A program made the position numbers and the translations under genes. Below the pieces are notes generated by a model. The model did no database searches and was not told the origin of the DNA. It saw only the letters and a program-made list of their open reading frames with translations. Of a DNA stretch of 64,000 bases, positions 1 to 64,000 are shown piece after piece. The stretch comes from Olsenella profusa DSM 13989 (GTDB taxonomy: Bacteria; Actinomycetota; Coriobacteriia; Coriobacteriales; Atopobiaceae): NCBI RefSeq assembly GCF_030811115.1, contig NZ_JAUSQK010000001.1, positions 992,001-1,056,000 on the forward strand. Direction: 5' to 3'. How positions within the stretch are numbered: the stretch's first letter is position 1; the number at the start of each line of letters is the position of its first letter.

Positions 1-969
1 AGTATCTACCACGACGGCGGCATCGACAGGGACGCGCTCTCCAAGCTCCTCGGAAGGGACGACCTCACCCCATCCGAGGCGGAGGCCCTCGCACGCGTGT
101 GGAACGAGCACTCGGACGAGGACGGGGTCGCCGAGGCGTTTGCCGAGGCGGGATCGAAAGATGGGCAGATGACTGGTGCATACGCGGCATTTGTGACCCA
201 GGAGCTGGCTGATGTCTACAACACCAACATGCAAGGTGCCGATCCGAGTGATCAGGCTTCCGAGGGGCAGAAGAAGCAGACGCTCCAGGCGATGGATGAC
301 GCCATTAATAAGCTGTTCCCCTCTATAGGTGCCACAGGGGCGTCATACAAGGTCTCTGTTCTTTTACCAAATGGTGTTTTATATACACGAGAGCATTCAG
401 CTAGCGGGGATGTAGGTGGAGATGGTCCTCTCTCAACAGAGATTAAAAAGGATGCAAGCGGGAGACCTGTGCCAGGATCTCTTACCTTTGACCTGACTGG
501 TGATGATTCAGCTGGTCCTGTCTTTGTTAACGAAGATGGGCAGGCTTGGACAGGAATTGAGACTAAAGGGTCTGTAGGTGATGGGATAGAAGGCGAATCC
601 CGAGTGCTCTTTGTGTGGGACCCCGTTCATGGGTATAGCGCTGCTAGGGCAGAAGCAACAGTAAAAAGAGACACTGGCTCTACTTCCGCCTCTGTGACCG
701 ATAAAGAGACGCTGGAATGGGGGGTCAAGCAGCCCGAGACGGGCGTGCAGCTCGATGGGGTGCTCATGCCGTCCGCCTCGAAGTCCCCAGCGCCGTCCAC
801 GCACACAAACGCGGTGCAGCTGCCCGATGCGCAGACGGTCGGCGAAGGCGTGGCGGCTGCGGCAGTCACAGCCGTTGTGGCTTACGTGGCATTCAAGGTG
901 GCGAAGGCTCTGATTGGCTTTGCGGTTGCCGGCCCTCCCGGCGCGGTTGTCGGCGCCGCCTTGCCATAG
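1..969 (+). CDS. LXG-like type VII effector, C-terminal part (5' end outside window)
   Basis: The reading frame is open from base 1 and stops at 969, so the N-terminal part lies outside the window. The first residues (DGGIDRDALSKLLGRDDLTP) closely resemble a segment of the 628-residue protein at 36831-38717 (NGEINADKVRELFGKDNLTD), so the two are homologs, probably effectors with an LXG/WXG-like helical N-terminus. After residue ~60 the sequences diverge. The middle has lower GC and is rich in Asp, Gly, Ser and Thr. The C-terminus is a hydrophobic Gly/Ala/Val stretch that could insert in a membrane. I recognise no catalytic toxin domain. Effector status is inferred from the homolog and from the PoNi-like immunity gene at the end of this gene cluster. 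Confidence 0.6.
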   Translation, partial: SIYHDGGIDRDALSKLLGRDDLTPSEAEALARVWNEHSDEDGVAEAFAEAGSKDGQMTGAYAAFVTQELADVYNTNMQGADPSDQASEGQKKQTLQAMDDAINKLFPSIGATGASYKVSVLLPNGVLYTREHSASGDVGGDGPLSTEIKKDASGRPVPGSLTFDLTGDDSAGPVFVNEDGQAWTGIETKGSVGDGIEGESRVLFVWDPVHGYSAARAEATVKRDTGSTSASVTDKETLEWGVKQPETGVQLDGVLMPSASKSPAPSTHTNAVQLPDAQTVGEGVAAAAVTAVVAYVAFKVAKALIGFAVAGPPGAVVGAALP

Positions 970-1037
970 CTGTTGCCACCTAGGGTTCGGTAGTTCTGTG
1001 TGAGTGGAGTTTCGATAGAGAGTTAGGTGGAAACAGC

Positions 1038-1799
1038 ATGGGAGAGTTCATGAGGAGGCACCGGCGGGGCGCGCTCGTCGCCCTGCTTGCCCTCGCGGTG
1101 GCGGTCGGGGCCAGGGCCGCGCTCGACCGGGCCGGCACGGCCGGGGGCGGCGACGGCGGGCAGGCCCAGGTGCAGTCCCAGCCCGCCGACGGGCAGGGCC
1201 GGGACGCGGACGCCGACGGCGGCGCCGAAGGGGGCGCTGAGTCCGACGAGGAGGACGCGGAGGCGCAGCCCATCGTCCCGGAGTCGGAGCGCGTCGCGCC
1301 GGAGGGCACGAGGCGCCTGAGGCTCCCCGGGATTATGACGGGCGGCAGCGTGCCCGACGCCCAGAGGTACGCCCGCGGCCTCCTCGACGCCTCCCCGAGG
1401 ACCTGCGAGGCGGCCTACGCCAACGAGGACGGCACGGTGGACATCTGGCAGACGCGGGAGCAGGTCGAGGAGGTCGTGCGCAGGGTCCTGGTGGAGCTGG
1501 ACTCGGCCCGGGAGGAGCTCGCCAGCGGGGACATCGACCTGGAGATGTCGGGCGACCACCGCTCGGTCACCTTCACGGTCGGCCCCGGTGCGAGCAGGGA
1601 GGACCTCGCCTACGGGATCTCCCGCGCGGTCCCCGGGGCGACGTACCTGCAGGTGGAGGAGACCGGCGGCGAGGACTTCGCGCTCTCCGTGGACATCGTG
1701 GACGGGACCACGGGCAGGGTGATGGGGCACTTCGACCAGGACACGTACCGGGGCTGGAGCATGGGGCCCACCTGGGTCGGGGAAGGCGAGGCGTCGTGA
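1038..1799 (+). CDS. Membrane-anchored or secreted accessory protein of the effector cassette
   Basis: A 253-residue protein with a basic N-terminus (MRRHRRG) and one hydrophobic segment at about residues 11-28, followed by a disordered Asp/Glu/Gly-rich linker (about 30-80) and a folded C-terminal domain of about 170 residues. The topology is a signal anchor with the domain outside. No cysteine lipobox is present. Its stop overlaps the next start (GTGA), so it is translationally coupled to the gene at 1796. It belongs to no family I recognise. Its place between the effector and the DUF1911 gene suggests a role in toxin delivery or self-protection, which is inference. Confidence 0.6.
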   Translation: MGEFMRRHRRGALVALLALAVAVGARAALDRAGTAGGGDGGQAQVQSQPADGQGRDADADGGAEGGAESDEEDAEAQPIVPESERVAPEGTRRLRLPGIMTGGSVPDAQRYARGLLDASPRTCEAAYANEDGTVDIWQTREQVEEVVRRVLVELDSAREELASGDIDLEMSGDHRSVTFTVGPGASREDLAYGISRAVPGATYLQVEETGGEDFALSVDIVDGTTGRVMGHFDQDTYRGWSMGPTWVGEGEAS

Positions 1800-2221
1800 G
1801 CGGGTCGGTCGCGCTCGGTGGCGCGGAGGTTGCGATTCCGGACGGCACGACCGTCCGCCCGCTCCCCGCCGGCGCAGGTGTGGGAGTGGTCATGGAGGGA
1901 GGGGGTTGGTCGGTGATGGCCGTCCTCTCGACTGCGAGTGTGACCCCGCCGGAGCTCCTCGCGCTCATCGAGGCCGCGATCGGCTCGCGGGAGGGCGGGG
2001 TCGAGTGGGGGCAGGCGCTCGGTCCGGACGCCGACGGCATGTCGGGCGTCTCCGCGGAGTGCTCGCTGCCCGAAGGCGTGCGCGGCATAGCGCAGGTGAC
2101 GCCCGCCCCGGAGGGGCTCCTGGTCCTCTTCGGCAGGATGGGGCCCGGCTCCGGCGACGGCGCCGTCCGCGCCGTGAGGTCGGTGCTCGAGTCCGTGCCC
2201 CCGGGGGTGCGCCGTGGGTAG
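1796..2221 (+). CDS. Hypothetical protein of the effector cassette
   Basis: A 141-residue soluble protein with alternating beta and Gly-rich turns and no signal peptide or membrane segment. The GTG start overlaps the preceding stop by four bases, and the end overlaps the next start at 2214 by eight bases, which indicates tight operon coupling. Layout (short strands around a helix near TPPELLALIEAAI) could fit a small alpha/beta immunity or chaperone fold of the DUF4245/DcrB kind, but I have no firm family match. Confidence 0.55.
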   Translation: MSGSVALGGAEVAIPDGTTVRPLPAGAGVGVVMEGGGWSVMAVLSTASVTPPELLALIEAAIGSREGGVEWGQALGPDADGMSGVSAECSLPEGVRGIAQVTPAPEGLLVLFGRMGPGSGDGAVRAVRSVLESVPPGVRRG

Positions 2222-2747
2222 GCGCGCGTCGGCGTCCCTGTGCAGGGCGCTGGGGAGGGCGGCCTCCGCGGCCGTCGCCGCGTGGGTGCTGTCGGGGCTC
2301 CTGCGGGCGCACGGCACCGCGGAGGGCGCGATCGTCCTCGCGGCGGTCGCCCTGTCGGCCCTGTCGCTCCCCGTGGAGGCGCTCGCCGCGTCCGGCTGGG
2401 GGCGCGACAGGGTCGCCGCATGGGAGCGCCCCGGCGGCGAGCGCCACGAGCCCGCCCCGTCCTCCCCGGTCGCCTACACGAGCGAGAGCGGCTTCCTCTC
2501 CTCTACCTCGAGGGTGAGGGTCTCCATCGGTCCGCGCCTGCCCGGCGAGTCCCGGGGGGAGCTCGACCTGGGCATACTCGACGGGGCCGACCCCTCCGCC
2601 GTGTCCGCGTCCCTGCGCGAGCTCCGGGGGTCCGGCGAGTGGTCGCGCAGGCTGGGGGACGGGGAGACGGAGCTCGAGATCGCATGCTCCGTCCCGCCGG
2701 TCCGCTGGGCGCGCGAGCGCGGCGAGAGGTGGGCGCGGGGAGGGTGA
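2214..2747 (+). CDS. Small membrane protein of the effector cassette
   Basis: A 177-residue protein starting at GTG inside the end of the previous gene. Two hydrophobic helices at about residues 14-30 and 38-58 form a hairpin in the membrane. The remaining 115 residues are soluble and charged. The arrangement of two membrane helices plus a cytoplasmic tail is common in small immunity or accessory proteins, but no family is recognised. It is followed by a 74-base gap containing a purine-rich ribosome site (GAGAGGAG, about 2806-2813) before the WXG-like gene. Confidence 0.55.
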   Translation: MGRRASASLCRALGRAASAAVAAWVLSGLLRAHGTAEGAIVLAAVALSALSLPVEALAASGWGRDRVAAWERPGGERHEPAPSSPVAYTSESGFLSSTSRVRVSIGPRLPGESRGELDLGILDGADPSAVSASLRELRGSGEWSRRLGDGETELEIACSVPPVRWARERGERWARGG

Positions 2748-2821
2748 CCTGCGGTGACCTGCGGGCGGCCTCGATGCCGCCGCATGAGTTGGGAGACACG
2801 ACACGAGAGGAGCGATCGGCG

Positions 2822-3154
2822 ATGCCAATGACGATGAGCGACGGGGATCCCGGAGGGGTCGGGGGCGGGAAGATAAGGACCCTGAGCAGCGCGGCTAACC
2901 AGGAGGCATGGGAGCTGCGCAGGGGCCTCGACGACTATTGCACGTACGAGAGCAGGACCATCTCAGGGACGAGCAGCGCCCAGGGGGCAGAGCCGCACGA
3001 CGACGCCTCCGTGGGCATACGGACGAGCCTGAACACGTGGAAGGGGCTGGTGTGCGACCTCTCGGAGGCCATAGCCGAGGCCGACGACGCGTTGGGGAGG
3101 GCCGACGCCTCGTCGGCGGCGAGCTGGGGCCTCATCGGGGGGAAGCGCGGATGA
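2822..3154 (+). CDS. Small helical WXG/Lap1-like partner protein
   Basis: A 110-residue protein. The start at 2822 is chosen because a strong purine-rich site precedes it and the product then has the usual ~100-residue size. It has a helix, a conserved Trp in NTWKGLV at about residue 69, and a second helix ending in LGRADASSA. The W-x-x-L centre and the hydrophobic-xxx-D tail resemble the protein at 36427-36753, where the tail reads FEDVD. LXG effectors are escorted by such small helical proteins (DUF3130-like, with an FxxxD motif), so this is probably the targeting partner of a nearby LXG-like effector. The family assignment is inference from size, motif and context. Confidence 0.55.
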   Translation: MPMTMSDGDPGGVGGGKIRTLSSAANQEAWELRRGLDDYCTYESRTISGTSSAQGAEPHDDASVGIRTSLNTWKGLVCDLSEAIAEADDALGRADASSAASWGLIGGKRG

Positions 3155-3510
3155 GCGCGCGATGTGGCGAGGGCGACAGCCCGAGGCTGGCCGCCCGCGA
3201 GGCCGAGCGCCGGATGGACGACCTCGCCGAGGAGCGCGGGCGCGCCCGCGCGGCCCGGCTGCGGGCCGAGGGGGAGGTCGAGCTGCGTCGCGCCAGGGTG
3301 CTCGAGTACCTCTCCCTCAACCCGGGGAACCGCCACATGGAGGAGTCGCTCGGCATGCTCGCCATGGCGGGGGACGACGCCAGCGCGGCGTACGACGCCC
3401 TGGAGGCCGGCCAGGCCCGCGAGGCGTCGCGCCTGGAGGGGGCCCTCGCGGAAGCCAGGAGGCGCATGGCGCTCCCCGGTGACCGGCACGGCGGGGCTGC
3501 GACCCCGTGA
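3151..3510 (+). CDS. Coiled-coil Lap2-like partner protein
   Basis: A 119-residue, almost entirely helical protein with long Ala/Glu/Arg heptads. Its start overlaps the preceding stop (ATGA), so the two small proteins are co-translated in a fixed ratio, as expected for heteromeric partners. The equivalent position in the second cassette is taken by the 127-residue coiled-coil protein at 35940-36323. LXG gene clusters carry a DUF3958-like helical partner of this size; I infer the same role here, because sequence identity between the two paralogs is low by eye. Confidence 0.5.
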   Translation: MSARCGEGDSPRLAAREAERRMDDLAEERGRARAARLRAEGEVELRRARVLEYLSLNPGNRHMEESLGMLAMAGDDASAAYDALEAGQAREASRLEGALAEARRRMALPGDRHGGAATP

Positions 3511-3578
3511 GCCGCGCCGGGGGATCCTCGCGTGGGCAGGCAAACCGGGGGACGGTATGGAGAGGACGGGGACGGGCG

Positions 3579-4274
3579 ATGGTCAGGGACTGGAACAGGG
3601 ACGAGGCGTACTTCGACCACTTCATCGAGACGACCGAGTACTACGCCGACATGGAGAGGGGAAAGCTCGAGCGCGGCGAGGTCCGCGAGGACCGCGTCGG
3701 GGCGGTGAGCAGGGATCTGGTGCGTGACATGCTTCATGCGACCATGGCCAGCTACTCGCGGGGCGACCCCATGCCCGAGGTGGCCCGCCGCGGCCGCCTC
3801 GCGCTCGACGAGTTCTCGCGCTGGGGGCTCGCCCTCAGCCTCGCCGACCTCTGGCTGGTCTCCCTGGCCGCCCTCGTCCACGACGGGCCGGCCGAGATGG
3901 CCCGCCTGAGGGGCGCCCTCTGGGACCGGGACGCGCACGACTGGGCGTTCGACCTCCTGCTGGGCGACGACCCCGCCTCCATAGCCGGCGAGCCCGAGAG
4001 GCACTACCACTACCTGCGCGCCGTCTTCGACGCCCCGGAGGGGGAGCGGCCCGCCGAGATGGCCAGGCGCCTCTCGCGCTGGTACAGCTCCAAGAGGAGC
4101 TACTACTGGTGGGGCTTCCACAGGAAGGTGGACCGCTGCCTCTACTTCGGCTACTGGGCGCTGGAGTACGCCGCGCTGGCACGGCGCCTGCGCGTCGACG
4201 ACTCGGCGCTCGAGGGGAGGAGGTACTACCCCTACGAGCTGGCGCACTGGCTGGACGGCGGGGAGGGGGAGTAG
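3579..4274 (+). CDS. DUF1911 (PoNi-like) immunity protein
   Basis: A 231-residue protein. The family start is MVRDWNRDEAYFDHFI at 3579. An upstream GTG at 3507 overlaps the previous stop and would add 24 low-complexity residues, so coupled translation from there is possible. The C-terminal block FGYWALEYAALARRLRVDDS followed by YYPYELAH is the characteristic DUF1911 signature, and the N-terminal helical region fits DUF1910. Members of this family neutralise PoNe-type DNase toxins delivered by type VI and type VII systems. Its presence marks the cluster as toxin/immunity. No PoNe catalytic domain is visible in the partial effector at 1-969, so the cognate toxin may be upstream or lost. An IS21-like element begins 17 bases after the stop. 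Confidence 0.8.
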   Translation: MVRDWNRDEAYFDHFIETTEYYADMERGKLERGEVREDRVGAVSRDLVRDMLHATMASYSRGDPMPEVARRGRLALDEFSRWGLALSLADLWLVSLAALVHDGPAEMARLRGALWDRDAHDWAFDLLLGDDPASIAGEPERHYHYLRAVFDAPEGERPAEMARRLSRWYSSKRSYYWWGFHRKVDRCLYFGYWALEYAALARRLRVDDSALEGRRYYPYELAHWLDGGEGE

Positions 4275-4320
4275 CCATGGGCATGGACGTGTGTGTTTGA
4301 TAGCCTCTCAGTTGCGGGTT

Positions 4321-5978
4321 GGGGCCGGTACCGCTTTTCCGTACCTTGCTGCTAGGCTGCGAGGCCCAAGCTCTGCCTGTATTGTAGGGGGCTCATCGAG
4401 CCCAGCGAGCGCTTGATCCTCGTCTTGTTGTAACGCTCTATATAGGCGTCTATCCTCTCCTTGAGCTCATCCAACGTGACGCCCGCCCAGTCCCTGCCAT
4501 AGAGCATCTCGACCTTCATGGTGCCGAAAAAGCCCTCCATGCGGGAGTTGTCAGGGCTGCACCCCTTGCGCGACATGGAGCGCATGATGCCGGCCTTCTC
4601 GCAGATGGAGATCCACTCGGGCCAGCGGTAGTGGCAGCCGCAGTCCGAATGGATCACGAGATGGCGGCGCTCCTCGTCTGTCGTAGTGGCCAAAGCCGCC
4701 TTGAGCATGGAGTTGGCCATCTCGGCGTTGGGCGAGGTCGAGGTCGTCCAGCTTACGATGGCGCCGTCGAAGCAGTCCAAAACCGGGCTCAGATAGAGCT
4801 TGCCGGCCGGTATCGAGAGCTGCGTGACGTCGGTGAGCCATAGGAAGTTGGGAAGTCCGGCTTCGAAGTCCTGGCAGACCTTGTTGCCGGGGTGTTCCGA
4901 GACCTCGCCCTTGTAGGAGCTGTAGGCCTTCCCGGGCTTTGCCTTGCCGTGCGCCTCGAGCTTCTCCTCAGCCATTATTCGCCCTATCCTGCGCTCGCCG
5001 ATGACATGTCCTCGTGCCTCGAGCTCGTCGTGGATGCGGCGCCTTCCGTAGGCGCCGTCGTTGGCGTTGAAGACGGCGCAGACCAGCTCCCGCGCCCCGG
5101 CGTCCCTGTCCCCGGCGGCGATGGCCGAGAGTTGGTACTGGTGGCTCGATCGGGCCATGTCGAGCGCCGAGAGAAGCTCGCACAGCCTCCATTTGGGGCG
5201 CAGCGACTCAATCAGCAGAGTCTTCTCCCTGTTCGTGAGCTCGTTTGCCGGGTCGGCGCCCGTCCCTTTTCCCAGGATCTCGAGGGCGCCCTCCAGGATG
5301 TCGCGCTTGAGCTCGAGTTGGCGCAGCTCTTTCTCGAGTTCGGCCTTCCTGGCCTCGAGGGCATCTATTTCTGTCTGCGTGACGGGAGCCGCTCTGGCGG
5401 CTCCGGCGTCGGACGCGCCATTTGAGACGGCGTTGCTTGTGTCGGGCATCGGGGGCTCCTTCTCAGGCAATAGCTCTCGCTTCCACTTGTAGAGGGTACA
5501 ACGCGTGGAGCCGACCTCGTCGGCGATCTGTTGCGCGCTTCCGGCTCGTCTGACAAGCGCTGTCACGGCTTTCTGCTTCTCTTCGAGAGTGAACGTCCTG
5601 GGCTCGGCTGTCCGCCTCTCGCCAGGTGCCAGCTCGTCTATCCACTCTCTGAGCTTTTGCGTACTTCCGGGGTATCCCAGCTCGCGTCTCGTATAGGCGT
5701 TGCAGCGGCCGTGCTCCAGATAGTGGTTGACGGCGGCCCGCCTTTGCCCTTCTGAGTAGCGTTCTAGGTTGCGCCCCCTGAGCGCGCCTCCGTTGTCCTG
5801 CCATTCCCGATACCATCCTACAAGCTGTGCCCGGCTTGGATATCCCAACTCGCGTATCGTAGCCGTGGCTTTAAAACCATACTTGATATAGAGCTCGACC
5901 GCTCTTGTCCTCTGCTCAAGGGAGTACACGCCATCCTCCAAACATCATCGTTTGGTACGGATTTCCGGTACCGGCCCC
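4321..5978 (-). mobile_element. 1,658-bp IS3-type element, copy 1
   Basis: The ends are imperfect inverted repeats starting GGGGCCGGTACCG. The transposase-5' end then reads GAAATCCGTACC and the 3' end CTTTTCCGTACC. The flanks gggtt / gtttg match the unbroken target gggtttg found in the related IS21 end at 26711-26721, which proves a clean insertion with a 3-bp GTT duplication. The insertion point is exactly 29 nt from the IS21 terminus at 4292. The single gene is identical in protein sequence to copies 2-4, so the expansion is recent. Confidence 0.9.
4352..5941 (-). CDS. IS3-family transposase (copy 1)
   Basis: A 529-residue fused transposase. Three helix-turn-helix repeats occupy about residues 5-45, 62-100 and 116-157. 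A coiled coil (about 188-225) follows, then an rve-type integrase core with D371 (LTDVTQ), D433 (HSDCGC) and E469 (RMEGFF), giving the D(35)E spacing of IS3-like enzymes. IS3 elements usually encode two frames joined by frameshifting; here one frame covers both parts. Met165 is preceded by a good ribosome site (GAGAAGGAG), so a shorter protein lacking the DNA-binding repeats may also be made. Identical to the products at 8715, 11024 and 27039. Confidence 0.9.
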   Translation of the reverse strand: MEDGVYSLEQRTRAVELYIKYGFKATATIRELGYPSRAQLVGWYREWQDNGGALRGRNLERYSEGQRRAAVNHYLEHGRCNAYTRRELGYPGSTQKLREWIDELAPGERRTAEPRTFTLEEKQKAVTALVRRAGSAQQIADEVGSTRCTLYKWKRELLPEKEPPMPDTSNAVSNGASDAGAARAAPVTQTEIDALEARKAELEKELRQLELKRDILEGALEILGKGTGADPANELTNREKTLLIESLRPKWRLCELLSALDMARSSHQYQLSAIAAGDRDAGARELVCAVFNANDGAYGRRRIHDELEARGHVIGERRIGRIMAEEKLEAHGKAKPGKAYSSYKGEVSEHPGNKVCQDFEAGLPNFLWLTDVTQLSIPAGKLYLSPVLDCFDGAIVSWTTSTSPNAEMANSMLKAALATTTDEERRHLVIHSDCGCHYRWPEWISICEKAGIMRSMSRKGCSPDNSRMEGFFGTMKVEMLYGRDWAGVTLDELKERIDAYIERYNKTRIKRSLGSMSPLQYRQSLGLAA

Positions 5979-6110
5979 GTTTGAGCACCGAAGTCTTTCG
6001 GGTCTGAGCACGAAAATCTTTCGCATGTGTGCATGGGCACGCCGACCACCCGTTGATGTGGCCTACCTTTGTCGATGCGTCCGTTTTCGACACGAGGAGG
6101 CCAAGAGAGG

Positions 6111-8372
6111 ATGATCGGCGTGGACAAGATCGAGGACATCAGGAGGATGTGGAGGAGAGGCGTCTCGGTGGCTGACATCGCGCGAGCCGCCGGCGTGTCC
6201 GAGCCCACGGTGCGCAAGCACAGGGACATGGAGGACCTGTCGCCGGAGCCGCCCAGAAGGACGGGGGGCGAGAGCGAGCTGCTCGCGCCCTATGCCGGCA
6301 CCATCGACAGGTGGCTCGCCGACGACGCCAGGCACTGGAGGAGGCAGCGCCACACGGCCGTGCGCGTGTACGTGCGTCTGAGGGACGAGGAGGGCTACGA
6401 CGGGTCGTACTCGACTGTGCAGAGGTACGTGAGGAGGCGCCGCGGGGAGATGGCCCGCGAGGCGGACCAGAGGGACGCCCAGGGCTTCCTGCAGCTGGAC
6501 TGGCTCGCCGGCGAGTGCCAGGTCGACTTCGGCCAGGCGGACTCCGGGGTGAGGGGCGCGCTCACGCGCGGCCACTGCCTCGCGGTGAGCTTCCCGCACC
6601 CCGACGTGGGCCTCACGCAGGTCTTCTGGGGCGAGGCCGCCGAGTGCGTGCGCGAGGGGCTCGCGGGCGTCCTCGCGTTCGTGGGCGGCGTGCCCGCGCG
6701 CGCGGTGCTCGACAACGCGACGGAGGTCGGCAGGAGGGTGTGCGGGGAGGTGCGCACCAGCGAGCTCTTCAGGCTGTTCGCCGCCCACTACGGGCTCGAC
6801 CACGCCCTCGCCGACCCCTACTCGGGCAACGAGAAGGGCAACGTCGAGAACGAGGTCGGCTGCCACAGGCGCGACGCCTTCGTCCCGGTCCCGAGCTTCC
6901 ACGACGTCAGGGCCTTCGACCGGCGCCTGCTCGCGGACTGCCTGGACATGAGCGACAAGCCCCACTACCGCCTCGGCACCCCCGAGCCCGAGCTGTTCGA
7001 GGAGGACAGGGCCGCCCTGCGCGAGCTGCCGCCCGCCGCCTTCTCGTGCGCGAGGTGGGAGGTCCGCAGGTGCAGCAGGCAGGGCGTGTTCACGATGGGC
7101 GGCGTCCACCGCTACTCCGCGGGCCCCGCCTACGCCCGCAGGGAGGCCAACGTCGCGCTCGGCGCCTTCGACGTCACGGTGGTCGACCAGGAGACCGGCG
7201 AGGTGGTCGCCACCTACGAGCGGGAGTGGGGCGACGCGCCAGCCGACTCGTCGGACCCCATGCTGCAGCTCAAGCTGCTGTGCATGAGGCCCGCCGGCTG
7301 GCGCGACGGCATCGTGAGGATGTCCCTGCCCGGCGAGCTCGTCGCACACCTGGACGGCGAGGACGCCCCGGGCCCGGGGCGCGACCTGCGCATCCTCAGG
7401 GACGAGGCCGGCGCCCACGGGTTCGCCAGCGCCGTCGAGGCCATGGCCGAGTCCCTGTCCGCGACGGGCGGCATAGACGCCGCGACCGTCGGCCTCTCCG
7501 CGGCGCGCATCGCCTCGGGGGAGGCGCGCCGCGAGTACGGCGAGGACGTCGACCTCGGGGCCTACGACCGCGCGTTCGGGCTGGTGGAGGGGGGCGCCGG
7601 CGATGCAGCCTGGCAGCAGGCAGAGGTCGGAGGCCGAGGGCCTCCTCCGCGCGTGCGCGCGTGCGCTCTTCATATCTTGCGACTCCATAGACGCGTTCCT
7701 CGGCAGGGCCACCCCGGGCCAGCTCGCCGCCTGCACGTCGCTGCTCGAGGACGAGCTGTCGCACAGGGAGCGCGCCAAGCGCGGGCGGCTCCTCAGGCAG
7801 GCGGGGTTCCCCGTCCCCGAGACGCTCGGGGGCTTCGACTGGCCCAACGTCAGGCTCCCAGACGGCTGGGGCGCCGACGAGATGCGCAGCCTCTCGTTCG
7901 TGGACGCAGCGGAGGACCTCGTGTTCTTCGGGAAGACGGGCAGGGGCAAGTCGCATGCCTCGATAGGCCTTGGCACGGCCGCCGTGGCCGCCGGCACCCC
8001 CGTGCGGTCCTACCAGACCGCGCGGCTGGTGCTCGCCCTCGGGAAGGCGAAGCGCGACGGCACGCTCGACAGGGTTCTCGCGGACGTCGCGAAGGCCCGG
8101 CTGGTGATCCTGGGCGAGTTCGGCCACGTGCCCTTCGACGTGGACGGCGCGCGGCCGCCCTGCCAGGTCATATCCGACAGCCACGAGTGCCGGAGCATCG
8201 TGTTCACCACCAACGTGGAGTTCTCCAGGTGGGGCACGGTCCTCGCGGGCGACGAGCTGGCCGCGGCGATCGTCGACAGGGTCGCGCGCCACGGCAGGCT
8301 CGTGGAGTTCGGCGGGCCCAGCCACAGGCTGGAGAACTCGCTGATGCTCGGGAAGGGAGGCGAGTGACGTGA
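6111..8372 (+). CDS. istA: IS21-family transposase IstA (reads through istB)
   Basis: Start at 6111 is supported by GAGGAGG upstream and by the same start context in the IS21 fragment at 26843. An N-terminal HTH (VADIARAAGVSEPTVRKH) is followed by an rve/DDE integrase core with WLAGECQVDFGQADSG, VLDNATEV and a downstream catalytic Glu in the NEKGNVENEV region. This part ends near residue 497, where istB begins. No stop is present there: the frame stays open to 8372 in a different register from istB, and the last ~260 residues look like an out-of-frame translation of istB. The native istA end is therefore lost, or the protein has an unusual tail. Confidence 0.75.
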   Translation: MIGVDKIEDIRRMWRRGVSVADIARAAGVSEPTVRKHRDMEDLSPEPPRRTGGESELLAPYAGTIDRWLADDARHWRRQRHTAVRVYVRLRDEEGYDGSYSTVQRYVRRRRGEMAREADQRDAQGFLQLDWLAGECQVDFGQADSGVRGALTRGHCLAVSFPHPDVGLTQVFWGEAAECVREGLAGVLAFVGGVPARAVLDNATEVGRRVCGEVRTSELFRLFAAHYGLDHALADPYSGNEKGNVENEVGCHRRDAFVPVPSFHDVRAFDRRLLADCLDMSDKPHYRLGTPEPELFEEDRAALRELPPAAFSCARWEVRRCSRQGVFTMGGVHRYSAGPAYARREANVALGAFDVTVVDQETGEVVATYEREWGDAPADSSDPMLQLKLLCMRPAGWRDGIVRMSLPGELVAHLDGEDAPGPGRDLRILRDEAGAHGFASAVEAMAESLSATGGIDAATVGLSAARIASGEARREYGEDVDLGAYDRAFGLVEGGAGDAAWQQAEVGGRGPPPRVRACALHILRLHRRVPRQGHPGPARRLHVAARGRAVAQGARQARAAPQAGGVPRPRDARGLRLAQRQAPRRLGRRRDAQPLVRGRSGGPRVLREDGQGQVACLDRPWHGRRGRRHPRAVLPDRAAGARPREGEARRHARQGSRGRREGPAGDPGRVRPRALRRGRRAAALPGHIRQPRVPEHRVHHQRGVLQVGHGPRGRRAGRGDRRQGRAPRQARGVRRAQPQAGELADAREGRRVT
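7603..8367 (+). CDS. istB: IS21-family helper ATPase IstB
   Basis: A 254-residue AAA+ helper that would load IstA onto target DNA. The Walker A motif is GKTGRGKSH (about residues 109-117; family consensus GPPGTGKTH). The Walker B position reads LVILGEFGHVPFD where the family has a IIDELGY-type Asp, so the Mg-coordinating Asp is replaced by Gly. Sensor and arginine-finger regions (FTTNVEFSRWG, AAIVDRVARHG) are recognisable. With an altered Walker B and an istA lacking its stop, this IS21 copy may be inactive. Confidence 0.75.
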   Translation: MQPGSRQRSEAEGLLRACARALFISCDSIDAFLGRATPGQLAACTSLLEDELSHRERAKRGRLLRQAGFPVPETLGGFDWPNVRLPDGWGADEMRSLSFVDAAEDLVFFGKTGRGKSHASIGLGTAAVAAGTPVRSYQTARLVLALGKAKRDGTLDRVLADVAKARLVILGEFGHVPFDVDGARPPCQVISDSHECRSIVFTTNVEFSRWGTVLAGDELAAAIVDRVARHGRLVEFGGPSHRLENSLMLGKGGE

Positions 8373-8563
8373 GGGAGAAGCCCGGGGCGCGCCGCGCCTC
8401 GTGCCCCATCTGGGACCTCGACGACTGGGTGCTGGAGCACCACGACGTCGTGACGCTCTGCAGGGGCTTCGACTGCCCCGAGTGCGTCGCGGACCCGGAG
8501 GAGCTGGGGCCGACCGGGCCCCCTGCGCCGCCGGACCCCGGCGTCCGCGAGGTCCCGTTCTAG
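8369..8563 (+). CDS. Small Cys-containing ORF at the end of the IS21 element
   Basis: A 64-residue protein starting at GTG two bases after the istB stop, with GGGAGG upstream. It contains a CRGFDCPEC motif that could bind zinc, a Trp/Asp-rich start and a Pro-rich tail. Its tight spacing suggests it is co-expressed with istB. IS21 elements normally encode only IstA and IstB, so this would be an accessory gene. No family is recognised, and it could be fortuitous. Confidence 0.35.
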   Translation: MREKPGARRASCPIWDLDDWVLEHHDVVTLCRGFDCPECVADPEELGPTGPPAPPDPGVREVPF

Positions 8564-8648
8564 GAGGTTGCAAGGGTCGGCGGGTCCGTGCGCAAACCCG
8601 CAAAAGTTTCGTGCACGGACCCGAAAGAAATGCGTGCACATTCCCGAA

Positions 8649-8677
8649 TGTGTTTGATAGCCTTCAATTTGCTGATT
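8649..8677 (+). repeat. Orphan IS terminus, 29 nt, left of copy 2
   Basis: Starts TGTGTTTGATAGCC like the IS21 left tips at 4292 and 26691 but differs over its inner 14 bases. It ends exactly where the 1,658-bp element begins. Nothing else of its parent element remains. It is preceded by TTCCCGAA (8641-8648), which recurs at 10336-10343. Confidence 0.7.
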
Positions 8678-10335
8678 GGGGCCGGTACCGGAAATCCGTA
8701 CCAAACGATGATGTTTGGAGGATGGCGTGTACTCCCTTGAGCAGAGGACAAGAGCGGTCGAGCTCTATATCAAGTATGGTTTTAAAGCCACGGCTACGAT
8801 ACGCGAGTTGGGATATCCAAGCCGGGCACAGCTTGTAGGATGGTATCGGGAATGGCAGGACAACGGAGGCGCGCTCAGGGGGCGCAACCTAGAACGCTAC
8901 TCAGAAGGGCAAAGGCGGGCCGCCGTCAACCACTATCTGGAGCACGGCCGCTGCAACGCCTATACGAGACGCGAGCTGGGATACCCCGGAAGTACGCAAA
9001 AGCTCAGAGAGTGGATAGACGAGCTGGCACCTGGCGAGAGGCGGACAGCCGAGCCCAGGACGTTCACTCTCGAAGAGAAGCAGAAAGCCGTGACAGCGCT
9101 TGTCAGACGAGCCGGAAGCGCGCAACAGATCGCCGACGAGGTCGGCTCCACGCGTTGTACCCTCTACAAGTGGAAGCGAGAGCTATTGCCTGAGAAGGAG
9201 CCCCCGATGCCCGACACAAGCAACGCCGTCTCAAATGGCGCGTCCGACGCCGGAGCCGCCAGAGCGGCTCCCGTCACGCAGACAGAAATAGATGCCCTCG
9301 AGGCCAGGAAGGCCGAACTCGAGAAAGAGCTGCGCCAACTCGAGCTCAAGCGCGACATCCTGGAGGGCGCCCTCGAGATCCTGGGAAAAGGGACGGGCGC
9401 CGACCCGGCAAACGAGCTCACGAACAGGGAGAAGACTCTGCTGATTGAGTCGCTGCGCCCCAAATGGAGGCTGTGCGAGCTTCTCTCGGCGCTCGACATG
9501 GCCCGATCGAGCCACCAGTACCAACTCTCGGCCATCGCCGCCGGGGACAGGGACGCCGGGGCGCGGGAGCTGGTCTGCGCCGTCTTCAACGCCAACGACG
9601 GCGCCTACGGAAGGCGCCGCATCCACGACGAGCTCGAGGCACGAGGACATGTCATCGGCGAGCGCAGGATAGGGCGAATAATGGCTGAGGAGAAGCTCGA
9701 GGCGCACGGCAAGGCAAAGCCCGGGAAGGCCTACAGCTCCTACAAGGGCGAGGTCTCGGAACACCCCGGCAACAAGGTCTGCCAGGACTTCGAAGCCGGA
9801 CTTCCCAACTTCCTATGGCTCACCGACGTCACGCAGCTCTCGATACCGGCCGGCAAGCTCTATCTGAGCCCGGTTTTGGACTGCTTCGACGGCGCCATCG
9901 TAAGCTGGACGACCTCGACCTCGCCCAACGCCGAGATGGCCAACTCCATGCTCAAGGCGGCTTTGGCCACTACGACAGACGAGGAGCGCCGCCATCTCGT
10001 GATCCATTCGGACTGCGGCTGCCACTACCGCTGGCCCGAGTGGATCTCCATCTGCGAGAAGGCCGGCATCATGCGCTCCATGTCGCGCAAGGGGTGCAGC
10101 CCTGACAACTCCCGCATGGAGGGCTTTTTCGGCACCATGAAGGTCGAGATGCTCTATGGCAGGGACTGGGCGGGCGTCACGTTGGATGAGCTCAAGGAGA
10201 GGATAGACGCCTATATAGAGCGTTACAACAAGACGAGGATCAAGCGCTCGCTGGGCTCGATGAGCCCCCTACAATACAGGCAGAGCTTGGGCCTCGCAGC
10301 CTAGCAGCAAGGTACGGAAAAGCGGTACCGGCCCC
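8678..10335 (+). mobile_element. 1,658-bp IS3-type element, copy 2
   Basis: Same length and ends as copy 1, opposite orientation. Left flank is the 29-nt orphan tip at 8649-8677; right flank is the last 29 nt of the IS21 element (10336-10364). There is no 3-bp duplication next to the element itself (att versus ttc). Instead the tip-plus-element unit (8649-10335) is bracketed by an 8-bp repeat TTCCCGAA, as if it had moved together or arisen by recombination between copies. Confidence 0.9.
8715..10304 (+). CDS. IS3-family transposase (copy 2)
   Basis: Identical to the 529-residue transposase at 4352-5941: three HTH repeats, a coiled coil, and a D371/D433/E469 integrase core. In this forward copy the internal start codon is at 9207, seven bases after GAGAAGGAG, and would give a 365-residue product that keeps the coiled coil and catalytic core. 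Upstream of the main start is GGAGG at 8715-8719 close to the ATG at 8723, so initiation at 8723 or at the nearby GTG is also possible. Confidence 0.9.
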   Translation: MEDGVYSLEQRTRAVELYIKYGFKATATIRELGYPSRAQLVGWYREWQDNGGALRGRNLERYSEGQRRAAVNHYLEHGRCNAYTRRELGYPGSTQKLREWIDELAPGERRTAEPRTFTLEEKQKAVTALVRRAGSAQQIADEVGSTRCTLYKWKRELLPEKEPPMPDTSNAVSNGASDAGAARAAPVTQTEIDALEARKAELEKELRQLELKRDILEGALEILGKGTGADPANELTNREKTLLIESLRPKWRLCELLSALDMARSSHQYQLSAIAAGDRDAGARELVCAVFNANDGAYGRRRIHDELEARGHVIGERRIGRIMAEEKLEAHGKAKPGKAYSSYKGEVSEHPGNKVCQDFEAGLPNFLWLTDVTQLSIPAGKLYLSPVLDCFDGAIVSWTTSTSPNAEMANSMLKAALATTTDEERRHLVIHSDCGCHYRWPEWISICEKAGIMRSMSRKGCSPDNSRMEGFFGTMKVEMLYGRDWAGVTLDELKERIDAYIERYNKTRIKRSLGSMSPLQYRQSLGLAA

Positions 10336-10364
10336 TTCCCGAAACTGGGGCTTGACTAAACACA

Positions 10365-10974
10365 CACGCTCGACCTGCCGGGTGCCGGCCCCGAAGGCCA
10401 GGTGCGGCGCCACCTGCGCAGGAGGGGGAGGGGGACCCGCGGGGAGGGGCCCGAGACGAGGGGCAGGGTCAGGGCCTCGCACACCGTGGAGGAGAGGCCC
10501 GGGGAGGCCGATGCGAGGTCGCGCCCCGGGGACTGGGAGGACGACACGGTCGTCGGCCCGGGGCCGGCATGCCTGCCCGCGCCCGCCGACAGGGCGTCGA
10601 GGCTGCCCCTCGCGAGGAGATGCCGGCATGACAGCGGCAGCGTCTGCAGGGCCGAGGTCGCGCTGCTCAGGGGACGCCCGCTCGAGACGGTCACCCCGGA
10701 CAGGGGCAAGGGGTCCGCGGGGCACGCGGATGTCACAAAGGCCCTTGCAGGTGTGCAGTCCTGCTCCTGCGACCCCCACCATCCCTGGCAGAGGCCGACG
10801 GTGGAGGACGCCAACGGGCCCCTGCGGGAGCTCTTCCCCAAGGGCACCGACTTCGGCAGGGTCACGGACGAGGGGGTGCGGCATGCGGTGGACCTGGTCG
10901 ACGACAGGCCGAGGAGGGTCCTGAAATACAGGACAGCCAACGAGGTCTACAGGGAGATGTTGCACTCAGCTTGA
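10365..10974 (+). pseudogene. IS30-family transposase, 5'-truncated
   Basis: The C-terminal two-thirds of an IS30-type transposase. Recognisable blocks are GDWEDDTVVG (first catalytic Asp region), TVTPDRGKGSAGH, DPHHPWQRPTVEDANGPLRE (catalytic Glu region) and LVDDRPRRVLKYRTANEV. The N-terminal HTH half is missing because the coding sequence begins immediately after the IS21 right tip. An Asn usually found in the second Asp block (TLDNGKEF) is changed to DRGKGS. The fragment cannot be functional. Its 3' non-coding end continues to 10992 and then, across copy 3, to the tip at 12679. Confidence 0.8.
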
Positions 10975-10992
10975 CAATCCGCCTGCTCAAAA

Positions 10993-12650
10993 GGGGCCGG
11001 TACCGCTTTTCCGTACCTTGCTGCTAGGCTGCGAGGCCCAAGCTCTGCCTGTATTGTAGGGGGCTCATCGAGCCCAGCGAGCGCTTGATCCTCGTCTTGT
11101 TGTAACGCTCTATATAGGCGTCTATCCTCTCCTTGAGCTCATCCAACGTGACGCCCGCCCAGTCCCTGCCATAGAGCATCTCGACCTTCATGGTGCCGAA
11201 AAAGCCCTCCATGCGGGAGTTGTCAGGGCTGCACCCCTTGCGCGACATGGAGCGCATGATGCCGGCCTTCTCGCAGATGGAGATCCACTCGGGCCAGCGG
11301 TAGTGGCAGCCGCAGTCCGAATGGATCACGAGATGGCGGCGCTCCTCGTCTGTCGTAGTGGCCAAAGCCGCCTTGAGCATGGAGTTGGCCATCTCGGCGT
11401 TGGGCGAGGTCGAGGTCGTCCAGCTTACGATGGCGCCGTCGAAGCAGTCCAAAACCGGGCTCAGATAGAGCTTGCCGGCCGGTATCGAGAGCTGCGTGAC
11501 GTCGGTGAGCCATAGGAAGTTGGGAAGTCCGGCTTCGAAGTCCTGGCAGACCTTGTTGCCGGGGTGTTCCGAGACCTCGCCCTTGTAGGAGCTGTAGGCC
11601 TTCCCGGGCTTTGCCTTGCCGTGCGCCTCGAGCTTCTCCTCAGCCATTATTCGCCCTATCCTGCGCTCGCCGATGACATGTCCTCGTGCCTCGAGCTCGT
11701 CGTGGATGCGGCGCCTTCCGTAGGCGCCGTCGTTGGCGTTGAAGACGGCGCAGACCAGCTCCCGCGCCCCGGCGTCCCTGTCCCCGGCGGCGATGGCCGA
11801 GAGTTGGTACTGGTGGCTCGATCGGGCCATGTCGAGCGCCGAGAGAAGCTCGCACAGCCTCCATTTGGGGCGCAGCGACTCAATCAGCAGAGTCTTCTCC
11901 CTGTTCGTGAGCTCGTTTGCCGGGTCGGCGCCCGTCCCTTTTCCCAGGATCTCGAGGGCGCCCTCCAGGATGTCGCGCTTGAGCTCGAGTTGGCGCAGCT
12001 CTTTCTCGAGTTCGGCCTTCCTGGCCTCGAGGGCATCTATTTCTGTCTGCGTGACGGGAGCCGCTCTGGCGGCTCCGGCGTCGGACGCGCCATTTGAGAC
12101 GGCGTTGCTTGTGTCGGGCATCGGGGGCTCCTTCTCAGGCAATAGCTCTCGCTTCCACTTGTAGAGGGTACAACGCGTGGAGCCGACCTCGTCGGCGATC
12201 TGTTGCGCGCTTCCGGCTCGTCTGACAAGCGCTGTCACGGCTTTCTGCTTCTCTTCGAGAGTGAACGTCCTGGGCTCGGCTGTCCGCCTCTCGCCAGGTG
12301 CCAGCTCGTCTATCCACTCTCTGAGCTTTTGCGTACTTCCGGGGTATCCCAGCTCGCGTCTCGTATAGGCGTTGCAGCGGCCGTGCTCCAGATAGTGGTT
12401 GACGGCGGCCCGCCTTTGCCCTTCTGAGTAGCGTTCTAGGTTGCGCCCCCTGAGCGCGCCTCCGTTGTCCTGCCATTCCCGATACCATCCTACAAGCTGT
12501 GCCCGGCTTGGATATCCCAACTCGCGTATCGTAGCCGTGGCTTTAAAACCATACTTGATATAGAGCTCGACCGCTCTTGTCCTCTGCTCAAGGGAGTACA
12601 CGCCATCCTCCAAACATCATCGTTTGGTACGGATTTCCGGTACCGGCCCC
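10993..12650 (-). mobile_element. 1,658-bp IS3-type element, copy 3
   Basis: Same ends and length as copies 1 and 2. Flanks are ...ctcaaa / aaaccg, giving a 3-bp AAA duplication. The transposase-5' end lies exactly 29 nt from a TGTGTTTAGTCAAG-type terminus that ends at 12679. The other side is the 3' end of the IS30 gene, so the element seems to have inserted in the terminal repeat of that IS30-like element. Confidence 0.9.
11024..12613 (-). CDS. IS3-family transposase (copy 3)
   Basis: A 529-residue protein identical to copies at 4352, 8715 and 27039, with three N-terminal HTH repeats, a coiled coil and the D371/D433/E469 catalytic triad. Intact and presumably able to act in trans on all four copies. 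Confidence 0.9.
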   Translation of the reverse strand: MEDGVYSLEQRTRAVELYIKYGFKATATIRELGYPSRAQLVGWYREWQDNGGALRGRNLERYSEGQRRAAVNHYLEHGRCNAYTRRELGYPGSTQKLREWIDELAPGERRTAEPRTFTLEEKQKAVTALVRRAGSAQQIADEVGSTRCTLYKWKRELLPEKEPPMPDTSNAVSNGASDAGAARAAPVTQTEIDALEARKAELEKELRQLELKRDILEGALEILGKGTGADPANELTNREKTLLIESLRPKWRLCELLSALDMARSSHQYQLSAIAAGDRDAGARELVCAVFNANDGAYGRRRIHDELEARGHVIGERRIGRIMAEEKLEAHGKAKPGKAYSSYKGEVSEHPGNKVCQDFEAGLPNFLWLTDVTQLSIPAGKLYLSPVLDCFDGAIVSWTTSTSPNAEMANSMLKAALATTTDEERRHLVIHSDCGCHYRWPEWISICEKAGIMRSMSRKGCSPDNSRMEGFFGTMKVEMLYGRDWAGVTLDELKERIDAYIERYNKTRIKRSLGSMSPLQYRQSLGLAA

Positions 12651-12679
12651 AAACCGAAAGCCAGACTTGACTAAACACA
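12651..12679 (-). repeat. IS terminus, 29 nt, next to copy 3
   Basis: Read on the minus strand it starts TGTGTTTAGTCAAG, the same first 14 bases as the IS21 right tip at 10364. It ends where copy 3 begins. It probably represents the right terminus of the IS30-like element at 10365-10992. Confidence 0.6.
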
Positions 12680-12689
12680 GCTGTCGGCA

Positions 12690-13418
12690 CGGGACACGAA
12701 AAGTCGCGCCGGGTGAGGTCGCTGCGCTCGGGGGCGTCAGGTGCGGGCAGCGTCGTCCTCTTGGAGGCATTGGATCAGATGCCGCAGATGCCCAGCTCGA
12801 CCATGCACCTCCGCACGCGGTAGCGGGTCGTGCCTGTAAATTTTGCGTACTGCGGATCTCCTGTGAGCTTGGATCAGACCTAGCAGGAGCTAAAGCGCCT
12901 GTCGCTTTCCTCCCATATCGCGCAGATAGCCTCCTTGAGGGGACCCCACGGGTCCTCACCGCCTCCGGCCTTGAGCCATCGGTAGAAGCCGGACCTGCTC
13001 ACCCCCAGCACGCGCGCCATCATCGAGACGCTGTAGGTTGCCCTCTTTGCCAGCATGAGCTAAAACCTGTCCTTCGTCAGAGGCTCTTGGCGAAGAAGGC
13101 TGCCACTTTTTTAGGAACTCGTTTTCGCTTTCGAGCTCGTGCATGCGCCTATTCACTGCGTCGAGCTGCTTGTGCTCGTCGGTTCTTGCCTGGGTCACCC
13201 TTCCGGTCTTTGAGTGCTTGATGATCCAGTCGTTTAAGGTCTTGTCGTTGGCCTCAAGCTTCGCGGCGCATCCTCTGATGCTCTTCTTCGGGTTGGCCTT
13301 ACGTGCCTTCCTGTAGTACTCAACAGCCTCGAGGCAATACTCCTTCAGTGTAGTGTCTGGGTGTTTCCGGCTTCGTGCGGGACTTTGCCTTCTCTATCTC
13401 GCTTGCGCTTAGCGACAT
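12690..13418 (-). pseudogene. Degraded IS3-family orfA/orfB remnant
   Basis: The minus strand encodes pieces of an IS3 transposase in different frames. An orfA start MSLSASEIEKAKSRTKP (from 13418) is followed, after a frameshift near 13355, by helix-turn-helix and leucine-zipper sequence (QLDAVNRRMHELESENEFLK), then the orfB start (MLAKRATYSVSMMARVLGVS, SGFYRWLKAGG). Several stops interrupt orfB, and the integrase core is absent beyond about 12690. It is unrelated at sequence level to the 1,658-bp element. Confidence 0.65.
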
Positions 13419-13514
13419 CTCATCTCTCCAATCTGCTGGTGTTGGTAGGTGGGTATCTGGACAGAGCATATCTGTTGCCAGTCCCTGAATCCCCCTGTCC
13501 ACCAAAAGATTACA

Positions 13515-13770
13515 GCTCACGCCTCATCCTCGAGAGGCTCCTTCCGTGCTCCAGGTAGTACGAGACGGCGGACTGCATCTGCCCGTCGCTGAATGCAGGG
13601 GTGCGCGGTTCCCTTTCCGGGACCTTCCCCATCCTCTCGTATTCCTTCCACCACATCCTTAAGCATTGTCCTCGATGGATAGCCGAGCTCCGCTATCGTG
13701 TCAGCGCTGCTGTGGTCGAACCTGATGTATGTCTCGATTGCAGCCCGCTTCTACTCCATGCTGTACATGG
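13515..13770 (-). pseudogene. Divergent remnant of the 1,658-bp element family
   Basis: On the minus strand the start region (GGAGGATCCATG near 13770) and peptides such as TIAELGYPSRTML and SAVSYYLEHGRSLSRMRREL match the first ~90 residues of the 529-residue transposase (TIRELGYPSRAQL, AAVNHYLEHGRCNAYTRREL). A stop after MYSME and a frameshift inactivate it. Upstream, GACTGCGGTGGAAATC (minus strand, near 13810) corresponds to the end repeat GCCGGTACCGGAAATC. This shows that an older, diverged lineage of the same element was once here. Confidence 0.6.
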
Positions 13771-13830
13771 ATCCTCCTACACCACTTGCGGTCCAAGATT
13801 TCCACCGCAGTCCCAATCGTAATTTCATGA

Positions 13831-15046
13831 CATGGCCCCCAAGCTCGCGCATAACCCCCTCACTCCCTCCGCTCCCGGAAGCCGTCGTCGAGCAGCCCCA
13901 GCAGGCCGTCGCCCGGCCCGGCCTCGCGCAGCAGCTCCTCGACGCGCTCGCGCTGCCTGACCCTCGCCCCCGTGCGCGCCCTCGGGCTCGCGACGCGGGG
14001 CTGCGGGCCGAACGAGGCCTCGAGCTCGGCGCGGGGGACGTGCGGGGCGGCCGCGACGTCGGCGGCGAGCGCGGACGCCGGCGCGGGGCCCCTGTGGCAG
14101 TACCTCCAGCTGAACTCGTCGCACACGCCCTGCAGCCTCGCCCGCGACAGCCCGTGGAAGGTGCCGAGGGCGTACGCCTTGAAGTCCGATATCACGTGGT
14201 GCACGAGCGCGAGCGAGGAGGCCGGGTCCGACGCGTCGAACGGGCGCTGGTCGAGCCCCGGCCAGCCGCGCAGGCCGGCGGTGACGCCCTGCCACATGTC
14301 GGCGCGGACGTGCGAGAGCACCCCCACGTGCTCCTCGGCGAAGCGCGAGTACGCCCCGCCCGCCGCGTCGGGGACGACCCTGAGGGCGCACGTCCCGGGG
14401 CCGCCCCGGCCGCCGCGCGACACCGCGCAGATCATCGGCTGCCTGGTGGTCCCCCTGCCCACGGTCCCTGCGGCCGCGGCCCCCACGAAGAAGTCGTCCA
14501 CCTCGGCCTCACCCGAGACCCGGCCGAAGGCGCCCCAATCCGGCGGACATCGCGCCGCGCAGCCTCAGGACCACGTATCGCGCGGTGGTCTCGCTCGTGC
14601 CCAGGGCGCGGGCCAGCTCGGCGGCCGAGACGCCCCTCTTCGAGCCGGCGACGAGCCGGAACGCCAGGAACCACTTCGGCAGCGGCAGCCTCGAGCCCTG
14701 CATCGGGGTCCCGGAGGTCACCGAGAACTGGAGCCTGCAGCGGGTGCACTGCCGCTTCCTCGGCCTGCCCGCTACGGGGCTGCACCTGCGGTTGCCGCAC
14801 CTCGGGCAGACCCAGCCGCCCGGGAAGCGCAGCCGCATCAGCCCCTCCTCGCACGACGCCTCGTCCCCGTGCCTCGCGACCCAGGACAGGAGGTCCCCGC
14901 CGCCGCCGTCCGCCGCCGCCACCATCCGCGCGCTCATGCTCGTCATGCCGCCCAGCCCCTCTCGACGCCCTCGCCCTGCGGCACCGATTGTGCGACGGGG
15001 GCGCGACACAAATTAGCTGCCCTTATGCGCGAGCTTGGGAGCCATG
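13831..15046 (-). mobile_element. IS1595-family element 1
   Basis: A 1,216-bp element with inverted ends CATGGCCCCCAAGCTCGCGC (left) and, reversed, CATGGCTCCCAAGCTCGCGC (right). It is flanked by an 8-bp direct repeat TTTCATGA (13823-13830 and 15047-15054), the duplication length typical of IS1595. It carries one transposase gene on the minus strand with a frameshift. Confidence 0.85.
13860..14946 (-). pseudogene. IS1595-family transposase, frameshifted
   Basis: The N-terminal frame (start 14946, MTSMSARMV) holds a zinc ribbon with CPRCGNRRC and CTRCRLQF and an HTH (SAAELARALGTSETTARYV). It runs to a stop at 14509. The C-terminal frame (to 13860) starts with WGAFGRVSGEAEVDDFFVGA, the first catalytic Asp region of the ISXO2-like DDE domain, and includes HHVISDFKAYALGTFHGLS near the third catalytic residue. 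The two frames are out of register by one base near 14540, so the gene is broken unless frameshifting occurs. Confidence 0.75.
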
Positions 15047-15054
15047 TTTCATGA
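15047..15054 (+). repeat. TTTCATGA, middle of three identical target repeats
   Basis: The same octamer occurs at 13823-13830, here, and at 16151-16158, bounding two adjacent IS1595-type elements. The ancestral site would have read aatTTTCATGAttgac. The arrangement means that one element inserted into the duplication made by the other. Confidence 0.85.
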
Positions 15055-16150
15055 AATGACTGAGTACCTCCAGCATAACCGCAGGAGTTCCTGTCGCCTC
15101 CAAACCATACAATGAGGATGCAAGGCTGATGCATCCGAGAGGGCAAAGAAAGAGATGGCGAAGGGGCATGCAGGCGCTCTGAATAGGCGCGAATGCGAGA
15201 GCAGGGGGACATTGATGGGCCTTTTGAAGAGGTTCTCAAACGAGGAGTCGTGCGAGGGGAGGCTGCTCGAGGAGAAGTTTTCCGGCGGCTTTGCCTGCCC
15301 CGTATGCGCCAATACGTCCTGCTCGAAGGTCTGAGGCCGCGCGCACAAGTGGCAGTGCACGAAGTGCTCGCACCAGGTGAGCGTGAGCGCAGGGACTATT
15401 GATGGAGGGCACGCATATCGAGCTCAGGAAGTGGTTCGTGGGCGATATGGCTCATGTCCGCCCAGAAGGCAAGGATCAGCGCCTGCGCCCTGCAAAGGCA
15501 GATAGGCTGCAGCTTAAAGACGGCAGGGCGGGTCCTTGCAAGGATACGCTCGCCTGGGTCAGATCGCAGTGCGTTCAATGTCCTTGCAGCTGACACACAC
15601 GAGGTGGACGACTTCTATATCGGTGCCAAGGCGGCAGGCAAAAGCGGACGCGGCACAAAGCAGCAGCCGATGCTTACAGCGGCAGGCAGGGCGCCTGCCC
15701 CCTGCGCTGCGCAAAGGAGTGCTCGAAAGATTCCTGGCGCCAGGTGGGGCATGACCAGCTCTGCCATACATCGAAGATAAGGGCGGATGGCTGGAGCGGC
15801 AAAGCTTGCCGGCCTCTCCTCGTTGCGCGGGCTCGTCTAAAGGGAGTACGACAGAGCGGACGGGGATGCATCCCTTCCCATGGTCCACAGGGTGATATCC
15901 AACTTCAAGGCCTACGTGCAGGGCGCCTTCCCAAGGCCCACATGCACTCCTTGCGGACTCGTTCAGCTAAAGATACAGCCACAGGGATGTAAGGGATGGC
16001 TGCATGGAGCTGCTGCACGAGATGTGCCTTATCCATGTCTCGCTCTCCGGCATCGCAGCCACCACGACGGTCCAGCCGAAGATGCCTTCGATCTTGCCTA
16101 AGCCGCTTACAGTTCAGAGAGCCTAACTATGCTGGAGGTACTCAGCCATT
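15055..16150 (+). mobile_element. IS1595-family element 2, degraded
   Basis: A 1,096-bp element with inverted ends AATGACTGAGTACCTCCAGC (left) and, reversed, AATGGCTGAGTACCTCCAGC (right). It is flanked by TTTCATGA on both sides. Its transposase is on the plus strand and is broken. Its right boundary lies 33 bases from the GH32 stop codon. Confidence 0.8.
15218..16100 (+). pseudogene. IS1595-family transposase remnant
   Basis: Pieces of a zinc-ribbon (FACPVCANTSC, WQCTKCSHQVSVSAG), the first DDE block (THEVDDFYIGAKAAGKSGRG) and a late block (VHRVISNFKAYVQGAF) are spread over three frames with several stops. These correspond in order to the blocks of the element-1 transposase, but identity is low, so this is an older, independent IS1595 lineage. 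Confidence 0.7.
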
Positions 16151-16182
16151 TTTCATGATTGACTTTTAATAGTTAGTCTTTC

Positions 16183-17670
16183 TTATTCACAACCAGTAAT
16201 CCTAATATTGGTAAAGTCCACTAGCCCATCTCTCACGAACAGTCCCATCTGGTAATCAACCTGTCTATAAATACGATAGGTAAAAGCAATCTTTTCTCCT
16301 ACAAAAATCTCCACTAAGTCATGATCAACAAGAGCGCTAATTTCGAAAGTGCTTCCATCCACAACTGTGAAATGCTTCTCTGCAACCCGATTTCCATCTG
16401 GTCCTGGCACTGCTGGACTCCCTACGTCTGTACAGGATTTCCTCCAGAACGGATCAACATCCATGGGCAGACTTAGAAGGGAAGCGCGTTGCATACCAAT
16501 CTCGAAGCGCAGTTCGAGGCACTGATTTGCATCCGCATCCGTCTTGAACAAGATTCCAAAGTTATCGCGGCAATAGGAGATGCGGACGCGACATCTGAAG
16601 AGAAAGGTCTTCTCATGTATCTTGAGCAGGCTATAGCCGAACGAACCCGGAGAGTTGATAGATATGGATTTGTTACCAGCACTTGTAACCTGTCCAAGCC
16701 TTGGAACGAGTGACCATGGCAGGACTCTTGCACTGAGGCCTGACTCAATCTCATAGGGCATCTTTACGTCAAGCTCCCTATAAGAATTAGGAATAACCTC
16801 ATGGGGTACACAGAAGTCACCGCCCCAGTACCACTCCCCGTCATCACGGCCATCGGCCCTATCATGCACCCAGCCGAAATATATGCAACGCCCCTCACTA
16901 TTGATGCACGACTTGGCTGCATAGAATCTCCGTCCCCCGATCCCATCAATACGTGGGGTCCGCCAAGGACCAAAAGGCGAATCTGCCATACGGTAGATCG
17001 TCTCTACATGCTCTGAGAAACGCGAATACGAGAGGTACCAGGTATCTTTCAGCTTGTACATCTCAGAACACTCTGGACAGTTGGTATGATAGGGAGTGTA
17101 GATTGGCCCGTAATGCACCCAATGAGACAAATCGTCGGAACGAAACAACACGATACATCCCGACTTTGATGATGGACCCTTACGCAAGCGAGCGGATACA
17201 AGCAGCCAGTAGCATCCATCGTCCTTATTGAAAAAAATGTATGGATCTCTCCAGTCAAGAGGTCTATACAGATCGGTTAAAGGAACAAGGATGGGATTAT
17301 CCGGATCTTTCATCCAGGATATGCCATCCTCACTGGTTGCATGGCATATCGTCTGTTGTGTTTTGGTGTGATAGTTGTAGCCAGTGTAAAAAATGTGGTA
17401 GAGACCTTTACCAAAGATGACCGATCCCGTCCATATGCCATCGGCGTCGGGCTCACTCCCCATACCTGGGCACAACGCTGTCGGCAATTCCTCCCAATTC
17501 CACAGGTCTCGAGAAACGGTGTGACTCCATGTTGTCCGAAGGCGGTCGGGATATACAGTCGTACCAGCTGGGGGTGTCAGAGAGAATATATGGTACATAC
17601 CGTCATGGAAGAACGGAATGGCATCCCCGGTCGCATCTGCCCCCACTGGCTTACGGAATATCCCGTTCAT
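16183..17670 (-). CDS. GH32-like glycoside hydrolase
   Basis: A 495-residue enzyme. The start at 17670 overlaps the permease stop (ATGA) and has GGGGAGGAG upstream. The five-bladed propeller motifs fit GH32: YRPLDWRDPYIF carries the RDP motif (Asp stabilising the transition state) and NCPECSEMYKL carries the EC acid/base motif. The usual N-terminal nucleophile block WMNDPNG is replaced by GDAIPFFHDGMYHIF, where an Asp lies near the expected place. A C-terminal beta-sandwich follows from about residue 330. There is no signal peptide, so it probably acts on imported sugar, hydrolysing a fructoside or similar. Last gene of the RbsBAC-like operon; GC content is clearly lower than in flanking genes. 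Confidence 0.7.
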   Translation of the reverse strand: MNGIFRKPVGADATGDAIPFFHDGMYHIFSLTPPAGTTVYPDRLRTTWSHTVSRDLWNWEELPTALCPGMGSEPDADGIWTGSVIFGKGLYHIFYTGYNYHTKTQQTICHATSEDGISWMKDPDNPILVPLTDLYRPLDWRDPYIFFNKDDGCYWLLVSARLRKGPSSKSGCIVLFRSDDLSHWVHYGPIYTPYHTNCPECSEMYKLKDTWYLSYSRFSEHVETIYRMADSPFGPWRTPRIDGIGGRRFYAAKSCINSEGRCIYFGWVHDRADGRDDGEWYWGGDFCVPHEVIPNSYRELDVKMPYEIESGLSARVLPWSLVPRLGQVTSAGNKSISINSPGSFGYSLLKIHEKTFLFRCRVRISYCRDNFGILFKTDADANQCLELRFEIGMQRASLLSLPMDVDPFWRKSCTDVGSPAVPGPDGNRVAEKHFTVVDGSTFEISALVDHDLVEIFVGEKIAFTYRIYRQVDYQMGLFVRDGLVDFTNIRITGCE

Positions 17671-18713
17671 TGCTCCTCCCCAGAAACGGTGTCTTTGGAC
17701 TTGCTGGCAGGAGGCACAGTCTTGAAGAGCCAAGTGCTGAAGGAGCTCTTCTGAGAATCAATGATGACGGCAGCAAGAATGATAATTCCCTTCACAGCAA
17801 GCTGCCAGAATGAGCTTACACCCATGAGATTCAGCCCATTCGAAATCATGCCAATCACAACAGCACCAATGAACGTACCGCTGATGCTCCCTACGCCGCC
17901 AGACATCGAGATGCCACCAAGGACACATGCTGCGATAGCGTCCATCTCATATCCCGATCCAGAGGCCGGTTGCCCTGAGAACATTCTCGAGGCAAGAACG
18001 ATACCTGCAAAAGCAGCAAGCAGACCTGAGATAGTATAAACCAAGATCTCCGTCTTCTTTATGGGAATACCTGACAGACGCGCACATTCGCGATTGCCAC
18101 CGACTGCATAAACATAGGTACCAAACTTTGTCTTTGAGAGAAGCACAGAGAAGATGGTGGTCAGTACCACCATATAGACGACTGGCATGGGAATCCAACC
18201 AAAGAGATATCCCGTCCCGATGAGCGAGAAGGCATCATCAGTTACGCGCGTCGACTGGCCACCCGTATAGATATACGCAACGCCACGTGCAATGTTCATG
18301 GTAGCAAGCGTAACGATGAAGGCCGGTACCTTGAATTTAGAGACCACAGCGCCATTGAAGAATCCAACCAGGGCCCCCAGACAGAGACCGACCAATATCG
18401 CCCCCCACATAGGAAACTGGCTATAGGTCATGAGCCCAACGGTTATGGTTCCACTCATGGCGACGATAGATCCAACAGAAAGATCGATCCCACCAAGAAT
18501 GATAACGAATGTCATGCCAAGGGCAAGAAACACGTTATTTGAAATTTCCCTGAGAACTGAAATTACATTGCTGGTAGTTAAGAATGATGGGCTGAGCAAT
18601 GACATGAATATGAACAGTATTATCATTACGATAATAATACCTATGTTTTTCTTTATGATACTTCCGAATTTGCCGAGAACCGAAGTTGTTCTATTTCCCG
18701 CCTTCTTACTCAC
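17667..18713 (-). CDS. RbsC-like sugar ABC transporter permease
   Basis: A 348-residue polytopic membrane protein of the BPD_transp_2 family, with about eight to ten hydrophobic helices. The GGIDLSVGSIVAMSGTI block is the conserved segment of ribose-type permeases. GTG start overlapping the ATPase stop; its own stop overlaps the GH32 start. A homodimer would form the pore for the substrate delivered by the protein at 20304. Confidence 0.9.
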   Translation of the reverse strand: MSKKAGNRTTSVLGKFGSIIKKNIGIIIVMIILFIFMSLLSPSFLTTSNVISVLREISNNVFLALGMTFVIILGGIDLSVGSIVAMSGTITVGLMTYSQFPMWGAILVGLCLGALVGFFNGAVVSKFKVPAFIVTLATMNIARGVAYIYTGGQSTRVTDDAFSLIGTGYLFGWIPMPVVYMVVLTTIFSVLLSKTKFGTYVYAVGGNRECARLSGIPIKKTEILVYTISGLLAAFAGIVLASRMFSGQPASGSGYEMDAIAACVLGGISMSGGVGSISGTFIGAVVIGMISNGLNLMGVSSFWQLAVKGIIILAAVIIDSQKSSFSTWLFKTVPPASKSKDTVSGEEQ

Positions 18714-20203
18714 TGATCCTCCTCTGTCGCCAAATGCATAATCTTCTCTTGGCTGAACTCCCTACGTTGAAGCGTACCGGTGATACGCCCGCCATGAACG
18801 ACGCAGATCCTGTCACACATGTTGATGAGCTCGGGAAGCTCAGAGGAGACAAGGATAATGGCCGTGCCCCCTTTTGAGAGCTCGTTGATGATCGAGTAGA
18901 TCTCGGTCTTCGCTCCAATGTCAATACCTCGAGTTGGCTCATCTAGGATGAGAACCTTCGGATTTGTCGCAAGCCATTTCGCTAGGACTACTTTCTGCTG
19001 ATTCCCGCCAGACAAGCTCGAGACCTCTGTTGATAACGAAGGTGTTTTGACATGTAGATCGTCGATGTATTTACTGACCAGCGTATCTGCCTTACCCCAG
19101 TTGACTATGCTGCCATAACTGATTTTCCCCAAGTTGGAAAGAGCCACGTTGAACCTCACTGATGCCAAGAGGTCCAAACCTTGCTTCTTTCGGCTCTCAG
19201 GAACGAGGGCAAGGCCGTTAATGATTGCGTCAGCGCAGTTCTTGAAGTAAACCGGATCCCCATCAATCAGCATCTCTCCAGAGTCATAGGTGCTACTCCC
19301 GAAGATGGCCTGCATGAGTTCGCTCCGGCCGGCTCCGATAAGACCAGCGAATCCAAGAATCTCACCAGCATGTACTTGGAAGCTCACATCGCCGAACACG
19401 CCTTTTTTCTCCAAATGTCTGGCCTCGAACACGACATGTTCAGTGGGCTCATAGGTTCTCTGATAGAAATTAGAGAGGCTGCGACCCACCATCATCTGCA
19501 CAAGCTCGCCTTGATTGGTCTGACTGGTCCGGACAGTCCCTATGTACTCCCCATCGCGAATAACCGTAATACAATCCGTTATCTCAAGCAGTTCACTCAT
19601 CCTGTGGGAGATGTATACGATGCTCACACCACGCTTTTTGAGATTTCTGATAATGCTAAACAGTGATTCCACTTCTTCATCTGAGAGCGAAGAGGTTGGC
19701 TCGTCCATCACGAGAATACGAGCATCAAATGAGACTGCCTTGGCAATCTCAACCATCTGCTGCTGAGCGATACTCAAATCCTTCACGAGAGTGGTGACGG
19801 ATATGTCAACACCAAGCACGCTTAGCTTTTGTTTGGCCTGCGCTTCCATTTCCTGCTCGTCGACAATGCCACCTTTCTTGACTATCTCCCTACCAAGAAA
19901 GATGTTTTGCGCTATGTTCAGATAGGGAACGAGCACTATCTCTTGATGGATGATTTCGATACCGTTTCTTCGGGCGGTTGGCACACTATCAATGTCGACC
20001 TGGTTACCATCAATCTCAATGGAACCAGCGTTAGGTGGATATACGCCACCGAGAACGTTGATAAGTGTCGACTTACCTGCTCCGTTTTCACCAAGGAGTG
20101 CGTGGACCTCGCCTCTCTCAAGTTTGAAGTCGACCCCTTTGAGAACCCTCGTATTCCCAAAGGATTTGGTAATCCCGTGCATCTGTAGAATAGGTTTGCC
20201 CAA
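18710..20203 (-). CDS. RbsA-like sugar ABC transporter ATPase (two domains)
   Basis: A 497-residue tandem ATPase of the ribose/galactose (CUT2) type. Domain 1 has Walker A GENGAGKST (about residue 38) and Walker B RILVMDEPTSSL; its signature LSIAQQQMVEIAKA is the degenerate form usual for RbsA. Domain 2 has LSGGNQQKVVLAKWLA and VLILDEPTRGIDIG, while its Walker A region (LIGAGRSE) is degenerate, also typical. It energises the permease at 17667. Confidence 0.92.
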   Translation of the reverse strand: MGKPILQMHGITKSFGNTRVLKGVDFKLERGEVHALLGENGAGKSTLINVLGGVYPPNAGSIEIDGNQVDIDSVPTARRNGIEIIHQEIVLVPYLNIAQNIFLGREIVKKGGIVDEQEMEAQAKQKLSVLGVDISVTTLVKDLSIAQQQMVEIAKAVSFDARILVMDEPTSSLSDEEVESLFSIIRNLKKRGVSIVYISHRMSELLEITDCITVIRDGEYIGTVRTSQTNQGELVQMMVGRSLSNFYQRTYEPTEHVVFEARHLEKKGVFGDVSFQVHAGEILGFAGLIGAGRSELMQAIFGSSTYDSGEMLIDGDPVYFKNCADAIINGLALVPESRKKQGLDLLASVRFNVALSNLGKISYGSIVNWGKADTLVSKYIDDLHVKTPSLSTEVSSLSGGNQQKVVLAKWLATNPKVLILDEPTRGIDIGAKTEIYSIINELSKGGTAIILVSSELPELINMCDRICVVHGGRITGTLQRREFSQEKIMHLATEEDQ

Positions 20204-20235
20204 GAAGCTACCTCCCCTTTTGGATAATCCGACAC

Positions 20236-20263
20236 GCGCAGCTTGCTTTCGTACAGGCTGCGC
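20236..20263 (-). promoter_or_regulatory. Hairpin between binding-protein and ATPase genes
   Basis: GCGCAGC (20236-20242) pairs with GCTGCGC (20257-20263) around a 14-nt loop, in the 100-bp gap between the binding-protein stop and the ATPase start. Such hairpins often stabilise the upstream mRNA so that the binding protein is made in excess. No U-tract follows, so it is not a strong terminator. Confidence 0.4.
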
Positions 20264-20303
20264 TTAGTCAGAGTCACAAATTACAGTACAGACAGGCTAT
20301 CGG

Positions 20304-21314
20304 CTACTGCCATTCATCTTCTGTCTGCTTCGCCTCATCGATGGAGATGAGATGAGAGTCGAGCCATATCTCCTTGTCTACTGACTGGCCCTGCATGAGG
20401 TCAACTGCGCACTCGAACGCTTTTTCGGCTATACCGAGAGGTACTTGGCACGCAACGGCTTTAAAGTCGCCATCGATAAGCGCTTTCTTGCCATCAGGAG
20501 AAGCATCAATCGAATACACGTTAATCAACCCCTGCTTGTTTGCGGCCTTAATTGCGGCGACAGCACCAAGCGAGGAGGGATCATTTATACAGAAAAACGC
20601 TTGAAGGTTCGGATTGGCTTGAATGATGTCCTGTGCCACGTTAAGTGAGCTATCCAAGGTAGCCTTACCATCCTGTTGCGCAACTATATTGAATTTACTT
20701 GCGCTGTCGCCAAGCCCCTCATTGAAGCCCTTGACTCGCTTCACACAACTCTCGTTCGAGGGAAAGTCAAGAATGGCAATGTCAGCACCATTCGGATAGT
20801 CTTTTACCATTTGCTGCCCGACAAGCTGTCCTGCTTGCTCCGCATTCGTCCCGATCAGTGTGTCAATTAGAGACCTATCATCCTCAGTCACTGCCGTATC
20901 GACATTTAGAATCTTCTTGCCCGCATCTTTCAACTCTTGAAGGCCCGAGCGGATTCCTGCGGAATCGACCGGTATGACGAATACTGCATCCAAATCTTGG
21001 TTTGCCGCGTCTGACAGTTGGCTCAGCTGAGTATTGAGATTGTAGTCTGGATTTAGGCAGACGTATGAATAGCCTGCGTTGTCGCATTGCTCTTGGAACT
21101 TGTCATTCATAGAGGACTGGAAAGTGTTATTGAGGGTGTTCGTAAGAAAAGCAAAGGAGTAGGGACCATTCTTTGACGAAGACGACGATGAATCCTGCGC
21201 AGTCGAATTCGGTGTTACACCACAACCAGTAACTGTCAGACATCCAAGAACCGCAGCCGATACTCCAACACCCAAAAACTCACGTCGGCTTAGCTTCAAA
21301 CCACCATTACCCAT
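20304..21314 (-). CDS. RbsB-like sugar-binding lipoprotein
   Basis: A 336-residue periplasmic-binding-protein-like (Peripla_BP_4) lipoprotein. The N-terminus has KLSRREFLGVGVSAAVLG with a twin-arginine-like pair and the lipobox VTGC; a Ser/Asp linker follows. Conserved family blocks include FVIPVDSAGI and the FFCINDPSSLGA region. It delivers substrate to the RbsA/RbsC-like pair encoded downstream. The substrate is not determined by sequence; the GH32 gene suggests a fructose-containing oligosaccharide. Confidence 0.9.
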   Translation of the reverse strand: MGNGGLKLSRREFLGVGVSAAVLGCLTVTGCGVTPNSTAQDSSSSSSKNGPYSFAFLTNTLNNTFQSSMNDKFQEQCDNAGYSYVCLNPDYNLNTQLSQLSDAANQDLDAVFVIPVDSAGIRSGLQELKDAGKKILNVDTAVTEDDRSLIDTLIGTNAEQAGQLVGQQMVKDYPNGADIAILDFPSNESCVKRVKGFNEGLGDSASKFNIVAQQDGKATLDSSLNVAQDIIQANPNLQAFFCINDPSSLGAVAAIKAANKQGLINVYSIDASPDGKKALIDGDFKAVACQVPLGIAEKAFECAVDLMQGQSVDKEIWLDSHLISIDEAKQTEDEWQ

Positions 21315-21539
21315 ACTAAGATTTCCCTCCGTCTTCTCCTATCAAGACCTTGATAGGATTTTCGTAACTTATTTTAAACAGAGGGAGTGCTACGTTTATC
21401 TTGTCATGTTATCGACATCGGTAAGTGGACTTTTCTACGAATTTTACGTAAATTTTTAAAGAACGCTGTATTGCTCTTAAAGTCAAATGGGCAGACTCTC
21501 CTCCACCAGGATTGGTTCATGCAAGCAGCCATATCAAAA
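21315..21539 (-). promoter_or_regulatory. Promoter region of the sugar operon
   Basis: A 225-bp AT-rich gap between the regulator stop and the binding-protein start, expected to hold the operon promoter. A partial palindrome ATGTTATCGACAT (near 21406-21418) is a possible LacI-family operator. The ribosome site AGACGGAGGGAAATC precedes the ATG. Nothing else was recognised. Confidence 0.35.
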
Positions 21540-23552
21540 TCAAAGTAACCCCCGTGGAAAAGGCTCATGCAAAATTTCCTTCCATGCATCAGCCAAGTTC
21601 TCGCGAGTAACTCCAAGTGGTGAAACACCTATATATTTATGGGAATCATTTCCCAGTAAGGCATGCGCAACCGCATATGCTGCAGCAACACCCTGCTCGA
21701 AAGGTCTTTGAGCAGATATCCCACAGACCAATTCTCCTTTTGCCATGAGCATACCTATTTCTTCATCAAGGTCACAGGTAAAGAGAACGATATCCGTCCG
21801 ATTTAAGTCGCTTAGAGCTCGTACTGCTTGTAGGGCAGGACCATCCCAGCAGACATAAAGCGCCCTAATACCCGGATGTTCCGTTAGCATTTTGCAGCAT
21901 ATCTCATACGCGTCTGCTATATTGATGAATGAATTTGTAGCTTCGATTTTGATATTGGGATAGTTGCGCTCAATTGTTTTTACTGTAACCATGTCTCGCA
22001 GGAAGGTACCGTAGAAAGTACTGCCATGTTTTATAATTCCTATCTGCACGTTTTCTTGTCCGGCAAAGTAGTCACCTATCATATGCGCGATAATTCTGCC
22101 ACTCTCACACTCATTGACAGAAACACAGGCCGAATAGTCTTTCCTTGAAAAACCGGAGGGGATGTTACTGAGAAAGACAAGTTTCGTTTGTTTCGAAAGA
22201 CTTTTAAACGCAGGCGCTGTAATTTTGTCATCGACCGGAATGGCTATAACAGCATCAGGTCTCTGCATTTTTATGCCCTCAATTTGAACCATCTGCAGTT
22301 GAGGGTCAAGCTGTGCCTCGCATGTCGATATCACTGAAATGCCAAGATTGTTAAGCGTTTCCGTTATGCCAAGCTGATGCAGTGAGTGCCACGCAGTGCC
22401 ACCATAATGAAATGCAAGAGCGACTGTATAGTGTCCTTCCTTGAGTTGATTCCGTTCATTTTCCGAGGGGACAATTTCATCCGGAGAGGTGGCGCACTCT
22501 CCAAACGGGCCTGCTCCGACTACCTGTGCTGAATTTCCAATATGCAGTTTCGTTGGAACTTTAATACTTCTATTAGAGTCTTCTAACATGCAACTAGATT
22601 TTTTTATACCAATGCAGGGCACTTTATTTACTATTCTCTCACTAACTATATCAGCCATTTGACTGGGATCTTGGCATACATAGGTAAGATTCTTATCAAA
22701 AGGATATGCTTCATCAAAACATCCATATCCAACGATGGATATGTCATCCGGGCACTTAAGACCATTCTTTTTGAGTGCCGCAATAAGATTGAGGGTTAGA
22801 AAATTACCACAAGATATTATTGCCGTTGGGGCAACATCATTAATAAAATTAGGAATCACTCTATTAAATATATCTGTATCGTTATGCATCATTGTAATTA
22901 TCATATGCTCATCAAAGGGAACTCCAACCTCAGAGAGAGCTGCTCGATAACCATTAATACGTTCGGTAACCGAAGTCTTATTTTTGTCACCAAATATGCC
23001 AGCTATATGTCGGTGCCCAATTGATATCAAATATCGCACTGCGTCACGAGTACCTTCAAAGTCTTCCATAACGACGCAATCCTTCTCGTGCGTGGCAATA
23101 ATTGCATCCATGAATTCCACTGCAAGTCCATTTGAATAAAGAGAGCTATATACGTCTACTCTCTCTTGAAGTGGAACAAGCGCGATGCCGGCGATACGAC
23201 AATCTCCTAAAATATGCCTTAGAATCATTCGCTCTTTTTCGGAATCATTTTCATTGCAATATATTGCTGGAAGTAGCCCTCTTTTCATAAAATTACTCGA
23301 TAGATGTTTTGTTAATATGTTATACATGGGGCTGTTGAATGTCGGTATAACAATGGCAATCACCTTATTGAAATTTATTTTCCCTTGTTTCATTCGAGAA
23401 TCGAGCTTATGTATATAGCCTGTTGATTTAATCGCATTCCAAACGCAATCCGTCAAGTCATCACTAACATGTCTTGTCCCGTTAATGACGTGAGAAACTG
23501 TAGCAATTGATGTACCAGCTTGGTTAGCCACATCTCGAATTGTTGCGCTCAT
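21540..23552 (-). CDS. LacI-family regulator fused to a second sugar-binding domain
   Basis: A 670-residue protein, about twice the family length. ATG at 23552 is preferred over the TTG before it. Residues 3-22 form the LacI HTH (IRDVANQAGTSIATVSHVIN). Residues ~55-330 are the usual ligand-binding core. After a ~40-residue linker, a second Peripla_BP_4-like domain fills residues ~375-670 (VAIPVDDKITAPAFKSL, ALYVCWDGPALQAVRAL) and resembles RbsB-type binding proteins. The gene lies upstream of, and in the same direction as, the transporter operon, so it probably regulates it and may read two ligands. An ISL3 insertion sits 50 bases upstream and has probably replaced its promoter. Confidence 0.85.
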   Translation of the reverse strand: MSATIRDVANQAGTSIATVSHVINGTRHVSDDLTDCVWNAIKSTGYIHKLDSRMKQGKINFNKVIAIVIPTFNSPMYNILTKHLSSNFMKRGLLPAIYCNENDSEKERMILRHILGDCRIAGIALVPLQERVDVYSSLYSNGLAVEFMDAIIATHEKDCVVMEDFEGTRDAVRYLISIGHRHIAGIFGDKNKTSVTERINGYRAALSEVGVPFDEHMIITMMHNDTDIFNRVIPNFINDVAPTAIISCGNFLTLNLIAALKKNGLKCPDDISIVGYGCFDEAYPFDKNLTYVCQDPSQMADIVSERIVNKVPCIGIKKSSCMLEDSNRSIKVPTKLHIGNSAQVVGAGPFGECATSPDEIVPSENERNQLKEGHYTVALAFHYGGTAWHSLHQLGITETLNNLGISVISTCEAQLDPQLQMVQIEGIKMQRPDAVIAIPVDDKITAPAFKSLSKQTKLVFLSNIPSGFSRKDYSACVSVNECESGRIIAHMIGDYFAGQENVQIGIIKHGSTFYGTFLRDMVTVKTIERNYPNIKIEATNSFINIADAYEICCKMLTEHPGIRALYVCWDGPALQAVRALSDLNRTDIVLFTCDLDEEIGMLMAKGELVCGISAQRPFEQGVAAAYAVAHALLGNDSHKYIGVSPLGVTRENLADAWKEILHEPFPRGLL

Positions 23553-23602
23553 CAACAGCCTCGTTCTCTAATTTGTATCCGTTTGAGATACCTCTATATT
23601 TT

Positions 23603-25004
23603 GGCTCTTCAAAACTTCTGGTGGGTAGCACACGGGCTCCCACCGCGCCTCCCTCCCGGCAGGCGGTATGATTCCTGCGACTGGTGGACGCGACGATCGG
23701 AGCCGTGCATGGACGCGCAGGCCGGCATGCTGGCGCAGCTCTTCGAGAGATCGATGGGGCTGGGGCCGGAGTGGAGGGCCTCGGAGGTCTGGTTCGAGGA
23801 GCGCGGCGGGGCCCCGGACGAGCTGCACGTCCGCGTCGAGCACGTCCGCGGCCAGGCCGTGGGGCGCCCCGAGTGCGGGCGGAGGTGCGGCACCTACGAC
23901 ACCCGGGAGCGCACCTGGCGCCACCTCGACATCTGGCAGTACGAGACGGTCGTGCACTGCGCCGTGCCCAGGGCGGACTGCCCGGAGCACGGCGTCCGCA
24001 CCGTGCGCATGCCCTGGGAGGTCCGGCCGAACTCGCACTTCACGGCCCTCTTCGAGGTGCAGGTGCTGGTCATGGCCCTGTCCGGGATGACCGTGGCGGC
24101 CATCGCGTCGCGGGTGCGGGAGGGCGACGCCCGCGTCTGGGCGCTCCTGCGCCGTGCCGTCGCCGAGGCGAGGGGGTCGGCCGACTACTCCGCCGTCGAG
24201 CGCGTCGGCATCGACGACACCGCGAGGGGGCGCGGCCAGAGCTACATAAGCACCATGGTGGACCTCGACGCCCGGCGGGTCGTCGCCGTCACCGAGGGCA
24301 GGGACAGGGGGTCGGTCGGCAGGCTCTGCGACCAGCTGGAGGAGCGCGGCGGCGACCGCTCCCGCGTGCTCGAGGTCACCAGGGACATGGCCGAGGCGTA
24401 CTCGCTCGGCGTCGCGTCCGAGATGCCCCAGGCGGCCCAGACCGTCGACCGCTCCCGCGTGATGCAGCTCTTCTCGAGGGCCACGGACCGGGTGAGGTGC
24501 CGCGAGAGGCGCGAGTCCGAGGAGAAGAGGGCCATGCTCGCCGGCACGAAGTACGTCTGGCTCAAGCGCGAGTCCAACCTCACGGGGAGGCAGCTCGCGA
24601 AGAGGGCCGGGCTCGACCCGGCGCGCCCGCGCCCGAGGACCGCGAGGGCATGCCAGATGGCCGAGGCGATGCGCGACGTCTACGGGCTCCCCGGCCGCGA
24701 GTCCGCGGCGCGGGCGCTCGACCGGCTCTGCTCCTGGATGATGCACTCGAACGTCCCGGAGATGAAGGTGGTCGCGGGGACGCTCCGCAAGGAGCGGGAG
24801 GGCATCCCCGACTGGTGGCGGAGGGGCTCGACGAACGCGATCCTGGAGGGGCTCAACTCAATCGTCCAGTCCATCAAGAGGGCCGCGAGGGGCTTCAGGA
24901 ACACCGGGTACTTCGAGACGATGATATTCCTCAGGCTCGGTCGCCTGGACTTCTCGGCCCAGCTGGCCGTCTCGACCGCTACCCACTAGAAACCGTAAAG
25001 AGCC
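23603..25004 (+). mobile_element. ISL3-family element, intact
   Basis: A 1,402-bp element with inverted ends GGCTCTT...GTGGGTAGC and an exact 8-bp direct repeat TATATTTT (23595-23602 and 25005-25012), the duplication size expected for ISL3. It inserted immediately beside the end of an older ISL3 element that begins at 25013. Confidence 0.9.
23709..24989 (+). CDS. ISL3-family transposase
   Basis: A 426-residue transposase. An N-terminal zinc-binding segment (GRPECGRRCGTYDTRERTWRH) is followed by an HTH (TVAAIASRVREGDARVWALL) and the DDE_Tnp_ISL3 core, with GIDDTARGRGQSYISTMVDL containing the first Asp, VTRDMAEAYSLGV the second, and NAILEGLNSIVQSIKR the Glu. The reading frame is complete and lies inside matched ends with a fresh target duplication, so it is probably active. 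Start at 23709 matches the family N-terminus (MDAQAGMLAQLF) and the remnant at 25121. Confidence 0.9.
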   Translation: MDAQAGMLAQLFERSMGLGPEWRASEVWFEERGGAPDELHVRVEHVRGQAVGRPECGRRCGTYDTRERTWRHLDIWQYETVVHCAVPRADCPEHGVRTVRMPWEVRPNSHFTALFEVQVLVMALSGMTVAAIASRVREGDARVWALLRRAVAEARGSADYSAVERVGIDDTARGRGQSYISTMVDLDARRVVAVTEGRDRGSVGRLCDQLEERGGDRSRVLEVTRDMAEAYSLGVASEMPQAAQTVDRSRVMQLFSRATDRVRCRERRESEEKRAMLAGTKYVWLKRESNLTGRQLAKRAGLDPARPRPRTARACQMAEAMRDVYGLPGRESAARALDRLCSWMMHSNVPEMKVVAGTLRKEREGIPDWWRRGSTNAILEGLNSIVQSIKRAARGFRNTGYFETMIFLRLGRLDFSAQLAVSTATH

Positions 25005-25120
25005 TATATTTTAGGGCTCTTCGTCACTTCTGGTGGGTAGCACTTCTGCATCCCCTTGAGGGCGTGGCCTTTGAATGGTAGGATTTTCCCCGACAGGAGG
25101 CTGCGTTCTGGAGGTGCGAT

Positions 25121-26101
25121 ATGGATGTTCAGGCAGGGATGCTGGCAAGGCTCTTTAAGAGATCCCATGGGACTCAGGGACGAGTGGGAGCTCTGCGATG
25201 TCTGGTTTAAGGAGCGCGAGGGAGCGCAAGATAAGCTCCATGTGAGGGTGGCCCACAGGAAAGGGCAGGTGGTGGTGAGCCCCGTATGCCACAGGAAGTG
25301 CAGCACCTGTGACACGCGCGAGAGGACCTTGTGGCATCTTAGCATCTGGCAATACGATACGATCGTGCACTGCGCGCTGCCCAGGGCCGACTGCCCGAAG
25401 GACGGCGTGCATGCCACAAGGATGCCCTGAAAGGTGTGGCCGAAGACGCACTTCACAACGCTCTTCGAGGCGCAGGTGATCGTGATGGCGCTCTCGGGAA
25501 TGACCGTGACGGCGATAGCGCATCTGATGCACGAGACCGACACGCGCATATGGAGGCTGCTGGGCAAGGCCGTGGCCGAGGCAAGGGATGCCGCCGACTA
25601 CTCGGATGTCGTGCGCGTGGGCATAGACGACACCGCAAGGAGGCGCAACCAAAGCTACATCAGCATCATGGCCAACCTCGACTGTCAGCGTGCCTGAGCC
25701 GTCACGCAGGGCAGGGACAAGCTCGCCTTAGGCAGGCTCTGCGCCGAGCTTAAGGAGCACAGGAGGGGACCGGGCGAAGATCCAGGAGGTCATGCGCGAC
25801 ATGGCTTAAGGCATACTCGCTGGGGGTCGCCGCCAAGATGCCCCAGGCCACACAGACCGTGGACAGGTTCCATGTGGTGCAGCTCCTGAACAGAGCGATC
25901 GACCATGTGAGGTGCACAGAGCGGCGCGAGTCCGCCTCGAAGCGCTGGCAGCTTGCCCAGACGAAGTACGTATGGCTGAAGAAGAAGGAGTCGCTCACAA
26001 AGCGCCAGCTCGCGAAGAGGGAGGAGCTCGACCCCGCCAGGACCCATCTCAGAGAGGCACGCGCATGCCAGATGGGAGAGGCGCTGCAGGACGTGTACTG
26101 A
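25121..26101 (+). pseudogene. ISL3-family transposase, decayed
   Basis: Starts MDVQAGMLARLFKRS, like the intact transposase at 23709, then shifts frame near 25167. Stops follow VHATRMP (25430) and DCQRA (25697), with more shifts between 25740 and 25840. Matching blocks continue to QMGEALQDVY at 26101, where the IS3-type terminus at 26106 cuts it off, so the last ~70 residues are missing. Its left terminus is at 25013 (AGGGCTCTTCG...GTGGGTAGC). GC is lower than in the intact copy, so this is an older relative, not a duplicate. Confidence 0.85.
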
Positions 26102-26105
26102 GCCC

Positions 26106-26690
26106 TGTCAATATAATGGACAGAGGAATCTCAGATTTTTTTATGCGGTCTGCATTGCCTTCGGATCGTACGCAAGGCCTCTCTCGAGGCGCTCGAAGAA
26201 CTCCTGCATCACCTCTGCGAGCACGCGATCTCCTATGGACTTATGCGGGCGGAAGCGGTTGTAGTACGACTCGATAAACTCGTGTGCCTTGTGCTTGGTC
26301 GTGGATGCGTCCGAGAGGCGCTTATGGTGAGAGGCGCTTATGGTAGTACCATTCGTTCTTGAGCGTGGCGAAAAGCGATTCGGCGACCGCATTATCGTGG
26401 CAGCTTCCGGTTCTCCCCACGGAGAGCCTCACGTCGTGCGCGGCTGAGCAGGCGGCGAACTCTGAGCTCGTGTACTGGCTGCCTGGGCTGCTGTAGAATA
26501 TGGCCCCTCCAGCCACGTATCCGCGCGAATATGCCATCTTCAGGGCAAAGACGACAAGCCCTGCCCTCATGTTGTCCTGTATGCTTCAGCCCACCACCAT
26601 GCGCGTGCACAGATGGTGCGCGACGGCGAGATATATGAAGCCTGCCGTGGTCCTGAGATAGGTTGTATCGCCCACAAGCTTGGCTGTCGT
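26106..26690 (-). pseudogene. IS3-family orfB fragment
   Basis: The element end TGTCAATATAATGGACAG starts at 26106. The minus-strand coding fragment contains the end of an IS3 integrase core: TTYLRTTAGFIYLA (first Asp region), SSPGSQYTSSEFAA, CHDNAVAESLFATLKNE (catalytic Glu) and YYNRFRPHKSIG. Frameshifts lie near 26330 and 26575, including a 14-base tandem duplication (GAGGCGCTTATGGT repeated, 26315-26342). The 5' part is cut off by the IS21 terminus at 26691. Confidence 0.8.
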
Positions 26691-26979
26691 TGTGTTTGAT
26701 AGCATCCGAGCTGCGGGTTTGAGCAAGGATTTCTTTCGGGTCTGAGCACGAAGTGCTTTCGGTTTCGTGCACGGGCCGCGCCGACCGCGAGATGGCCGGA
26801 TATCGTCGATGCATCGGCAGTCGACGAAGGAGGCCGGAGAGGATGATCGGCGTGGAGAAGATAAGCGCGATACGCAGCCTGGGCAGGTCGGGCGAGTCGG
26901 TGGCGGGCATAGGCAGGCGCACCGGCGTGTCGGAGCCCACGGTGCGCAAGTACCTGCGGGAGGAGGACTTCTCGCCGAG
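26691..26979 (+). pseudogene. istA: IS21-like left end with istA 5' fragment
   Basis: Left terminus TGTGTTTGATAGC, then end repeats (TTTCTTTCGGGTCTGAGCAC) and an istA start at 26843. The 46 residues MIGVEKISAIRSLG...VSEPTVRKYLREEDFSPS match the IstA N-terminus at 6111. It is truncated at 26980 by another IS terminus. Bases 26691-26725 give the uninterrupted version of the sequence into which copy 1 of the 1,658-bp element inserted at 4321. Confidence 0.8.
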
Positions 26980-27008
26980 TGTATTCCGTAACATCTAAGT
27001 CGACGAAA
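26980..27008 (+). repeat. Orphan IS terminus, 29 nt, left of copy 4
   Basis: Begins TGTATTCCGTAACATC and ends TCGACGAAA directly at copy 4. It forms an imperfect inverted repeat (about 20 of 29 positions) with 28666-28694 on the other side. The parent element is otherwise absent. Confidence 0.65.
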
Positions 27009-28665
27009 GGGCCGGTACCGCTTTTCCGTACCTTGCTGCTAGGCTGCGAGGCCCAAGCTCTGCCTGTATTGTAGGGGGCTCATCGAGCCCAGCGAGCGCT
27101 TGATCCTCGTCTTGTTGTAACGCTCTATATAGGCGTCTATCCTCTCCTTGAGCTCATCCAACGTGACGCCCGCCCAGTCCCTGCCATAGAGCATCTCGAC
27201 CTTCATGGTGCCGAAAAAGCCCTCCATGCGGGAGTTGTCAGGGCTGCACCCCTTGCGCGACATGGAGCGCATGATGCCGGCCTTCTCGCAGATGGAGATC
27301 CACTCGGGCCAGCGGTAGTGGCAGCCGCAGTCCGAATGGATCACGAGATGGCGGCGCTCCTCGTCTGTCGTAGTGGCCAAAGCCGCCTTGAGCATGGAGT
27401 TGGCCATCTCGGCGTTGGGCGAGGTCGAGGTCGTCCAGCTTACGATGGCGCCGTCGAAGCAGTCCAAAACCGGGCTCAGATAGAGCTTGCCGGCCGGTAT
27501 CGAGAGCTGCGTGACGTCGGTGAGCCATAGGAAGTTGGGAAGTCCGGCTTCGAAGTCCTGGCAGACCTTGTTGCCGGGGTGTTCCGAGACCTCGCCCTTG
27601 TAGGAGCTGTAGGCCTTCCCGGGCTTTGCCTTGCCGTGCGCCTCGAGCTTCTCCTCAGCCATTATTCGCCCTATCCTGCGCTCGCCGATGACATGTCCTC
27701 GTGCCTCGAGCTCGTCGTGGATGCGGCGCCTTCCGTAGGCGCCGTCGTTGGCGTTGAAGACGGCGCAGACCAGCTCCCGCGCCCCGGCGTCCCTGTCCCC
27801 GGCGGCGATGGCCGAGAGTTGGTACTGGTGGCTCGATCGGGCCATGTCGAGCGCCGAGAGAAGCTCGCACAGCCTCCATTTGGGGCGCAGCGACTCAATC
27901 AGCAGAGTCTTCTCCCTGTTCGTGAGCTCGTTTGCCGGGTCGGCGCCCGTCCCTTTTCCCAGGATCTCGAGGGCGCCCTCCAGGATGTCGCGCTTGAGCT
28001 CGAGTTGGCGCAGCTCTTTCTCGAGTTCGGCCTTCCTGGCCTCGAGGGCATCTATTTCTGTCTGCGTGACGGGAGCCGCTCTGGCGGCTCCGGCGTCGGA
28101 CGCGCCATTTGAGACGGCGTTGCTTGTGTCGGGCATCGGGGGCTCCTTCTCAGGCAATAGCTCTCGCTTCCACTTGTAGAGGGTACAACGCGTGGAGCCG
28201 ACCTCGTCGGCGATCTGTTGCGCGCTTCCGGCTCGTCTGACAAGCGCTGTCACGGCTTTCTGCTTCTCTTCGAGAGTGAACGTCCTGGGCTCGGCTGTCC
28301 GCCTCTCGCCAGGTGCCAGCTCGTCTATCCACTCTCTGAGCTTTTGCGTACTTCCGGGGTATCCCAGCTCGCGTCTCGTATAGGCGTTGCAGCGGCCGTG
28401 CTCCAGATAGTGGTTGACGGCGGCCCGCCTTTGCCCTTCTGAGTAGCGTTCTAGGTTGCGCCCCCTGAGCGCGCCTCCGTTGTCCTGCCATTCCCGATAC
28501 CATCCTACAAGCTGTGCCCGGCTTGGATATCCCAACTCGCGTATCGTAGCCGTGGCTTTAAAACCATACTTGATATAGAGCTCGACCGCTCTTGTCCTCT
28601 GCTCAAGGGAGTACACGCCATCCTCCAAACATCATCGTTTGGTACGGATTTCCGGTACCGGCCCC
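27009..28665 (-). mobile_element. 1,658-bp IS3-type element, copy 4
   Basis: Same ends as copies 1-3 except that one G is missing from the left GGGG run (1,657 bp). Each side is bounded by a 29-nt orphan terminus (26980-27008 and 28666-28694). No 3-bp target duplication is present (aaa versus gtt), which fits loss of the intervening host element by recombination between two copies. Confidence 0.88.
27039..28628 (-). CDS. IS3-family transposase (copy 4)
   Basis: A 529-residue transposase identical to the other three copies: HTH repeats at about 5-45, 62-100 and 116-157, a coiled coil at 188-225, catalytic D371, D433 and E469. The frame is intact. Confidence 0.9.
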   Translation of the reverse strand: MEDGVYSLEQRTRAVELYIKYGFKATATIRELGYPSRAQLVGWYREWQDNGGALRGRNLERYSEGQRRAAVNHYLEHGRCNAYTRRELGYPGSTQKLREWIDELAPGERRTAEPRTFTLEEKQKAVTALVRRAGSAQQIADEVGSTRCTLYKWKRELLPEKEPPMPDTSNAVSNGASDAGAARAAPVTQTEIDALEARKAELEKELRQLELKRDILEGALEILGKGTGADPANELTNREKTLLIESLRPKWRLCELLSALDMARSSHQYQLSAIAAGDRDAGARELVCAVFNANDGAYGRRRIHDELEARGHVIGERRIGRIMAEEKLEAHGKAKPGKAYSSYKGEVSEHPGNKVCQDFEAGLPNFLWLTDVTQLSIPAGKLYLSPVLDCFDGAIVSWTTSTSPNAEMANSMLKAALATTTDEERRHLVIHSDCGCHYRWPEWISICEKAGIMRSMSRKGCSPDNSRMEGFFGTMKVEMLYGRDWAGVTLDELKERIDAYIERYNKTRIKRSLGSMSPLQYRQSLGLAA

Positions 28666-28694
28666 GTTTGTCGACTTTTACTTGACGGAACACA
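28666..28694 (-). repeat. Orphan IS terminus, 29 nt, right of copy 4
   Basis: On the minus strand it starts TGTGTTCCGTCAAG and ends TCGACAAAC at copy 4. It pairs with 26980-27008 as the other terminal repeat of a lost element. Confidence 0.65.
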
Positions 28695-28919
28695 GTCGCG
28701 GATGCCTCGACGGGGGAGTGGTCCGTCACGCCGAGGTTCCGGTCCATCGGGCGCTTCGCGGGCAACGGCCTCGCCGCCGCGCAGAGCGACGGGTAGCCCG
28801 CGGGCGGCGGGCGGGGTGTTGCCCCTCTCGATCATGTGGGTGTCTTTCTCCCGCAGGTGACTCACAAAACCGCACATATGTTCGTCGGCCTGTCAAGTGA
28901 GACATTTTTAGCAGAGCTC
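28695..28919. other. Non-coding stretch between copy 4 and the IS110 element
   Basis: About 225 GC-rich bases with no recognised gene. They contain one member of the dispersed GTGGGTGyCTTTCTCCCG repeat (28836-28853), also found at 30540 and 39620-39698. Confidence 0.4.
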
Positions 28920-28952
28920 GCCAGCCCCTAGATAGCTAAGCCAGGGGCTGGC
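28920..28952 (-). repeat. Perfect 10-bp hairpin in the 3' flank of the IS110 gene
   Basis: GCCAGCCCCT (28920-28929) pairs with AGGGGCTGGC (28943-28952) around a 13-nt loop. It lies about 290 bases past the transposase stop and could be a transcription terminator or part of the element's right end. No long T-run follows on the minus strand. Confidence 0.5.
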
Positions 28953-29243
28953 TTCCAAACCCTTTGGGCTCTCATCTTCCTGCGTGTCCTCATAGCGGAT
29001 AAAAAGATCTATCCAGCTTCGGATGCTTCACATGCGATCCACTCACATATTCGCGGGTCTTCGGTTATACACTGAGCCGCACTACGATGCTTTCGGTATA
29101 GATGGAGCCGCATGACCACCGCATAAGGTGATCTGTCAGGTCTCACACATGACCCCTTTGGCTGCGTGTGCGGTTTTCGCGGGTCATCTTCACGCATCGA
29201 TGATAAGAATGCTCGAAAGGATGTGGCTCTGTCAGTGGCAGGC

Positions 29244-30383
29244 CTAGGCCATGGAGCCTATCCCAGACTCCACCTTAAGCCCAATTACCCAAATCCAACA
29301 AGCAAGCTCGCGCACCACCGCCACTCTTGCGACGTTGGGATGTTTGCCTGAATCAACAAGCTCGTCAAAGCGGGACTTGAGACGTCTGTTGGCCTTACGG
29401 GCAAGTCGCCCAATCTCAGGCGACACCCCACACGTACGCACATGCCTCTTGGTATAGTCCTTCCTTCTGCAGATGGATGCAGGACCCTCAATAAGCAAGC
29501 GGCGCAGAAGGGTCGGCCCTTCCCTGGGGATGTGCCCGGGGCTGCATCTTGGGCCACCTGAGCGATCGGTTGCAGAACATCCTATCCACCGAGAGACCTT
29601 CCTGCCTGAGCTAAAGCGAGAAAGGCTCCCAAACTCGGCTGCCGCAGGAAGAGCAGTGGCACTGCCTATACCCAAGGGCAAAGAAATCGCATCAACATAA
29701 GGTGCCCAGCGCAAAGACTGACGGAGTCCCTCTACACTCTCTTTGAAGGCAGCACGGCTCTCTTCTAAGGCGCAGAGCCCTCCAGGCATGAGTTTCGGTG
29801 TGAGACTTGCGCCCTCACATCCCAGATCACAGCTTGCGACCCAGGCTCTGTAGGTCGCAGTATGAGTTGACTTCAATCTTCCTGAGGAGGTCCTCTCGTT
29901 CCAAACGCAGCCATGTCTAAGAAGAAAGGCTGCTATCCTGCGCCTCCGTGAGCTTACAAGAGTAGCCGGGGATGTGTACGCTCTCACGAGGTCACGTGCC
30001 CCTTCGGTCTCACGATCAGGAATCCAGACGTAGGAAATGTCACTTGCGGGACTGGGCATCTCTCTCAAGAGTATCGATGCGTCATTGCGATCGTTTTTGT
30101 GCCGGTTGTTCTTCGGGGACTTAGGAATGCTTGTTGCCGCAGCAATGTCACAGCTGAAGCCTGCAGCCTTCAGTGTGCGAGCAAGCTCATGGCCCGTACA
30201 GCCCGACTCGTACGCAAGGCGCACGGGCTGAGGTAGCTTCCCCAGCCACTCAAGAAGGTCCAAGACCATAGTAGAGCCACGAAGGCAGTGCTCCTTTACC
30301 TCTCCCGAAGTGACAACAGGCGCCTTGCACACGATACTCCTGGCGTGAACGTCCATTCCTACCTGCGTGGTATGCTCCCTCAT
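29244..30383 (-). CDS. IS110-family transposase
   Basis: A 379-residue DEDD-type recombinase. The N-terminal RuvC-like domain shows VGMDVHARSI (first Asp), LAYESGCTGHEL (Glu) and KNDRNDASILL (paired Asp). The C-terminal Transposase_20 region with its catalytic Ser would be about residues 230-340 (ISLPLGIGSATALPAAAEFG, FSSGRKVSRWIGCSA). The frame is complete. IS110 enzymes are guided to target and donor DNA by a bridge RNA from a non-coding end of the element; the candidate region here is upstream (30384-30539) or downstream (28953-29243). Confidence 0.85.
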   Translation of the reverse strand: MREHTTQVGMDVHARSIVCKAPVVTSGEVKEHCLRGSTMVLDLLEWLGKLPQPVRLAYESGCTGHELARTLKAAGFSCDIAAATSIPKSPKNNRHKNDRNDASILLREMPSPASDISYVWIPDRETEGARDLVRAYTSPATLVSSRRRRIAAFLLRHGCVWNERTSSGRLKSTHTATYRAWVASCDLGCEGASLTPKLMPGGLCALEESRAAFKESVEGLRQSLRWAPYVDAISLPLGIGSATALPAAAEFGSLSRFSSGRKVSRWIGCSATDRSGGPRCSPGHIPREGPTLLRRLLIEGPASICRRKDYTKRHVRTCGVSPEIGRLARKANRRLKSRFDELVDSGKHPNVARVAVVRELACWIWVIGLKVESGIGSMA

Positions 30384-30539
30384 GAAGGCCCCCTTTCTTC
30401 TCTTTGTGACCCTGGCTGAGGTTTGATGGTCTCATGCTGGCTCACGACTCAGGAGACAAGGGGGCTGTCTTGCTTTGGAGGAGACAGCCCACCAGCCTCT
30501 AAGCCGATGAACATATCGTCAGGTCACGAGAGACCAAAT
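30384..30539 (-). ncRNA. Candidate IS110 bridge-RNA region
   Basis: This 156-nt non-coding stretch immediately 5' of the IS110 transposase holds a strong stem: GGGCTGTCT (30462-30470) pairs perfectly with AGACAGCCC (30482-30490) around an 11-nt loop. In IS110-group elements the bridge RNA is encoded at this end. Loop-to-target matching could not be tested because the element's exact ends were not resolved. The call rests on position and one strong hairpin. Confidence 0.35.
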
Positions 30540-30580
30540 CGGGAGAAAAGCACCCACACGCAGCGATTGGCACCCACAGC
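30540..30580 (+). repeat. Dispersed CACCCACA repeat, partial
   Basis: CGGGAGAAAAGCACCCACAC followed by CGCAGCGATTGGCACCCACA. The same two-part unit occurs at 39679-39717 (CGGGAGAAAGGCACCCACAC, CGCAGCGAAAGGCACCCACA), and a single arm occurs at 28836-28853. Confidence 0.6.
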
Positions 30581-30658
30581 GCCGGGGGACATCCATGCCA
30601 CACCGCTCGACATGTCGTCCGGGCTTCGCTCCTCTACCTGCCTGATGCATGGACGGGC

Positions 30659-31006
30659 GTGGCCGATGGTACCGTGAAGTCCCACCTGGAGGTCTTTGGC
30701 GGTGCGGAACCCATCAGTCGCAGTGACTGGGATCGGATGTTCCAGGATGCCGACCAGCGCTACAACGATGCCTCCCACGCTGCCGAGCGGTATAGACGGG
30801 ACGGCAAGGAGCATGAGGCGAAAATCGAGGATGGGTTTGCCGAAAGCGCCGAGGGGGAACGCAGCGCAGCGCAGGACATGCTCAATGGGATCGATGAGTA
30901 TGTTGCGGCAACGGATGGGGCCTATAGCCAGGTGAACGAGATTCAGGCAGCCCTTGAACTCCTCAGGACCCCCCACCCTCAGGATGTCTCCCCCCTCGGC
31001 ACGACG
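30659..31006 (+). pseudogene. Truncated coiled-coil protein gene
   Basis: From GTG 30659 the frame encodes a helical segment (SDWDRMFQDADQRYNDASHA, then AYSQVNEIQAALELL) with coiled-coil character. After about residue 105 it runs on to a stop at 31261, antisense to the end of the ABC permease gene, so the true C-terminus is lost. Size and helical pattern resemble the small partner proteins of the LXG-like cassettes at 3151 and 35940. It may be the relic of a third cassette, but this is weak inference. Confidence 0.35.
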
Positions 31007-32911
31007 CTAGTCCTGTGGGCGGATGAAGGCCCTCACCTGGTTGCTGAAGCGGGCGTTCAGCACGGCGAAGAGCACGACCTCCAAGGCGAGCAGTGGTACC
31101 ATGGTCGCGGTCATGCGCACGAAGATGTGTGCGCTCGCCGACCCGATGCTGATGAGGAACGCCATCGCGAAGCCCGTCAGCACGACCGCGAAGCCTATCG
31201 GCAGCGAGAACAGCACCTGGAGCTGGCGCTTTTGGATGCGCAGCACCTGCGCGACGGATAGCCCCATGCGGTTCAGGTTGCGCATGACGGGCAGGCTCTC
31301 GCGCACGTCGGAGAGCAGCCTGAAGTAGATGAGGCTGATCGATGCCACGATGAAGATGACCGAGAGCATGAGCGCGATGTAGGTGTTCATCTCGTAGGCG
31401 TATTCCTGCAGGACGATGGTCTCGATGCGGGGGATGAAGAGGAAGTTGTCCCCGTTGGCGAGTCCCACCCCGATGGTCTCGCGCACGCTCTCGCATGCCG
31501 CGCGCACCTCCTGCGCCTGGCCCTCGTCGTCCACGTCGAAGGTGAAGACTCGCACGTTCACGAACCTACCCGCATCGTGCAGTCGCTGCCAGTCGGCATC
31601 GGTCACGACGTAGCTGCCGAAGCGCTTCGCGTTGTCGAGCACGGGTGCGGACGTGCCGATGACCTCGAACGATCGACCTTCCGGCCCCTCGACCGAGCCC
31701 TCGTGCTCGGACGCTCCGGAGATGCTGACCGCCTGGCCGTCCTCGATCGAGAGCGTCGCGCCCGACTGCCGCTCGTACGCGCTCTGGGCGATGAACTTGG
31801 TCCCGAAGATGGTCTTCTCAGCCTGCAGCATGTCGTAGGAGTCTTCCGCATACGCTACGCCATTCGCATCGAGCTGCGATTCGATCTCGTCGATGTCCGA
31901 TGCCTCGCGCACGTTGTCGCCGTACGAGAAGTACCCTATCGCGAAGGGAATGTCCTGTGTGATGTCCGCACGCACCGTCGTGACGAGCGCGAGCGAGACG
32001 ATGATGGCGCTGAACGACATCGCGAGCATGACGGTTGACACGAACATCGTCATGACCGATCCCCTGAGCCTGTCGCGCAGGCCGGAGACCCAGATGGCGT
32101 TGCCGTTCTCCAGGTAGTAGCGCGAACGTGCGACTCGTGCGAGCGCGAGGAACGAGAACTGGCGGTACACGAGGAAGAGCCCGGTAAGCGTGCTCGCGAT
32201 GATGAACCAGGGAATGACGCTCGCGAGCACGTCGTAGGGGTTCAGGAACATGCGCACGGGCGGGATGACACCAAACAAGCAGGTGCCACAACCGCAGGCG
32301 AGCAGGATGATGCCCAGGATGGCAAGGGGCTTCGAGAAGCGCATGTCGCGGCTCTCGTCAGCCTTGGCGGCGAGCAGCTCGACGATGGGGCGCTTGCATA
32401 TCCCACGCGCCTGCATCGCGCTCGCCACGAGGAAGATGACGGCGAACGTGACGGCGGTCTGTACGATGGACGTTGCCGGGAACTGGTACGCGACGTCCTC
32501 CACGCGGATGATGCGCGCCATCAGCATGACCATGAGATGCCCGAAGACGAGCCCGATGACGAGGCCTGCGGCGATGGCGCTTGCGCCGATCAGAAGGCTC
32601 TCGAGCACGATGGACAGCTCAACCTGGCGCCTCTTCATGCCCATCGTGAGCAGAGCCCCGTACAGGCGGCGCTTGCGCTTCAGGAAGGCGCTCAGAGAGA
32701 GCCCTAGGAACCCGAGCGAATACACGGAGATGAAGGAAATCGCGAGACGCATGATGTCCTGCACGCTCTCGCTCTGCGCGAGCTGGGGATGGTTCATGTT
32801 GGCCGAGAACACGAAGAAGACCACGACCGAGAACACGCTGCTCAGCCAGAACGCGACGTAGCTCTCCTTGTCGCGCAGGACGTTGTTGAGGGCGAATCTG
32901 AAGAAGCTCAT
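31007..32911 (-). CDS. BceB-like ABC transporter permease
   Basis: A 634-residue FtsX-family permease with ten hydrophobic helices: one near residue 20, groups at about 50-75, 105-180, 195-300, and a C-terminal group at about 520-630. A large extracellular domain of about 200 residues lies between helices 7 and 8. That arrangement is typical of Bce-type permeases, where the domain binds antimicrobial peptides or lipid II-cycle intermediates. It lies one base downstream of its ATPase gene and beside a BceS-like kinase and BceR-like regulator. Confidence 0.88.
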   Translation of the reverse strand: MSFFRFALNNVLRDKESYVAFWLSSVFSVVVFFVFSANMNHPQLAQSESVQDIMRLAISFISVYSLGFLGLSLSAFLKRKRRLYGALLTMGMKRRQVELSIVLESLLIGASAIAAGLVIGLVFGHLMVMLMARIIRVEDVAYQFPATSIVQTAVTFAVIFLVASAMQARGICKRPIVELLAAKADESRDMRFSKPLAILGIILLACGCGTCLFGVIPPVRMFLNPYDVLASVIPWFIIASTLTGLFLVYRQFSFLALARVARSRYYLENGNAIWVSGLRDRLRGSVMTMFVSTVMLAMSFSAIIVSLALVTTVRADITQDIPFAIGYFSYGDNVREASDIDEIESQLDANGVAYAEDSYDMLQAEKTIFGTKFIAQSAYERQSGATLSIEDGQAVSISGASEHEGSVEGPEGRSFEVIGTSAPVLDNAKRFGSYVVTDADWQRLHDAGRFVNVRVFTFDVDDEGQAQEVRAACESVRETIGVGLANGDNFLFIPRIETIVLQEYAYEMNTYIALMLSVIFIVASISLIYFRLLSDVRESLPVMRNLNRMGLSVAQVLRIQKRQLQVLFSLPIGFAVVLTGFAMAFLISIGSASAHIFVRMTATMVPLLALEVVLFAVLNARFSNQVRAFIRPQD

Positions 32912-32912
32912 C

Positions 32913-33656
32913 TCACTTCGCCCCCATGAACTTGAGGACGTTCAGGATCTCGTCATAGAACGCCTGCCTGTCACCTTCGCGGTACAGCTCCTCCAGGATG
33001 CGGCCATCCTTGATGAAGATGGCGCGCGTGCAGAAGCATGCGGTCTTGGCATCGTGCGTGACGACGATGGTGGAGGTGCCACGCGATGCGTTGAGGTCCG
33101 CGAAGATGTGCATGACGCTCTCGGCAGCAGCCGAGTCGAGGTTGCCCGTGGGCTCGTCGGCCAGGAGGAGGTGCGGGTTGTGGATGATGGCGCGGGCGAT
33201 GGCGGCGCGCTGGGCCTGGCCTCCCGACACCTCGTACGTCCGCTTGTCGAGGACCTCCCCTATGCCAAGGCTCTTGGCGATGCTCTCTGCCACGGTATTC
33301 ATGCGTGCGGGCGGGATGCGGCGCATCATGAGCGGGAGCATGATGTTCTCGCGGATGGTCAGCGTGTCCACCAGGTTGAAGTCCTGGAAGACGAAGCCGA
33401 GCTCGTTGCGGCGGAACTCGGCGGCCTCGGACTCGCTCAGATGCGAGATGTCGCGTCCGCCGATGCGGATCTCGCCCGAGCTGAGCGGGAGGATGCCGGA
33501 TATGAGGTTGAGCAGCGTGGACTTCCCCGATCCCGAGGCGCCCATGATGGCGATGAACTCGCCCTCCTCCATCCTCATGGACAGGTCGTTCACGGCACGC
33601 ACCTGCACGTTGGTGCCGTATATCTTGCTTGCATGGTCAATGGTGAGGATCGTCAT
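32913..33656 (-). CDS. BceA-like ABC transporter ATPase
   Basis: A 247-residue ATPase. Start at 33656 (MTILTIDHASKIYG) is supported by GGGAGACC upstream. Walker A is GASGSGKST, the signature is VSGGQAQRAAIARA, and Walker B is LLLADEPTGNLDS, all of the MacB/BceA type. It powers the permease encoded immediately downstream. Confidence 0.92.
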   Translation of the reverse strand: MTILTIDHASKIYGTNVQVRAVNDLSMRMEEGEFIAIMGASGSGKSTLLNLISGILPLSSGEIRIGGRDISHLSESEAAEFRRNELGFVFQDFNLVDTLTIRENIMLPLMMRRIPPARMNTVAESIAKSLGIGEVLDKRTYEVSGGQAQRAAIARAIIHNPHLLLADEPTGNLDSAAAESVMHIFADLNASRGTSTIVVTHDAKTACFCTRAIFIKDGRILEELYREGDRQAFYDEILNVLKFMGAK

Positions 33657-33745
33657 GATTGGTCTCCCTTCTGATCCGATGCAAGAAGCGTACGGAACGG
33701 GACGTGGCGCTGCCATCGAATGACGTGACAAAAGATGACGGGTCC

Positions 33746-33773
33746 TGTCACCTTTACGATGTCACCTTTACGG
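33746..33773 (-). promoter_or_regulatory. Tandem 14-bp repeat, candidate response-regulator operator
   Basis: Two abutting copies of TGTCACCTTTACGR (33746-33759, 33760-33773) lie in the gap between the kinase gene and the ATPase gene, about 90 bases upstream of the ATPase start. OmpR-type regulators bind direct repeats of this kind. Such a site would let the system induce its own transporter, as in Bce modules. Confidence 0.4.
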
Positions 33774-33821
33774 CTGCCGATGCGACGGCATGACAGCGAC
33801 CTCGCGCGCACCCAAGGGCCG

Positions 33822-34796
33822 TCAGAGCGTGATGCTCACGCGGGTTCCGCGGCCAACCTCTGACTCCACCTCGATGTGGTGCCCAAGCCCATCGAGCACG
33901 CGCTTTGCCACGTAGAGTCCGATGCCTGACGACTGGTCGTGGTCGCGTCCGTTGCTCCCCGTGAAGTACAGGTCGAAGATGCGCGGCAGGTCACGCTTGC
34001 GGATGCCGATGCCGTGGTCCGTGATGTGCAGGGTCACGCCGTCCGCCGTTGCCTCTGCCCCCACCTCGACCGTGGACCCCACATCCGAGTACTTCACGGC
34101 GTTGTGCAGTGCCTGCTCGACCACGAACGCGAGCCACTTGCCGTCGGTGCGCACGTGCAGCGACGCGTCCACGCTCGACGTCGGGAACACCTCCCTCTGC
34201 ACGAAGAGGCGGCGATCCTTCGCGATGACGCCATCGACCAGGTCCTTGAGCGAGACCTCCTCGACGGCGAGGTCCGATGCGAGCCGGTCCATGCGCACGA
34301 GGCCCAGGATCAGGTCGAGCTGCCCCTGCAGACGGTCGAGCTCGCACAGCGCGTCGAACGAGTCGGTGCGCCCGGGATCCTTCTGCACCATCAGGCGCAG
34401 GACGCTCACCGGCGTCTTCATCTGGTGCACCCACTGCATGACGTGCGTCCGCCAGCGGAGCATCGCGTCGTCCCGCTCGTTCAGGCGACGCTGGTAGCTT
34501 CGATACGCGTCGCGGCTGCGTACGATGTACGCCTCGGCCACGGGGTCGGTGCTGTGCCGGTCGATCAGGGACTCCATGTCATCGAGGTCCCCCTCGAGGC
34601 TCTCGTAGAGGGCGCGCTTGCGCAGGAACCTCACAGTGAGGAACACGACGAGCACGAAGGTCGAGACGAGGAGGAAGTACGCGACGCCGCCCGCCGTGGC
34701 GAACCCCTGGGCAAAGTGGAACGCGAGCGCGAGCGTCACGGACTCGAAGGCGAACAGGGCGATGACGTCGAGATGGTCCCTCAGGAAGAGCCTCAT
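33822..34796 (-). CDS. BceS-like sensor histidine kinase
   Basis: A 324-residue kinase with two membrane helices near residues 10-60 and almost no extracellular loop, the intramembrane-sensing layout of BceS. The phosphorylation block is QWVHQMKTPVSVLRL. The ATP-binding domain has HNAVKYSDVG (N box), ITDHGIGIRKRDLPRIFDLY (G1/F boxes) and SSGIGLYVAKRVL (G2). The start at 34796 overlaps the response-regulator stop (ATGA). It probably senses the flux of the neighbouring transporter, not the peptide directly. Confidence 0.9.
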   Translation of the reverse strand: MRLFLRDHLDVIALFAFESVTLALAFHFAQGFATAGGVAYFLLVSTFVLVVFLTVRFLRKRALYESLEGDLDDMESLIDRHSTDPVAEAYIVRSRDAYRSYQRRLNERDDAMLRWRTHVMQWVHQMKTPVSVLRLMVQKDPGRTDSFDALCELDRLQGQLDLILGLVRMDRLASDLAVEEVSLKDLVDGVIAKDRRLFVQREVFPTSSVDASLHVRTDGKWLAFVVEQALHNAVKYSDVGSTVEVGAEATADGVTLHITDHGIGIRKRDLPRIFDLYFTGSNGRDHDQSSGIGLYVAKRVLDGLGHHIEVESEVGRGTRVSITL

Positions 34797-35494
34797 GACC
34801 GGTCCCTGCCGATGATGAGCCGGTAGCCCACGCTGCGCACGACCCTGATCTCGACGGGGATGTTGGCCTCGGCGAAGCGGTCGCGCAGGCGGCGGATGTT
34901 GACGTTCAGGGTGTTGGTCTCCACGAAGCCCTCCCCGTCCCAGGCGGCCATGTACAGGTCGCCGCGACGTGCCGTCTGCGGGTAGGACCTCAGCAGGCAT
35001 TCGAAGAGGCTCGCCTCGATGGCGGAGAGCTCGACCGAGACGCCGTGGTACTCGGCCTTGAGGAGCCCCGGGAAGAAGGCGAGCCCATCGCGCTCGATGG
35101 ATGCCACCTCCGATGTGGCGGGCGCGAGCTCCCCGTAGTTGCGCCGCAGCTGCGCCTGGACCTTGGCGAGCAGCACGTCGAGGTCGAAGGGCTTCGTCAC
35201 GTAGTCGTCGGCGCCGGCCTCCATGCCCCGCACCTGGTCGGAGGCGGCATCGCGCGCCGATACCATGACGATGGGGACGCGAGAGGACTCGCGGATGCGC
35301 CGGCACCAGAAGAAGCCGTCATACCTCGGCAGGTTCACGTCGAGCAGGATGAGCGCGGGGTCGATGGTGCGGGCCTGGGCGTCGATGTCATCGAACGACT
35401 CCGCGACGCGACATGCGTAGCGGTAGCGTTCCAGCAGGCCGGAGACCTGCCGTGCGAGGGCGGTGTCGTCTTCTACGATGAGGATGGGGCGCAT
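34793..35494 (-). CDS. BceR-like response regulator (OmpR family)
   Basis: A 233-residue regulator. Receiver domain: acidic pair in VEDDTAL, phosphoacceptor Asp in ILLDVNLPRYD (about residue 52), and Lys in YVTKPFDLD. The C-terminal winged helix contains FECLLRSYPQTARRGDLYMA and NTLNVNIRRLRDRF. First gene of the minus-strand module; it should bind the tandem repeat at 33746. Confidence 0.92.
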   Translation of the reverse strand: MRPILIVEDDTALARQVSGLLERYRYACRVAESFDDIDAQARTIDPALILLDVNLPRYDGFFWCRRIRESSRVPIVMVSARDAASDQVRGMEAGADDYVTKPFDLDVLLAKVQAQLRRNYGELAPATSEVASIERDGLAFFPGLLKAEYHGVSVELSAIEASLFECLLRSYPQTARRGDLYMAAWDGEGFVETNTLNVNIRRLRDRFAEANIPVEIRVVRSVGYRLIIGRDRS

Positions 35495-35939
35495 CGGCAG
35501 GCCTTTCGTTCGCTTGACCCGTTAATTCTCGCCGGTGCGCGGGCATTGGGCAAGGGTTAACCAGGGGCGCGGTTGACGGGTGGAGACGAGCGATGCTATT
35601 AGGAAACGCTTAAATGTTATGCGAAATATAAGAATACAGATGACTTAGAAACATGCGACAGCTCAGACGGTGAAGATGTGAGCAAGTAACATATCAGAAG
35701 GGGCGAGGTCCTCATGCCAACGGAGAAGAGCCCCCTCTGGTGGTGGCATGACGGCGGTTGGACCGGTCGGCATGCCGCATCGCAGGACCTTGGGCGTAGG
35801 TGCCACCATGTTCGTCGGGAAAAGGAGTGTGCTGGGTCCATCCCAACTCTCGAAATAGTGAGAGCACATCATATTCCCTGTCTGCTTTGCACTCTGTCCA
35901 GTTAGGAATGAGGTTCTACGGACAAGGGAGGAGGACGTC
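35495..35939. other. Intergenic region upstream of the second LXG-like cassette
   Basis: A divergent gap of about 445 bp. Bases 35595-35650 are AT-rich (cgcttaaatgttatgcgaaatataag) and may carry promoters for either side. No gene was recognised in the rest. GGGAGGAGG at 35926-35934 is the ribosome site of the next gene. Confidence 0.4.
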
Positions 35940-36323
35940 GTGGAATTGCATGATGTACGGTCCATATCTGAACTCGAAAGACTGTATCGGTCGCAGCGTG
36001 AACAGCTGAGTATGGGAGTGCGGGAGAAGCACAGACGTCAGGAGGAGCTTCTAGAGCAGACATACCGCATGGACGCCACTGGCCGTCGCACTGAGGACGA
36101 TCTGTACTACACCATGAGGAACCTTTCCGGCGACACAGCCGTCGAGCTGGGACAGACACTATGGAAGATAGAGATGGAAGGTGCGGCGGCAAGGCGGAGC
36201 ATGCAGTCCGAGATCGTCAGTCTCGAGGAAGAGGAGGTGGCTGACCGGAGGAGCATCGATCGTCTGGATGACGAGTACGCCCTTAGGAAGCGCGCGCTTT
36301 TCAGATCTGAGGAAGGGCGCTGA
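35940..36323 (+). CDS. Coiled-coil Lap2-like partner protein (cassette 2)
   Basis: A 127-residue, highly charged helical protein starting at GTG with a strong GGAGGAGG site. Glu/Arg-rich heptads cover most of its length, with no signal or membrane segment. It is followed by the small protein at 36427 and the 628-residue effector at 36831. LXG effectors are typically preceded by two small helical partners of about 100-130 residues; this fits the DUF3958-like one. The analog in cassette 1 is at 3151-3510. Confidence 0.55.
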   Translation: MELHDVRSISELERLYRSQREQLSMGVREKHRRQEELLEQTYRMDATGRRTEDDLYYTMRNLSGDTAVELGQTLWKIEMEGAAARRSMQSEIVSLEEEEVADRRSIDRLDDEYALRKRALFRSEEGR

Positions 36324-36426
36324 GGTCGTGACGTTGTGGCAGGTTCTATAGGTGTATGGGCTAGCGCAGTGTCGCACGAGAGCCACGCGTCGAGAAACGG
36401 AGCCTTGGGGAGAAAGGTGAGCAGTC

Positions 36427-36753
36427 ATGTGCGGAGGAATCAACTCGAATGGCGTGTCAGCTGACGATGTGGCATCGACCTTGCGAAATAGTCTCGGTGA
36501 CTACCTCGACTTTTCCCTGCAGAACCTGGGGGAGGGCGGCAGTGATGGCAGCGGTCTGGGAGATGGTGCCGTCGCGGCCCCTGTGTCGGGGAACGCTGAT
36601 CATGATGCCCTCAATGGAACAGTGACCGATGCCCTGCACGCATGGAGCGATTTGATTGATGCCGATGCCGGGGCGGTTGTTGACGCGGCCTCCGTATTCG
36701 AGGATGTCGATGCGCAGGCGGCAGCCCGCATGCTTGGCGTGGACAGCGGATAA
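36427..36753 (+). CDS. Small helical WXG/Lap1-like partner protein (cassette 2)
   Basis: A 108-residue protein. Helix 1 contains DDVASTLRNSLGDYLD; a Gly/Ser-rich loop follows; helix 2 carries HAWSDLIDAD and ends in SVFEDVDAQAA. The FEDVD segment fits the C-terminal FxxxD motif described for LXG-associated partners, which couple effectors to the secretion ATPase. The Trp-centred helix aligns with that of the protein at 2822-3154. Start has GGGGAGAAAGGTGAGCAGTC upstream. Confidence 0.6.
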   Translation: MCGGINSNGVSADDVASTLRNSLGDYLDFSLQNLGEGGSDGSGLGDGAVAAPVSGNADHDALNGTVTDALHAWSDLIDADAGAVVDAASVFEDVDAQAAARMLGVDSG

Positions 36754-36830
36754 GACGGAGGCGGCCACATGAACAAGATAGGTTCGGCATGACCAATCTG
36801 GTGCTGTCGTAGGTTGATGGGGGTCTCTCA

Positions 36831-38717
36831 ATGGGAGATGGAATAAGAATTGATAAGAACGAGTTCAACAATCGCCTAAACACCGAGATCAATGCGCTGA
36901 ATGATGAATCATCCAAGGCTGAGAAGCAGGTTGACACCATGGCAAACTTCTCTCCCGAGGGCTTTGGCCTGACTGGCGATGGGTACCAGGCATTTCGTGA
37001 TCTTGTGAACGGTAGGGCGACCATAGCGAAGGCGCACTACGTGTTCTTCCAGCGGATTATTGCTGCCGATGAGGCAAACCGTGGTGCGATGACGCAGGTC
37101 AAGGATTTTGCGGATGACAACACGGTTAATACTGCCAGGTGTCAGCAACGCATAGATGATGCTCGAAGCGAGATAACAAGCATCAACGGGGAGCGGTCGC
37201 AAGCTTTGAGTACGTCTGGAGGCGGTACTACCGGCAGCAATTTTGGAGATTCGCAGCTACAGGCTACAGAAGATTACTACCAAGGGCTTATCGACGCTCA
37301 GAATCAAATTATCCAAGCCAACCAGGAGGCCATCGATAGCGTGGCGACATACCAGACGGCTGTGAATGAGATGTATGGAGAGGCCGAGACGCTTGCCAAC
37401 AGTATGCTACAAGCGGCAACCAATGCCATAGCGAATCGCATCTCCAATGGTAGCTATGGGGATATGTCGTGGGCCGATGGCCAGGATGGCCGCTACAGCA
37501 ACGTGAACGATGCATATGATGCAGCACAGATTCGAGCTGACCTCATGCCAAACGGGGAGATCAATGCCGATAAGGTCAGGGAGTTGTTCGGCAAGGACAA
37601 TCTCACGGATGCCGAGAAACGGGCATTGGGGATGATTTATGCAGATCTCATTTCAAGGGCCCAAGCCGGCGACAATGGACCGCTCAACGCATTCTTGAAT
37701 CTTGGGTATCAACAGACAGGTCAGGATATAAGCCATGATGTAATGCCACCATATAGTGGAATCAGCGGTGCGACAACATATACAGCAACCTTTACACAGC
37801 TTCCTGGTTTCAAAATTGCGCTTGCTAGCTGGGCAGATGATAGCTATTTGCCTGTTGGTATCCCGAGGGACAGAATAAATTCCTGTGACGCTACTGCCAT
37901 GGCACTTATAATGAGTCCCGCCTATACCAGGTCCGCTGAATATGATGCCATGTATGAACAGGCCCCGCACTTTGATTCGAATATCCAGGTCTACTTCTCA
38001 AAGTATACGCCAACCCACAAACAGCAGGATAAAGCTATACCTGATTCTTTTCATTTGGAGACAATCGCGTTTGGCAATGACTACGAGTCGCATGCCACAT
38101 ATGATTCGAGTCCTGATGTCAATGCCGATGAAATGTCAGTCTATCTCGCTGAGCAGGGACTTGAAGATCCGAAGGATAAGGCTATTGCCAAAGCGGGCAA
38201 GGGAATTTTTTCAGGGATTACGGGCTTTGGTTTTCCTGTTGATGCCCAGTCTTCAGCGGATAGTATCTTAAGCGCTCTTGGCAAGGGGGTATCCAGTACG
38301 AGTATGGCAGGAATAGGTCTCACTTTTGCCAAGGCGGGTGTAGATGGGCTGGCAGAATATTATAAGACCCAGGATGCCAATAAGGAACTTATCACTATCG
38401 GAAATGTGAATGATCTTTCCACAGACGCTGACGTAACCTTCCGTGACGGTGCTCATGGTGGTAGGGGTGGCGTCGTGGCCAATGGTGATGGCGTAGCTGT
38501 ACAGGCTGGCTCGCCAACGCAGGAACAGCAGCGTGCGTATGCGAAGGCATGGGAACAATATGAGGCATGGGCAGAGGATCATTCTCAGCCTGACCCCTCC
38601 AATCCTGGTAGTTCCAAGCCAGATAAAACATATACGGACTGGCTCAACGACGCGGCCCCTGGTTCCTCGGAGAACAACATGCAAAAGATATGGGACGACG
38701 TGAAGAACGGCGGATGA
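36831..38717 (+). CDS. LXG-like type VII secreted effector, 628 residues
   Basis: Residues 1-200 are long amphipathic helices (FNNRLNTEINALNDESSKAE, ... NEMYGEAETLANSMLQAAT) like the helical LXG/WXG targeting region. Residues ~205-265 include ADGQDGRYSN and NGEINADKVRELFGKDNLTD, shared with the partial protein at 1-969 and with a calcium-loop-like Asp/Asn pattern. The rest (~270-628) has two possible membrane-active stretches (GIFSGITGFGFP, GVSSTSMAGIGLTFAKAGVD) and an Asp/Pro-rich tail. No known catalytic toxin domain is recognised. No signal peptide is present, as expected for type VII substrates. GC is lower than in flanking genes. The downstream lipoprotein may be its immunity partner. 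Confidence 0.65.
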   Translation: MGDGIRIDKNEFNNRLNTEINALNDESSKAEKQVDTMANFSPEGFGLTGDGYQAFRDLVNGRATIAKAHYVFFQRIIAADEANRGAMTQVKDFADDNTVNTARCQQRIDDARSEITSINGERSQALSTSGGGTTGSNFGDSQLQATEDYYQGLIDAQNQIIQANQEAIDSVATYQTAVNEMYGEAETLANSMLQAATNAIANRISNGSYGDMSWADGQDGRYSNVNDAYDAAQIRADLMPNGEINADKVRELFGKDNLTDAEKRALGMIYADLISRAQAGDNGPLNAFLNLGYQQTGQDISHDVMPPYSGISGATTYTATFTQLPGFKIALASWADDSYLPVGIPRDRINSCDATAMALIMSPAYTRSAEYDAMYEQAPHFDSNIQVYFSKYTPTHKQQDKAIPDSFHLETIAFGNDYESHATYDSSPDVNADEMSVYLAEQGLEDPKDKAIAKAGKGIFSGITGFGFPVDAQSSADSILSALGKGVSSTSMAGIGLTFAKAGVDGLAEYYKTQDANKELITIGNVNDLSTDADVTFRDGAHGGRGGVVANGDGVAVQAGSPTQEQQRAYAKAWEQYEAWAEDHSQPDPSNPGSSKPDKTYTDWLNDAAPGSSENNMQKIWDDVKNGG

Positions 38718-39023
38718 TGAGGCTGGGCAAGAAGCACGATGTCGTTCTCTGCCCTTCAGGATGCGTTGGGTTTCCTGATTGAGAGCATCCCATATGCTTA
38801 CCACCTTCCGCTCGTCAGACAGAGTCGCAAACGGCCCCGATGCGGTCACGGAGATATCCAACGCCTATAATGACGGATCGTCACTATTGTTATCGGATTC
38901 TCCAAGGTGGCGCGACGGACAGGGACGCTTGAGTGCGGACGCGTGCGCTCGCGGTGCGATGCCCTTGTCACCGTGCGGCAGCGTGAGCACTGCGGGATCC
39001 GACTACCATGGAAAGGAAGCGTC
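38718..39023. other. Intergenic gap before the lipoprotein gene
   Basis: About 300 bp without a recognised gene. GGAAAGGAAGC at 39010-39020 is the ribosome site of the lipoprotein gene. No clear terminator hairpin with a T-tract was found. Confidence 0.4.
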
Positions 39024-39530
39024 ATGATGATAGGCACCAGTACAAGGCACGCGAGGATCGGCAGGCTGGTGGCCACCCTTGCCGCGCTTCTCCCGCTTGC
39101 GTTCGTCGTCGTCCTTCTCGCGGGCTGCCACTCCTCCAAGTCGTACTCGTTCAACGTCTCCACGGGCGACAGCATCAAGGTCGAGCTGGACACGTCGAAG
39201 GGCGGGCTCGACCTTCAGACGAGCGACGACAATTCCAAGTTCACGATCGCGAAGGACGGTGACACGGAGACCCAGGGGCTCTTTGCCGAGGAGAGTGCGT
39301 ACGACCACTACCAGGAGCTGGGCAAGCGCTCTGCTGGCGGCACCAGTGACTACCAGGCGGGCACGACCAAGGACGGCAACGAGTACTTCTCGTATACGGT
39401 CAATGGCAACGAGTGGGACTACTTCATCAAGGTCAAGGACTCGCACACGGTGATCGTGCTGACCAACACCGTCTCGCAGGAGTCCGCCCAGGAGGCGTTC
39501 GAGCAGTTGAGCCTCTCCTTGGACAAGTAG
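39024..39530 (+). CDS. Small lipoprotein downstream of the effector
   Basis: A 168-residue protein with a basic N-terminus, a hydrophobic helix and a lipobox (VVLLAGC, Cys at about residue 35). The mature part is a beta-rich domain (SYSFNVSTGDSIKVELDTS) ending in helix SQESAQEAFEQLSLSLDK. It would sit on the outer face of the membrane. It is the last gene of cassette 2, where immunity proteins are usually encoded, and a surface location suits protection against a membrane or envelope-acting effector. The immunity role is inference. Confidence 0.65.
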   Translation: MMIGTSTRHARIGRLVATLAALLPLAFVVVLLAGCHSSKSYSFNVSTGDSIKVELDTSKGGLDLQTSDDNSKFTIAKDGDTETQGLFAEESAYDHYQELGKRSAGGTSDYQAGTTKDGNEYFSYTVNGNEWDYFIKVKDSHTVIVLTNTVSQESAQEAFEQLSLSLDK

Positions 39531-39578
39531 CTGCACGACGCACCTAGTGTCTGCGGTCGTTCGGTCGCTTGGCGGGTC

Positions 39579-39718
39579 GTGTGGGTGCGATTTGCTTCCC
39601 TGTGGGTGCCAATCGATTCGTGTGGGTGCCTTTCTCCCGGAGTCGTCTCCAGCGACCTGCTGTTTTGTGGGCCGTCTGCGGGAGAAAGGCACCCACACGC
39701 AGCGAAAGGCACCCACAT
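39579..39718. repeat. REP-like inverted repeat cluster
   Basis: Three direct copies of TGTGGGTGC (39580, 39601, 39621) are followed by two inverted copies (39690, 39708). The core GTGTGGGTGCCTTTCTCCCG (39620-39639) has a perfect 20-bp inverted partner at 39679-39698, separated by 39 nt, so the transcript can fold into a long hairpin. Related units occur at 28836 and 30540. It lies between convergent genes, where it could end transcription from both sides. Confidence 0.75.
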
Positions 39719-39761
39719 GGCGTCGTTATGGTGCACGAAACGTACGTCGCCGCGCGTCGGT

Positions 39762-41339
39762 CTACGCCCGCCGCCTGGCCTCGATCGCCGCGGCCAAAAG
39801 GTCCGCGTCCAGGGGCGACGGCACCAGCCTGCCGCGCTCGTGCTGGGACCCCTCGGTGCCGCGCGCCAGCACGCAGACCACCACGTGTGTGGGGTCGTCC
39901 GCCGCAAGGTCTACGGCACGCCGCACGGCCTCGGCACGGTCGGGCACGATCTCGTAGGGCGTTCCCGCGGGCGTGGACGCCGCCATCTCGCGGCAGATGT
40001 CTTCCACGCGCTCGAACCCGGGATCATCCTTCGTGAAGATGAGCCGGTCGGTCCAGCGGGCCGCCTCGGCGGGCAGCTCGCGGCGGCGTTCCACGGCCTT
40101 GTCGCCCGTGGCGCCGAACACCGCGATGACCTTGCATCCCGGGAACTCCTGTCGCACGGCCGGGAAGAGGCGCGAGAAGGCCATCTTGTTGTGGGCGAAG
40201 TCCACGATGCCCGTGAGGCCCAGCTCGGGCGCGTCCACGATCTCCATGCGGCCGGGCACACGCGTGCGTGCGAGTCCCCGCACGGTCTCGTCGGCCGGGA
40301 TGCCCAGGTACTCGGCGCAGCATATGGCCGCCAGGGCGTTCTCCACGTTGAACGAGCCGGGCATGCCGAGCTCGGCCTTGCCCTCCCAGCTGGGGGTATG
40401 CACCCAGAAGTGCAGGTGACCAAACGAGGGTTCGACGTCCCGCGCCCACACGTCCGCATCGCGCCCCCTCAGGGAGAAGGTCAGGAGCCTCTCGCAGCCG
40501 TGCGCCGCCGCAAGGATGCGCTCCACGTGGTCGGCATCCAGGTTGACTACGGCGCGCCGCGCCTGCTCGAAGATGCGCAGCTTGCTGGAGAAATAGTCCT
40601 CGAACGTGGGGTGCTCGAGCGGCGAGATGTGGTCCTCGCCGATGTTGGTGAACGCGGCCACGTCCAGCCTGAGGCAGTCGACGCGATGGTACTTGAGCGC
40701 CTGGCTGGAGACCTCCATCACGGCATAGCGCAGCCCGGCATCGCGCATGGTGGCGAGGTGCCGCCACAGGTCGGGCGCCTCGGGCGTCGTGTTGACGGAC
40801 TCGCCGCTCCCGACGCCGTCGATGGTCTCGATGGAGCCGATGAGCCCCACGCCCTGGGCGGGCGGCGTCGCACCGCACACCCTTGTGGCCACGTGCTCCG
40901 CCAGGATGGCACGCAGCAGGTAGGCCGTTGTGGACTTGCCCTTGGTGCCCGTGAGCCCCACTACCGTGAGCGCGCGGTCGGGGTGGCCCCAAGCCTCCGC
41001 GGAGGCGACGGCCATGGCACGGCGGAGCCGGTCATCGGGCGCGGCGAGGGCGGGCACGCCGGGCGCGGCGGCCGCCAGCTCGTTCGCATGCGACTCGTCG
41101 CACAGGTAGGCGCAGGCGCCCGCCTCGAGCGCCTTGGTGAGGTACGCGGTCTTGAACTGGGTGCCCTTGCACACGAAGAGATGCCCCGGACGGATGACGC
41201 GGGAGTCGCAGTCGGCACCCGTCAGCGCCAGCGCCCGCTCCTCGGCGGAGAGCGCCGTGCGCGGTGTCGCAAGCCCCTCGTCCGCCAGCTGGCGTGCCAG
41301 GTCGCCCAGCGTCGTGTGAGTCCGTGCCATCTCACCCAT
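39762..41339 (-). CDS. MurE-like UDP-N-acetylmuramyl-tripeptide ligase
   Basis: A 525-residue Mur ligase that would add the third residue to UDP-MurNAc-L-Ala-D-Glu. The N-terminal domain binds the UDP-sugar; the central ATPase has GTKGKST (residues 131-137) and the MEVSSQALKYHRVD block; the C-terminal domain ends near ARRRA. The position that carries DNPR in DAP-adding enzymes reads KDDPGFERV here, neither DNPR nor the DNPA of several Lys enzymes, so the amino acid added is uncertain. Start at 41339 (MGEMART) with an alternative Met at 41330. It forms an operon with the HAD gene 14 bases upstream. Confidence 0.85.
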   Translation of the reverse strand: MGEMARTHTTLGDLARQLADEGLATPRTALSAEERALALTGADCDSRVIRPGHLFVCKGTQFKTAYLTKALEAGACAYLCDESHANELAAAAPGVPALAAPDDRLRRAMAVASAEAWGHPDRALTVVGLTGTKGKSTTAYLLRAILAEHVATRVCGATPPAQGVGLIGSIETIDGVGSGESVNTTPEAPDLWRHLATMRDAGLRYAVMEVSSQALKYHRVDCLRLDVAAFTNIGEDHISPLEHPTFEDYFSSKLRIFEQARRAVVNLDADHVERILAAAHGCERLLTFSLRGRDADVWARDVEPSFGHLHFWVHTPSWEGKAELGMPGSFNVENALAAICCAEYLGIPADETVRGLARTRVPGRMEIVDAPELGLTGIVDFAHNKMAFSRLFPAVRQEFPGCKVIAVFGATGDKAVERRRELPAEAARWTDRLIFTKDDPGFERVEDICREMAASTPAGTPYEIVPDRAEAVRRAVDLAADDPTHVVVCVLARGTEGSQHERGRLVPSPLDADLLAAAIEARRRA

Positions 41340-41353
41340 GGACGGCCCTCCCG

Positions 41354-42283
41354 CTATCGCAGCGCCACGAGCGTGCGGGCAGCCTCGCACCAGCCGTCGA
41401 CGGACGGCGCGCTGGACACCCAGGCGTTGCCTGCGGTGGCAAGTGCGGCCTGCACCTTGGGGTTCCTGATGCCGTTGCTCATGATGAGGAAGGTGCCCAC
41501 ATACGGTGCCATCGTGCAGTCCGCCGACGAGTCGCCGCAGGCCATGACCTCGGCGGGATCCCAGCCCATGAGCTCGATATAGCGCTGGAGCGCCGTGCCC
41601 TTGTCCAGCCCGCGCGGGTTGAGGTGATAGGTGTGGACGTCCTCCACCGTGCCGTCCTCGAAGGCGGGCAGGATGGTCGGGCCCGTTATGGTGGTCACGA
41701 GGCCGTTGTCCACCAGCTCGAGGGGTAGGCTCGTCTCGTCGAGCATGGCCTGCGCCTCGTCCTCCACCACGGCGCCGCGCAGCGCCACGGACACCTCGCG
41801 ATACTGGTAGCCGATGCCGTTGTCGTTGTAGAGCTCCAGCGAGTCGAACCAGCGCGCGAGCAGGCGGTCCACGATGCCCGTCTCCATGATCAGGTCGTGG
41901 GGCGTCAGATCGCAGTCGGGATCGTAGGGCATCTCGGCCGTGAAGTACTCCCACGTTGCGTTGGCCCCCTCGTGCGTGCACAGGACGCCGCCCATCTCGC
42001 CGATCCAGCTGGTGAGGCCCAGCATGCGCGCATCCTCGCGGATCATGGCACGGTTGCGGCCCGAGCAGGGTGTGACGTCGATGTCCGCCTCCCTGAGCGT
42101 CACGAGCGTCTGGGGCAGCTCGAACGAGGGCTGGCGATCGGCGTTGGTCAGGGCGGTGCCATGGCTGACCATGGTGTTGTCCAGGTCGGTCACGATGTGG
42201 CGCACCCTGCCCAGCTGCTGGCGGAGGTCGTCGGGCAGCGCGCTCGAGGAGCGGGGGAACGTGGGAAGCGAGAGTGCGGGCAT
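41354..42283 (-). CDS. HAD-superfamily hydrolase (Cof/MPGP-like)
   Basis: A 309-residue phosphatase. Motif I is VTDLDNTMVS with the nucleophile Asp, motif II the TPCSGRN region, and motif IV ACGDSSADCTMAP. The large cap inserted between motifs II and III is of the Cof type. Start at 42283 follows AGGAAAGGAC. The substrate is not known; sugar phosphates are common for this group. It precedes the MurE-like gene, which may hint at envelope precursor metabolism. Confidence 0.75.
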   Translation of the reverse strand: MPALSLPTFPRSSSALPDDLRQQLGRVRHIVTDLDNTMVSHGTALTNADRQPSFELPQTLVTLREADIDVTPCSGRNRAMIREDARMLGLTSWIGEMGGVLCTHEGANATWEYFTAEMPYDPDCDLTPHDLIMETGIVDRLLARWFDSLELYNDNGIGYQYREVSVALRGAVVEDEAQAMLDETSLPLELVDNGLVTTITGPTILPAFEDGTVEDVHTYHLNPRGLDKGTALQRYIELMGWDPAEVMACGDSSADCTMAPYVGTFLIMSNGIRNPKVQAALATAGNAWVSSAPSVDGWCEAARTLVALR

Positions 42284-42415
42284 AGGGGTCCTTTCCTGAG
42301 GGGCCAGGGAACCAGGTGCGTGGCGAACGTCACAACCTTTCTTATAGTACGACACCGTGCCCCTGCGGGCCTTCGTGCGGACCTGGCGAGGGGCTGTGAT
42401 ACACTCCATCTGCAC

Positions 42416-42491
42416 GGGCGGTTGGCGCAGCGGCGAGCGCAGGTGCCTTACACGCACAAGGTCGGGGGTTCGAATCCCTCACCGCCCACCA
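42416..42491 (+). tRNA. tRNA-Val (anticodon TAC)
   Basis: Acceptor stem GGGCGGT (42416-42422) pairs with ACCGCCC (42481-42487), followed by A and an encoded CCA (42489-42491). The anticodon loop CTTACAC gives TAC, and the T-arm GGGGGTTCGAATCCC is intact. The outer pair of the anticodon stem is a G-A mismatch. The gene sits in the divergent gap between the HAD hydrolase and RNase PH. Confidence 0.93.
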
Positions 42492-42547
42492 CGTTCACCC
42501 ATCCGGACGTCACGGCCGTGGCGTCCTTTTTTCAAAGCGAGGAGCCC

Positions 42548-43318
42548 ATGCCAACCAGCCCAGACGCCTCCGGACGATGCGAGCGCAGCCGTGGTCGCGC
42601 GGCGGACGAGCTGCGCCCCGTCACGCTTACCCCTGGCGTGATGAAGAACGCCGATGGCTCGTGCCTGGCAGCGTTCGGCGACACGCGCGTGCTGTGCAGC
42701 GCCACGGTGGAGGAGGGCGTCCCCGCGTGGCGAAGGGGCCAGCGCGCCGGCTGGGTGACGGCCGAGTACGCCATGCTGCCCGCCTCGACCAACCGCCGCA
42801 GCCCGCGCGAGCATGCCAAGCGCAAGGGTCGCTCCATGGAGATCGAGCGGCTCGTGGGACGCAGCCTGCGCGCCGTGGTGAACCTGCGAAGGCTGGGGGA
42901 GCTCACCATCATCTGCGACTGCGACGTCATCCAAGCGGATGGCGGTACGCGGACCGCGGCCATCACCGGGGCATGGGTGGCCCTGCACGACGCCGTGGCG
43001 GCGCTGCTCGAGCAGGGCGCGCTCAAGCGCAGCCCGCTCACGGGACAGGTGGCGGCCATCTCCATGGGGTACGTGGGCGGCGAGGCGCTGCTCGACTTGG
43101 ACTATCCCGAGGACTCCCATGCCGAGGTGGACATGAACCTCGTGGGCTGCGAGGACGACCGGATCGTGGAGGTGCAGGGCACCGGCGAGCGCGCGACGCT
43201 GGGTCGCCCCCAGCTCGACGTCCTGCTCGACCTGGGACAAGAGGGCATCCGCCAGCTGCTGGGGCTGCAGCGTCAGGCGGTCGGGCACGAGGGCGAGCGG
43301 GCACTCGGCGGACGATAG
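42548..43318 (+). CDS. rph: Ribonuclease PH
   Basis: A 256-residue phosphorolytic 3' exoribonuclease that trims tRNA 3' ends. Conserved blocks are GDTRVLCSATVEEGVP, EYAMLPASTNRR, GRSMEIERLVGRSLRAVV and DCDVIQADGGTRTAAITGA. Start at 42548 has AGCGAGGAGCCC upstream. It lies 57 bases after tRNA-Val and 22 bases before rdgB, a common rph-rdgB pairing. Confidence 0.95.
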   Translation: MPTSPDASGRCERSRGRAADELRPVTLTPGVMKNADGSCLAAFGDTRVLCSATVEEGVPAWRRGQRAGWVTAEYAMLPASTNRRSPREHAKRKGRSMEIERLVGRSLRAVVNLRRLGELTIICDCDVIQADGGTRTAAITGAWVALHDAVAALLEQGALKRSPLTGQVAAISMGYVGGEALLDLDYPEDSHAEVDMNLVGCEDDRIVEVQGTGERATLGRPQLDVLLDLGQEGIRQLLGLQRQAVGHEGERALGGR

Positions 43319-43340
43319 GGCATAGGACCAAGGAGCATCC

Positions 43341-43976
43341 ATGGCACACGTCGACATCAACGAGCTCGACCCCGCGCACACCGTGGTGGTGGCCACGGGC
43401 AACGCGCACAAGGTGACGGAGATAGAGGCCATCATCACGCCCGTGATGGAGGGCGTGCGCTTCGTTGCCCTCGGCGAACTGGGCGACTATCCCGATCCGG
43501 TCGAGGACGGCGAGACCTTCCACGACAACGCCCTTATCAAGGCGCGTGCCGCGCTGGACGCGACGGGTCTCGTCATGGCCGTCGCCGACGACTCGGGCCT
43601 CTGCGTGGACGCGCTCGACGGCGCGCCGGGAATCCACTCCGCGCGTTGGGCGGGCGAGCATGGCAACGACGGCGCCAACAACGAGAAGCTCCTGCGCGAG
43701 CTGGCCGACGTTCCCCCGGAGGGCCGCGGCGCGCACTTCCACTCGTCCATCGTCCTCGTCGAGCGCGACGAGGACGGCGAGGAGGTGCTGTCTGGCGAGG
43801 GGGACTGCCTCGGTTCCATTGGCTTTGCGCCCGTGGGCACGAACGGCTTTGGCTACGACCCACTGTTCCATCCCGACGACACGCCCGGCAAGGCCATGGC
43901 CGAGCTTTTGCCGGCGGAGAAGAACGCCATCAGCCACCGCTTCCACGCGCTGCAGGACCTCGCGGCCAAGCTGTAG
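43341..43976 (+). CDS. rdgB: XTP/dITP diphosphatase (RdgB/HAM1)
   Basis: A 211-residue nucleotide-pool sanitising enzyme that hydrolyses XTP, ITP and dITP. The N-terminal substrate block is VVATGNAHKVTEIEAI. The catalytic block is MAVADDSGLCVDALDGAPGI, and the late block GFGYDPLFHPDDTPGKAMAE is diagnostic. It follows rph with a 22-base gap and AAGGAGC at the start. Confidence 0.95.
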   Translation: MAHVDINELDPAHTVVVATGNAHKVTEIEAIITPVMEGVRFVALGELGDYPDPVEDGETFHDNALIKARAALDATGLVMAVADDSGLCVDALDGAPGIHSARWAGEHGNDGANNEKLLRELADVPPEGRGAHFHSSIVLVERDEDGEEVLSGEGDCLGSIGFAPVGTNGFGYDPLFHPDDTPGKAMAELLPAEKNAISHRFHALQDLAAKL

Positions 43977-44174
43977 GCGCCAAGACGTTGTGACACCTCA
44001 GGCAGCGACGCCCCCCACGGGGTTGCCTTCCCGCTGTGCGGCGCCCTCGCCAAGCGGCGCGCCTCGGTAGGCTCGTGCCTGGAGTCCTGCGCGTTCCCGG
44101 TGCTTCGGTATGGCGCCAGCCCTCCCCGGGCATGTCACGCCCGTACTTCCGTGAAGAGACTCGGGAGGATGACC

Positions 44175-44640
44175 ATGTACCTGGAGAACGTGAACTCCCC
44201 CGAGGACGTCAAGAGGCTCGACGCCACTGGCCTCAAGGGCCTGGCCGACGAGCTGCGCTCCGCCCTGCTCGTGCGGCCAGCAAGCATGGCGGCCACTTTG
44301 GCCCCAACTTTGGCCTCATCGAGGCGACCGTCGCCCTGCACGTCGTGTTCGACTCGCCGCGCGACCACGACCTCCTCGAGGTGGGCCACGCCTCCACGTC
44401 GGTGAGCCTGGCGCTGGGCCTGGCCAAGGCCCGCGACCTGGCGGGCGGCACCGAGAACGTCATCGCCGTCATCGGCGACGGCTCCCTCTCTGGCGGCGAG
44501 GCGCTCGAGGCCTTGGACGTTGCCGGCGGCGAGCTGAACAGCAGTCTCATCATCGTGTTCAACGACAACCAGATGTCCATCGCGGAGAACCATGGCGGCA
44601 TCTCTCGCCGCATGGTGCGGCACTGCCTGTTGCCGCTCCG
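44175..44640 (+). pseudogene. dxs: 1-deoxy-D-xylulose-5-phosphate synthase remnant
   Basis: Starts MYLENVNSPEDVKRL after GGGAGG, like Dxs. A frameshift near 44275 follows. The next frame reads SKHGGHFGPNFGLIEATVAL, then DSPRDHDLLEVGHASTSVSL, where the ~40 residues normally between DSPRD and the EVGH block (including VSHQ and its catalytic His) have been removed in frame. It continues through AVIGDGSLSGGEALE and FNDNQMSIAENHGGISRR and ends there. The last two-thirds of the enzyme is absent. A working dxs is presumably elsewhere. Confidence 0.85.
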
Positions 44641-44669
44641 GGAAGACCGATACGTGGTCCCACCCTTCC

Positions 44670-44756
44670 AAAGTGCGCACGCAATGCATCTCATATGCAT
44701 TCCGCGCGGCGTTTGCCCAGTTGGAGGCTTCCAGAATCCCATTGCGTGCGCACTTT
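44670..44756. repeat. 87-bp element with perfect 17-bp inverted ends
   Basis: AAAGTGCGCACGCAATG (44670-44686) is exactly repeated in inverted form at 44740-44756, with 53 nt between. It lies at the broken end of the dxs remnant. It could be a miniature inverted-repeat element or the scar of a deletion event. No direct target repeat was identified. Confidence 0.7.
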
Positions 44757-44869
44757 GAGCGACATCTCTCAAGTACAAGCCCCCTGTCCGTCACTCCCGG
44801 GACTTGAGTCTGCGAGCGACGGGACCTATGCTTACGTCAACAGGTCCTACGGGCCAGGGAGGAGGGCTC

Positions 44870-45805
44870 ATGCGGTACGTAGCGTTCGGTACGCGAAGGG
44901 TGAAGGTGTCTGAGGTCATCCTGGGTCTCATGCGCATCGGCGAGATGACGCCCACTCAGGTGGCGGAACTGGTGCAGACGGGCTTGGACGCAGGTGTCAA
45001 CGCGCTCGACACCGCCGACATCTATGGGGATGGCCTATGCGAGGAGATCCTGGGCGACACCTTTGCCGCCAACCGTGGCCTGCGCGATCGCGTATGGCTG
45101 CAGACCAAGGTGGGCATCCGCCGTCACGAGGATCCCACGTTCACGTACTTCGACTTCTCCAAGGAGCACATCATCGAGGGCGTGAATGCAAGCCTCAAGC
45201 GCCTCCAGACCGATCACGTCGACTCGCTGCTGCTGCACCGCCCCGACGTCCTCATGGTGCCCGAGGAGGTCGCCGATGCCTTTCAGACCCTGCACGACCA
45301 GGGCAAGGTCCTCGACTTTGGCGTCTCCAACCAGAATCCCGCGTTGATGGGGCGCCTGCAGCACTACATCGGATTTCCGCTTGTCGTCAACCAGGTGCAG
45401 CTGTCCGTGGCATTCGCGCCCGCGTTCGAGGGCGCGTTCAACGTCAACATGGAGAACGACGCCTCGCCCATGCGCGACGGGGGCATCTTCGAGTATGCCT
45501 GCCTGCACGACCAGGTCATCCAGGCATGGTCGGTCATGCAGCACGGCTACTTCCAGGGCGTCTTTTTGGGCGATCCCTCCTATGCCGCGCTCAACGAGAG
45601 CCTCGAGCGCATCGCCGGCGAGCATGACACCAGCCCCACGGCCGTGGCCATCGCCTGGGTCCTGCGCCATCCGGCAAAGATGCAGGCCGTCATCGGTACC
45701 ACCAAGCCCGAGCGCGTGCGGCTCTCGGCGGCTGCCTGCGACTTCGAGCTTACGCGCGAGGAGTGGTACGAGCTCTATCTCGCGGCGGGCCGCCAGCTGC
45801 CGTAG
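44870..45805 (+). CDS. Aldo/keto reductase
   Basis: A 311-residue (alpha/beta)8 NADPH-dependent oxidoreductase of the YdhF-like group. The catalytic tetrad is visible: Asp and Tyr in NALDTADIYGDG, Lys in LQTKVGIR, His in LLLHRPDVL. The cofactor-binding end reads VIGTTKPERVRLSAAA. Start at 44870 has GGGAGGAGGG directly upstream. The substrate is unknown. Confidence 0.88.
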   Translation: MRYVAFGTRRVKVSEVILGLMRIGEMTPTQVAELVQTGLDAGVNALDTADIYGDGLCEEILGDTFAANRGLRDRVWLQTKVGIRRHEDPTFTYFDFSKEHIIEGVNASLKRLQTDHVDSLLLHRPDVLMVPEEVADAFQTLHDQGKVLDFGVSNQNPALMGRLQHYIGFPLVVNQVQLSVAFAPAFEGAFNVNMENDASPMRDGGIFEYACLHDQVIQAWSVMQHGYFQGVFLGDPSYAALNESLERIAGEHDTSPTAVAIAWVLRHPAKMQAVIGTTKPERVRLSAAACDFELTREEWYELYLAAGRQLP

Positions 45806-45856
45806 GCCTTGGGGGTACCGGTCAGGCCGAAGATAGTCGTCACGGACGGAGGCAGG

Positions 45857-46438
45857 ATGGCGGACCATATCATCGACGAGGCCATCGACTATGCAAGCAG
45901 GCCGTTCGAGGAGGATGCGAGCGGCCACGACCTCGGACACTCCCTGCGTGTATGGAGAGGTGCCATGCTCATCGCGAGGAATGAGCCTTCGAGCGATGCC
46001 TTTGTGGTGGCGCTGGCGGCCATCCTGCATGACGTCGACGACCACAAGCTCTTCCTGACGAGGGGCAACGCAAACGCCCGCGCGTTTCTCGATGGGGTGC
46101 AGGTGGACCCGGACAAGGTCGAGCGCATCTGCGAGGCCATCAACTCTGTGTCGTTCAGCCAGAACAGGGGGAGAAGGCCGAGCACCATCGAGGGGAAGAT
46201 CGTTCAGGACGCCGATCGGCTTGACGCCATCGGTGCCATCGGGATTGCCAGGGCATTCGCGTACGGCGGCGCACATGGCAGGGGCATGGAGTCCTCCGTT
46301 CGGCACTTTCACGAAAAGCTCCTGCTGCTGGTGGACGAAATGAACACCGACATGGGCAGGAAGCTCGCGGAGTCGCGCCACGCCTTCCTTCTGGCATTCC
46401 TGGACGAGTTCTCGGAGGAGATGAGCCTCACCGTCTGA
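45857..46438 (+). CDS. HD-domain phosphohydrolase
   Basis: A 193-residue metal-dependent phosphohydrolase. His in GHDLGHSLRVW, the HD pair in AAILHDVDDHKLF and the distal Asp in KIVQDADRLDAIGAIG give the H..HD..D metal site. It resembles the YedJ/YpgQ group of nucleotide or phosphoester hydrolases. Start at 45857 follows GGAGG at 45848. Confidence 0.85.
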   Translation: MADHIIDEAIDYASRPFEEDASGHDLGHSLRVWRGAMLIARNEPSSDAFVVALAAILHDVDDHKLFLTRGNANARAFLDGVQVDPDKVERICEAINSVSFSQNRGRRPSTIEGKIVQDADRLDAIGAIGIARAFAYGGAHGRGMESSVRHFHEKLLLLVDEMNTDMGRKLAESRHAFLLAFLDEFSEEMSLTV

Positions 46439-46454
46439 GCGTGCCTCCTACCAA

Positions 46455-46748
46455 TTGCACGGTGCATCGAGCCTCGTGAACGCGGGGAGGGGGGACCTGG
46501 TCGATCAGGAGGCCCTGTGCGAGGGGCTGGACGCGGGCCATCTTGCGGGTGCGGCGCTCGACGTGACCACCCCGGAGCCGCTGCCCGAGGGCTCCCGCCT
46601 GTGGAGCACGAGGAACCTCGTCGTGACGCCGCATGTGGGTGGCTTCTTCCATCTCCCCGTCACCAGGGAGTATGTGGTGCGCATCGCCCTGGACAACGTC
46701 GCCCGCTACAGGGATGGACGGCCCCTGCGCAACGTCGTCGCACGGTAG
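46455..46748 (+). pseudogene. D-2-hydroxyacid dehydrogenase, C-terminal fragment
   Basis: Only the end of the family remains: VNAGRGDLVDQEALCEGLDA, then GAALDVTTPEPLPEGSRLWS and NLVVTPHVGGFFHLPV with the catalytic His. The catalytic domain and most of the NAD fold are absent, and nothing upstream in any frame continues it. Non-functional relic between the HD hydrolase and the CDF gene. Confidence 0.8.
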
Positions 46749-46775
46749 GTGTCCCGCGCCTGCGTGATGGCGGGG

Positions 46776-47972
46776 CTACCTCCCCTGTGCCTCGGTGCTG
46801 ATGTCGGAGTCCAGGGCCACCTGGAACGTGTAGTTGGGATAGCGGCGCTTGAGGATGCCCCTGACCTTGTCGATGACCTCCTCGCGATCCGGCGCGTCAA
46901 AGCTCACCACGAGGTCGAAGCGGATGGACTTGGCCTCCTCGTCCACGTAGAAGCCATGGACCTCGAGCACGTTGTCGTTGGCGTACGCGATGTCGTAGAC
47001 GTCGTGGCGGATCTTGGTGGCCAGGGCACCGCCCTCGTTGCGGGCGTAGATGCCCACCGTGTGCAGCACGACGCCGCACTCGCGGTAGACCTTGTTCTCG
47101 ATCGTGCGTGTGAGCTCGTCGATCTGGTTGGCCGTCAGCTCGTCGGGCACCTCGATGTGCACGCTGCCCCAGAGCGTGTCGGGGCCATAGTCCTCGAGCA
47201 GGAGGTCGTAGGCGCCGTCGACGCCGTTGACGGACGCGACCGTTTGCTTGACCGTACGCGTGAGGTCGGCATCGACGCGCTCGCCGATGATCTTCGAGAG
47301 CACCTCGCGCAGGATGTCCACGCCCGCCTTGATGATGACGATGGCGATGACCAGGCCCAACCACGCCTCCAGGCTCACGCCCGTGAAGACGAAGACGAGC
47401 GCCGCGACCAGCGTGGCCGCGGAGAGGATGGAGTCCGTGAGGGCATCGGTGCCCGAGGCCACGAGCGAGCCGGAGTTGATGCGGCGGCCGACCCCGCGCG
47501 TGTAGAGGCCCAGCACGACCTTGGCCACCACGGCCACGGCGACGACCACGAGCGTCATTGCACCGTAGTCGGGCAGCTCCGGGGAGAGGATGCGCTGGAT
47601 GGACTCGGTTGCGGCGGTGATGCCCGCCCACAGCACGATGACGGCGATGATGACCGTCGTGAGGTACTCGACGCGCCCGTAGCCAAAGGGGTGCTTGCGA
47701 TCGGGCTGCCTGCCGGCAAGCTTGGTGCCCACGATGGTGATGATGGACGACGCGGCATCCGACAGGTTGTTGACGGCGTCGAGCACGATGGCGATGGAGT
47801 TTGCGATCAGGCCAAACGTCGCCTTGAAGGTCGCGAGCAGGAGGTTTGCCACGATGCCGACGACGCTCACGCGCACGACCTGCGCGCCGCGCGACGCGGC
47901 GCCCTCCTCGATGATGCGGCCGTCGACCTTCTCGGTCGTGACCCCCACGGCATTCCCTTGCGTTCCGGTCAT
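46776..47972 (-). CDS. Cation diffusion facilitator, probably manganese exporter
   Basis: A 398-residue CDF transporter with six membrane helices in the first ~230 residues and a cytoplasmic C-terminal domain of about 170 residues, longer than usual. The helix-2 metal site reads DAVNNLSD and helix 5 reads GTDALTD, i.e. N..D and D..D in place of the H/D..D and H..D of zinc exporters. The Asn/Asp pattern is typical of manganese CDF proteins, so Mn export is predicted, not proven. The HPFGYGRVEYL loop is the family signature. Confidence 0.85.
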   Translation of the reverse strand: MTGTQGNAVGVTTEKVDGRIIEEGAASRGAQVVRVSVVGIVANLLLATFKATFGLIANSIAIVLDAVNNLSDAASSIITIVGTKLAGRQPDRKHPFGYGRVEYLTTVIIAVIVLWAGITAATESIQRILSPELPDYGAMTLVVVAVAVVAKVVLGLYTRGVGRRINSGSLVASGTDALTDSILSAATLVAALVFVFTGVSLEAWLGLVIAIVIIKAGVDILREVLSKIIGERVDADLTRTVKQTVASVNGVDGAYDLLLEDYGPDTLWGSVHIEVPDELTANQIDELTRTIENKVYRECGVVLHTVGIYARNEGGALATKIRHDVYDIAYANDNVLEVHGFYVDEEAKSIRFDLVVSFDAPDREEVIDKVRGILKRRYPNYTFQVALDSDISTEAQGR

Positions 47973-48521
47973 TGTCCTCTCCCTATGGTGCCGCCCACCG
48001 ATGGCGTCGTGCCGGGTGGCGCCGCATCCCAGAAGCCATCCTCGTATCGCGGGACGCTGCCCCGCGTGTCCAGGGTAGTTCTATACCCGCTCTGCAGGCC
48101 CGTCCTGCTGCGGGAGGCGGCGGCATCCCGAATTCATACATGCATGCGGCCCAGCGCTGCGAGGCCGACAAGGCGGGCCCCTCGCGCTGCCCTGGTTTGG
48201 GAAGCTGAACTATGCGGCTCTGGGCATCGCGCTGTTCACGACGACGCGACGGGACATGGAGACGCTCCGGAGTACAAGGCTCTGCGAGGCGTGCGCACCT
48301 GGAGGGTGCTCCCGACAATTTCGCTGGTCAGCAGCCACGTCATCATGAAACGCCCCGCCGCGCACCTGCGCCAGGGCGTTTGGGCACCCAGGGCGAGAAA
48401 TGCAGCGGAATTGCGTAGATGCCCTCTCATGGCGCGACAAAGTGTTTGTCTGACTATACTCAGCGCCAGCACGTGATTCCAAGCACGTCGTTCGTGTACT
48501 GATCATTCGAGTAGTAAGGAC
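47973..48521. other. Intergenic region without recognised gene
   Basis: About 550 GC-rich bases in a divergent gap. A short open stretch near 48195-48290 (LNYAALGIALFTTTRRD) has protein-like character but no start or recognisable family, and may be a gene relic. The downstream gene has GAGTAGTAAGGAC before its ATG. Confidence 0.4.
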
Positions 48522-50288
48522 ATGCGCGTGCGTTACATATCCGAGAAGTACCTGTCTGGGTCACGGAACTTCAAGGGTGAGATCACCCATCTCAGCCTCA
48601 ACTACAAGGAGAACTTCAACTGGGCCTATGACATCGTGGACGACATCGCCACGGTCGAGCCCGACCGGCCCGCGATGGTCTGGGCAAACCCCGAGGGCGA
48701 GGAGCACCGCTTCTCGTTCGCCGACATCAAGTACTGGTCCGACAAGACAGCCAACTTCCTCATGAGCCAGGGCATCCACAAGGGGGACATGGTCCTGGTC
48801 ATCCTCAGGCGCCACTACCAGTTCTGGTTCACCGCGGTGGCGCTGCACAAGATCGGCGCGGTCCTGGTGCCCGCCACCTTCATGCTGCGCGGGCGCGACA
48901 TGGAGTACCGTCTCAGGGCCGCGGGCATCAAGGCGTGCATCGTGACGGACAAGGGGGACGTGGCCGGCATCGTGGATGGCGTGGCCGATGGCTGCCCCGA
49001 CCTCAAGGTGCGCATGATCGTCAATGGCGGTGGTGCCGGCATGGGCAACGGTGGTCGACCGAGCGATAGGGACGCCTGGCTCTCCGACCCCGACCACGTC
49101 TGCGAGCTGGCCAGCAAGCGGCCGGGATGGGTGGACTTCAACACGGGTGTCCGTGCGGCGGCAAGCAGCTGGGAGCGCGTGCCCATGAGCGTGCACGAGC
49201 CCTTCATCATGTACTTCTCGTCCGGCACCTCGGGCGAGCCCAAGATGGTGCTGCACAACGGCACCTATGCGCTGGCCCATACCGTGACGGCCAAGCTCTG
49301 GCACAACGTCACGGGCGATGGCGGCCTGCACTTCACCATCGCGGACACGGGCTGGGGCAAGGCCGTATGGGGCAAGTTCTACGGGTCCTGGACCATGGAG
49401 ACGGCCGTCCTCACCTACGACTTCGATCGCTTCCACGCGGACGAGATCCTCGATCTCATCCCGCGCTACCGCGTGACCACGCTGTGCTGCCCGCCCACGA
49501 TGTACCGCCTCATGAAGCGGACGGACTTCGGCACGCACGACCTCTCGTCGCTCAAGTACTGCACGACGGCGGGCGAGGCGCTCAACCCCGACCTCTTCTA
49601 CTTCTGGCTGGAACGCACGGGGCTCTCCATCTACGAGGGCTTCGGCCAGACCGAGACGCCCCTCACCGTCGCCAACCTCAACAACTCCACGCTGCGTCCC
49701 GGCTCCATGGGGAAGGTCGTGCCGCTGTTTGACGTGCGCGTGCTGCGTTCCGACGGCACCGAGTGCGACGAGGACGAGACGGGCGAGATCTGCATCCGCT
49801 ACGACCACAACGACCCGCCCGCGGGCGTCCTGATGGAGTACTACCGCAATCCCGAGAAGACCCACGAGACCATCCACGGTGGCTGGTATCACACGGGTGA
49901 CACCGCGCGCAGGGACGGCGACGGCTACCTCTGGTACGTGGGCCGCATCGACGATGTCATCAACTCGTCGGGCTACCGCATCGGGCCGACGGAGATCGAG
50001 AGCATCCTGCTCCGGCGTCCCGAGGTGCGCGAATGTGCCGTCACGGGCGTGCCCGACAAGGTGCGCGGCCTGGCCGTGAAGGCGTCCGTCGTGCTCGTTG
50101 AGGGCGTCGAGGGCAGCGAGGCCCTCACCAGGGAGCTGCAGGACTACGTCAAGGGCGAGACGGCCCCCTACAAGTACCCGCGCATCATCGACTATGTGGA
50201 CGAGCTGCCCAAGACCGTCAACGGCAAGATCAGACGCGCCGAGATCCGCGAGCGTGACGAACGGTCCGCGCAGAGGGGTCTGCTCTAG
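48522..50288 (+). CDS. Acyl-CoA synthetase (AMP-forming, MACS type)
   Basis: A 588-residue adenylate-forming enzyme that activates a carboxylic acid to its CoA thioester. The P-loop is YFSSGTSGEPKMVLH (about residue 231). Other core blocks are YEGFGQTETPLTV, WYHTGDTARRDGDGYLWYVG and GYRIGPTEIESILL. The catalytic Lys lies in LPKTVNGKIRRAEI near the C-terminus. Similarity is to medium-chain or acetyl/propionyl synthetases; chain length cannot be read from the sequence. Confidence 0.9.
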   Translation: MRVRYISEKYLSGSRNFKGEITHLSLNYKENFNWAYDIVDDIATVEPDRPAMVWANPEGEEHRFSFADIKYWSDKTANFLMSQGIHKGDMVLVILRRHYQFWFTAVALHKIGAVLVPATFMLRGRDMEYRLRAAGIKACIVTDKGDVAGIVDGVADGCPDLKVRMIVNGGGAGMGNGGRPSDRDAWLSDPDHVCELASKRPGWVDFNTGVRAAASSWERVPMSVHEPFIMYFSSGTSGEPKMVLHNGTYALAHTVTAKLWHNVTGDGGLHFTIADTGWGKAVWGKFYGSWTMETAVLTYDFDRFHADEILDLIPRYRVTTLCCPPTMYRLMKRTDFGTHDLSSLKYCTTAGEALNPDLFYFWLERTGLSIYEGFGQTETPLTVANLNNSTLRPGSMGKVVPLFDVRVLRSDGTECDEDETGEICIRYDHNDPPAGVLMEYYRNPEKTHETIHGGWYHTGDTARRDGDGYLWYVGRIDDVINSSGYRIGPTEIESILLRRPEVRECAVTGVPDKVRGLAVKASVVLVEGVEGSEALTRELQDYVKGETAPYKYPRIIDYVDELPKTVNGKIRRAEIRERDERSAQRGLL

Positions 50289-50349
50289 GCGCGGACGGGT
50301 GTCGGGCTCCTTGCTCGGAGAGGCGCGCCCTCCCCTGGTCCCATGGAAA

Positions 50350-50358
50350 AACAGTGTT
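50350..50358. promoter_or_regulatory. AACAGTGTT half of a shared motif, candidate TetR operator
   Basis: AACAGTGTT, 59 bases upstream of the TetR gene. Its reverse complement AACACTGTT recurs at 51176-51184 before the ABC gene controlled in the same locus. A repressor bound at both would control its own gene and the transporter. Confidence 0.4.
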
Positions 50359-50416
50359 ACAATAAGCCGCGTACGGCAGAGTAGGATGATGCGGGGATGC
50401 GAAGGGGAGGTGGGCC

Positions 50417-51130
50417 ATGCGCAGGACGGCCGAGGAGAGCGCGGGCGTGCGGCAGCGGCTCATCGCCGCGGCGGCACGCGAGTTTGCCCAGCTCGGCTAC
50501 GAGCGGGCGTCGCTGCGCCACATCTGTGCGAAGGCGCGCACCTCGACCGGCTCGCTCTACTCGCTCTTCGGCAGCAAGGAGGAGCTGTTCCGCAGCGTGC
50601 TCGAGCCCGTGACGGGCCACCTCCTCGCGGTGCTCGCCCGCCATCACGCCGCAGAGCTCTCCGTGGACTGGACGAGCGGGCTTTCCGACCCAGTGTTTTC
50701 CGTCGAGGAGGACCTCAGGGCTGTCGCAGCGGTGTACGACACCATCGAGGGATGTCCCGACGTGAGGGACATCCTCCTCAACAACCGCAAGCAGCCGCCC
50801 GTGCGGGACTTCTTCGACCAGGTGGCGGACATGCTGGCCACCCATATGCGGAGCCTCGTGGGACGGGAGGCCCTGCGGGAAACCCCCTACGTGGGCGTGG
50901 ACGACTACCTCTGCCACTGGATGTCGCACCAGCAGATCGACATGATCATCCACCTCCTCACGCACCCCCTCGACCACGAGGAGGCCCTGCGTGAGATCGA
51001 TGCGATGGTGCGCTTCGATCGCGGTGGCGTCTTCGCGCTCATCGTGCGCGCCGAGCGCTCGGCTGCCGGTGGGGAAAGGGGGCCGGAGGGGACGGTCGCG
51101 CCCCCGGGGGAGGGGGTGCGCCACGCATAG
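50417..51130 (+). CDS. TetR/AcrR-family regulator
   Basis: A 237-residue one-domain-plus-HTH regulator. Residues 10-55 form the HTH (AAREFAQLGYERASLRHICA, then STGSLYSLFGSKEELF). The remaining helical domain should bind the inducer. It is separated from the acyl-CoA synthetase by 128 bases and is followed by a terminator and an ABC exporter, which it probably represses. Confidence 0.9.
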   Translation: MRRTAEESAGVRQRLIAAAAREFAQLGYERASLRHICAKARTSTGSLYSLFGSKEELFRSVLEPVTGHLLAVLARHHAAELSVDWTSGLSDPVFSVEEDLRAVAAVYDTIEGCPDVRDILLNNRKQPPVRDFFDQVADMLATHMRSLVGREALRETPYVGVDDYLCHWMSHQQIDMIIHLLTHPLDHEEALREIDAMVRFDRGGVFALIVRAERSAAGGERGPEGTVAPPGEGVRHA

Positions 51131-51139
51131 GATGGACCT

Positions 51140-51161
51140 GGGGCCTCCGCGGCCCCTTTTT
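51140..51161 (+). terminator. Intrinsic terminator after the TetR gene
   Basis: GGGGCC (51140-51145) pairs with GGCCCC (51151-51156) around a 5-nt loop, followed by TTTTT. It lies ten bases after the TetR stop. Confidence 0.85.
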
Positions 51162-51175
51162 CGTAACGAATTGAA

Positions 51176-51184
51176 AACACTGTT
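51176..51184. promoter_or_regulatory. AACACTGTT, candidate TetR operator at the ABC promoter
   Basis: Lies between the terminator and the ATPase start, within an AT-rich stretch (TTGAAAACACTGTTATAAAA) that could contain the promoter. It is the inverted form of the motif at 50350. Confidence 0.45.
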
Positions 51185-51212
51185 ATAAAAAACCTTTGAG
51201 AGGGGACGCGAC

Positions 51213-51965
51213 GTGAGAAGACGTGAGACGGAACGGCCAGAGACGGCAACGGTGGGCGAAGGGGACGCCTTCGTCGAGGTGAGCGACCTGACCAAGGGCT
51301 ACGGGGAGGGGGACGGCCACACGCAGGTGCTGCGTGGGCTCTCGCTGAGCGTGGACGAGGGAAGCAGCTGCGTCATCCTGGGCGCCTCGGGCTCGGGCAA
51401 GTCGACGCTGCTCAACCTCATCGGTGGTCTCGACACTGCCGACGCGGGCTCCATCCGCGTCGCGGGGCGCGAGGTCAGCGCGCTTGCGCCCAGGCGGCTC
51501 GTCGACTACCGCCGCGAGCTTCTGGGCTTCGTGTTCCAGCTCTACAACCTCGTTCCCACCCTCACGGTGCGCGAGAACGTCCAGGTGTGCGCCAACCTCT
51601 CCGACGACCCGCTCGACCTCGACGACCTCCTGGACACGCTCGGGCTCGTGGCGCACGCCGACAGGTTCCCCGGCCAGCTCTCGGGCGGCCAGCAGCAGCG
51701 CTGTGCCATCGGCAGGGCCCTCGTCAAGAACCCCCGACTGCTGCTGTGCGACGAGCCCACCGGTGCGCTCGACTCGCACACTGCCCACGAGATCCTCGCG
51801 CTGCTCGAGGACGTCAACAGGCGCCTCGGCACCACGATGCTCGTCGTGACCCACAACGAGGGCATCTGTCCCATGGCGGACATGGTCGTGCGCATCCGCG
51901 ATGGCAGCATCGTCGACGCCCGCCACAACGCCCATAAGGTTCCTGCCCGTAAGCTCGAGCTCTAG
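51213..51965 (+). CDS. ABC transporter ATPase (MacB/LolD type)
   Basis: A 250-residue ATPase. Walker A GASGSGKST (about residue 56), Q-loop FVFQLYNLVPTLTV, signature LSGGQQQRCAIGRAL and Walker B LLLCDEPTGALDS. GTG start; an in-frame start further in is possible. It precedes the FtsX-type permease by nine bases. Confidence 0.92.
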   Translation: MRRRETERPETATVGEGDAFVEVSDLTKGYGEGDGHTQVLRGLSLSVDEGSSCVILGASGSGKSTLLNLIGGLDTADAGSIRVAGREVSALAPRRLVDYRRELLGFVFQLYNLVPTLTVRENVQVCANLSDDPLDLDDLLDTLGLVAHADRFPGQLSGGQQQRCAIGRALVKNPRLLLCDEPTGALDSHTAHEILALLEDVNRRLGTTMLVVTHNEGICPMADMVVRIRDGSIVDARHNAHKVPARKLEL

Positions 51966-51974
51966 GAGGCTGAG

Positions 51975-54485
51975 ATGTGGAGGATTCTTCTGAGACGCGC
52001 CCTGCGCGAGCTGCGCGCGAACTGGTTGCGCAACGCGGCGCTTCTGCTTCTGACGGCGCTTGCGATGCTCGTCGTCGTGGGCATCGTCTCCACCGCCGTG
52101 GGGGCCACCCAGAGCATCGAGGAGAGCGCGCGGTCTCACGGGGTGGAGGACGGCGAGTTCACGACCCTCGTGCCGCTCACGAATGACGAGCTCGCCGCCG
52201 TGCGTGCGCGGGGCGTCACGGTCGAGGAGGCGCCCTCCCTCGACTTCTCGCAGGACGATGGCTCGACGCTGCGCGTGATGGCCAACCGGTCGCAGGTGGA
52301 CACCGTCGCCGTGAGCGAGGGGAGGGTGGCCGACGCCCCCGGCGAGGTGCTCCTCGAACGCCTCTACGCCACGTCGCGCGGCATCTCCGTCGGTGACGTG
52401 ATCAAGGTCGGGGGACAGGAGCTCACGGTCGTGGGCATAGGGACGAGCCCCGACTACGACCTGTGCATGGCGAGCATGGCCGACCTGGTGGCCGATCCCT
52501 CGACCTTCGGCTGTGCCTTCGTCACGGGCAGGCAGTATGCCAGTTTGCGTGACGCCGGTCAGGCCCAAAGTGCCGAGGAGACCCGCTACCTCTTCCGCCT
52601 CCCGTCCGACGTCTCCGTCGAGTCCCTGCGGGACCAGGTCCGCGACTTCAAGGCGTCCCTGGACCAGGCGGGCGACCCCGCCTTCGCGGCCTACCTGGAT
52701 GAGCGCCTTGCCGAACGTCGCAGGATCGAGGATGCGATGAGGCAGTTCGTGGAGGCCGCCGATGGGCTCGACGAGGGCATCGGGCGGCTGGGCGGCTCCT
52801 CCCCCGCGCTCGCACGGGTCCTGTCCTCCGTCATCGATGGTGCGTCACGGCTCGACGATGCGGCCCACGGCTTCCAGGACACGTTGGGCGAGCAGCTTGA
52901 CGAGCACTTCCCGCTCGAGGTGGACAACGTCACGAGCTTCGTCAAGGCCTCTGACAATCCCCGGATCGGAATCTCCGTCGACGACGTGAGCATCAGCATG
53001 TATGCCGGCCTGCTTGCCGGCGTGATCGTGCTCGTCCTCATTGCCTACGTGATCTCGGTCTTCACCGTGCACAGCATCGACCGCGCGTCGATGACGATAG
53101 GCGCGCTCGTCTCGCTGGGTGTGGGACGGCGCCGGATCATGGTGAGCTACGCCCTGGTTCCCACCCTCATCTGCCTGGTGGGAGGCATCCTCGGCACGGT
53201 GGTGAGCTTCTTTCCGCAGTGGCAGGAACTCATGCTGGGGCCGACGCTCACGTACTACTCCACCCCGCCCATCACCGCGGGGCCGACCATCCCTCTCCTG
53301 CTCTATGGCATCGCCCTGCCTGCTGCCCTGGCGCTCGTCGTGAACCTCCTGGTCATCGGGAGGCGCCTCGCGCGCCCCGTGCTCTCGCTGCTCAGGGACG
53401 ATCCGGTACGGGTCCGTGCGGCGCGCGTGCGCCTGCGCGAGCGGGGCTTCACGCGCACGTTCCGCATCCGACAGCTGCTGCGCGAGCGGCGCAGCGTCGC
53501 GGCGGTTCTGGTGGGCATGTTCGTGAGCCTTCTGCTGCTGTTCATGGGACTCGACGCCTACACCCTCAGCGCCAACGTCTCGCACAAGGCCGTGGAGGAC
53601 ACCCGCTACGAGTACCTCTACCAGTATCGCTATCCCACCATGGTGGCCCCCACCGACGGCTGGGAGGCGGATCTCGCCTCCCTCAGCCGCTCGTCCATGG
53701 GGTACGACCTGAGCGTCACGCTCGTCGGCCTCACCGAGGGCGACCCCTTCTTCGGTAGCTTCGAGGCGAAGGGCACCGACGAGGTGGCGGTCTCGTCGGC
53801 CGTGGCCACGCGCTACCGCGTGAGGGTGGGCGACGAGCTCGTGCTCTATGACCGTGCCGACGACAAGGCCTACGCCTTCACCGTGAGCGACGTCGTGCCC
53901 TACTCGGCGGGCCTGTTCTGCTTCATGCACATAGACGACATGCGCGAGCTGCTCGGCGAGGAGGATGGGCAGTACAATGCCGTCTTCGCCGACCATGCGC
54001 TCGACATCGATCCCGACCGCCTGCTCGCGACCACGAGCCGTGATGACGTGTCCAAGAGCTCGGGCGTGTTCATGGACACGATGGCGCCGCTCATAGGCGT
54101 GCTGATAGTCTCGTCGGCGTTCATCTTCGTCATCGTCCTCTATCAGATGACGAAGGTCATGGTGGACCGCTCGGCCCAGGGCATCGCGCTCATGAGGCTG
54201 TTTGGCTACCGCGACCGGGAGATCCGCAGGCTCTACCTCGATGGCAACCTCGTGGTGGTGGCGCTGGGCGCGCTCGTGCTGATCCCCGTGGCCAAGCTGC
54301 TCATGGACGCGTGCTACCCCTATCTCGTGGCAAACGTGGCAGTCGAGCTCGACGTGGCGTGGCCCTGGTGGTTCTATCCCGCCACGTATGCGGGCATCAT
54401 GGCCTGCTACCTCACGGTGCGCACGGCGCTGCTGCGCCGGGTGGGCAGGATACGTGCCGTCGACGTCCTGCAGCACAGGGAATAG
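51975..54485 (+). CDS. FtsX-family ABC transporter permease
   Basis: An 836-residue permease. A single N-terminal helix (about residues 18-40) precedes an extracellular domain of ~300 residues containing a helical stretch (RRIEDAMRQFVEAADGLDE). Two FtsX membrane modules follow (about 335-475 and 705-825), separated by a second extracellular domain. Such type-VII ABC proteins move lipids or hydrophobic compounds or act mechanically. Co-transcribed with the ATPase and probably TetR-regulated. Confidence 0.88.
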   Translation: MWRILLRRALRELRANWLRNAALLLLTALAMLVVVGIVSTAVGATQSIEESARSHGVEDGEFTTLVPLTNDELAAVRARGVTVEEAPSLDFSQDDGSTLRVMANRSQVDTVAVSEGRVADAPGEVLLERLYATSRGISVGDVIKVGGQELTVVGIGTSPDYDLCMASMADLVADPSTFGCAFVTGRQYASLRDAGQAQSAEETRYLFRLPSDVSVESLRDQVRDFKASLDQAGDPAFAAYLDERLAERRRIEDAMRQFVEAADGLDEGIGRLGGSSPALARVLSSVIDGASRLDDAAHGFQDTLGEQLDEHFPLEVDNVTSFVKASDNPRIGISVDDVSISMYAGLLAGVIVLVLIAYVISVFTVHSIDRASMTIGALVSLGVGRRRIMVSYALVPTLICLVGGILGTVVSFFPQWQELMLGPTLTYYSTPPITAGPTIPLLLYGIALPAALALVVNLLVIGRRLARPVLSLLRDDPVRVRAARVRLRERGFTRTFRIRQLLRERRSVAAVLVGMFVSLLLLFMGLDAYTLSANVSHKAVEDTRYEYLYQYRYPTMVAPTDGWEADLASLSRSSMGYDLSVTLVGLTEGDPFFGSFEAKGTDEVAVSSAVATRYRVRVGDELVLYDRADDKAYAFTVSDVVPYSAGLFCFMHIDDMRELLGEEDGQYNAVFADHALDIDPDRLLATTSRDDVSKSSGVFMDTMAPLIGVLIVSSAFIFVIVLYQMTKVMVDRSAQGIALMRLFGYRDREIRRLYLDGNLVVVALGALVLIPVAKLLMDACYPYLVANVAVELDVAWPWWFYPATYAGIMACYLTVRTALLRRVGRIRAVDVLQHRE

Positions 54486-54554
54486 GGGACGGTGCGGCGG
54501 TGCGACAGGTCCCGTGGTGGCGGGACCCGGAATCGTCCTTCGGGCCCCGCCACC

Positions 54555-54813
54555 CTAGGCGTCGATGTGCTGGCGCACGTCCACGCCCTCCCCACGCAGG
54601 TCGGCATCGAGCAGGTCGTACGACTGGGGCGTGCAGCGCATGAAGGTGCCGTCGCCCGTGGCCAGCGCACAGGTGGTGTGCGTGGAGAGGAACGCGTCGA
54701 TGCGCGCGAGCGCGTCCTCGCGCGGCAGCCGCGTGCCCACCGCGTCCCTGCTCGTCCAGTCGCGTGCTGCCCTGTCGTACTCCTCTGGTGTCGTGATCCC
54801 TCCATCCCGTGCG
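54555..54813 (-). pseudogene. PNPOx-like flavoprotein, N-terminal fragment
   Basis: The minus strand encodes TTPEEYDRAARDWTSRDAVG, RIDAFLSTHTTCALATGDG and FMRCTPQSYDLLDADL, matching the start of pyridoxamine-5'-phosphate-oxidase-like proteins common in anaerobes. No start codon lies in this frame; an ATG exists only in the neighbouring frame, so a shift is likely. The protein ends after about 85 residues, where family members continue for another ~60. Confidence 0.65.
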
Positions 54814-54958
54814 GCCCTTCCTACCGTAACGCTCTGGGGGGCGTCATGCCCACCCCCAGCGCGCCTCGCTTGTTCACAGTTGGTCACGGCGTGCGCGCAC
54901 GCGGGATGCGGATGGGTCCCATACTCTATCATGTGTCCAACCACACGAAGGGGGAACC

Positions 54959-55831
54959 ATGGACATCCGTGACGCCCTGGCACGCAAGCAGACGCTTTCC
55001 TTCGAGATCTTCCCACCCAAGGGCGACCTGTCGGTTGAGCAGGCCGACACGATCGCCCACGCCCTTGCGCAGAGCGACCCGGATTGGATCAGCGTGACGT
55101 TCTCGGCCGGCGGCTCGGGCAACGCGCAGAGCTCGCGCGCCATCGCCGCGCTCGTCGAGCGCGAGTGTGCCCCGACGCAGGCGCTCGCGCACCTCACCTG
55201 CATGGGGCTTGCCGCCGCGGACGCCGACGCCTCTGTGGACGCCCTGCTCGCCGAGGGGGTGCACAACGTGCTGGCCCTGCGGGGCGACCGCGTGCCGGGG
55301 TGCGGGACCCGGGACTTCCCGCATGCGTCCGACCTCGTCGCGCACATCAAGCACCGTACCCCCGAGGTGTGTGTGGGAGGCGCCTGCTACCCCGAGGGCC
55401 ACGTGGAGTGCGAGAGCCTGGACGCCGACATCGAGGCGCTCAAGCGCAAGCAGGATGCGGGCGTCGACTTCCTGGTGACGCAGCTCTTCTTCATGAACGA
55501 GGACTTCTATCGCTTCCGCGAGCGCTGCGTGCGGGCCCGCATCAAGGTGCCCATCGTCTGTGGCATCATGCCCTTCACCAGCGTCCGGCAGATCCAGCGC
55601 ATGGCCTTCAGCTGCGGCGCGTCCATTCCCGCCAAGGTCGTGAAGCGCCTCGTGCGGGCCGGGGAGGATCCGGCGGCCCAGCGTGCGGCGGGTGTTGAGT
55701 ACGCCTGCGAACAGCTCTGCGACCTTGCGGCAAACGGCGTGGACGGCCTGCACGTCTACAGCATGAACAGGCCCGAGGTCGGCAGCGCGGCGCACGAGGC
55801 CCTGCTCGCCTGCGGCTACCTGGGGGCGTAG
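54959..55831 (+). CDS. metF: 5,10-methylenetetrahydrofolate reductase
   Basis: A 290-residue FAD-dependent (beta/alpha)8 enzyme producing 5-methyl-THF, the methyl donor of MetH. Family blocks are LSFEIFPPKGD (catalytic Glu), WISVTFSAGGS, LTCMGL, NVLALRGDRVPG, GGACYPEGH, and FLVTQLFFMNEDF. Start at 54959 follows GAAGGGGGAACC. First gene of a metF, activation-protein, metH operon. Confidence 0.95.
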   Translation: MDIRDALARKQTLSFEIFPPKGDLSVEQADTIAHALAQSDPDWISVTFSAGGSGNAQSSRAIAALVERECAPTQALAHLTCMGLAAADADASVDALLAEGVHNVLALRGDRVPGCGTRDFPHASDLVAHIKHRTPEVCVGGACYPEGHVECESLDADIEALKRKQDAGVDFLVTQLFFMNEDFYRFRERCVRARIKVPIVCGIMPFTSVRQIQRMAFSCGASIPAKVVKRLVRAGEDPAAQRAAGVEYACEQLCDLAANGVDGLHVYSMNRPEVGSAAHEALLACGYLGA

Positions 55832-55835
55832 GCGC

Positions 55836-56591
55836 ATGGCGGGATGCGACGGCGGGGCACGGCGGGTCGCCGCGGGCGTTGCTGCGGCCCCCACCTACCA
55901 CGACCTCGCCATCATGTCGATGGACCGCGGCGAGGTGCTGCGCTACATGGGATACCATGGGCAGGGCCTCGGCCCCGATCTGGGCTCGCGCATCGACGAG
56001 GCCATGGCGCGCTGTCTGGAGGTCTCACGTCCGCGTGCGGCCGTGGCGGTCTTCGAGGTGGCGGGTCGCACGGACGACGGGGTGCCGGAGGTGAGCCTGG
56101 GGGGCACCCCACTCGTGCTGCGTGGCAGCTCCATCGCCAGGCACCTGGACGGGGCGGTCGCCGCAGGCGTCATGGCCGTGACGCTTGGCATGGGTGACGA
56201 GCGCGAGCTCCATCGGCTCTCGCTCGTGGACCCCGTGGGCCAGGTGCTCTTCGACGCGGTCTCCACCACGCTCGTGGAGCGGGCGGCCGATGCTGCCGAG
56301 GCGCTGCTCGTGGGTGCTGCGGCCGCCGGGGGCCTCCACTGCAACGTCCGCTTCTCCCCCGGCTATGGCGACCTGCCGATGGACACGCAGCCGCCCCTGC
56401 TGGCCGCCCTGGGCGCCTCGCGCCTGGGCATCACGCTGTCACCCACCTATCTCATGACGCCCACCAAGAGCGTGACCGCCGTGGTGGGCCTGTTCGACAC
56501 GCCACAGGCTGGTGCGCACGTAAGCTGCGCCGACTGCCTGTGCTCGGATTTCTGCATCATACGAAGGACGGGGACGACCTGCCATGGATGA
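55836..56591 (+). CDS. Stand-alone methionine synthase activation protein
   Basis: A 251-residue protein resembling the C-terminal activation domain of MetH, which binds SAM and re-methylates oxidised cobalamin. The diagnostic block is CNVRFSPGYGDLPMDTQPPL, followed by GITLSPTYLMTPTKSVTAVVG and a Cys cluster SCADCLCSDFC. The metH product downstream lacks this domain, so the two are complementary. The gene starts four bases after metF and overlaps metH by eight bases. Confidence 0.88.
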   Translation: MAGCDGGARRVAAGVAAAPTYHDLAIMSMDRGEVLRYMGYHGQGLGPDLGSRIDEAMARCLEVSRPRAAVAVFEVAGRTDDGVPEVSLGGTPLVLRGSSIARHLDGAVAAGVMAVTLGMGDERELHRLSLVDPVGQVLFDAVSTTLVERAADAAEALLVGAAAAGGLHCNVRFSPGYGDLPMDTQPPLLAALGASRLGITLSPTYLMTPTKSVTAVVGLFDTPQAGAHVSCADCLCSDFCIIRRTGTTCHG

Positions 56592-59094
56592 GACGACTGC
56601 GACGAGCCCTGAACCAGTGGCACCGCACCCTGGCGCCTCTCGGCAACGCGAGCTGCGCGTGCGCGATGAGCATCTCCGGCGCGTGCTTGCGGGAGAGGAC
56701 CTCCTGCTCTTCGATGGCGCCATGGGCACGCAGCTCCAGGCGCGCGGCATGGCCGCCGGCGCGGCGCCCGAGCTGCTCTGCCTCAGAGCACCTGAGATGA
56801 TAGAGGACATCCACCGCGCCTACGTCGTGGCCGGCAGCGAGGTGGTGACCACCAACACCTTTGGTGCGAGTCCGCTCAAGCTGGACGGTGCGGCCCCGGT
56901 CGAGGAGATCGTCTCGGCGGCGGTGGGGTGCGCGAGACGTGCGGGCGCACGCTATGTGGCGGCCGACATCGGCCCCACGGGAGCGCTGCTGGAGCCCATG
57001 GGCACGCTGCCCTTCGATGAGGCCTACGAGCAGTTTGCCTGTCAGGTGAGGGCGGCCGACGCGGCGGGCGCCGACCTCCTCGTCATCGAGACGATGGCCG
57101 ACCTCGCGGAGGCCAAGGCGGCCCTGCTTGCCGCCAAGGAGAACTCCGACCTGCCCACCTTCGTGACGATGACCTTCGACGAGGGCGGGCGCACCTTCCT
57201 GGGCACCACGCCCGAGGTGGCCGCCATCACCCTGAGCGCGCTGGGTGCCGACGTGGTGGGCATCAACTGCTCGCTGGGCCCCGCCGACGTGGCACCGCTC
57301 GTGCGGCGCATGCTGCCCTGGTCGCGCGTGCCGGTGATGGTGCAGGCCAACGCCGGCCTGCCGCGCGTGGAGGGGGGCGTGACGGTCTACGACGTGCGTC
57401 CCGAGGAGTACTGCGCCGAGGTGGCGGGCATGCTCGATGCGGGCGTGACCGTGATCGGTGGCTGCTGCGGCACCACGCCGGAGTACATCCGCCGGGAGGC
57501 GAAGCTCCTCGTGGGCCGCACGCCCGCGCCGCGCCGGGTGCGTGACGACTTCGTGGTCGCCAGCGCACAGGCGTCCTGTGCGCTGGGGATGGGGCAGGTG
57601 GGCGTCATCGGGGAGCGCATCAACCCCACGGGCAAGCGGCACATGAGGGAGGCCCTGCGCTCGGGCGACTTCGACTACATCATGTCGCTCGCCATCGAGC
57701 AGGACGAGGCGGGCGCCCAGATCCTCGACGTCAATGCGGGCCTGCCCGAGATAGACGAGGGCGCCACGCTCAAGCGCCTGATGGGCGACCTCTCCAGCGT
57801 CACAACCCTGCCCCTGCAGGTGGACTCCGCCGTGCCCGCGACCATCGAGGCCGCCGTGCGCGGCTATGCCGGCAAGCCCATCATCAACTCCACCAACGGC
57901 CGTGCCGACACGCTTGCCGCCGTCGTGCCCCTCGCCGCCCACTACGGCTGCGCCCTCGTGGGCCTCACCATCGACGAGGAGGGGATCCCGGCGACGGCCG
58001 AGGGGCGTCTGGCCATCGCGCGCAGGATCGTGGCCGCCACCGATGCGGCCGGCCTGCCGCGCCAGGACGTGGCCATCGACTGCCTGGCCATGGCCGCCTC
58101 GACGGACCAGACGGCGCCGCGCGCCATCCTCGACGGCATCGCCCTCATCAAGCGCGAGCTGCCGGGCGTGCGCTGCGTGCTGGGCGTCTCCAACATCAGC
58201 TTCGGCCTGCCCTTCCGCCCGCTCGTGAACGCCACGTTCCTGGCGGCGGCCCTCTCGGCGGGGCTCGACCTGGCCATCATCAATCCCCGGCAGCAGCGCA
58301 TGATGGACGTGGTCAACTCGTGGCGCGTGCTGTCCGGCGAAGACGAGCGCGCGCAGTCCTATGTCGCCGCATATGCGGCGCGCAGCGACGCCGTGCCACG
58401 GGATGGGCGGAAGGCCCCTGCCGCGCCTTCCGCCGCGACGCCTCCCGACGCGGCGGCATCCGCCAGCCTCGGCGAGCAGGCGCGCTCACTCGTCCTGGCG
58501 GGGCGCAGGGGGGCCATGGCCGATGTCACCCGGCGGCTGCTGGAGGAGCACGACGCCCTGCACGTGATAAACGACGTGCTCATTCCCGCGCTCGACGAGG
58601 TGGGGGAGCGCTTCGAGCGGGGTACGTTCTTCCTGCCCCAGCTCATGGCCTCCGCCGAGGCGGCCAAGGCGGGCTTTGCGGTCATCCGCGAGGCAAGCTC
58701 CACCGGCAGGCGGGCCGTGGCCTCAAAGGGCACCGTGATCATCTGCACCGTGAAGGGCGACATCCACGACATCGGCAAGAACATCGTGCGCATGCTGCTC
58801 GAGAACTATGGCTTCGACGTCGTGGACCTGGGGCGCGACGTGGACCCCCGGCTGGTCGTCGATGCCGTGCGCGAGCGCCATGCGCGGCTCGTGGGCCTCT
58901 CGGCGCTCATGACGGCGACCGTGCCCGCCATGGCCGAGACCATCGAGCTGCTCCGCCAGGAGGCGCCCTGGTGCAAGGTGGTGGTGGGCGGGGCCGTGCT
59001 CACGCCCGAGTACGCCCGGATGGTCGGCGCGGACTTCTATGCCAAGGACGCCACCGAGACCGCGCGCATCGCCGAGGAGGTGCTGGGCACCTAG
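56584..59094 (+). CDS. metH: Cobalamin-dependent methionine synthase
   Basis: An 836-residue enzyme transferring a methyl group from 5-methyl-THF to homocysteine. Residues ~35-320 are the homocysteine domain with zinc Cys at GINCSLGP (about 229) and GGCCGTTPE (about 293-294). Residues ~335-590 are the pterin domain (GVIGERINPTG, ILDVNAGLPEID). Residues ~625-836 are the cobalamin cap and fold, with the cobalt-ligand motif GDIHDIGKN (His about 728) and VGLSALMTAT. The usual ~330-residue activation domain is missing and encoded separately just upstream. Between the pterin and cobalamin parts lies an Ala/Pro-rich linker. Confidence 0.95.
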   Translation: MDETTATSPEPVAPHPGASRQRELRVRDEHLRRVLAGEDLLLFDGAMGTQLQARGMAAGAAPELLCLRAPEMIEDIHRAYVVAGSEVVTTNTFGASPLKLDGAAPVEEIVSAAVGCARRAGARYVAADIGPTGALLEPMGTLPFDEAYEQFACQVRAADAAGADLLVIETMADLAEAKAALLAAKENSDLPTFVTMTFDEGGRTFLGTTPEVAAITLSALGADVVGINCSLGPADVAPLVRRMLPWSRVPVMVQANAGLPRVEGGVTVYDVRPEEYCAEVAGMLDAGVTVIGGCCGTTPEYIRREAKLLVGRTPAPRRVRDDFVVASAQASCALGMGQVGVIGERINPTGKRHMREALRSGDFDYIMSLAIEQDEAGAQILDVNAGLPEIDEGATLKRLMGDLSSVTTLPLQVDSAVPATIEAAVRGYAGKPIINSTNGRADTLAAVVPLAAHYGCALVGLTIDEEGIPATAEGRLAIARRIVAATDAAGLPRQDVAIDCLAMAASTDQTAPRAILDGIALIKRELPGVRCVLGVSNISFGLPFRPLVNATFLAAALSAGLDLAIINPRQQRMMDVVNSWRVLSGEDERAQSYVAAYAARSDAVPRDGRKAPAAPSAATPPDAAASASLGEQARSLVLAGRRGAMADVTRRLLEEHDALHVINDVLIPALDEVGERFERGTFFLPQLMASAEAAKAGFAVIREASSTGRRAVASKGTVIICTVKGDIHDIGKNIVRMLLENYGFDVVDLGRDVDPRLVVDAVRERHARLVGLSALMTATVPAMAETIELLRQEAPWCKVVVGGAVLTPEYARMVGADFYAKDATETARIAEEVLGT

Positions 59095-59810
59095 TCGTCG
59101 TGGCCATCCCGACCGGAGAGGTCGTACTTGGCCACCACGCGCCGGATGGAGCGGCCCCAGGGCAGCCAGATGAGGGCCAGGAAGCCCACGGTCGCAAGGC
59201 CGTGCACCACGTCCCAGGGCACGGCCGCCGCATAGCCCGCGAGCACCCCGGCAGCCGTGAGCGGGCGCACGAAGCCCAGGACGTACCAGCCGTTGAGGAT
59301 GGCACCATAGAGCAGGGCGGAGGCGAAGCCGTACGCGAGGAGCGCCCAGCGATGGCGGCGTAGCGCCCCGGCATCGGTGAGGACGCCGGCAAGGTAGCCG
59401 ACGAGCCCCCAGGCATACATCTGCCAGGGCGTCCAGGCTCCCTGGCCAAAGAAGGCGTTGGAGACGAGCGCCGCGAGGGCGCCGACCATGAAGCCGTTGC
59501 GGCGACCGAGCAGGGACCCGGCGACGATGGCGATGGCGGAGACGGGCTTCACGTCGGGCAGGGGTGCGAAGAGCACGCGCCCGGCAGCGGCGAGCGAGGC
59601 AAGGACCACCGTGGGCATGACCTGGCGGAGCGCTGGCCGCGAGGCCTCGTAGCCAGCAAAGACGAGCAGGAGCGCGAGCAGCGCGACCAGCATCGTGAGC
59701 CCCGCCGTGGCCTCGATACCGAGGATGGTGCAGGCGGCCATGGAGAGCGGCACGGCGGCAAGCGCGAGGGGCTCGAGCGCATGGAGCAGCCGTGCCCTGT
59801 GGCTACCCAT
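59091..59810 (-). CDS. ECF transporter substrate-binding (S) component
   Basis: A 239-residue membrane protein with six hydrophobic helices. The start at 59810 (MGSHRARLL) overlaps the ATPase stop by eight bases. The segment DVKPVSAIAIVAGSLLGRRN, with GQGAWTPWQMYAWGLVGYLA after it, is typical of the ECF S-component/CbrT-like family. It would bind the vitamin in the membrane. Its stop overlaps the metH stop region in convergent orientation. Confidence 0.8.
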   Translation of the reverse strand: MGSHRARLLHALEPLALAAVPLSMAACTILGIEATAGLTMLVALLALLLVFAGYEASRPALRQVMPTVVLASLAAAGRVLFAPLPDVKPVSAIAIVAGSLLGRRNGFMVGALAALVSNAFFGQGAWTPWQMYAWGLVGYLAGVLTDAGALRRHRWALLAYGFASALLYGAILNGWYVLGFVRPLTAAGVLAGYAAAVPWDVVHGLATVGFLALIWLPWGRSIRRVVAKYDLSGRDGHDD

Positions 59811-61296
59811 GCCAGATCCAGCTGTTCTCGAAGAACGTCCCGATCGGCTCGGTCGTGGCGATGTCACCGTCGAAGAGCAGGGACACCGAGTCCGCGACCG
59901 CGCGGCAGAACGCCAGGTCGTGCGTGGCGATGATGACGGTCGCGCCCGCGTCGCGCGCGGCCGCCACGGCGCGGGCGACCGCAGCGCGGGCGACGTGGTC
60001 GAGCCCCGTGGTGGGCTCGTCGAGCAGCAGCAGGCGCGGGTGGGTGATCAGGAGCTTCGCGAGGGCCACGAGCTGCTGCTGGCCGGTCGAGAGATCGTAG
60101 GGGTGGCGCTGCCAGAGCGCGTCCGCGGGCGCTCCCAGCAGCTCCGACAGCAGCCCTTGAGCCGCCGCGCCGTCATAGCCTGCCGACCCCGACCACTCCA
60201 GGAGCTCCCCTGCTACCGTCTCGCGCGCAAGCAGCGCCTTGGGACCCTGCGGGAGCAGCGCCTGGCTCATGGCCAGCTCGTGCCCCACACGCACGTTCCC
60301 TCGCTGGGGCCGGGCCATCTGGGCCACGAGCGACAGGAGCGTGGACTTGCCCGAGCCGTTGGCGCCCACAAGGGCACGCACCTCGTGGGCGCCAACGGCA
60401 AGGCTGCAGCCCCGGCAGACCCACCCCTCGCCGCGCGCATAGCGAAACCACACGTCGGAGAGGCGCACGGCCACAGGCTGGTTTCCGCTGTCGTCCCGCG
60501 GTGGCTCCCGTGGCAGGGAGCGGGCCGTACGCAACGCGTCCAGCTCGCACGGCGCGACCGTTCCCGCCCGCCCACCCTCGCCCAGGGCGAGCGCCATCGT
60601 CGCATAGTCGGCCATGACCTCTGGCGCATGGGTCGCCACGACCACGGTGACGCCCAGCTCGCGGTTCACGCGAAAGAGCAGTCCCAGGAAGTTCTTGGCC
60701 GCCACGGGGTCGAGCATCGAGGTCGGTTCGTCCAACAGCAGGAGCCGCGGTCGCATTACCAGCGTCGCGGCAAGGGCCACCACCTGTCGCTGCCCGCCGG
60801 AGAGCTCATCCGTCATGCGGCGGAACCAGTGGTCGATGCCCAGGAAGTAGCCCGTCTCGGCGATGCGACGACGCATCTCGTCCTGGGCGACCCCCAACCC
60901 CTCCAACCCAAAGGCCATCTCGTGCCAGACGGTGTCACAGACGATCTGGTTGTCGGGACTCTGAAAGACGTACCCCACGCTCGCGGCTGAGAGCAGGGGG
61001 TCCCCTGCGAGCGCAGCGGTCTCGTGGCCAAAGACACGGACCCGTCCGGCGATCGTGCCAACCGGCGCGATCTCGGGCTTGGCGAGGCGCAGAAGCGTCG
61101 TCTTACCGCTGCCCGTTGCCCCCACCAGCAGGCAGAACGCACCTTGGGGAACGGAGAGTAACGCGTCGTCTAGGACGTGGGGGCCGTCCGCCCGCCCGTC
61201 CGCACCGTCCGCGTCCGGTGGGGGATAGGAGAAGCTGACATGCCCAAACTCGAGCGCCGTCTCGCGATCGGGCGGCTCATGCCTTCGCATGTCCAT
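59803..61296 (-). CDS. ECF transporter ATPase, fused EcfA-EcfA'
   Basis: A 497-residue tandem ATPase. Domain 1: Walker A GATGSGKTT, FQSPDNQIVCDTVWHEMAFG (Q-loop typical of ECF), LSGGQRQVVALAA, LLLLDEPTSMLD. Domain 2: GANGSGKST, signature LSTGQQQLVALAK, LLLLDEPTTGLD. Both nucleotide sites look complete. The start at 61296 has GGGGAGGGCGG upstream. Fusing the two EcfA subunits in one chain is common in actinobacteria. Confidence 0.9.
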   Translation of the reverse strand: MDMRRHEPPDRETALEFGHVSFSYPPPDADGADGRADGPHVLDDALLSVPQGAFCLLVGATGSGKTTLLRLAKPEIAPVGTIAGRVRVFGHETAALAGDPLLSAASVGYVFQSPDNQIVCDTVWHEMAFGLEGLGVAQDEMRRRIAETGYFLGIDHWFRRMTDELSGGQRQVVALAATLVMRPRLLLLDEPTSMLDPVAAKNFLGLLFRVNRELGVTVVVATHAPEVMADYATMALALGEGGRAGTVAPCELDALRTARSLPREPPRDDSGNQPVAVRLSDVWFRYARGEGWVCRGCSLAVGAHEVRALVGANGSGKSTLLSLVAQMARPQRGNVRVGHELAMSQALLPQGPKALLARETVAGELLEWSGSAGYDGAAAQGLLSELLGAPADALWQRHPYDLSTGQQQLVALAKLLITHPRLLLLDEPTTGLDHVARAAVARAVAAARDAGATVIIATHDLAFCRAVADSVSLLFDGDIATTEPIGTFFENSWIWHG

Positions 61297-62263
61297 GGCC
61301 GCCCTCCCCTGCGGTTGACGCTGCGCACGCGCCGCGGTGGGCCGACGTGCAGGCCGCCCGTGCGCTGGCATGAGGCGCCCCAGCGCCTGTCCGCTCGATG
61401 TGGGACCAGCGCGCCCGCTCGCGCAGCGTCAGGGCCGCGGGCAGCAGCGTCAGCACGGCATAGGGCGCATAGCCCCACCAGACGACCAGCGTGGGGGTCG
61501 TGGGATAGAAGTGCCATTGCGCGCAGGCGACGGCGGCGAGCAGGACGTTCGCCCCCACGAGCGCGCCTACCCCAAGGAGGGCCAGGGCATCGCGGTCCCC
61601 GAGGCGCTCGGTCGCATAGCTCGTCCGGTGGGGGGCCGCCTGCCATGCGCGGGCGCGCATGGCGTCGGCACGTTCGAGGGAGCCCTCCATCGCCCAGCCC
61701 ATGAGCGTGGTCGTGAGGCTCAAGGCCCCCTGCAGCGACGGGCGGCCATCGGCCCCAGAGGAGCTGCAGGCCCGTCGCACGGTCCGCGCCTCGGTGCCGC
61801 GTCGGACGAGCCGTGCCGACAGCTGCGCCGTCATGGAGACCATGAGCGCGACCACGGGCAGGCGCCGCCCCATGAGCCCCATCAGGCGGTCGTTCGTCAG
61901 GACGCGTGATGCCCCCTCGAACCAGAGGATCACGGCGATCAGGACGGATCCCATGCAGGCCCCATAGACCAGTGACTCGCGGTAGACGACAAGGGGTCCC
62001 ACCTGCGCAAGCGCGGTCGAGCCCGACGCCGAGAACAGCGGGTTGGCAAGCGTGATGAGCACGAGCAGGGGAAGCTGCCAGCGCAGCTTGCGCAGCGTCC
62101 CCCGCACGCCCAGGGCACAGAGCGCGAACGCGAGGGCGCCTGCCAGCGAGAGGGCCACGTAGACGGGCTGCATCACGAACATGGCAAGCAGCAGCGCGCC
62201 CGAGAAGTAGGCGACGGCAACGCTCGCATGCGTCGTCTCGAAGGCAAGGTGGGCGGTGTCCAT
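61277..62263 (-). CDS. ECF transporter transmembrane (T) component
   Basis: A 328-residue EcfT with hydrophobic helices at about residues 15-55, 75-95, 105-130, 230-255 and 270-290. The cytoplasmic coupling helix contains ERADAMRARAW, the ARx motif that contacts the ATPase, here ARA in place of the usual ARG. Start at 62263, 15 bases after the DUF4430 gene; its end overlaps the ATPase start. Confidence 0.82.
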   Translation of the reverse strand: MDTAHLAFETTHASVAVAYFSGALLLAMFVMQPVYVALSLAGALAFALCALGVRGTLRKLRWQLPLLVLITLANPLFSASGSTALAQVGPLVVYRESLVYGACMGSVLIAVILWFEGASRVLTNDRLMGLMGRRLPVVALMVSMTAQLSARLVRRGTEARTVRRACSSSGADGRPSLQGALSLTTTLMGWAMEGSLERADAMRARAWQAAPHRTSYATERLGDRDALALLGVGALVGANVLLAAVACAQWHFYPTTPTLVVWWGYAPYAVLTLLPAALTLRERARWSHIERTGAGAPHASARAACTSAHRGACAASTAGEGGHGHAKA

Positions 62264-62277
62264 GGCCTGCACCGGCG

Positions 62278-63471
62278 CTACTGGGTGACGTTGACGTAGG
62301 ACCACACGATGACGTCCCCCTCGGAAAGGGTGTAGGAGGCTGCGGAACGGTCGGGCTCGATGCCATTGACGGCGTAGGTCCAGCCGCTGCCGCTGCCGTG
62401 CTCCTTTTCGGCAAGCCCACCGATGCTCGACACGTAGACACCGTAGCTCGTCTGGCGTGCGTTGACGCCCACCCCGGTGGCCACCAGCGCGTCGTAGGCC
62501 GTCGAGCCTGCGGGTACGGTGACTGCGACGGAGTTCGATCCCCGGCCGGCTGCACTGCCATCGACGGTGACGGTGACGGTGATCCTCGCATCCGTCGGTG
62601 CGGGATCCCTCGGTTGGCTTGGGGTGGCCGTCGCACCGGAGCCCGAGGAGGAGCCGCCACCCGTGTCGGAGCCAGGCACGGAACCCGTGCCGGACGAGGA
62701 GAGTGCGCTGCCTCCCGTGGTGGACGTGGTGGTCAGCACCTCGCCGCCCGACGTGACCGATGGCTCGACCGAGACCGGCGAGGCGTCCGGCAGCGTGGGA
62801 ACCGCCTCCGTGGACTGTGGGCAGTCGGGGCCGATGCCCAGGCTGGCATAGGCGTCTCCCGAGAGGGCATAGGAGGACGCCCGGGAGAGCAGGAAGGGTA
62901 GGTCACCGGAGGTGGGGGCGTCATCCGTGCCGTACGACACGGCCATACGCACCGCCCCCGCGCCATCCTCGGCAATCCACGTGACCTGGGGCACCTCCAC
63001 GCCCGTCGTCGCCTCCCAGGTCGCAAGCGCTGCCGCGCGCCTGGCGGTGAGCGAGGCCATCGTGGGGGCATCGTCGAGCTCGACCTGATCGACCCAGATG
63101 CCGTCCTGTGTGAGGACGACGGTGGTCTGGTCGGGAGGGACGGATACGTCGGCACCGTCAAACTGCAGCGCGCCGAGGGCGGCCACCACGTCGTCATGCG
63201 AGAGGGTCGCTGTGGTGGCAGCTGTGCTGGCGTCGCCGTTCAGGTCGAACGTGCCGCTGGGGTCGGTGTCGTTCGTCGTGGTGAGGGCGCCCGATCCCGT
63301 GAGCCAGGCGAGGGGGTCGCGTCCCTGCGTGTACTCGGACATCGACCACGCGCAGAACGCGACGACCGCTACGGCAAATGCGACGAGCAGGATGCGGAGG
63401 TGCCTCGAGACACGAGACCCGCGTGTGGCCTCGTCCCGCTCGTCATCCCCTGTGGTGCCGTGAGCTGTCAT
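62278..63471 (-). CDS. Membrane-anchored DUF4430 protein
   Basis: A 397-residue surface protein. A membrane helix at about residues 25-45 is followed by an extracellular domain, a Ser/Gly/Thr-rich linker (about 255-300), and a C-terminal DUF4430 domain (about 305-397: STAYDALVATGVGVN, HGSGSGWTYAVNGIEPD, LSEGDVIVWSYV). DUF4430 resembles the small domain of intrinsic factor and transcobalamin. It begins an ECF operon next to metH, which suggests capture of cobalamin or a related corrinoid outside the cell. The substrate is inference. Confidence 0.8.
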   Translation of the reverse strand: MTAHGTTGDDERDEATRGSRVSRHLRILLVAFAVAVVAFCAWSMSEYTQGRDPLAWLTGSGALTTTNDTDPSGTFDLNGDASTAATTATLSHDDVVAALGALQFDGADVSVPPDQTTVVLTQDGIWVDQVELDDAPTMASLTARRAAALATWEATTGVEVPQVTWIAEDGAGAVRMAVSYGTDDAPTSGDLPFLLSRASSYALSGDAYASLGIGPDCPQSTEAVPTLPDASPVSVEPSVTSGGEVLTTTSTTGGSALSSSGTGSVPGSDTGGGSSSGSGATATPSQPRDPAPTDARITVTVTVDGSAAGRGSNSVAVTVPAGSTAYDALVATGVGVNARQTSYGVYVSSIGGLAEKEHGSGSGWTYAVNGIEPDRSAASYTLSEGDVIVWSYVNVTQ

Positions 63472-64000
63472 GGCTGCCCCCCTTCCTCGTGCGCATGAGG
63501 TCTCGTACGAGTAGTACCACAAGCAGTGCCGCGCCGCACCCCATGCCCGCGACGGGCCACAGGGGCAGGTGGGCGACGGATGTCGACGATGGCTCCGCAG
63601 CGGCGCCCTGGCCCTCGGGCTGCATGGCCGTGGGACGTGTCGTCGTGACGCGCGTCAGCACGTCCGATGGCGTGCCAAAGAGGAGGGGCCGGGACGATCG
63701 GGCCCTTGCCGTGGCTCTGGCGGAGGGACGGAGCGTCCACCCGATGGCCGCGGTGCCATACATGCGGATCCCGCTCATGCCGGCAAGCATGTTGGCCAAG
63801 GAGCCGGGTCTCTCCCTGGGGCCCGTGGAGCCGTCTGCCATCACGGAGGTTGGCGTGGCGGTGCGCCCCGAGCCGCCCGCGTCGGTCGTGCTCCCCCTGC
63901 CGCCCGCGCCGTTTTTCTGAGACACGAGCTTCACCACGTGACTGGAGTCATTGAGATAGTAGAGGCTTCCCTGGGTATCGCAGATGACGGGAGAGTCGCA
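63443..64000 (-). CDS. PQQ-repeat surface protein, C-terminal part (5' end outside window)
   Basis: The minus-strand frame is open to the window edge. The first visible residues (SPVICDTQGSLYYLNDSSHV) form one blade of a PQQ-like beta-propeller. A disordered linker follows, then a membrane helix (LPLWPVAGMGCGAALLVVLL) and a short basic tail (RDLMRTRKGG), so the protein is anchored at its C-terminus with the propeller outside. It overlaps the DUF4430 gene by 29 bases and is probably in the same operon. The usual start at 63937 is not expected to be the true one. Confidence 0.7.
   Translation of the reverse strand, partial: CDSPVICDTQGSLYYLNDSSHVVKLVSQKNGAGGRGSTTDAGGSGRTATPTSVMADGSTGPRERPGSLANMLAGMSGIRMYGTAAIGWTLRPSARATARARSSRPLLFGTPSDVLTRVTTTRPTAMQPEGQGAAAEPSSTSVAHLPLWPVAGMGCGAALLVVLLVRDLMRTRKGGSHDSSRHHRG

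Follow-up and report, generated by a model that had tools for sequence, protein, structure and literature searches.

The window, as we call the whole 64,000-nucleotide stretch analysed here, comes from the genome of Olsenella profusa DSM 13989, which is assembled as one contig of 2,616,809 bases. On its reverse strand, at 21540–23552, it carries a regulator gene of 670 codons counted from the ATG at 23552; an alternative start, TTG 23555, gives 671 codons, and the frame 21540–23555 runs without an internal stop. On the same strand lie genes for the RbsB-type binding protein of an importer (20304–21314), an RbsA-type ATPase (18710–20203), an RbsC-type permease (17667–18713) and a GH32 glycoside hydrolase (16183–17733, with a start probably at 17670 by comparison with relatives), all assigned by Pfam. 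The GH32 protein has no strongly hydrophobic segment, and its best solved match is a beta-fructosidase. An ISL3-family insertion sequence on the forward strand (23603–25004), bounded by the 8-bp target duplication TATATTTT at 23595–23602 and 25005–25012, begins 50 bp upstream of the regulator's ATG. The apparent end of a second ISL3-like copy lies 2 bp past this duplication (region 23595–25041).

The regulator is a fusion. Its Pfam matches, numbered from TTG 23555 (all other residue numbers are counted from ATG 23552 unless stated), are LacI 5–48, Peripla_BP_3 173–309, Peripla_BP_1 153–336 and Peripla_BP_4 378–636. All four exceed their gathering scores, and the helix-turn-helix (PF00356) reaches 46.4 bits against a cut-off of 27. 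By Pfam, the helix-turn-helix occupies residues 4–47 (23412–23543, reverse strand). Pfam and fold comparison place a first, LacI-type core at residues ~60–340 (22533–23375) and a captured binding-protein domain at residues ~342–670 (21543–22529), both on the same strand. AlphaFold2, given an alignment of 68 sequences from the window and the related loci, predicted the whole fusion with a mean pLDDT of 91.4 and a pTM of 0.81, and the hinge at residues 50–60 was the sole segment with a pLDDT below 50. In structure comparisons of this model, residues 60–343 matched CcpA (2o20; Z 30.2, rmsd 2.3) and residues 374–663 matched a ribose-binding protein (2fn8; Z 33.2, rmsd 2.8 over 285 residues); RbsR, PurR and CcpA are the nearest solved structures to the first part. 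The fusion has the LacI-type core fold (PF13377/PF00532), and its 670 residues and third domain depart from the two-domain LacI build of a helix-turn-helix plus one effector domain.

An earlier note on this DNA had described a LacI-type regulator of about 670 residues, joined continuously and without a frameshift to a second, complete binding-protein fold. The intact frame and the Pfam matches bear out this description, and domain search and structure prediction of both halves, which the note had proposed, predict that the C-terminal half folds as a binding protein. The protein is a LacI DNA-binding part, a LacI core and a captured binding protein, and as such a variant within the known LacI kind. 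Among the listed titles and abstract openings of an open-access collection, we found no description of a LacI protein with its core and a second binding protein; padloc matched no family.

The fusion in other genomes

The fusion is not unique to this assembly, a point for which the earlier note had suggested a survey. We found 21 full-length relatives on 16 contigs of 14 genomes, which belong to Bacillota judging from their names or from the group that was searched. The corresponding 16 stretches (L168–L183; 14 genomes, 21 fusions) and the window make up the fusion set used below, with 17 loci and 22 fusions. Because other genomes encode full-length homologues with this architecture, the fusion is neither an assembly artefact nor a product of chance; these homologues and the intact frame likewise rule out a frameshift.

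The architecture is real, rare and patchy. A scan of genome_contigs with an alignment of the C-terminal half yielded 191 relatives, and 80 loci were kept. Six of these carry full-length LacI fusions, eight proteins from Gracilibacillus halotolerans, Faecalicatena contorta (two), Paenibacillus abyssi, Cohnella caldifontis (two), Paenibacillus athensensis and a Clostridiales Family XIII genome. Three surveys were centred on genomes chosen for having the fusion, with the best four or eight candidates per genome scored. Centre genomes included, the fusion was present in 6 of 299 genomes of the F. contorta family, 3 of 148 of the P. abyssi family and 2 of 245 of the class of the Clostridiales Family XIII genome. 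Around the host, a full-length fusion was found in 1 of 140 family genomes and 1 of 396 genomes of a phylum sample, the window itself both times (at most eight and at most three candidates scored per genome, respectively, with other long frames judged by matched range). A search of 396 class genomes with the C-terminal half gave 13 matches; the 12 besides the window were weak and lay in frames of 340–406 residues. Exact-peptide scans of genome_contigs and viral_contigs with the whole fusion found no relative, nor did an alignment scan of viral_contigs with the C-terminal half. One of 3513 matching plasmid records covers 80% of the query (among the 40 records listed), and there the halves are separate adjacent genes. 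Inspection of the long frames around L050, L051 and L055 showed that they do not encode fusions.

Conservation of the two cores

The earlier note had proposed two ligand sites in one repressor. We compared the first core with 24 ordinary LacIs from contigs of the genome_contigs scan (neighbouring LacIs) and 29 LacIs of the host family, at positions where PurR contacts its ligand. The fold is retained, and the structural residues H180 and G201 are kept in the 21 fusions besides the window's, but the canonical ligand residues are mostly altered. At the PurR D275 position, 24/24 neighbouring and 28/29 host-family LacIs have D, against 1/22 fusions; among the fusions only L178 keeps it, and the window has G. 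The D of the ND motif is found in 23/24 neighbouring and 29/29 host-family LacIs, compared with none of the 22 fusions. R196 is present in all 24 and all 29 ordinary LacIs and in 12 of the 22 fusions, and is the only one of these three features of the LacI ligand signature that the window keeps. At the positions of PurR R190 and T192, the alignment puts K and S in the window. The first core is also the least conserved part: mean pairwise identity among the fusions is 59% in the helix-turn-helix, 29% in the first core and 50% in the C-terminal domain.

The hinge has changed as well. In LacI proteins, a hinge of the form YxPN..A..L contacts the operator centre, and the fusions have mostly lost this motif. 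The hinge N is present in 24/24 neighbouring LacIs versus 2/22 fusions (K in the window), the A in 24/24 versus 0/9 and the L in 22/24 versus 1/9, in a segment that is hard to align in the fusions. In host-family LacIs the hinge N is present in 20/29, which makes it a looser marker than the ligand residues. Ligand signature, hinge and domain build all depart from the ordinary pattern, and the fusion should therefore be classed apart from ordinary LacI proteins.

The second domain derives from a transporter binding protein. Residues from ~342 to the end align with the mature part of importer binding proteins, including a conserved stretch that precedes the fold proper; such proteins are encoded on plasmids of Klebsiella, Arthrobacter, Deinococcus, Mesorhizobium and Metabacillus. 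The fusion point falls shortly past the end of their signal peptides. No signal peptide was found in the C-terminal domain, which is preceded by the LacI core, and the highest 19-residue hydropathy in the whole fusion is 1.5, at residue 241. The note's further proposal, a particular resemblance to the binding protein of the adjoining operon, did not hold. The two share 22% over 156 residues by BLASTP, compared with 36% over 324 residues for the C-terminal domain against a binding protein from a different type of importer, so the likeness goes only as far as their common Pfam family, Peripla_BP_4; on the same figures we reject the idea that the domain was copied from the binding protein of the adjoining operon.

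The sugar site of this domain is mostly kept. H382, R519, W569 and Q615 are present in 22/22 fusions and D594 in 21/22, and these five are kept in 33–35 of 35 other subfamily members (three of them kinase-fused). In the ribose-binding protein 2ioy, the counterparts of R519, W569-D570, D594 and Q615 are R, ND, D and Q; RbsB contacts its ligand at these positions. The domain thus has the binding-protein fold with an RbsB-type sugar site, except at position 462, where ribose-binding proteins have an acidic contact: it is D or E in 34 of the 35 other members and N, S, G or T in the fusions (N or S in 18/22). Three further residues, N480, E481 and D596, are specific to the fusions, occurring in 22/22 of them and in 0, 0 and 1 of the 35. 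Given position 462 and these fusion-specific residues, the ligand or its coupling has probably changed. Aligned with 8 other fusions, the window's C-terminal domain departs from three residues common to those eight: Q518 is L in the window, R482 is C and N484 is S.

On these patterns two working ligand sites are doubtful, and one relocated sensor fits better than two integrating sensors. Sensing most likely sits in the C-terminal domain. The first core may still bind something, since R196 is kept in 12/22 fusions and D275 in L178.

Origin and gene neighbourhood

On a quickly built tree of 80 domains, all 22 C-terminal domains of the fusions fall into one group (SH-aLRT 98), so a single capture is sufficient; this tree included 52 separate binding proteins, thinned by rank, and has a few very long rows. 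In the tree of the fusions, the window groups with F. contorta L168 and with L177 of genome G868 (support 97/98), on a branch of 1.3 versus 0.34 and 0.47 for these neighbours. L169, L173, L175 and L181 each have a tandem pair of fusion regulators, of distinct types that pair across genomes on the tree.

The same binding-protein subfamily also forms the C-terminus of hybrid histidine kinases, at L077 (3078–5993), L110 (3408–6011) and also L092, L093, L100 and L134, the last four recognised by the H-box motif alone. L077 and L110 carry HisKA, HATPase, receiver and Peripla_BP_4 domains, with a PAS domain in L077 and one below the cut-off in L110. The three that we checked (L077, L100 and L110) have no strongly hydrophobic segment. 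The kinase fusions represent two changes on the domain tree. Subfamily members in four alphaproteobacterial loci, L114, L122, L129 and L131 (reverse strand), start directly at the mature sequence, apparently without a signal peptide. A similar gene at L047 (2265–3134), with an uncertain start, adjoins a ROK-family gene.

The earlier note had placed the fusion beside an RbsABC-GH32 operon, and we recovered this neighbourhood in 5 of the 17 fusion loci, window included. The other four, L168, L176, L177 and L178, belong to F. contorta and its family; the regulator is divergent in L178. Identity between the window and these four loci is 58–68% for RbsB, 57–60% for RbsA, 65–72% for RbsC and 58–63% for GH32. 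Against these 57–72%, the fusion itself shares 42–43% with L168, L176 and L177 (computed for six listed loci, L178 not among them). L182 has the same importer with a ROK-family protein and without a recognisable GH32; in the GH32 place lies a 492-residue protein (14675–16150) with no Pfam or NCBIfam match at the thresholds used. In eight loci (L169, L170, L171, L174, L175, L179, L180 and L183), the fusion is accompanied by a separate binding protein of its own subfamily, RbsA and RbsC; L171, which was checked, also has Gfo/Idh/MocA and isomerase-type genes. In L173 the binding protein and RbsC are present, and the gene model calls no RbsA. In L172 the binding protein is there, with RbsA and RbsC absent from the stretch seen; L181 has RbsA and RbsC with no same-subfamily binding protein called. 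The arrangement fits a capture inside the operon of a same-subfamily importer and a later recruitment to GH32 operons.

In the window, the region 16000–23600 stands out as an island, with a G+C content of 41–50% up to ~23000 in a window that is mostly 58–76%. At E 1e-80, a GH32 like that of the window was found in none of the 139 other host-family genomes, same-species G039 included. We infer that the operon probably arrived by transfer from a Lachnospiraceae-like donor. An rve-type transposase (27039–28628) and an IS110-family transposase (29244–30383, just below the NCBIfam cut-off) lie near the island.

Candidate binding sites of the fusion

A palindromic 10-mer, TTTACGTAAA, occurs exactly in 14 of the 17 fusion loci, at 32 sites; any other palindromic 10-mer is found in at most 5 of them. 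With the window, L179 and L180 left out, 13 of 14 loci hold 31 exact sites where 0.25 are expected. In a comparison set of 74 loci without a LacI fusion (L065 and L067–L139, six of which carry kinase fusions), it is exact in three, with 0.77 sites expected. The window has one match, the predicted distal operator TTTTACGTAAAT at 21442–21453 (0.03 expected with at most one mismatch). The operator with its flanks, WTTTACGTAAAW, occurs once in the 2,616,809-base host genome, between the regulator and the operon. A weaker second predicted operator, TTTTCGTAAC at 21359–21368, has two mismatches, lies 84 bp from the first, and is the second-best match in the window, on the strand scanned, of a profile built without the window. 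At the sequence level, the predicted palindrome, with its central CG and its place near the regulated gene, agrees with a LacI-type operator. Between these sites and the start codon of the importer operon is a perfect 10+10 inverted repeat, TCCTATCAAGGTCTTGATAGGA (21337–21358), which reads as a terminator-like hairpin on the forward strand; as an operator it was rejected, having no resemblance among the best five palindromes per related region.

The arrangement recurs in the relatives. L168 has two intergenic operator sites with one mismatch, 83 bp apart. Judged by eye, L168, L176 and L177 each have a TTGAC-like −35 and then a −10-like hexamer that is overlapped or immediately followed by the proximal site; the distal copy lies 82–83 bp upstream of the proximal. 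The fusions of L179 and L180 have the recognition sequence VSTSTVS in the helix-turn-helix and the site TTTGCGCAAA instead of TTTACGTAAA, compared with (V/T)S(I/V)ATVS in the other fusions seen, so operator and helix-turn-helix change together. It is strongly indicated, from sequence comparison, that the fusion family recognises ATTTACGTAAAT, in copies that flank the promoter of the regulated operon.

Operator copies lie ~62, 83 or 93 bp apart, in helical phase. An unpruned set of 21 spacings, in which sites inside genes were removed for L168–L178 only, gave R 0.71 at 10.5 bp (Rayleigh p ~2.5e-5, six periods tried). A hand-pruned set of 17 gave a vector length of 0.79 at 10.6 bp, which none of 20,000 jittered sets reached; with distinct spacing values only, 140 of 20,000 were equally phased. 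The pruned set leaves out L181 (a near-copy of L173), the spacings of 102 and 258 in L182 and of 19 in L183, and includes the window's 84 bp with its two-mismatch second site. The phasing rests on 17–21 spacings from related loci, and two sites of L179 (2873 and 3151) lie inside a doubtful reverse-strand ORF. With values near 62, 83, 93, 135, 168 and 241 bp, the spacings suggest that separate dimers are brought together by looping.

The window copy differs from this pattern at its own start. In ten of the 16 other fusion loci (L168, L170, L172–L177, L181 and L182), the ~90 bp before a fusion gene include a site that is exact or has a single mismatch, starts being approximate; of the six without, L179 and L180 use the other motif. 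The 50 bp before the window's fusion ATG contain no operator (best match, five mismatches), and before the importer operon of the window no sigma-70-like promoter is recognisable. With its fast divergence, a degenerate proximal operator, none before its own start and an insertion sequence upstream, regulation by the window copy may be weakened, altered or failing.

Discussion

We consider it rather probable that the fusion is a looping LacI-type repressor of the neighbouring operon, whose sensing has moved to a captured transporter protein in the C-terminal domain. As read from the sequence, the chain runs from a helix-turn-helix through a LacI core into an entire mature binding protein, and the genes of the family sit beside sugar importers. 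The captured protein would have lost its signal peptide and would work in the cytosol. The old core, with most of its ligand signature gone, may now serve mainly as a scaffold for dimerisation. An imported sugar or its breakdown product would close the C-terminal domain and alter DNA binding, most simply by releasing repression. In the GH32-type loci, the ligand is perhaps a fructoside or fructose, a first guess prompted by the GH32 gene and its beta-fructosidase match. Sites that lie 6 to 23 turns apart and in helical phase suggest that two dimers loop the promoter DNA, possibly held together via the added domains. A broader version, whose chances we put slightly below even, is that a LacI repressor swallowed an importer binding protein, handed over sensing, retained its former sensor as scaffold alone and gained long-range phased looping, within a lineage that is a repeatedly reused cytosolic sensor module, including in kinases and in Alphaproteobacteria.

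Other explanations must be weighed. In the model of the earlier note, each core binds a ligand of its own, and the repressor combines information from two sugars, or from one sugar and a metabolic signal. This model draws on the confident prediction of both folds, on the R196 of 12 fusions and on the K and S of the window at the R190 and T192 positions. We regard it as unlikely in view of the near-complete loss of D275 and of the ND-motif D, both almost invariant in ordinary LacIs, from the core that is the least conserved part of the fusions. It is still harder to favour a C-terminal domain that acts as a tetramerisation or looping module, or as an anchor touching the importer, with sensing by the first core or absent altogether. 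The phased operator pairs do suggest a higher-order assembly, and the invariant N480, E481 and D596, nearly absent from other members, also speak for this reading; a purely structural role, however, leaves the retention of H382, R519, W569, Q615 and D594 unexplained, and we think such a role distinctly improbable.

A different kind of doubt concerns the window alone: its gene may be degenerating as a passenger on an island gained by horizontal transfer and may do little to regulate the operon, in a family that works elsewhere. The long branch, the degenerate proximal operator, the missing site and the ISL3 element in front of the gene, and the lack of a recognisable promoter before the operon all point that way. 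The 670-codon frame is nevertheless unbroken, the main residues of the sugar site persist and the distal operator matches exactly, and we hold decay to be improbable. The looping repressor with a relocated sensor is the reading that we carry forward.

LacI cores share an old ancestry with the binding proteins of transporters. The fusion family renews this kinship: a LacI repressor took in such a binding protein once more, and the conservation pattern suggests that the captured domain took over sensing. The family offers a natural test of moving allostery between domains and of looping over 6–23 helical turns. Annotators gain a recognisable class: LacI helix-turn-helix, LacI core and Peripla_BP_4, with a predicted operator ATTTACGTAAAT and predictable target operons.

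Several known systems share parts of this design. In XylR (AraC family), a LacI-type sensor core is fused to a DNA-binding domain, and XylR and AraR each have a single sensor core and a different helix-turn-helix and are not known to have a second binding protein. In AraR (GntR family), according to PMC4052901, a binding-protein fold is fused to a DNA-binding domain; the fusion shares this combination with XylR and AraR, and differs by its helix-turn-helix and its second binding protein. With LacI/GalR repressors (RbsR 9ny7, PurR 1jft, CcpA), it has in common the PF00356 helix-turn-helix, the LacI-type core fold, the adjoining sugar operon and an even palindromic site with a central CG, a motif type described in PMC4052901. 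That source gives the LacI family a two-domain build, a helix-turn-helix plus one effector domain, and operator spacings that peak at 13, 22 and 32 bp. Unlike these repressors, the fusion has a second complete binding protein at its C-terminus, has mostly lost the hinge and the core ligand signature, and has sites spaced 62–241 bp apart in the pruned set. With RbsB-type (PF13407) proteins of Gfo/Idh/MocA-isomerase importers, it shares the fold, the N-terminal mature stretch and most sugar-site residues; unlike them, its domain is fused behind a repressor, has no signal peptide and has conserved residues of its own. The use of an RbsB-type domain as a regulator's sensor has a counterpart in the hybrid two-component sensor BT1754 (2x7x), according to PMC3404733. 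The BT1754 sensor is periplasmic and binds fructose, whereas the domain of the fusion is probably cytosolic and belongs to a one-component repressor.
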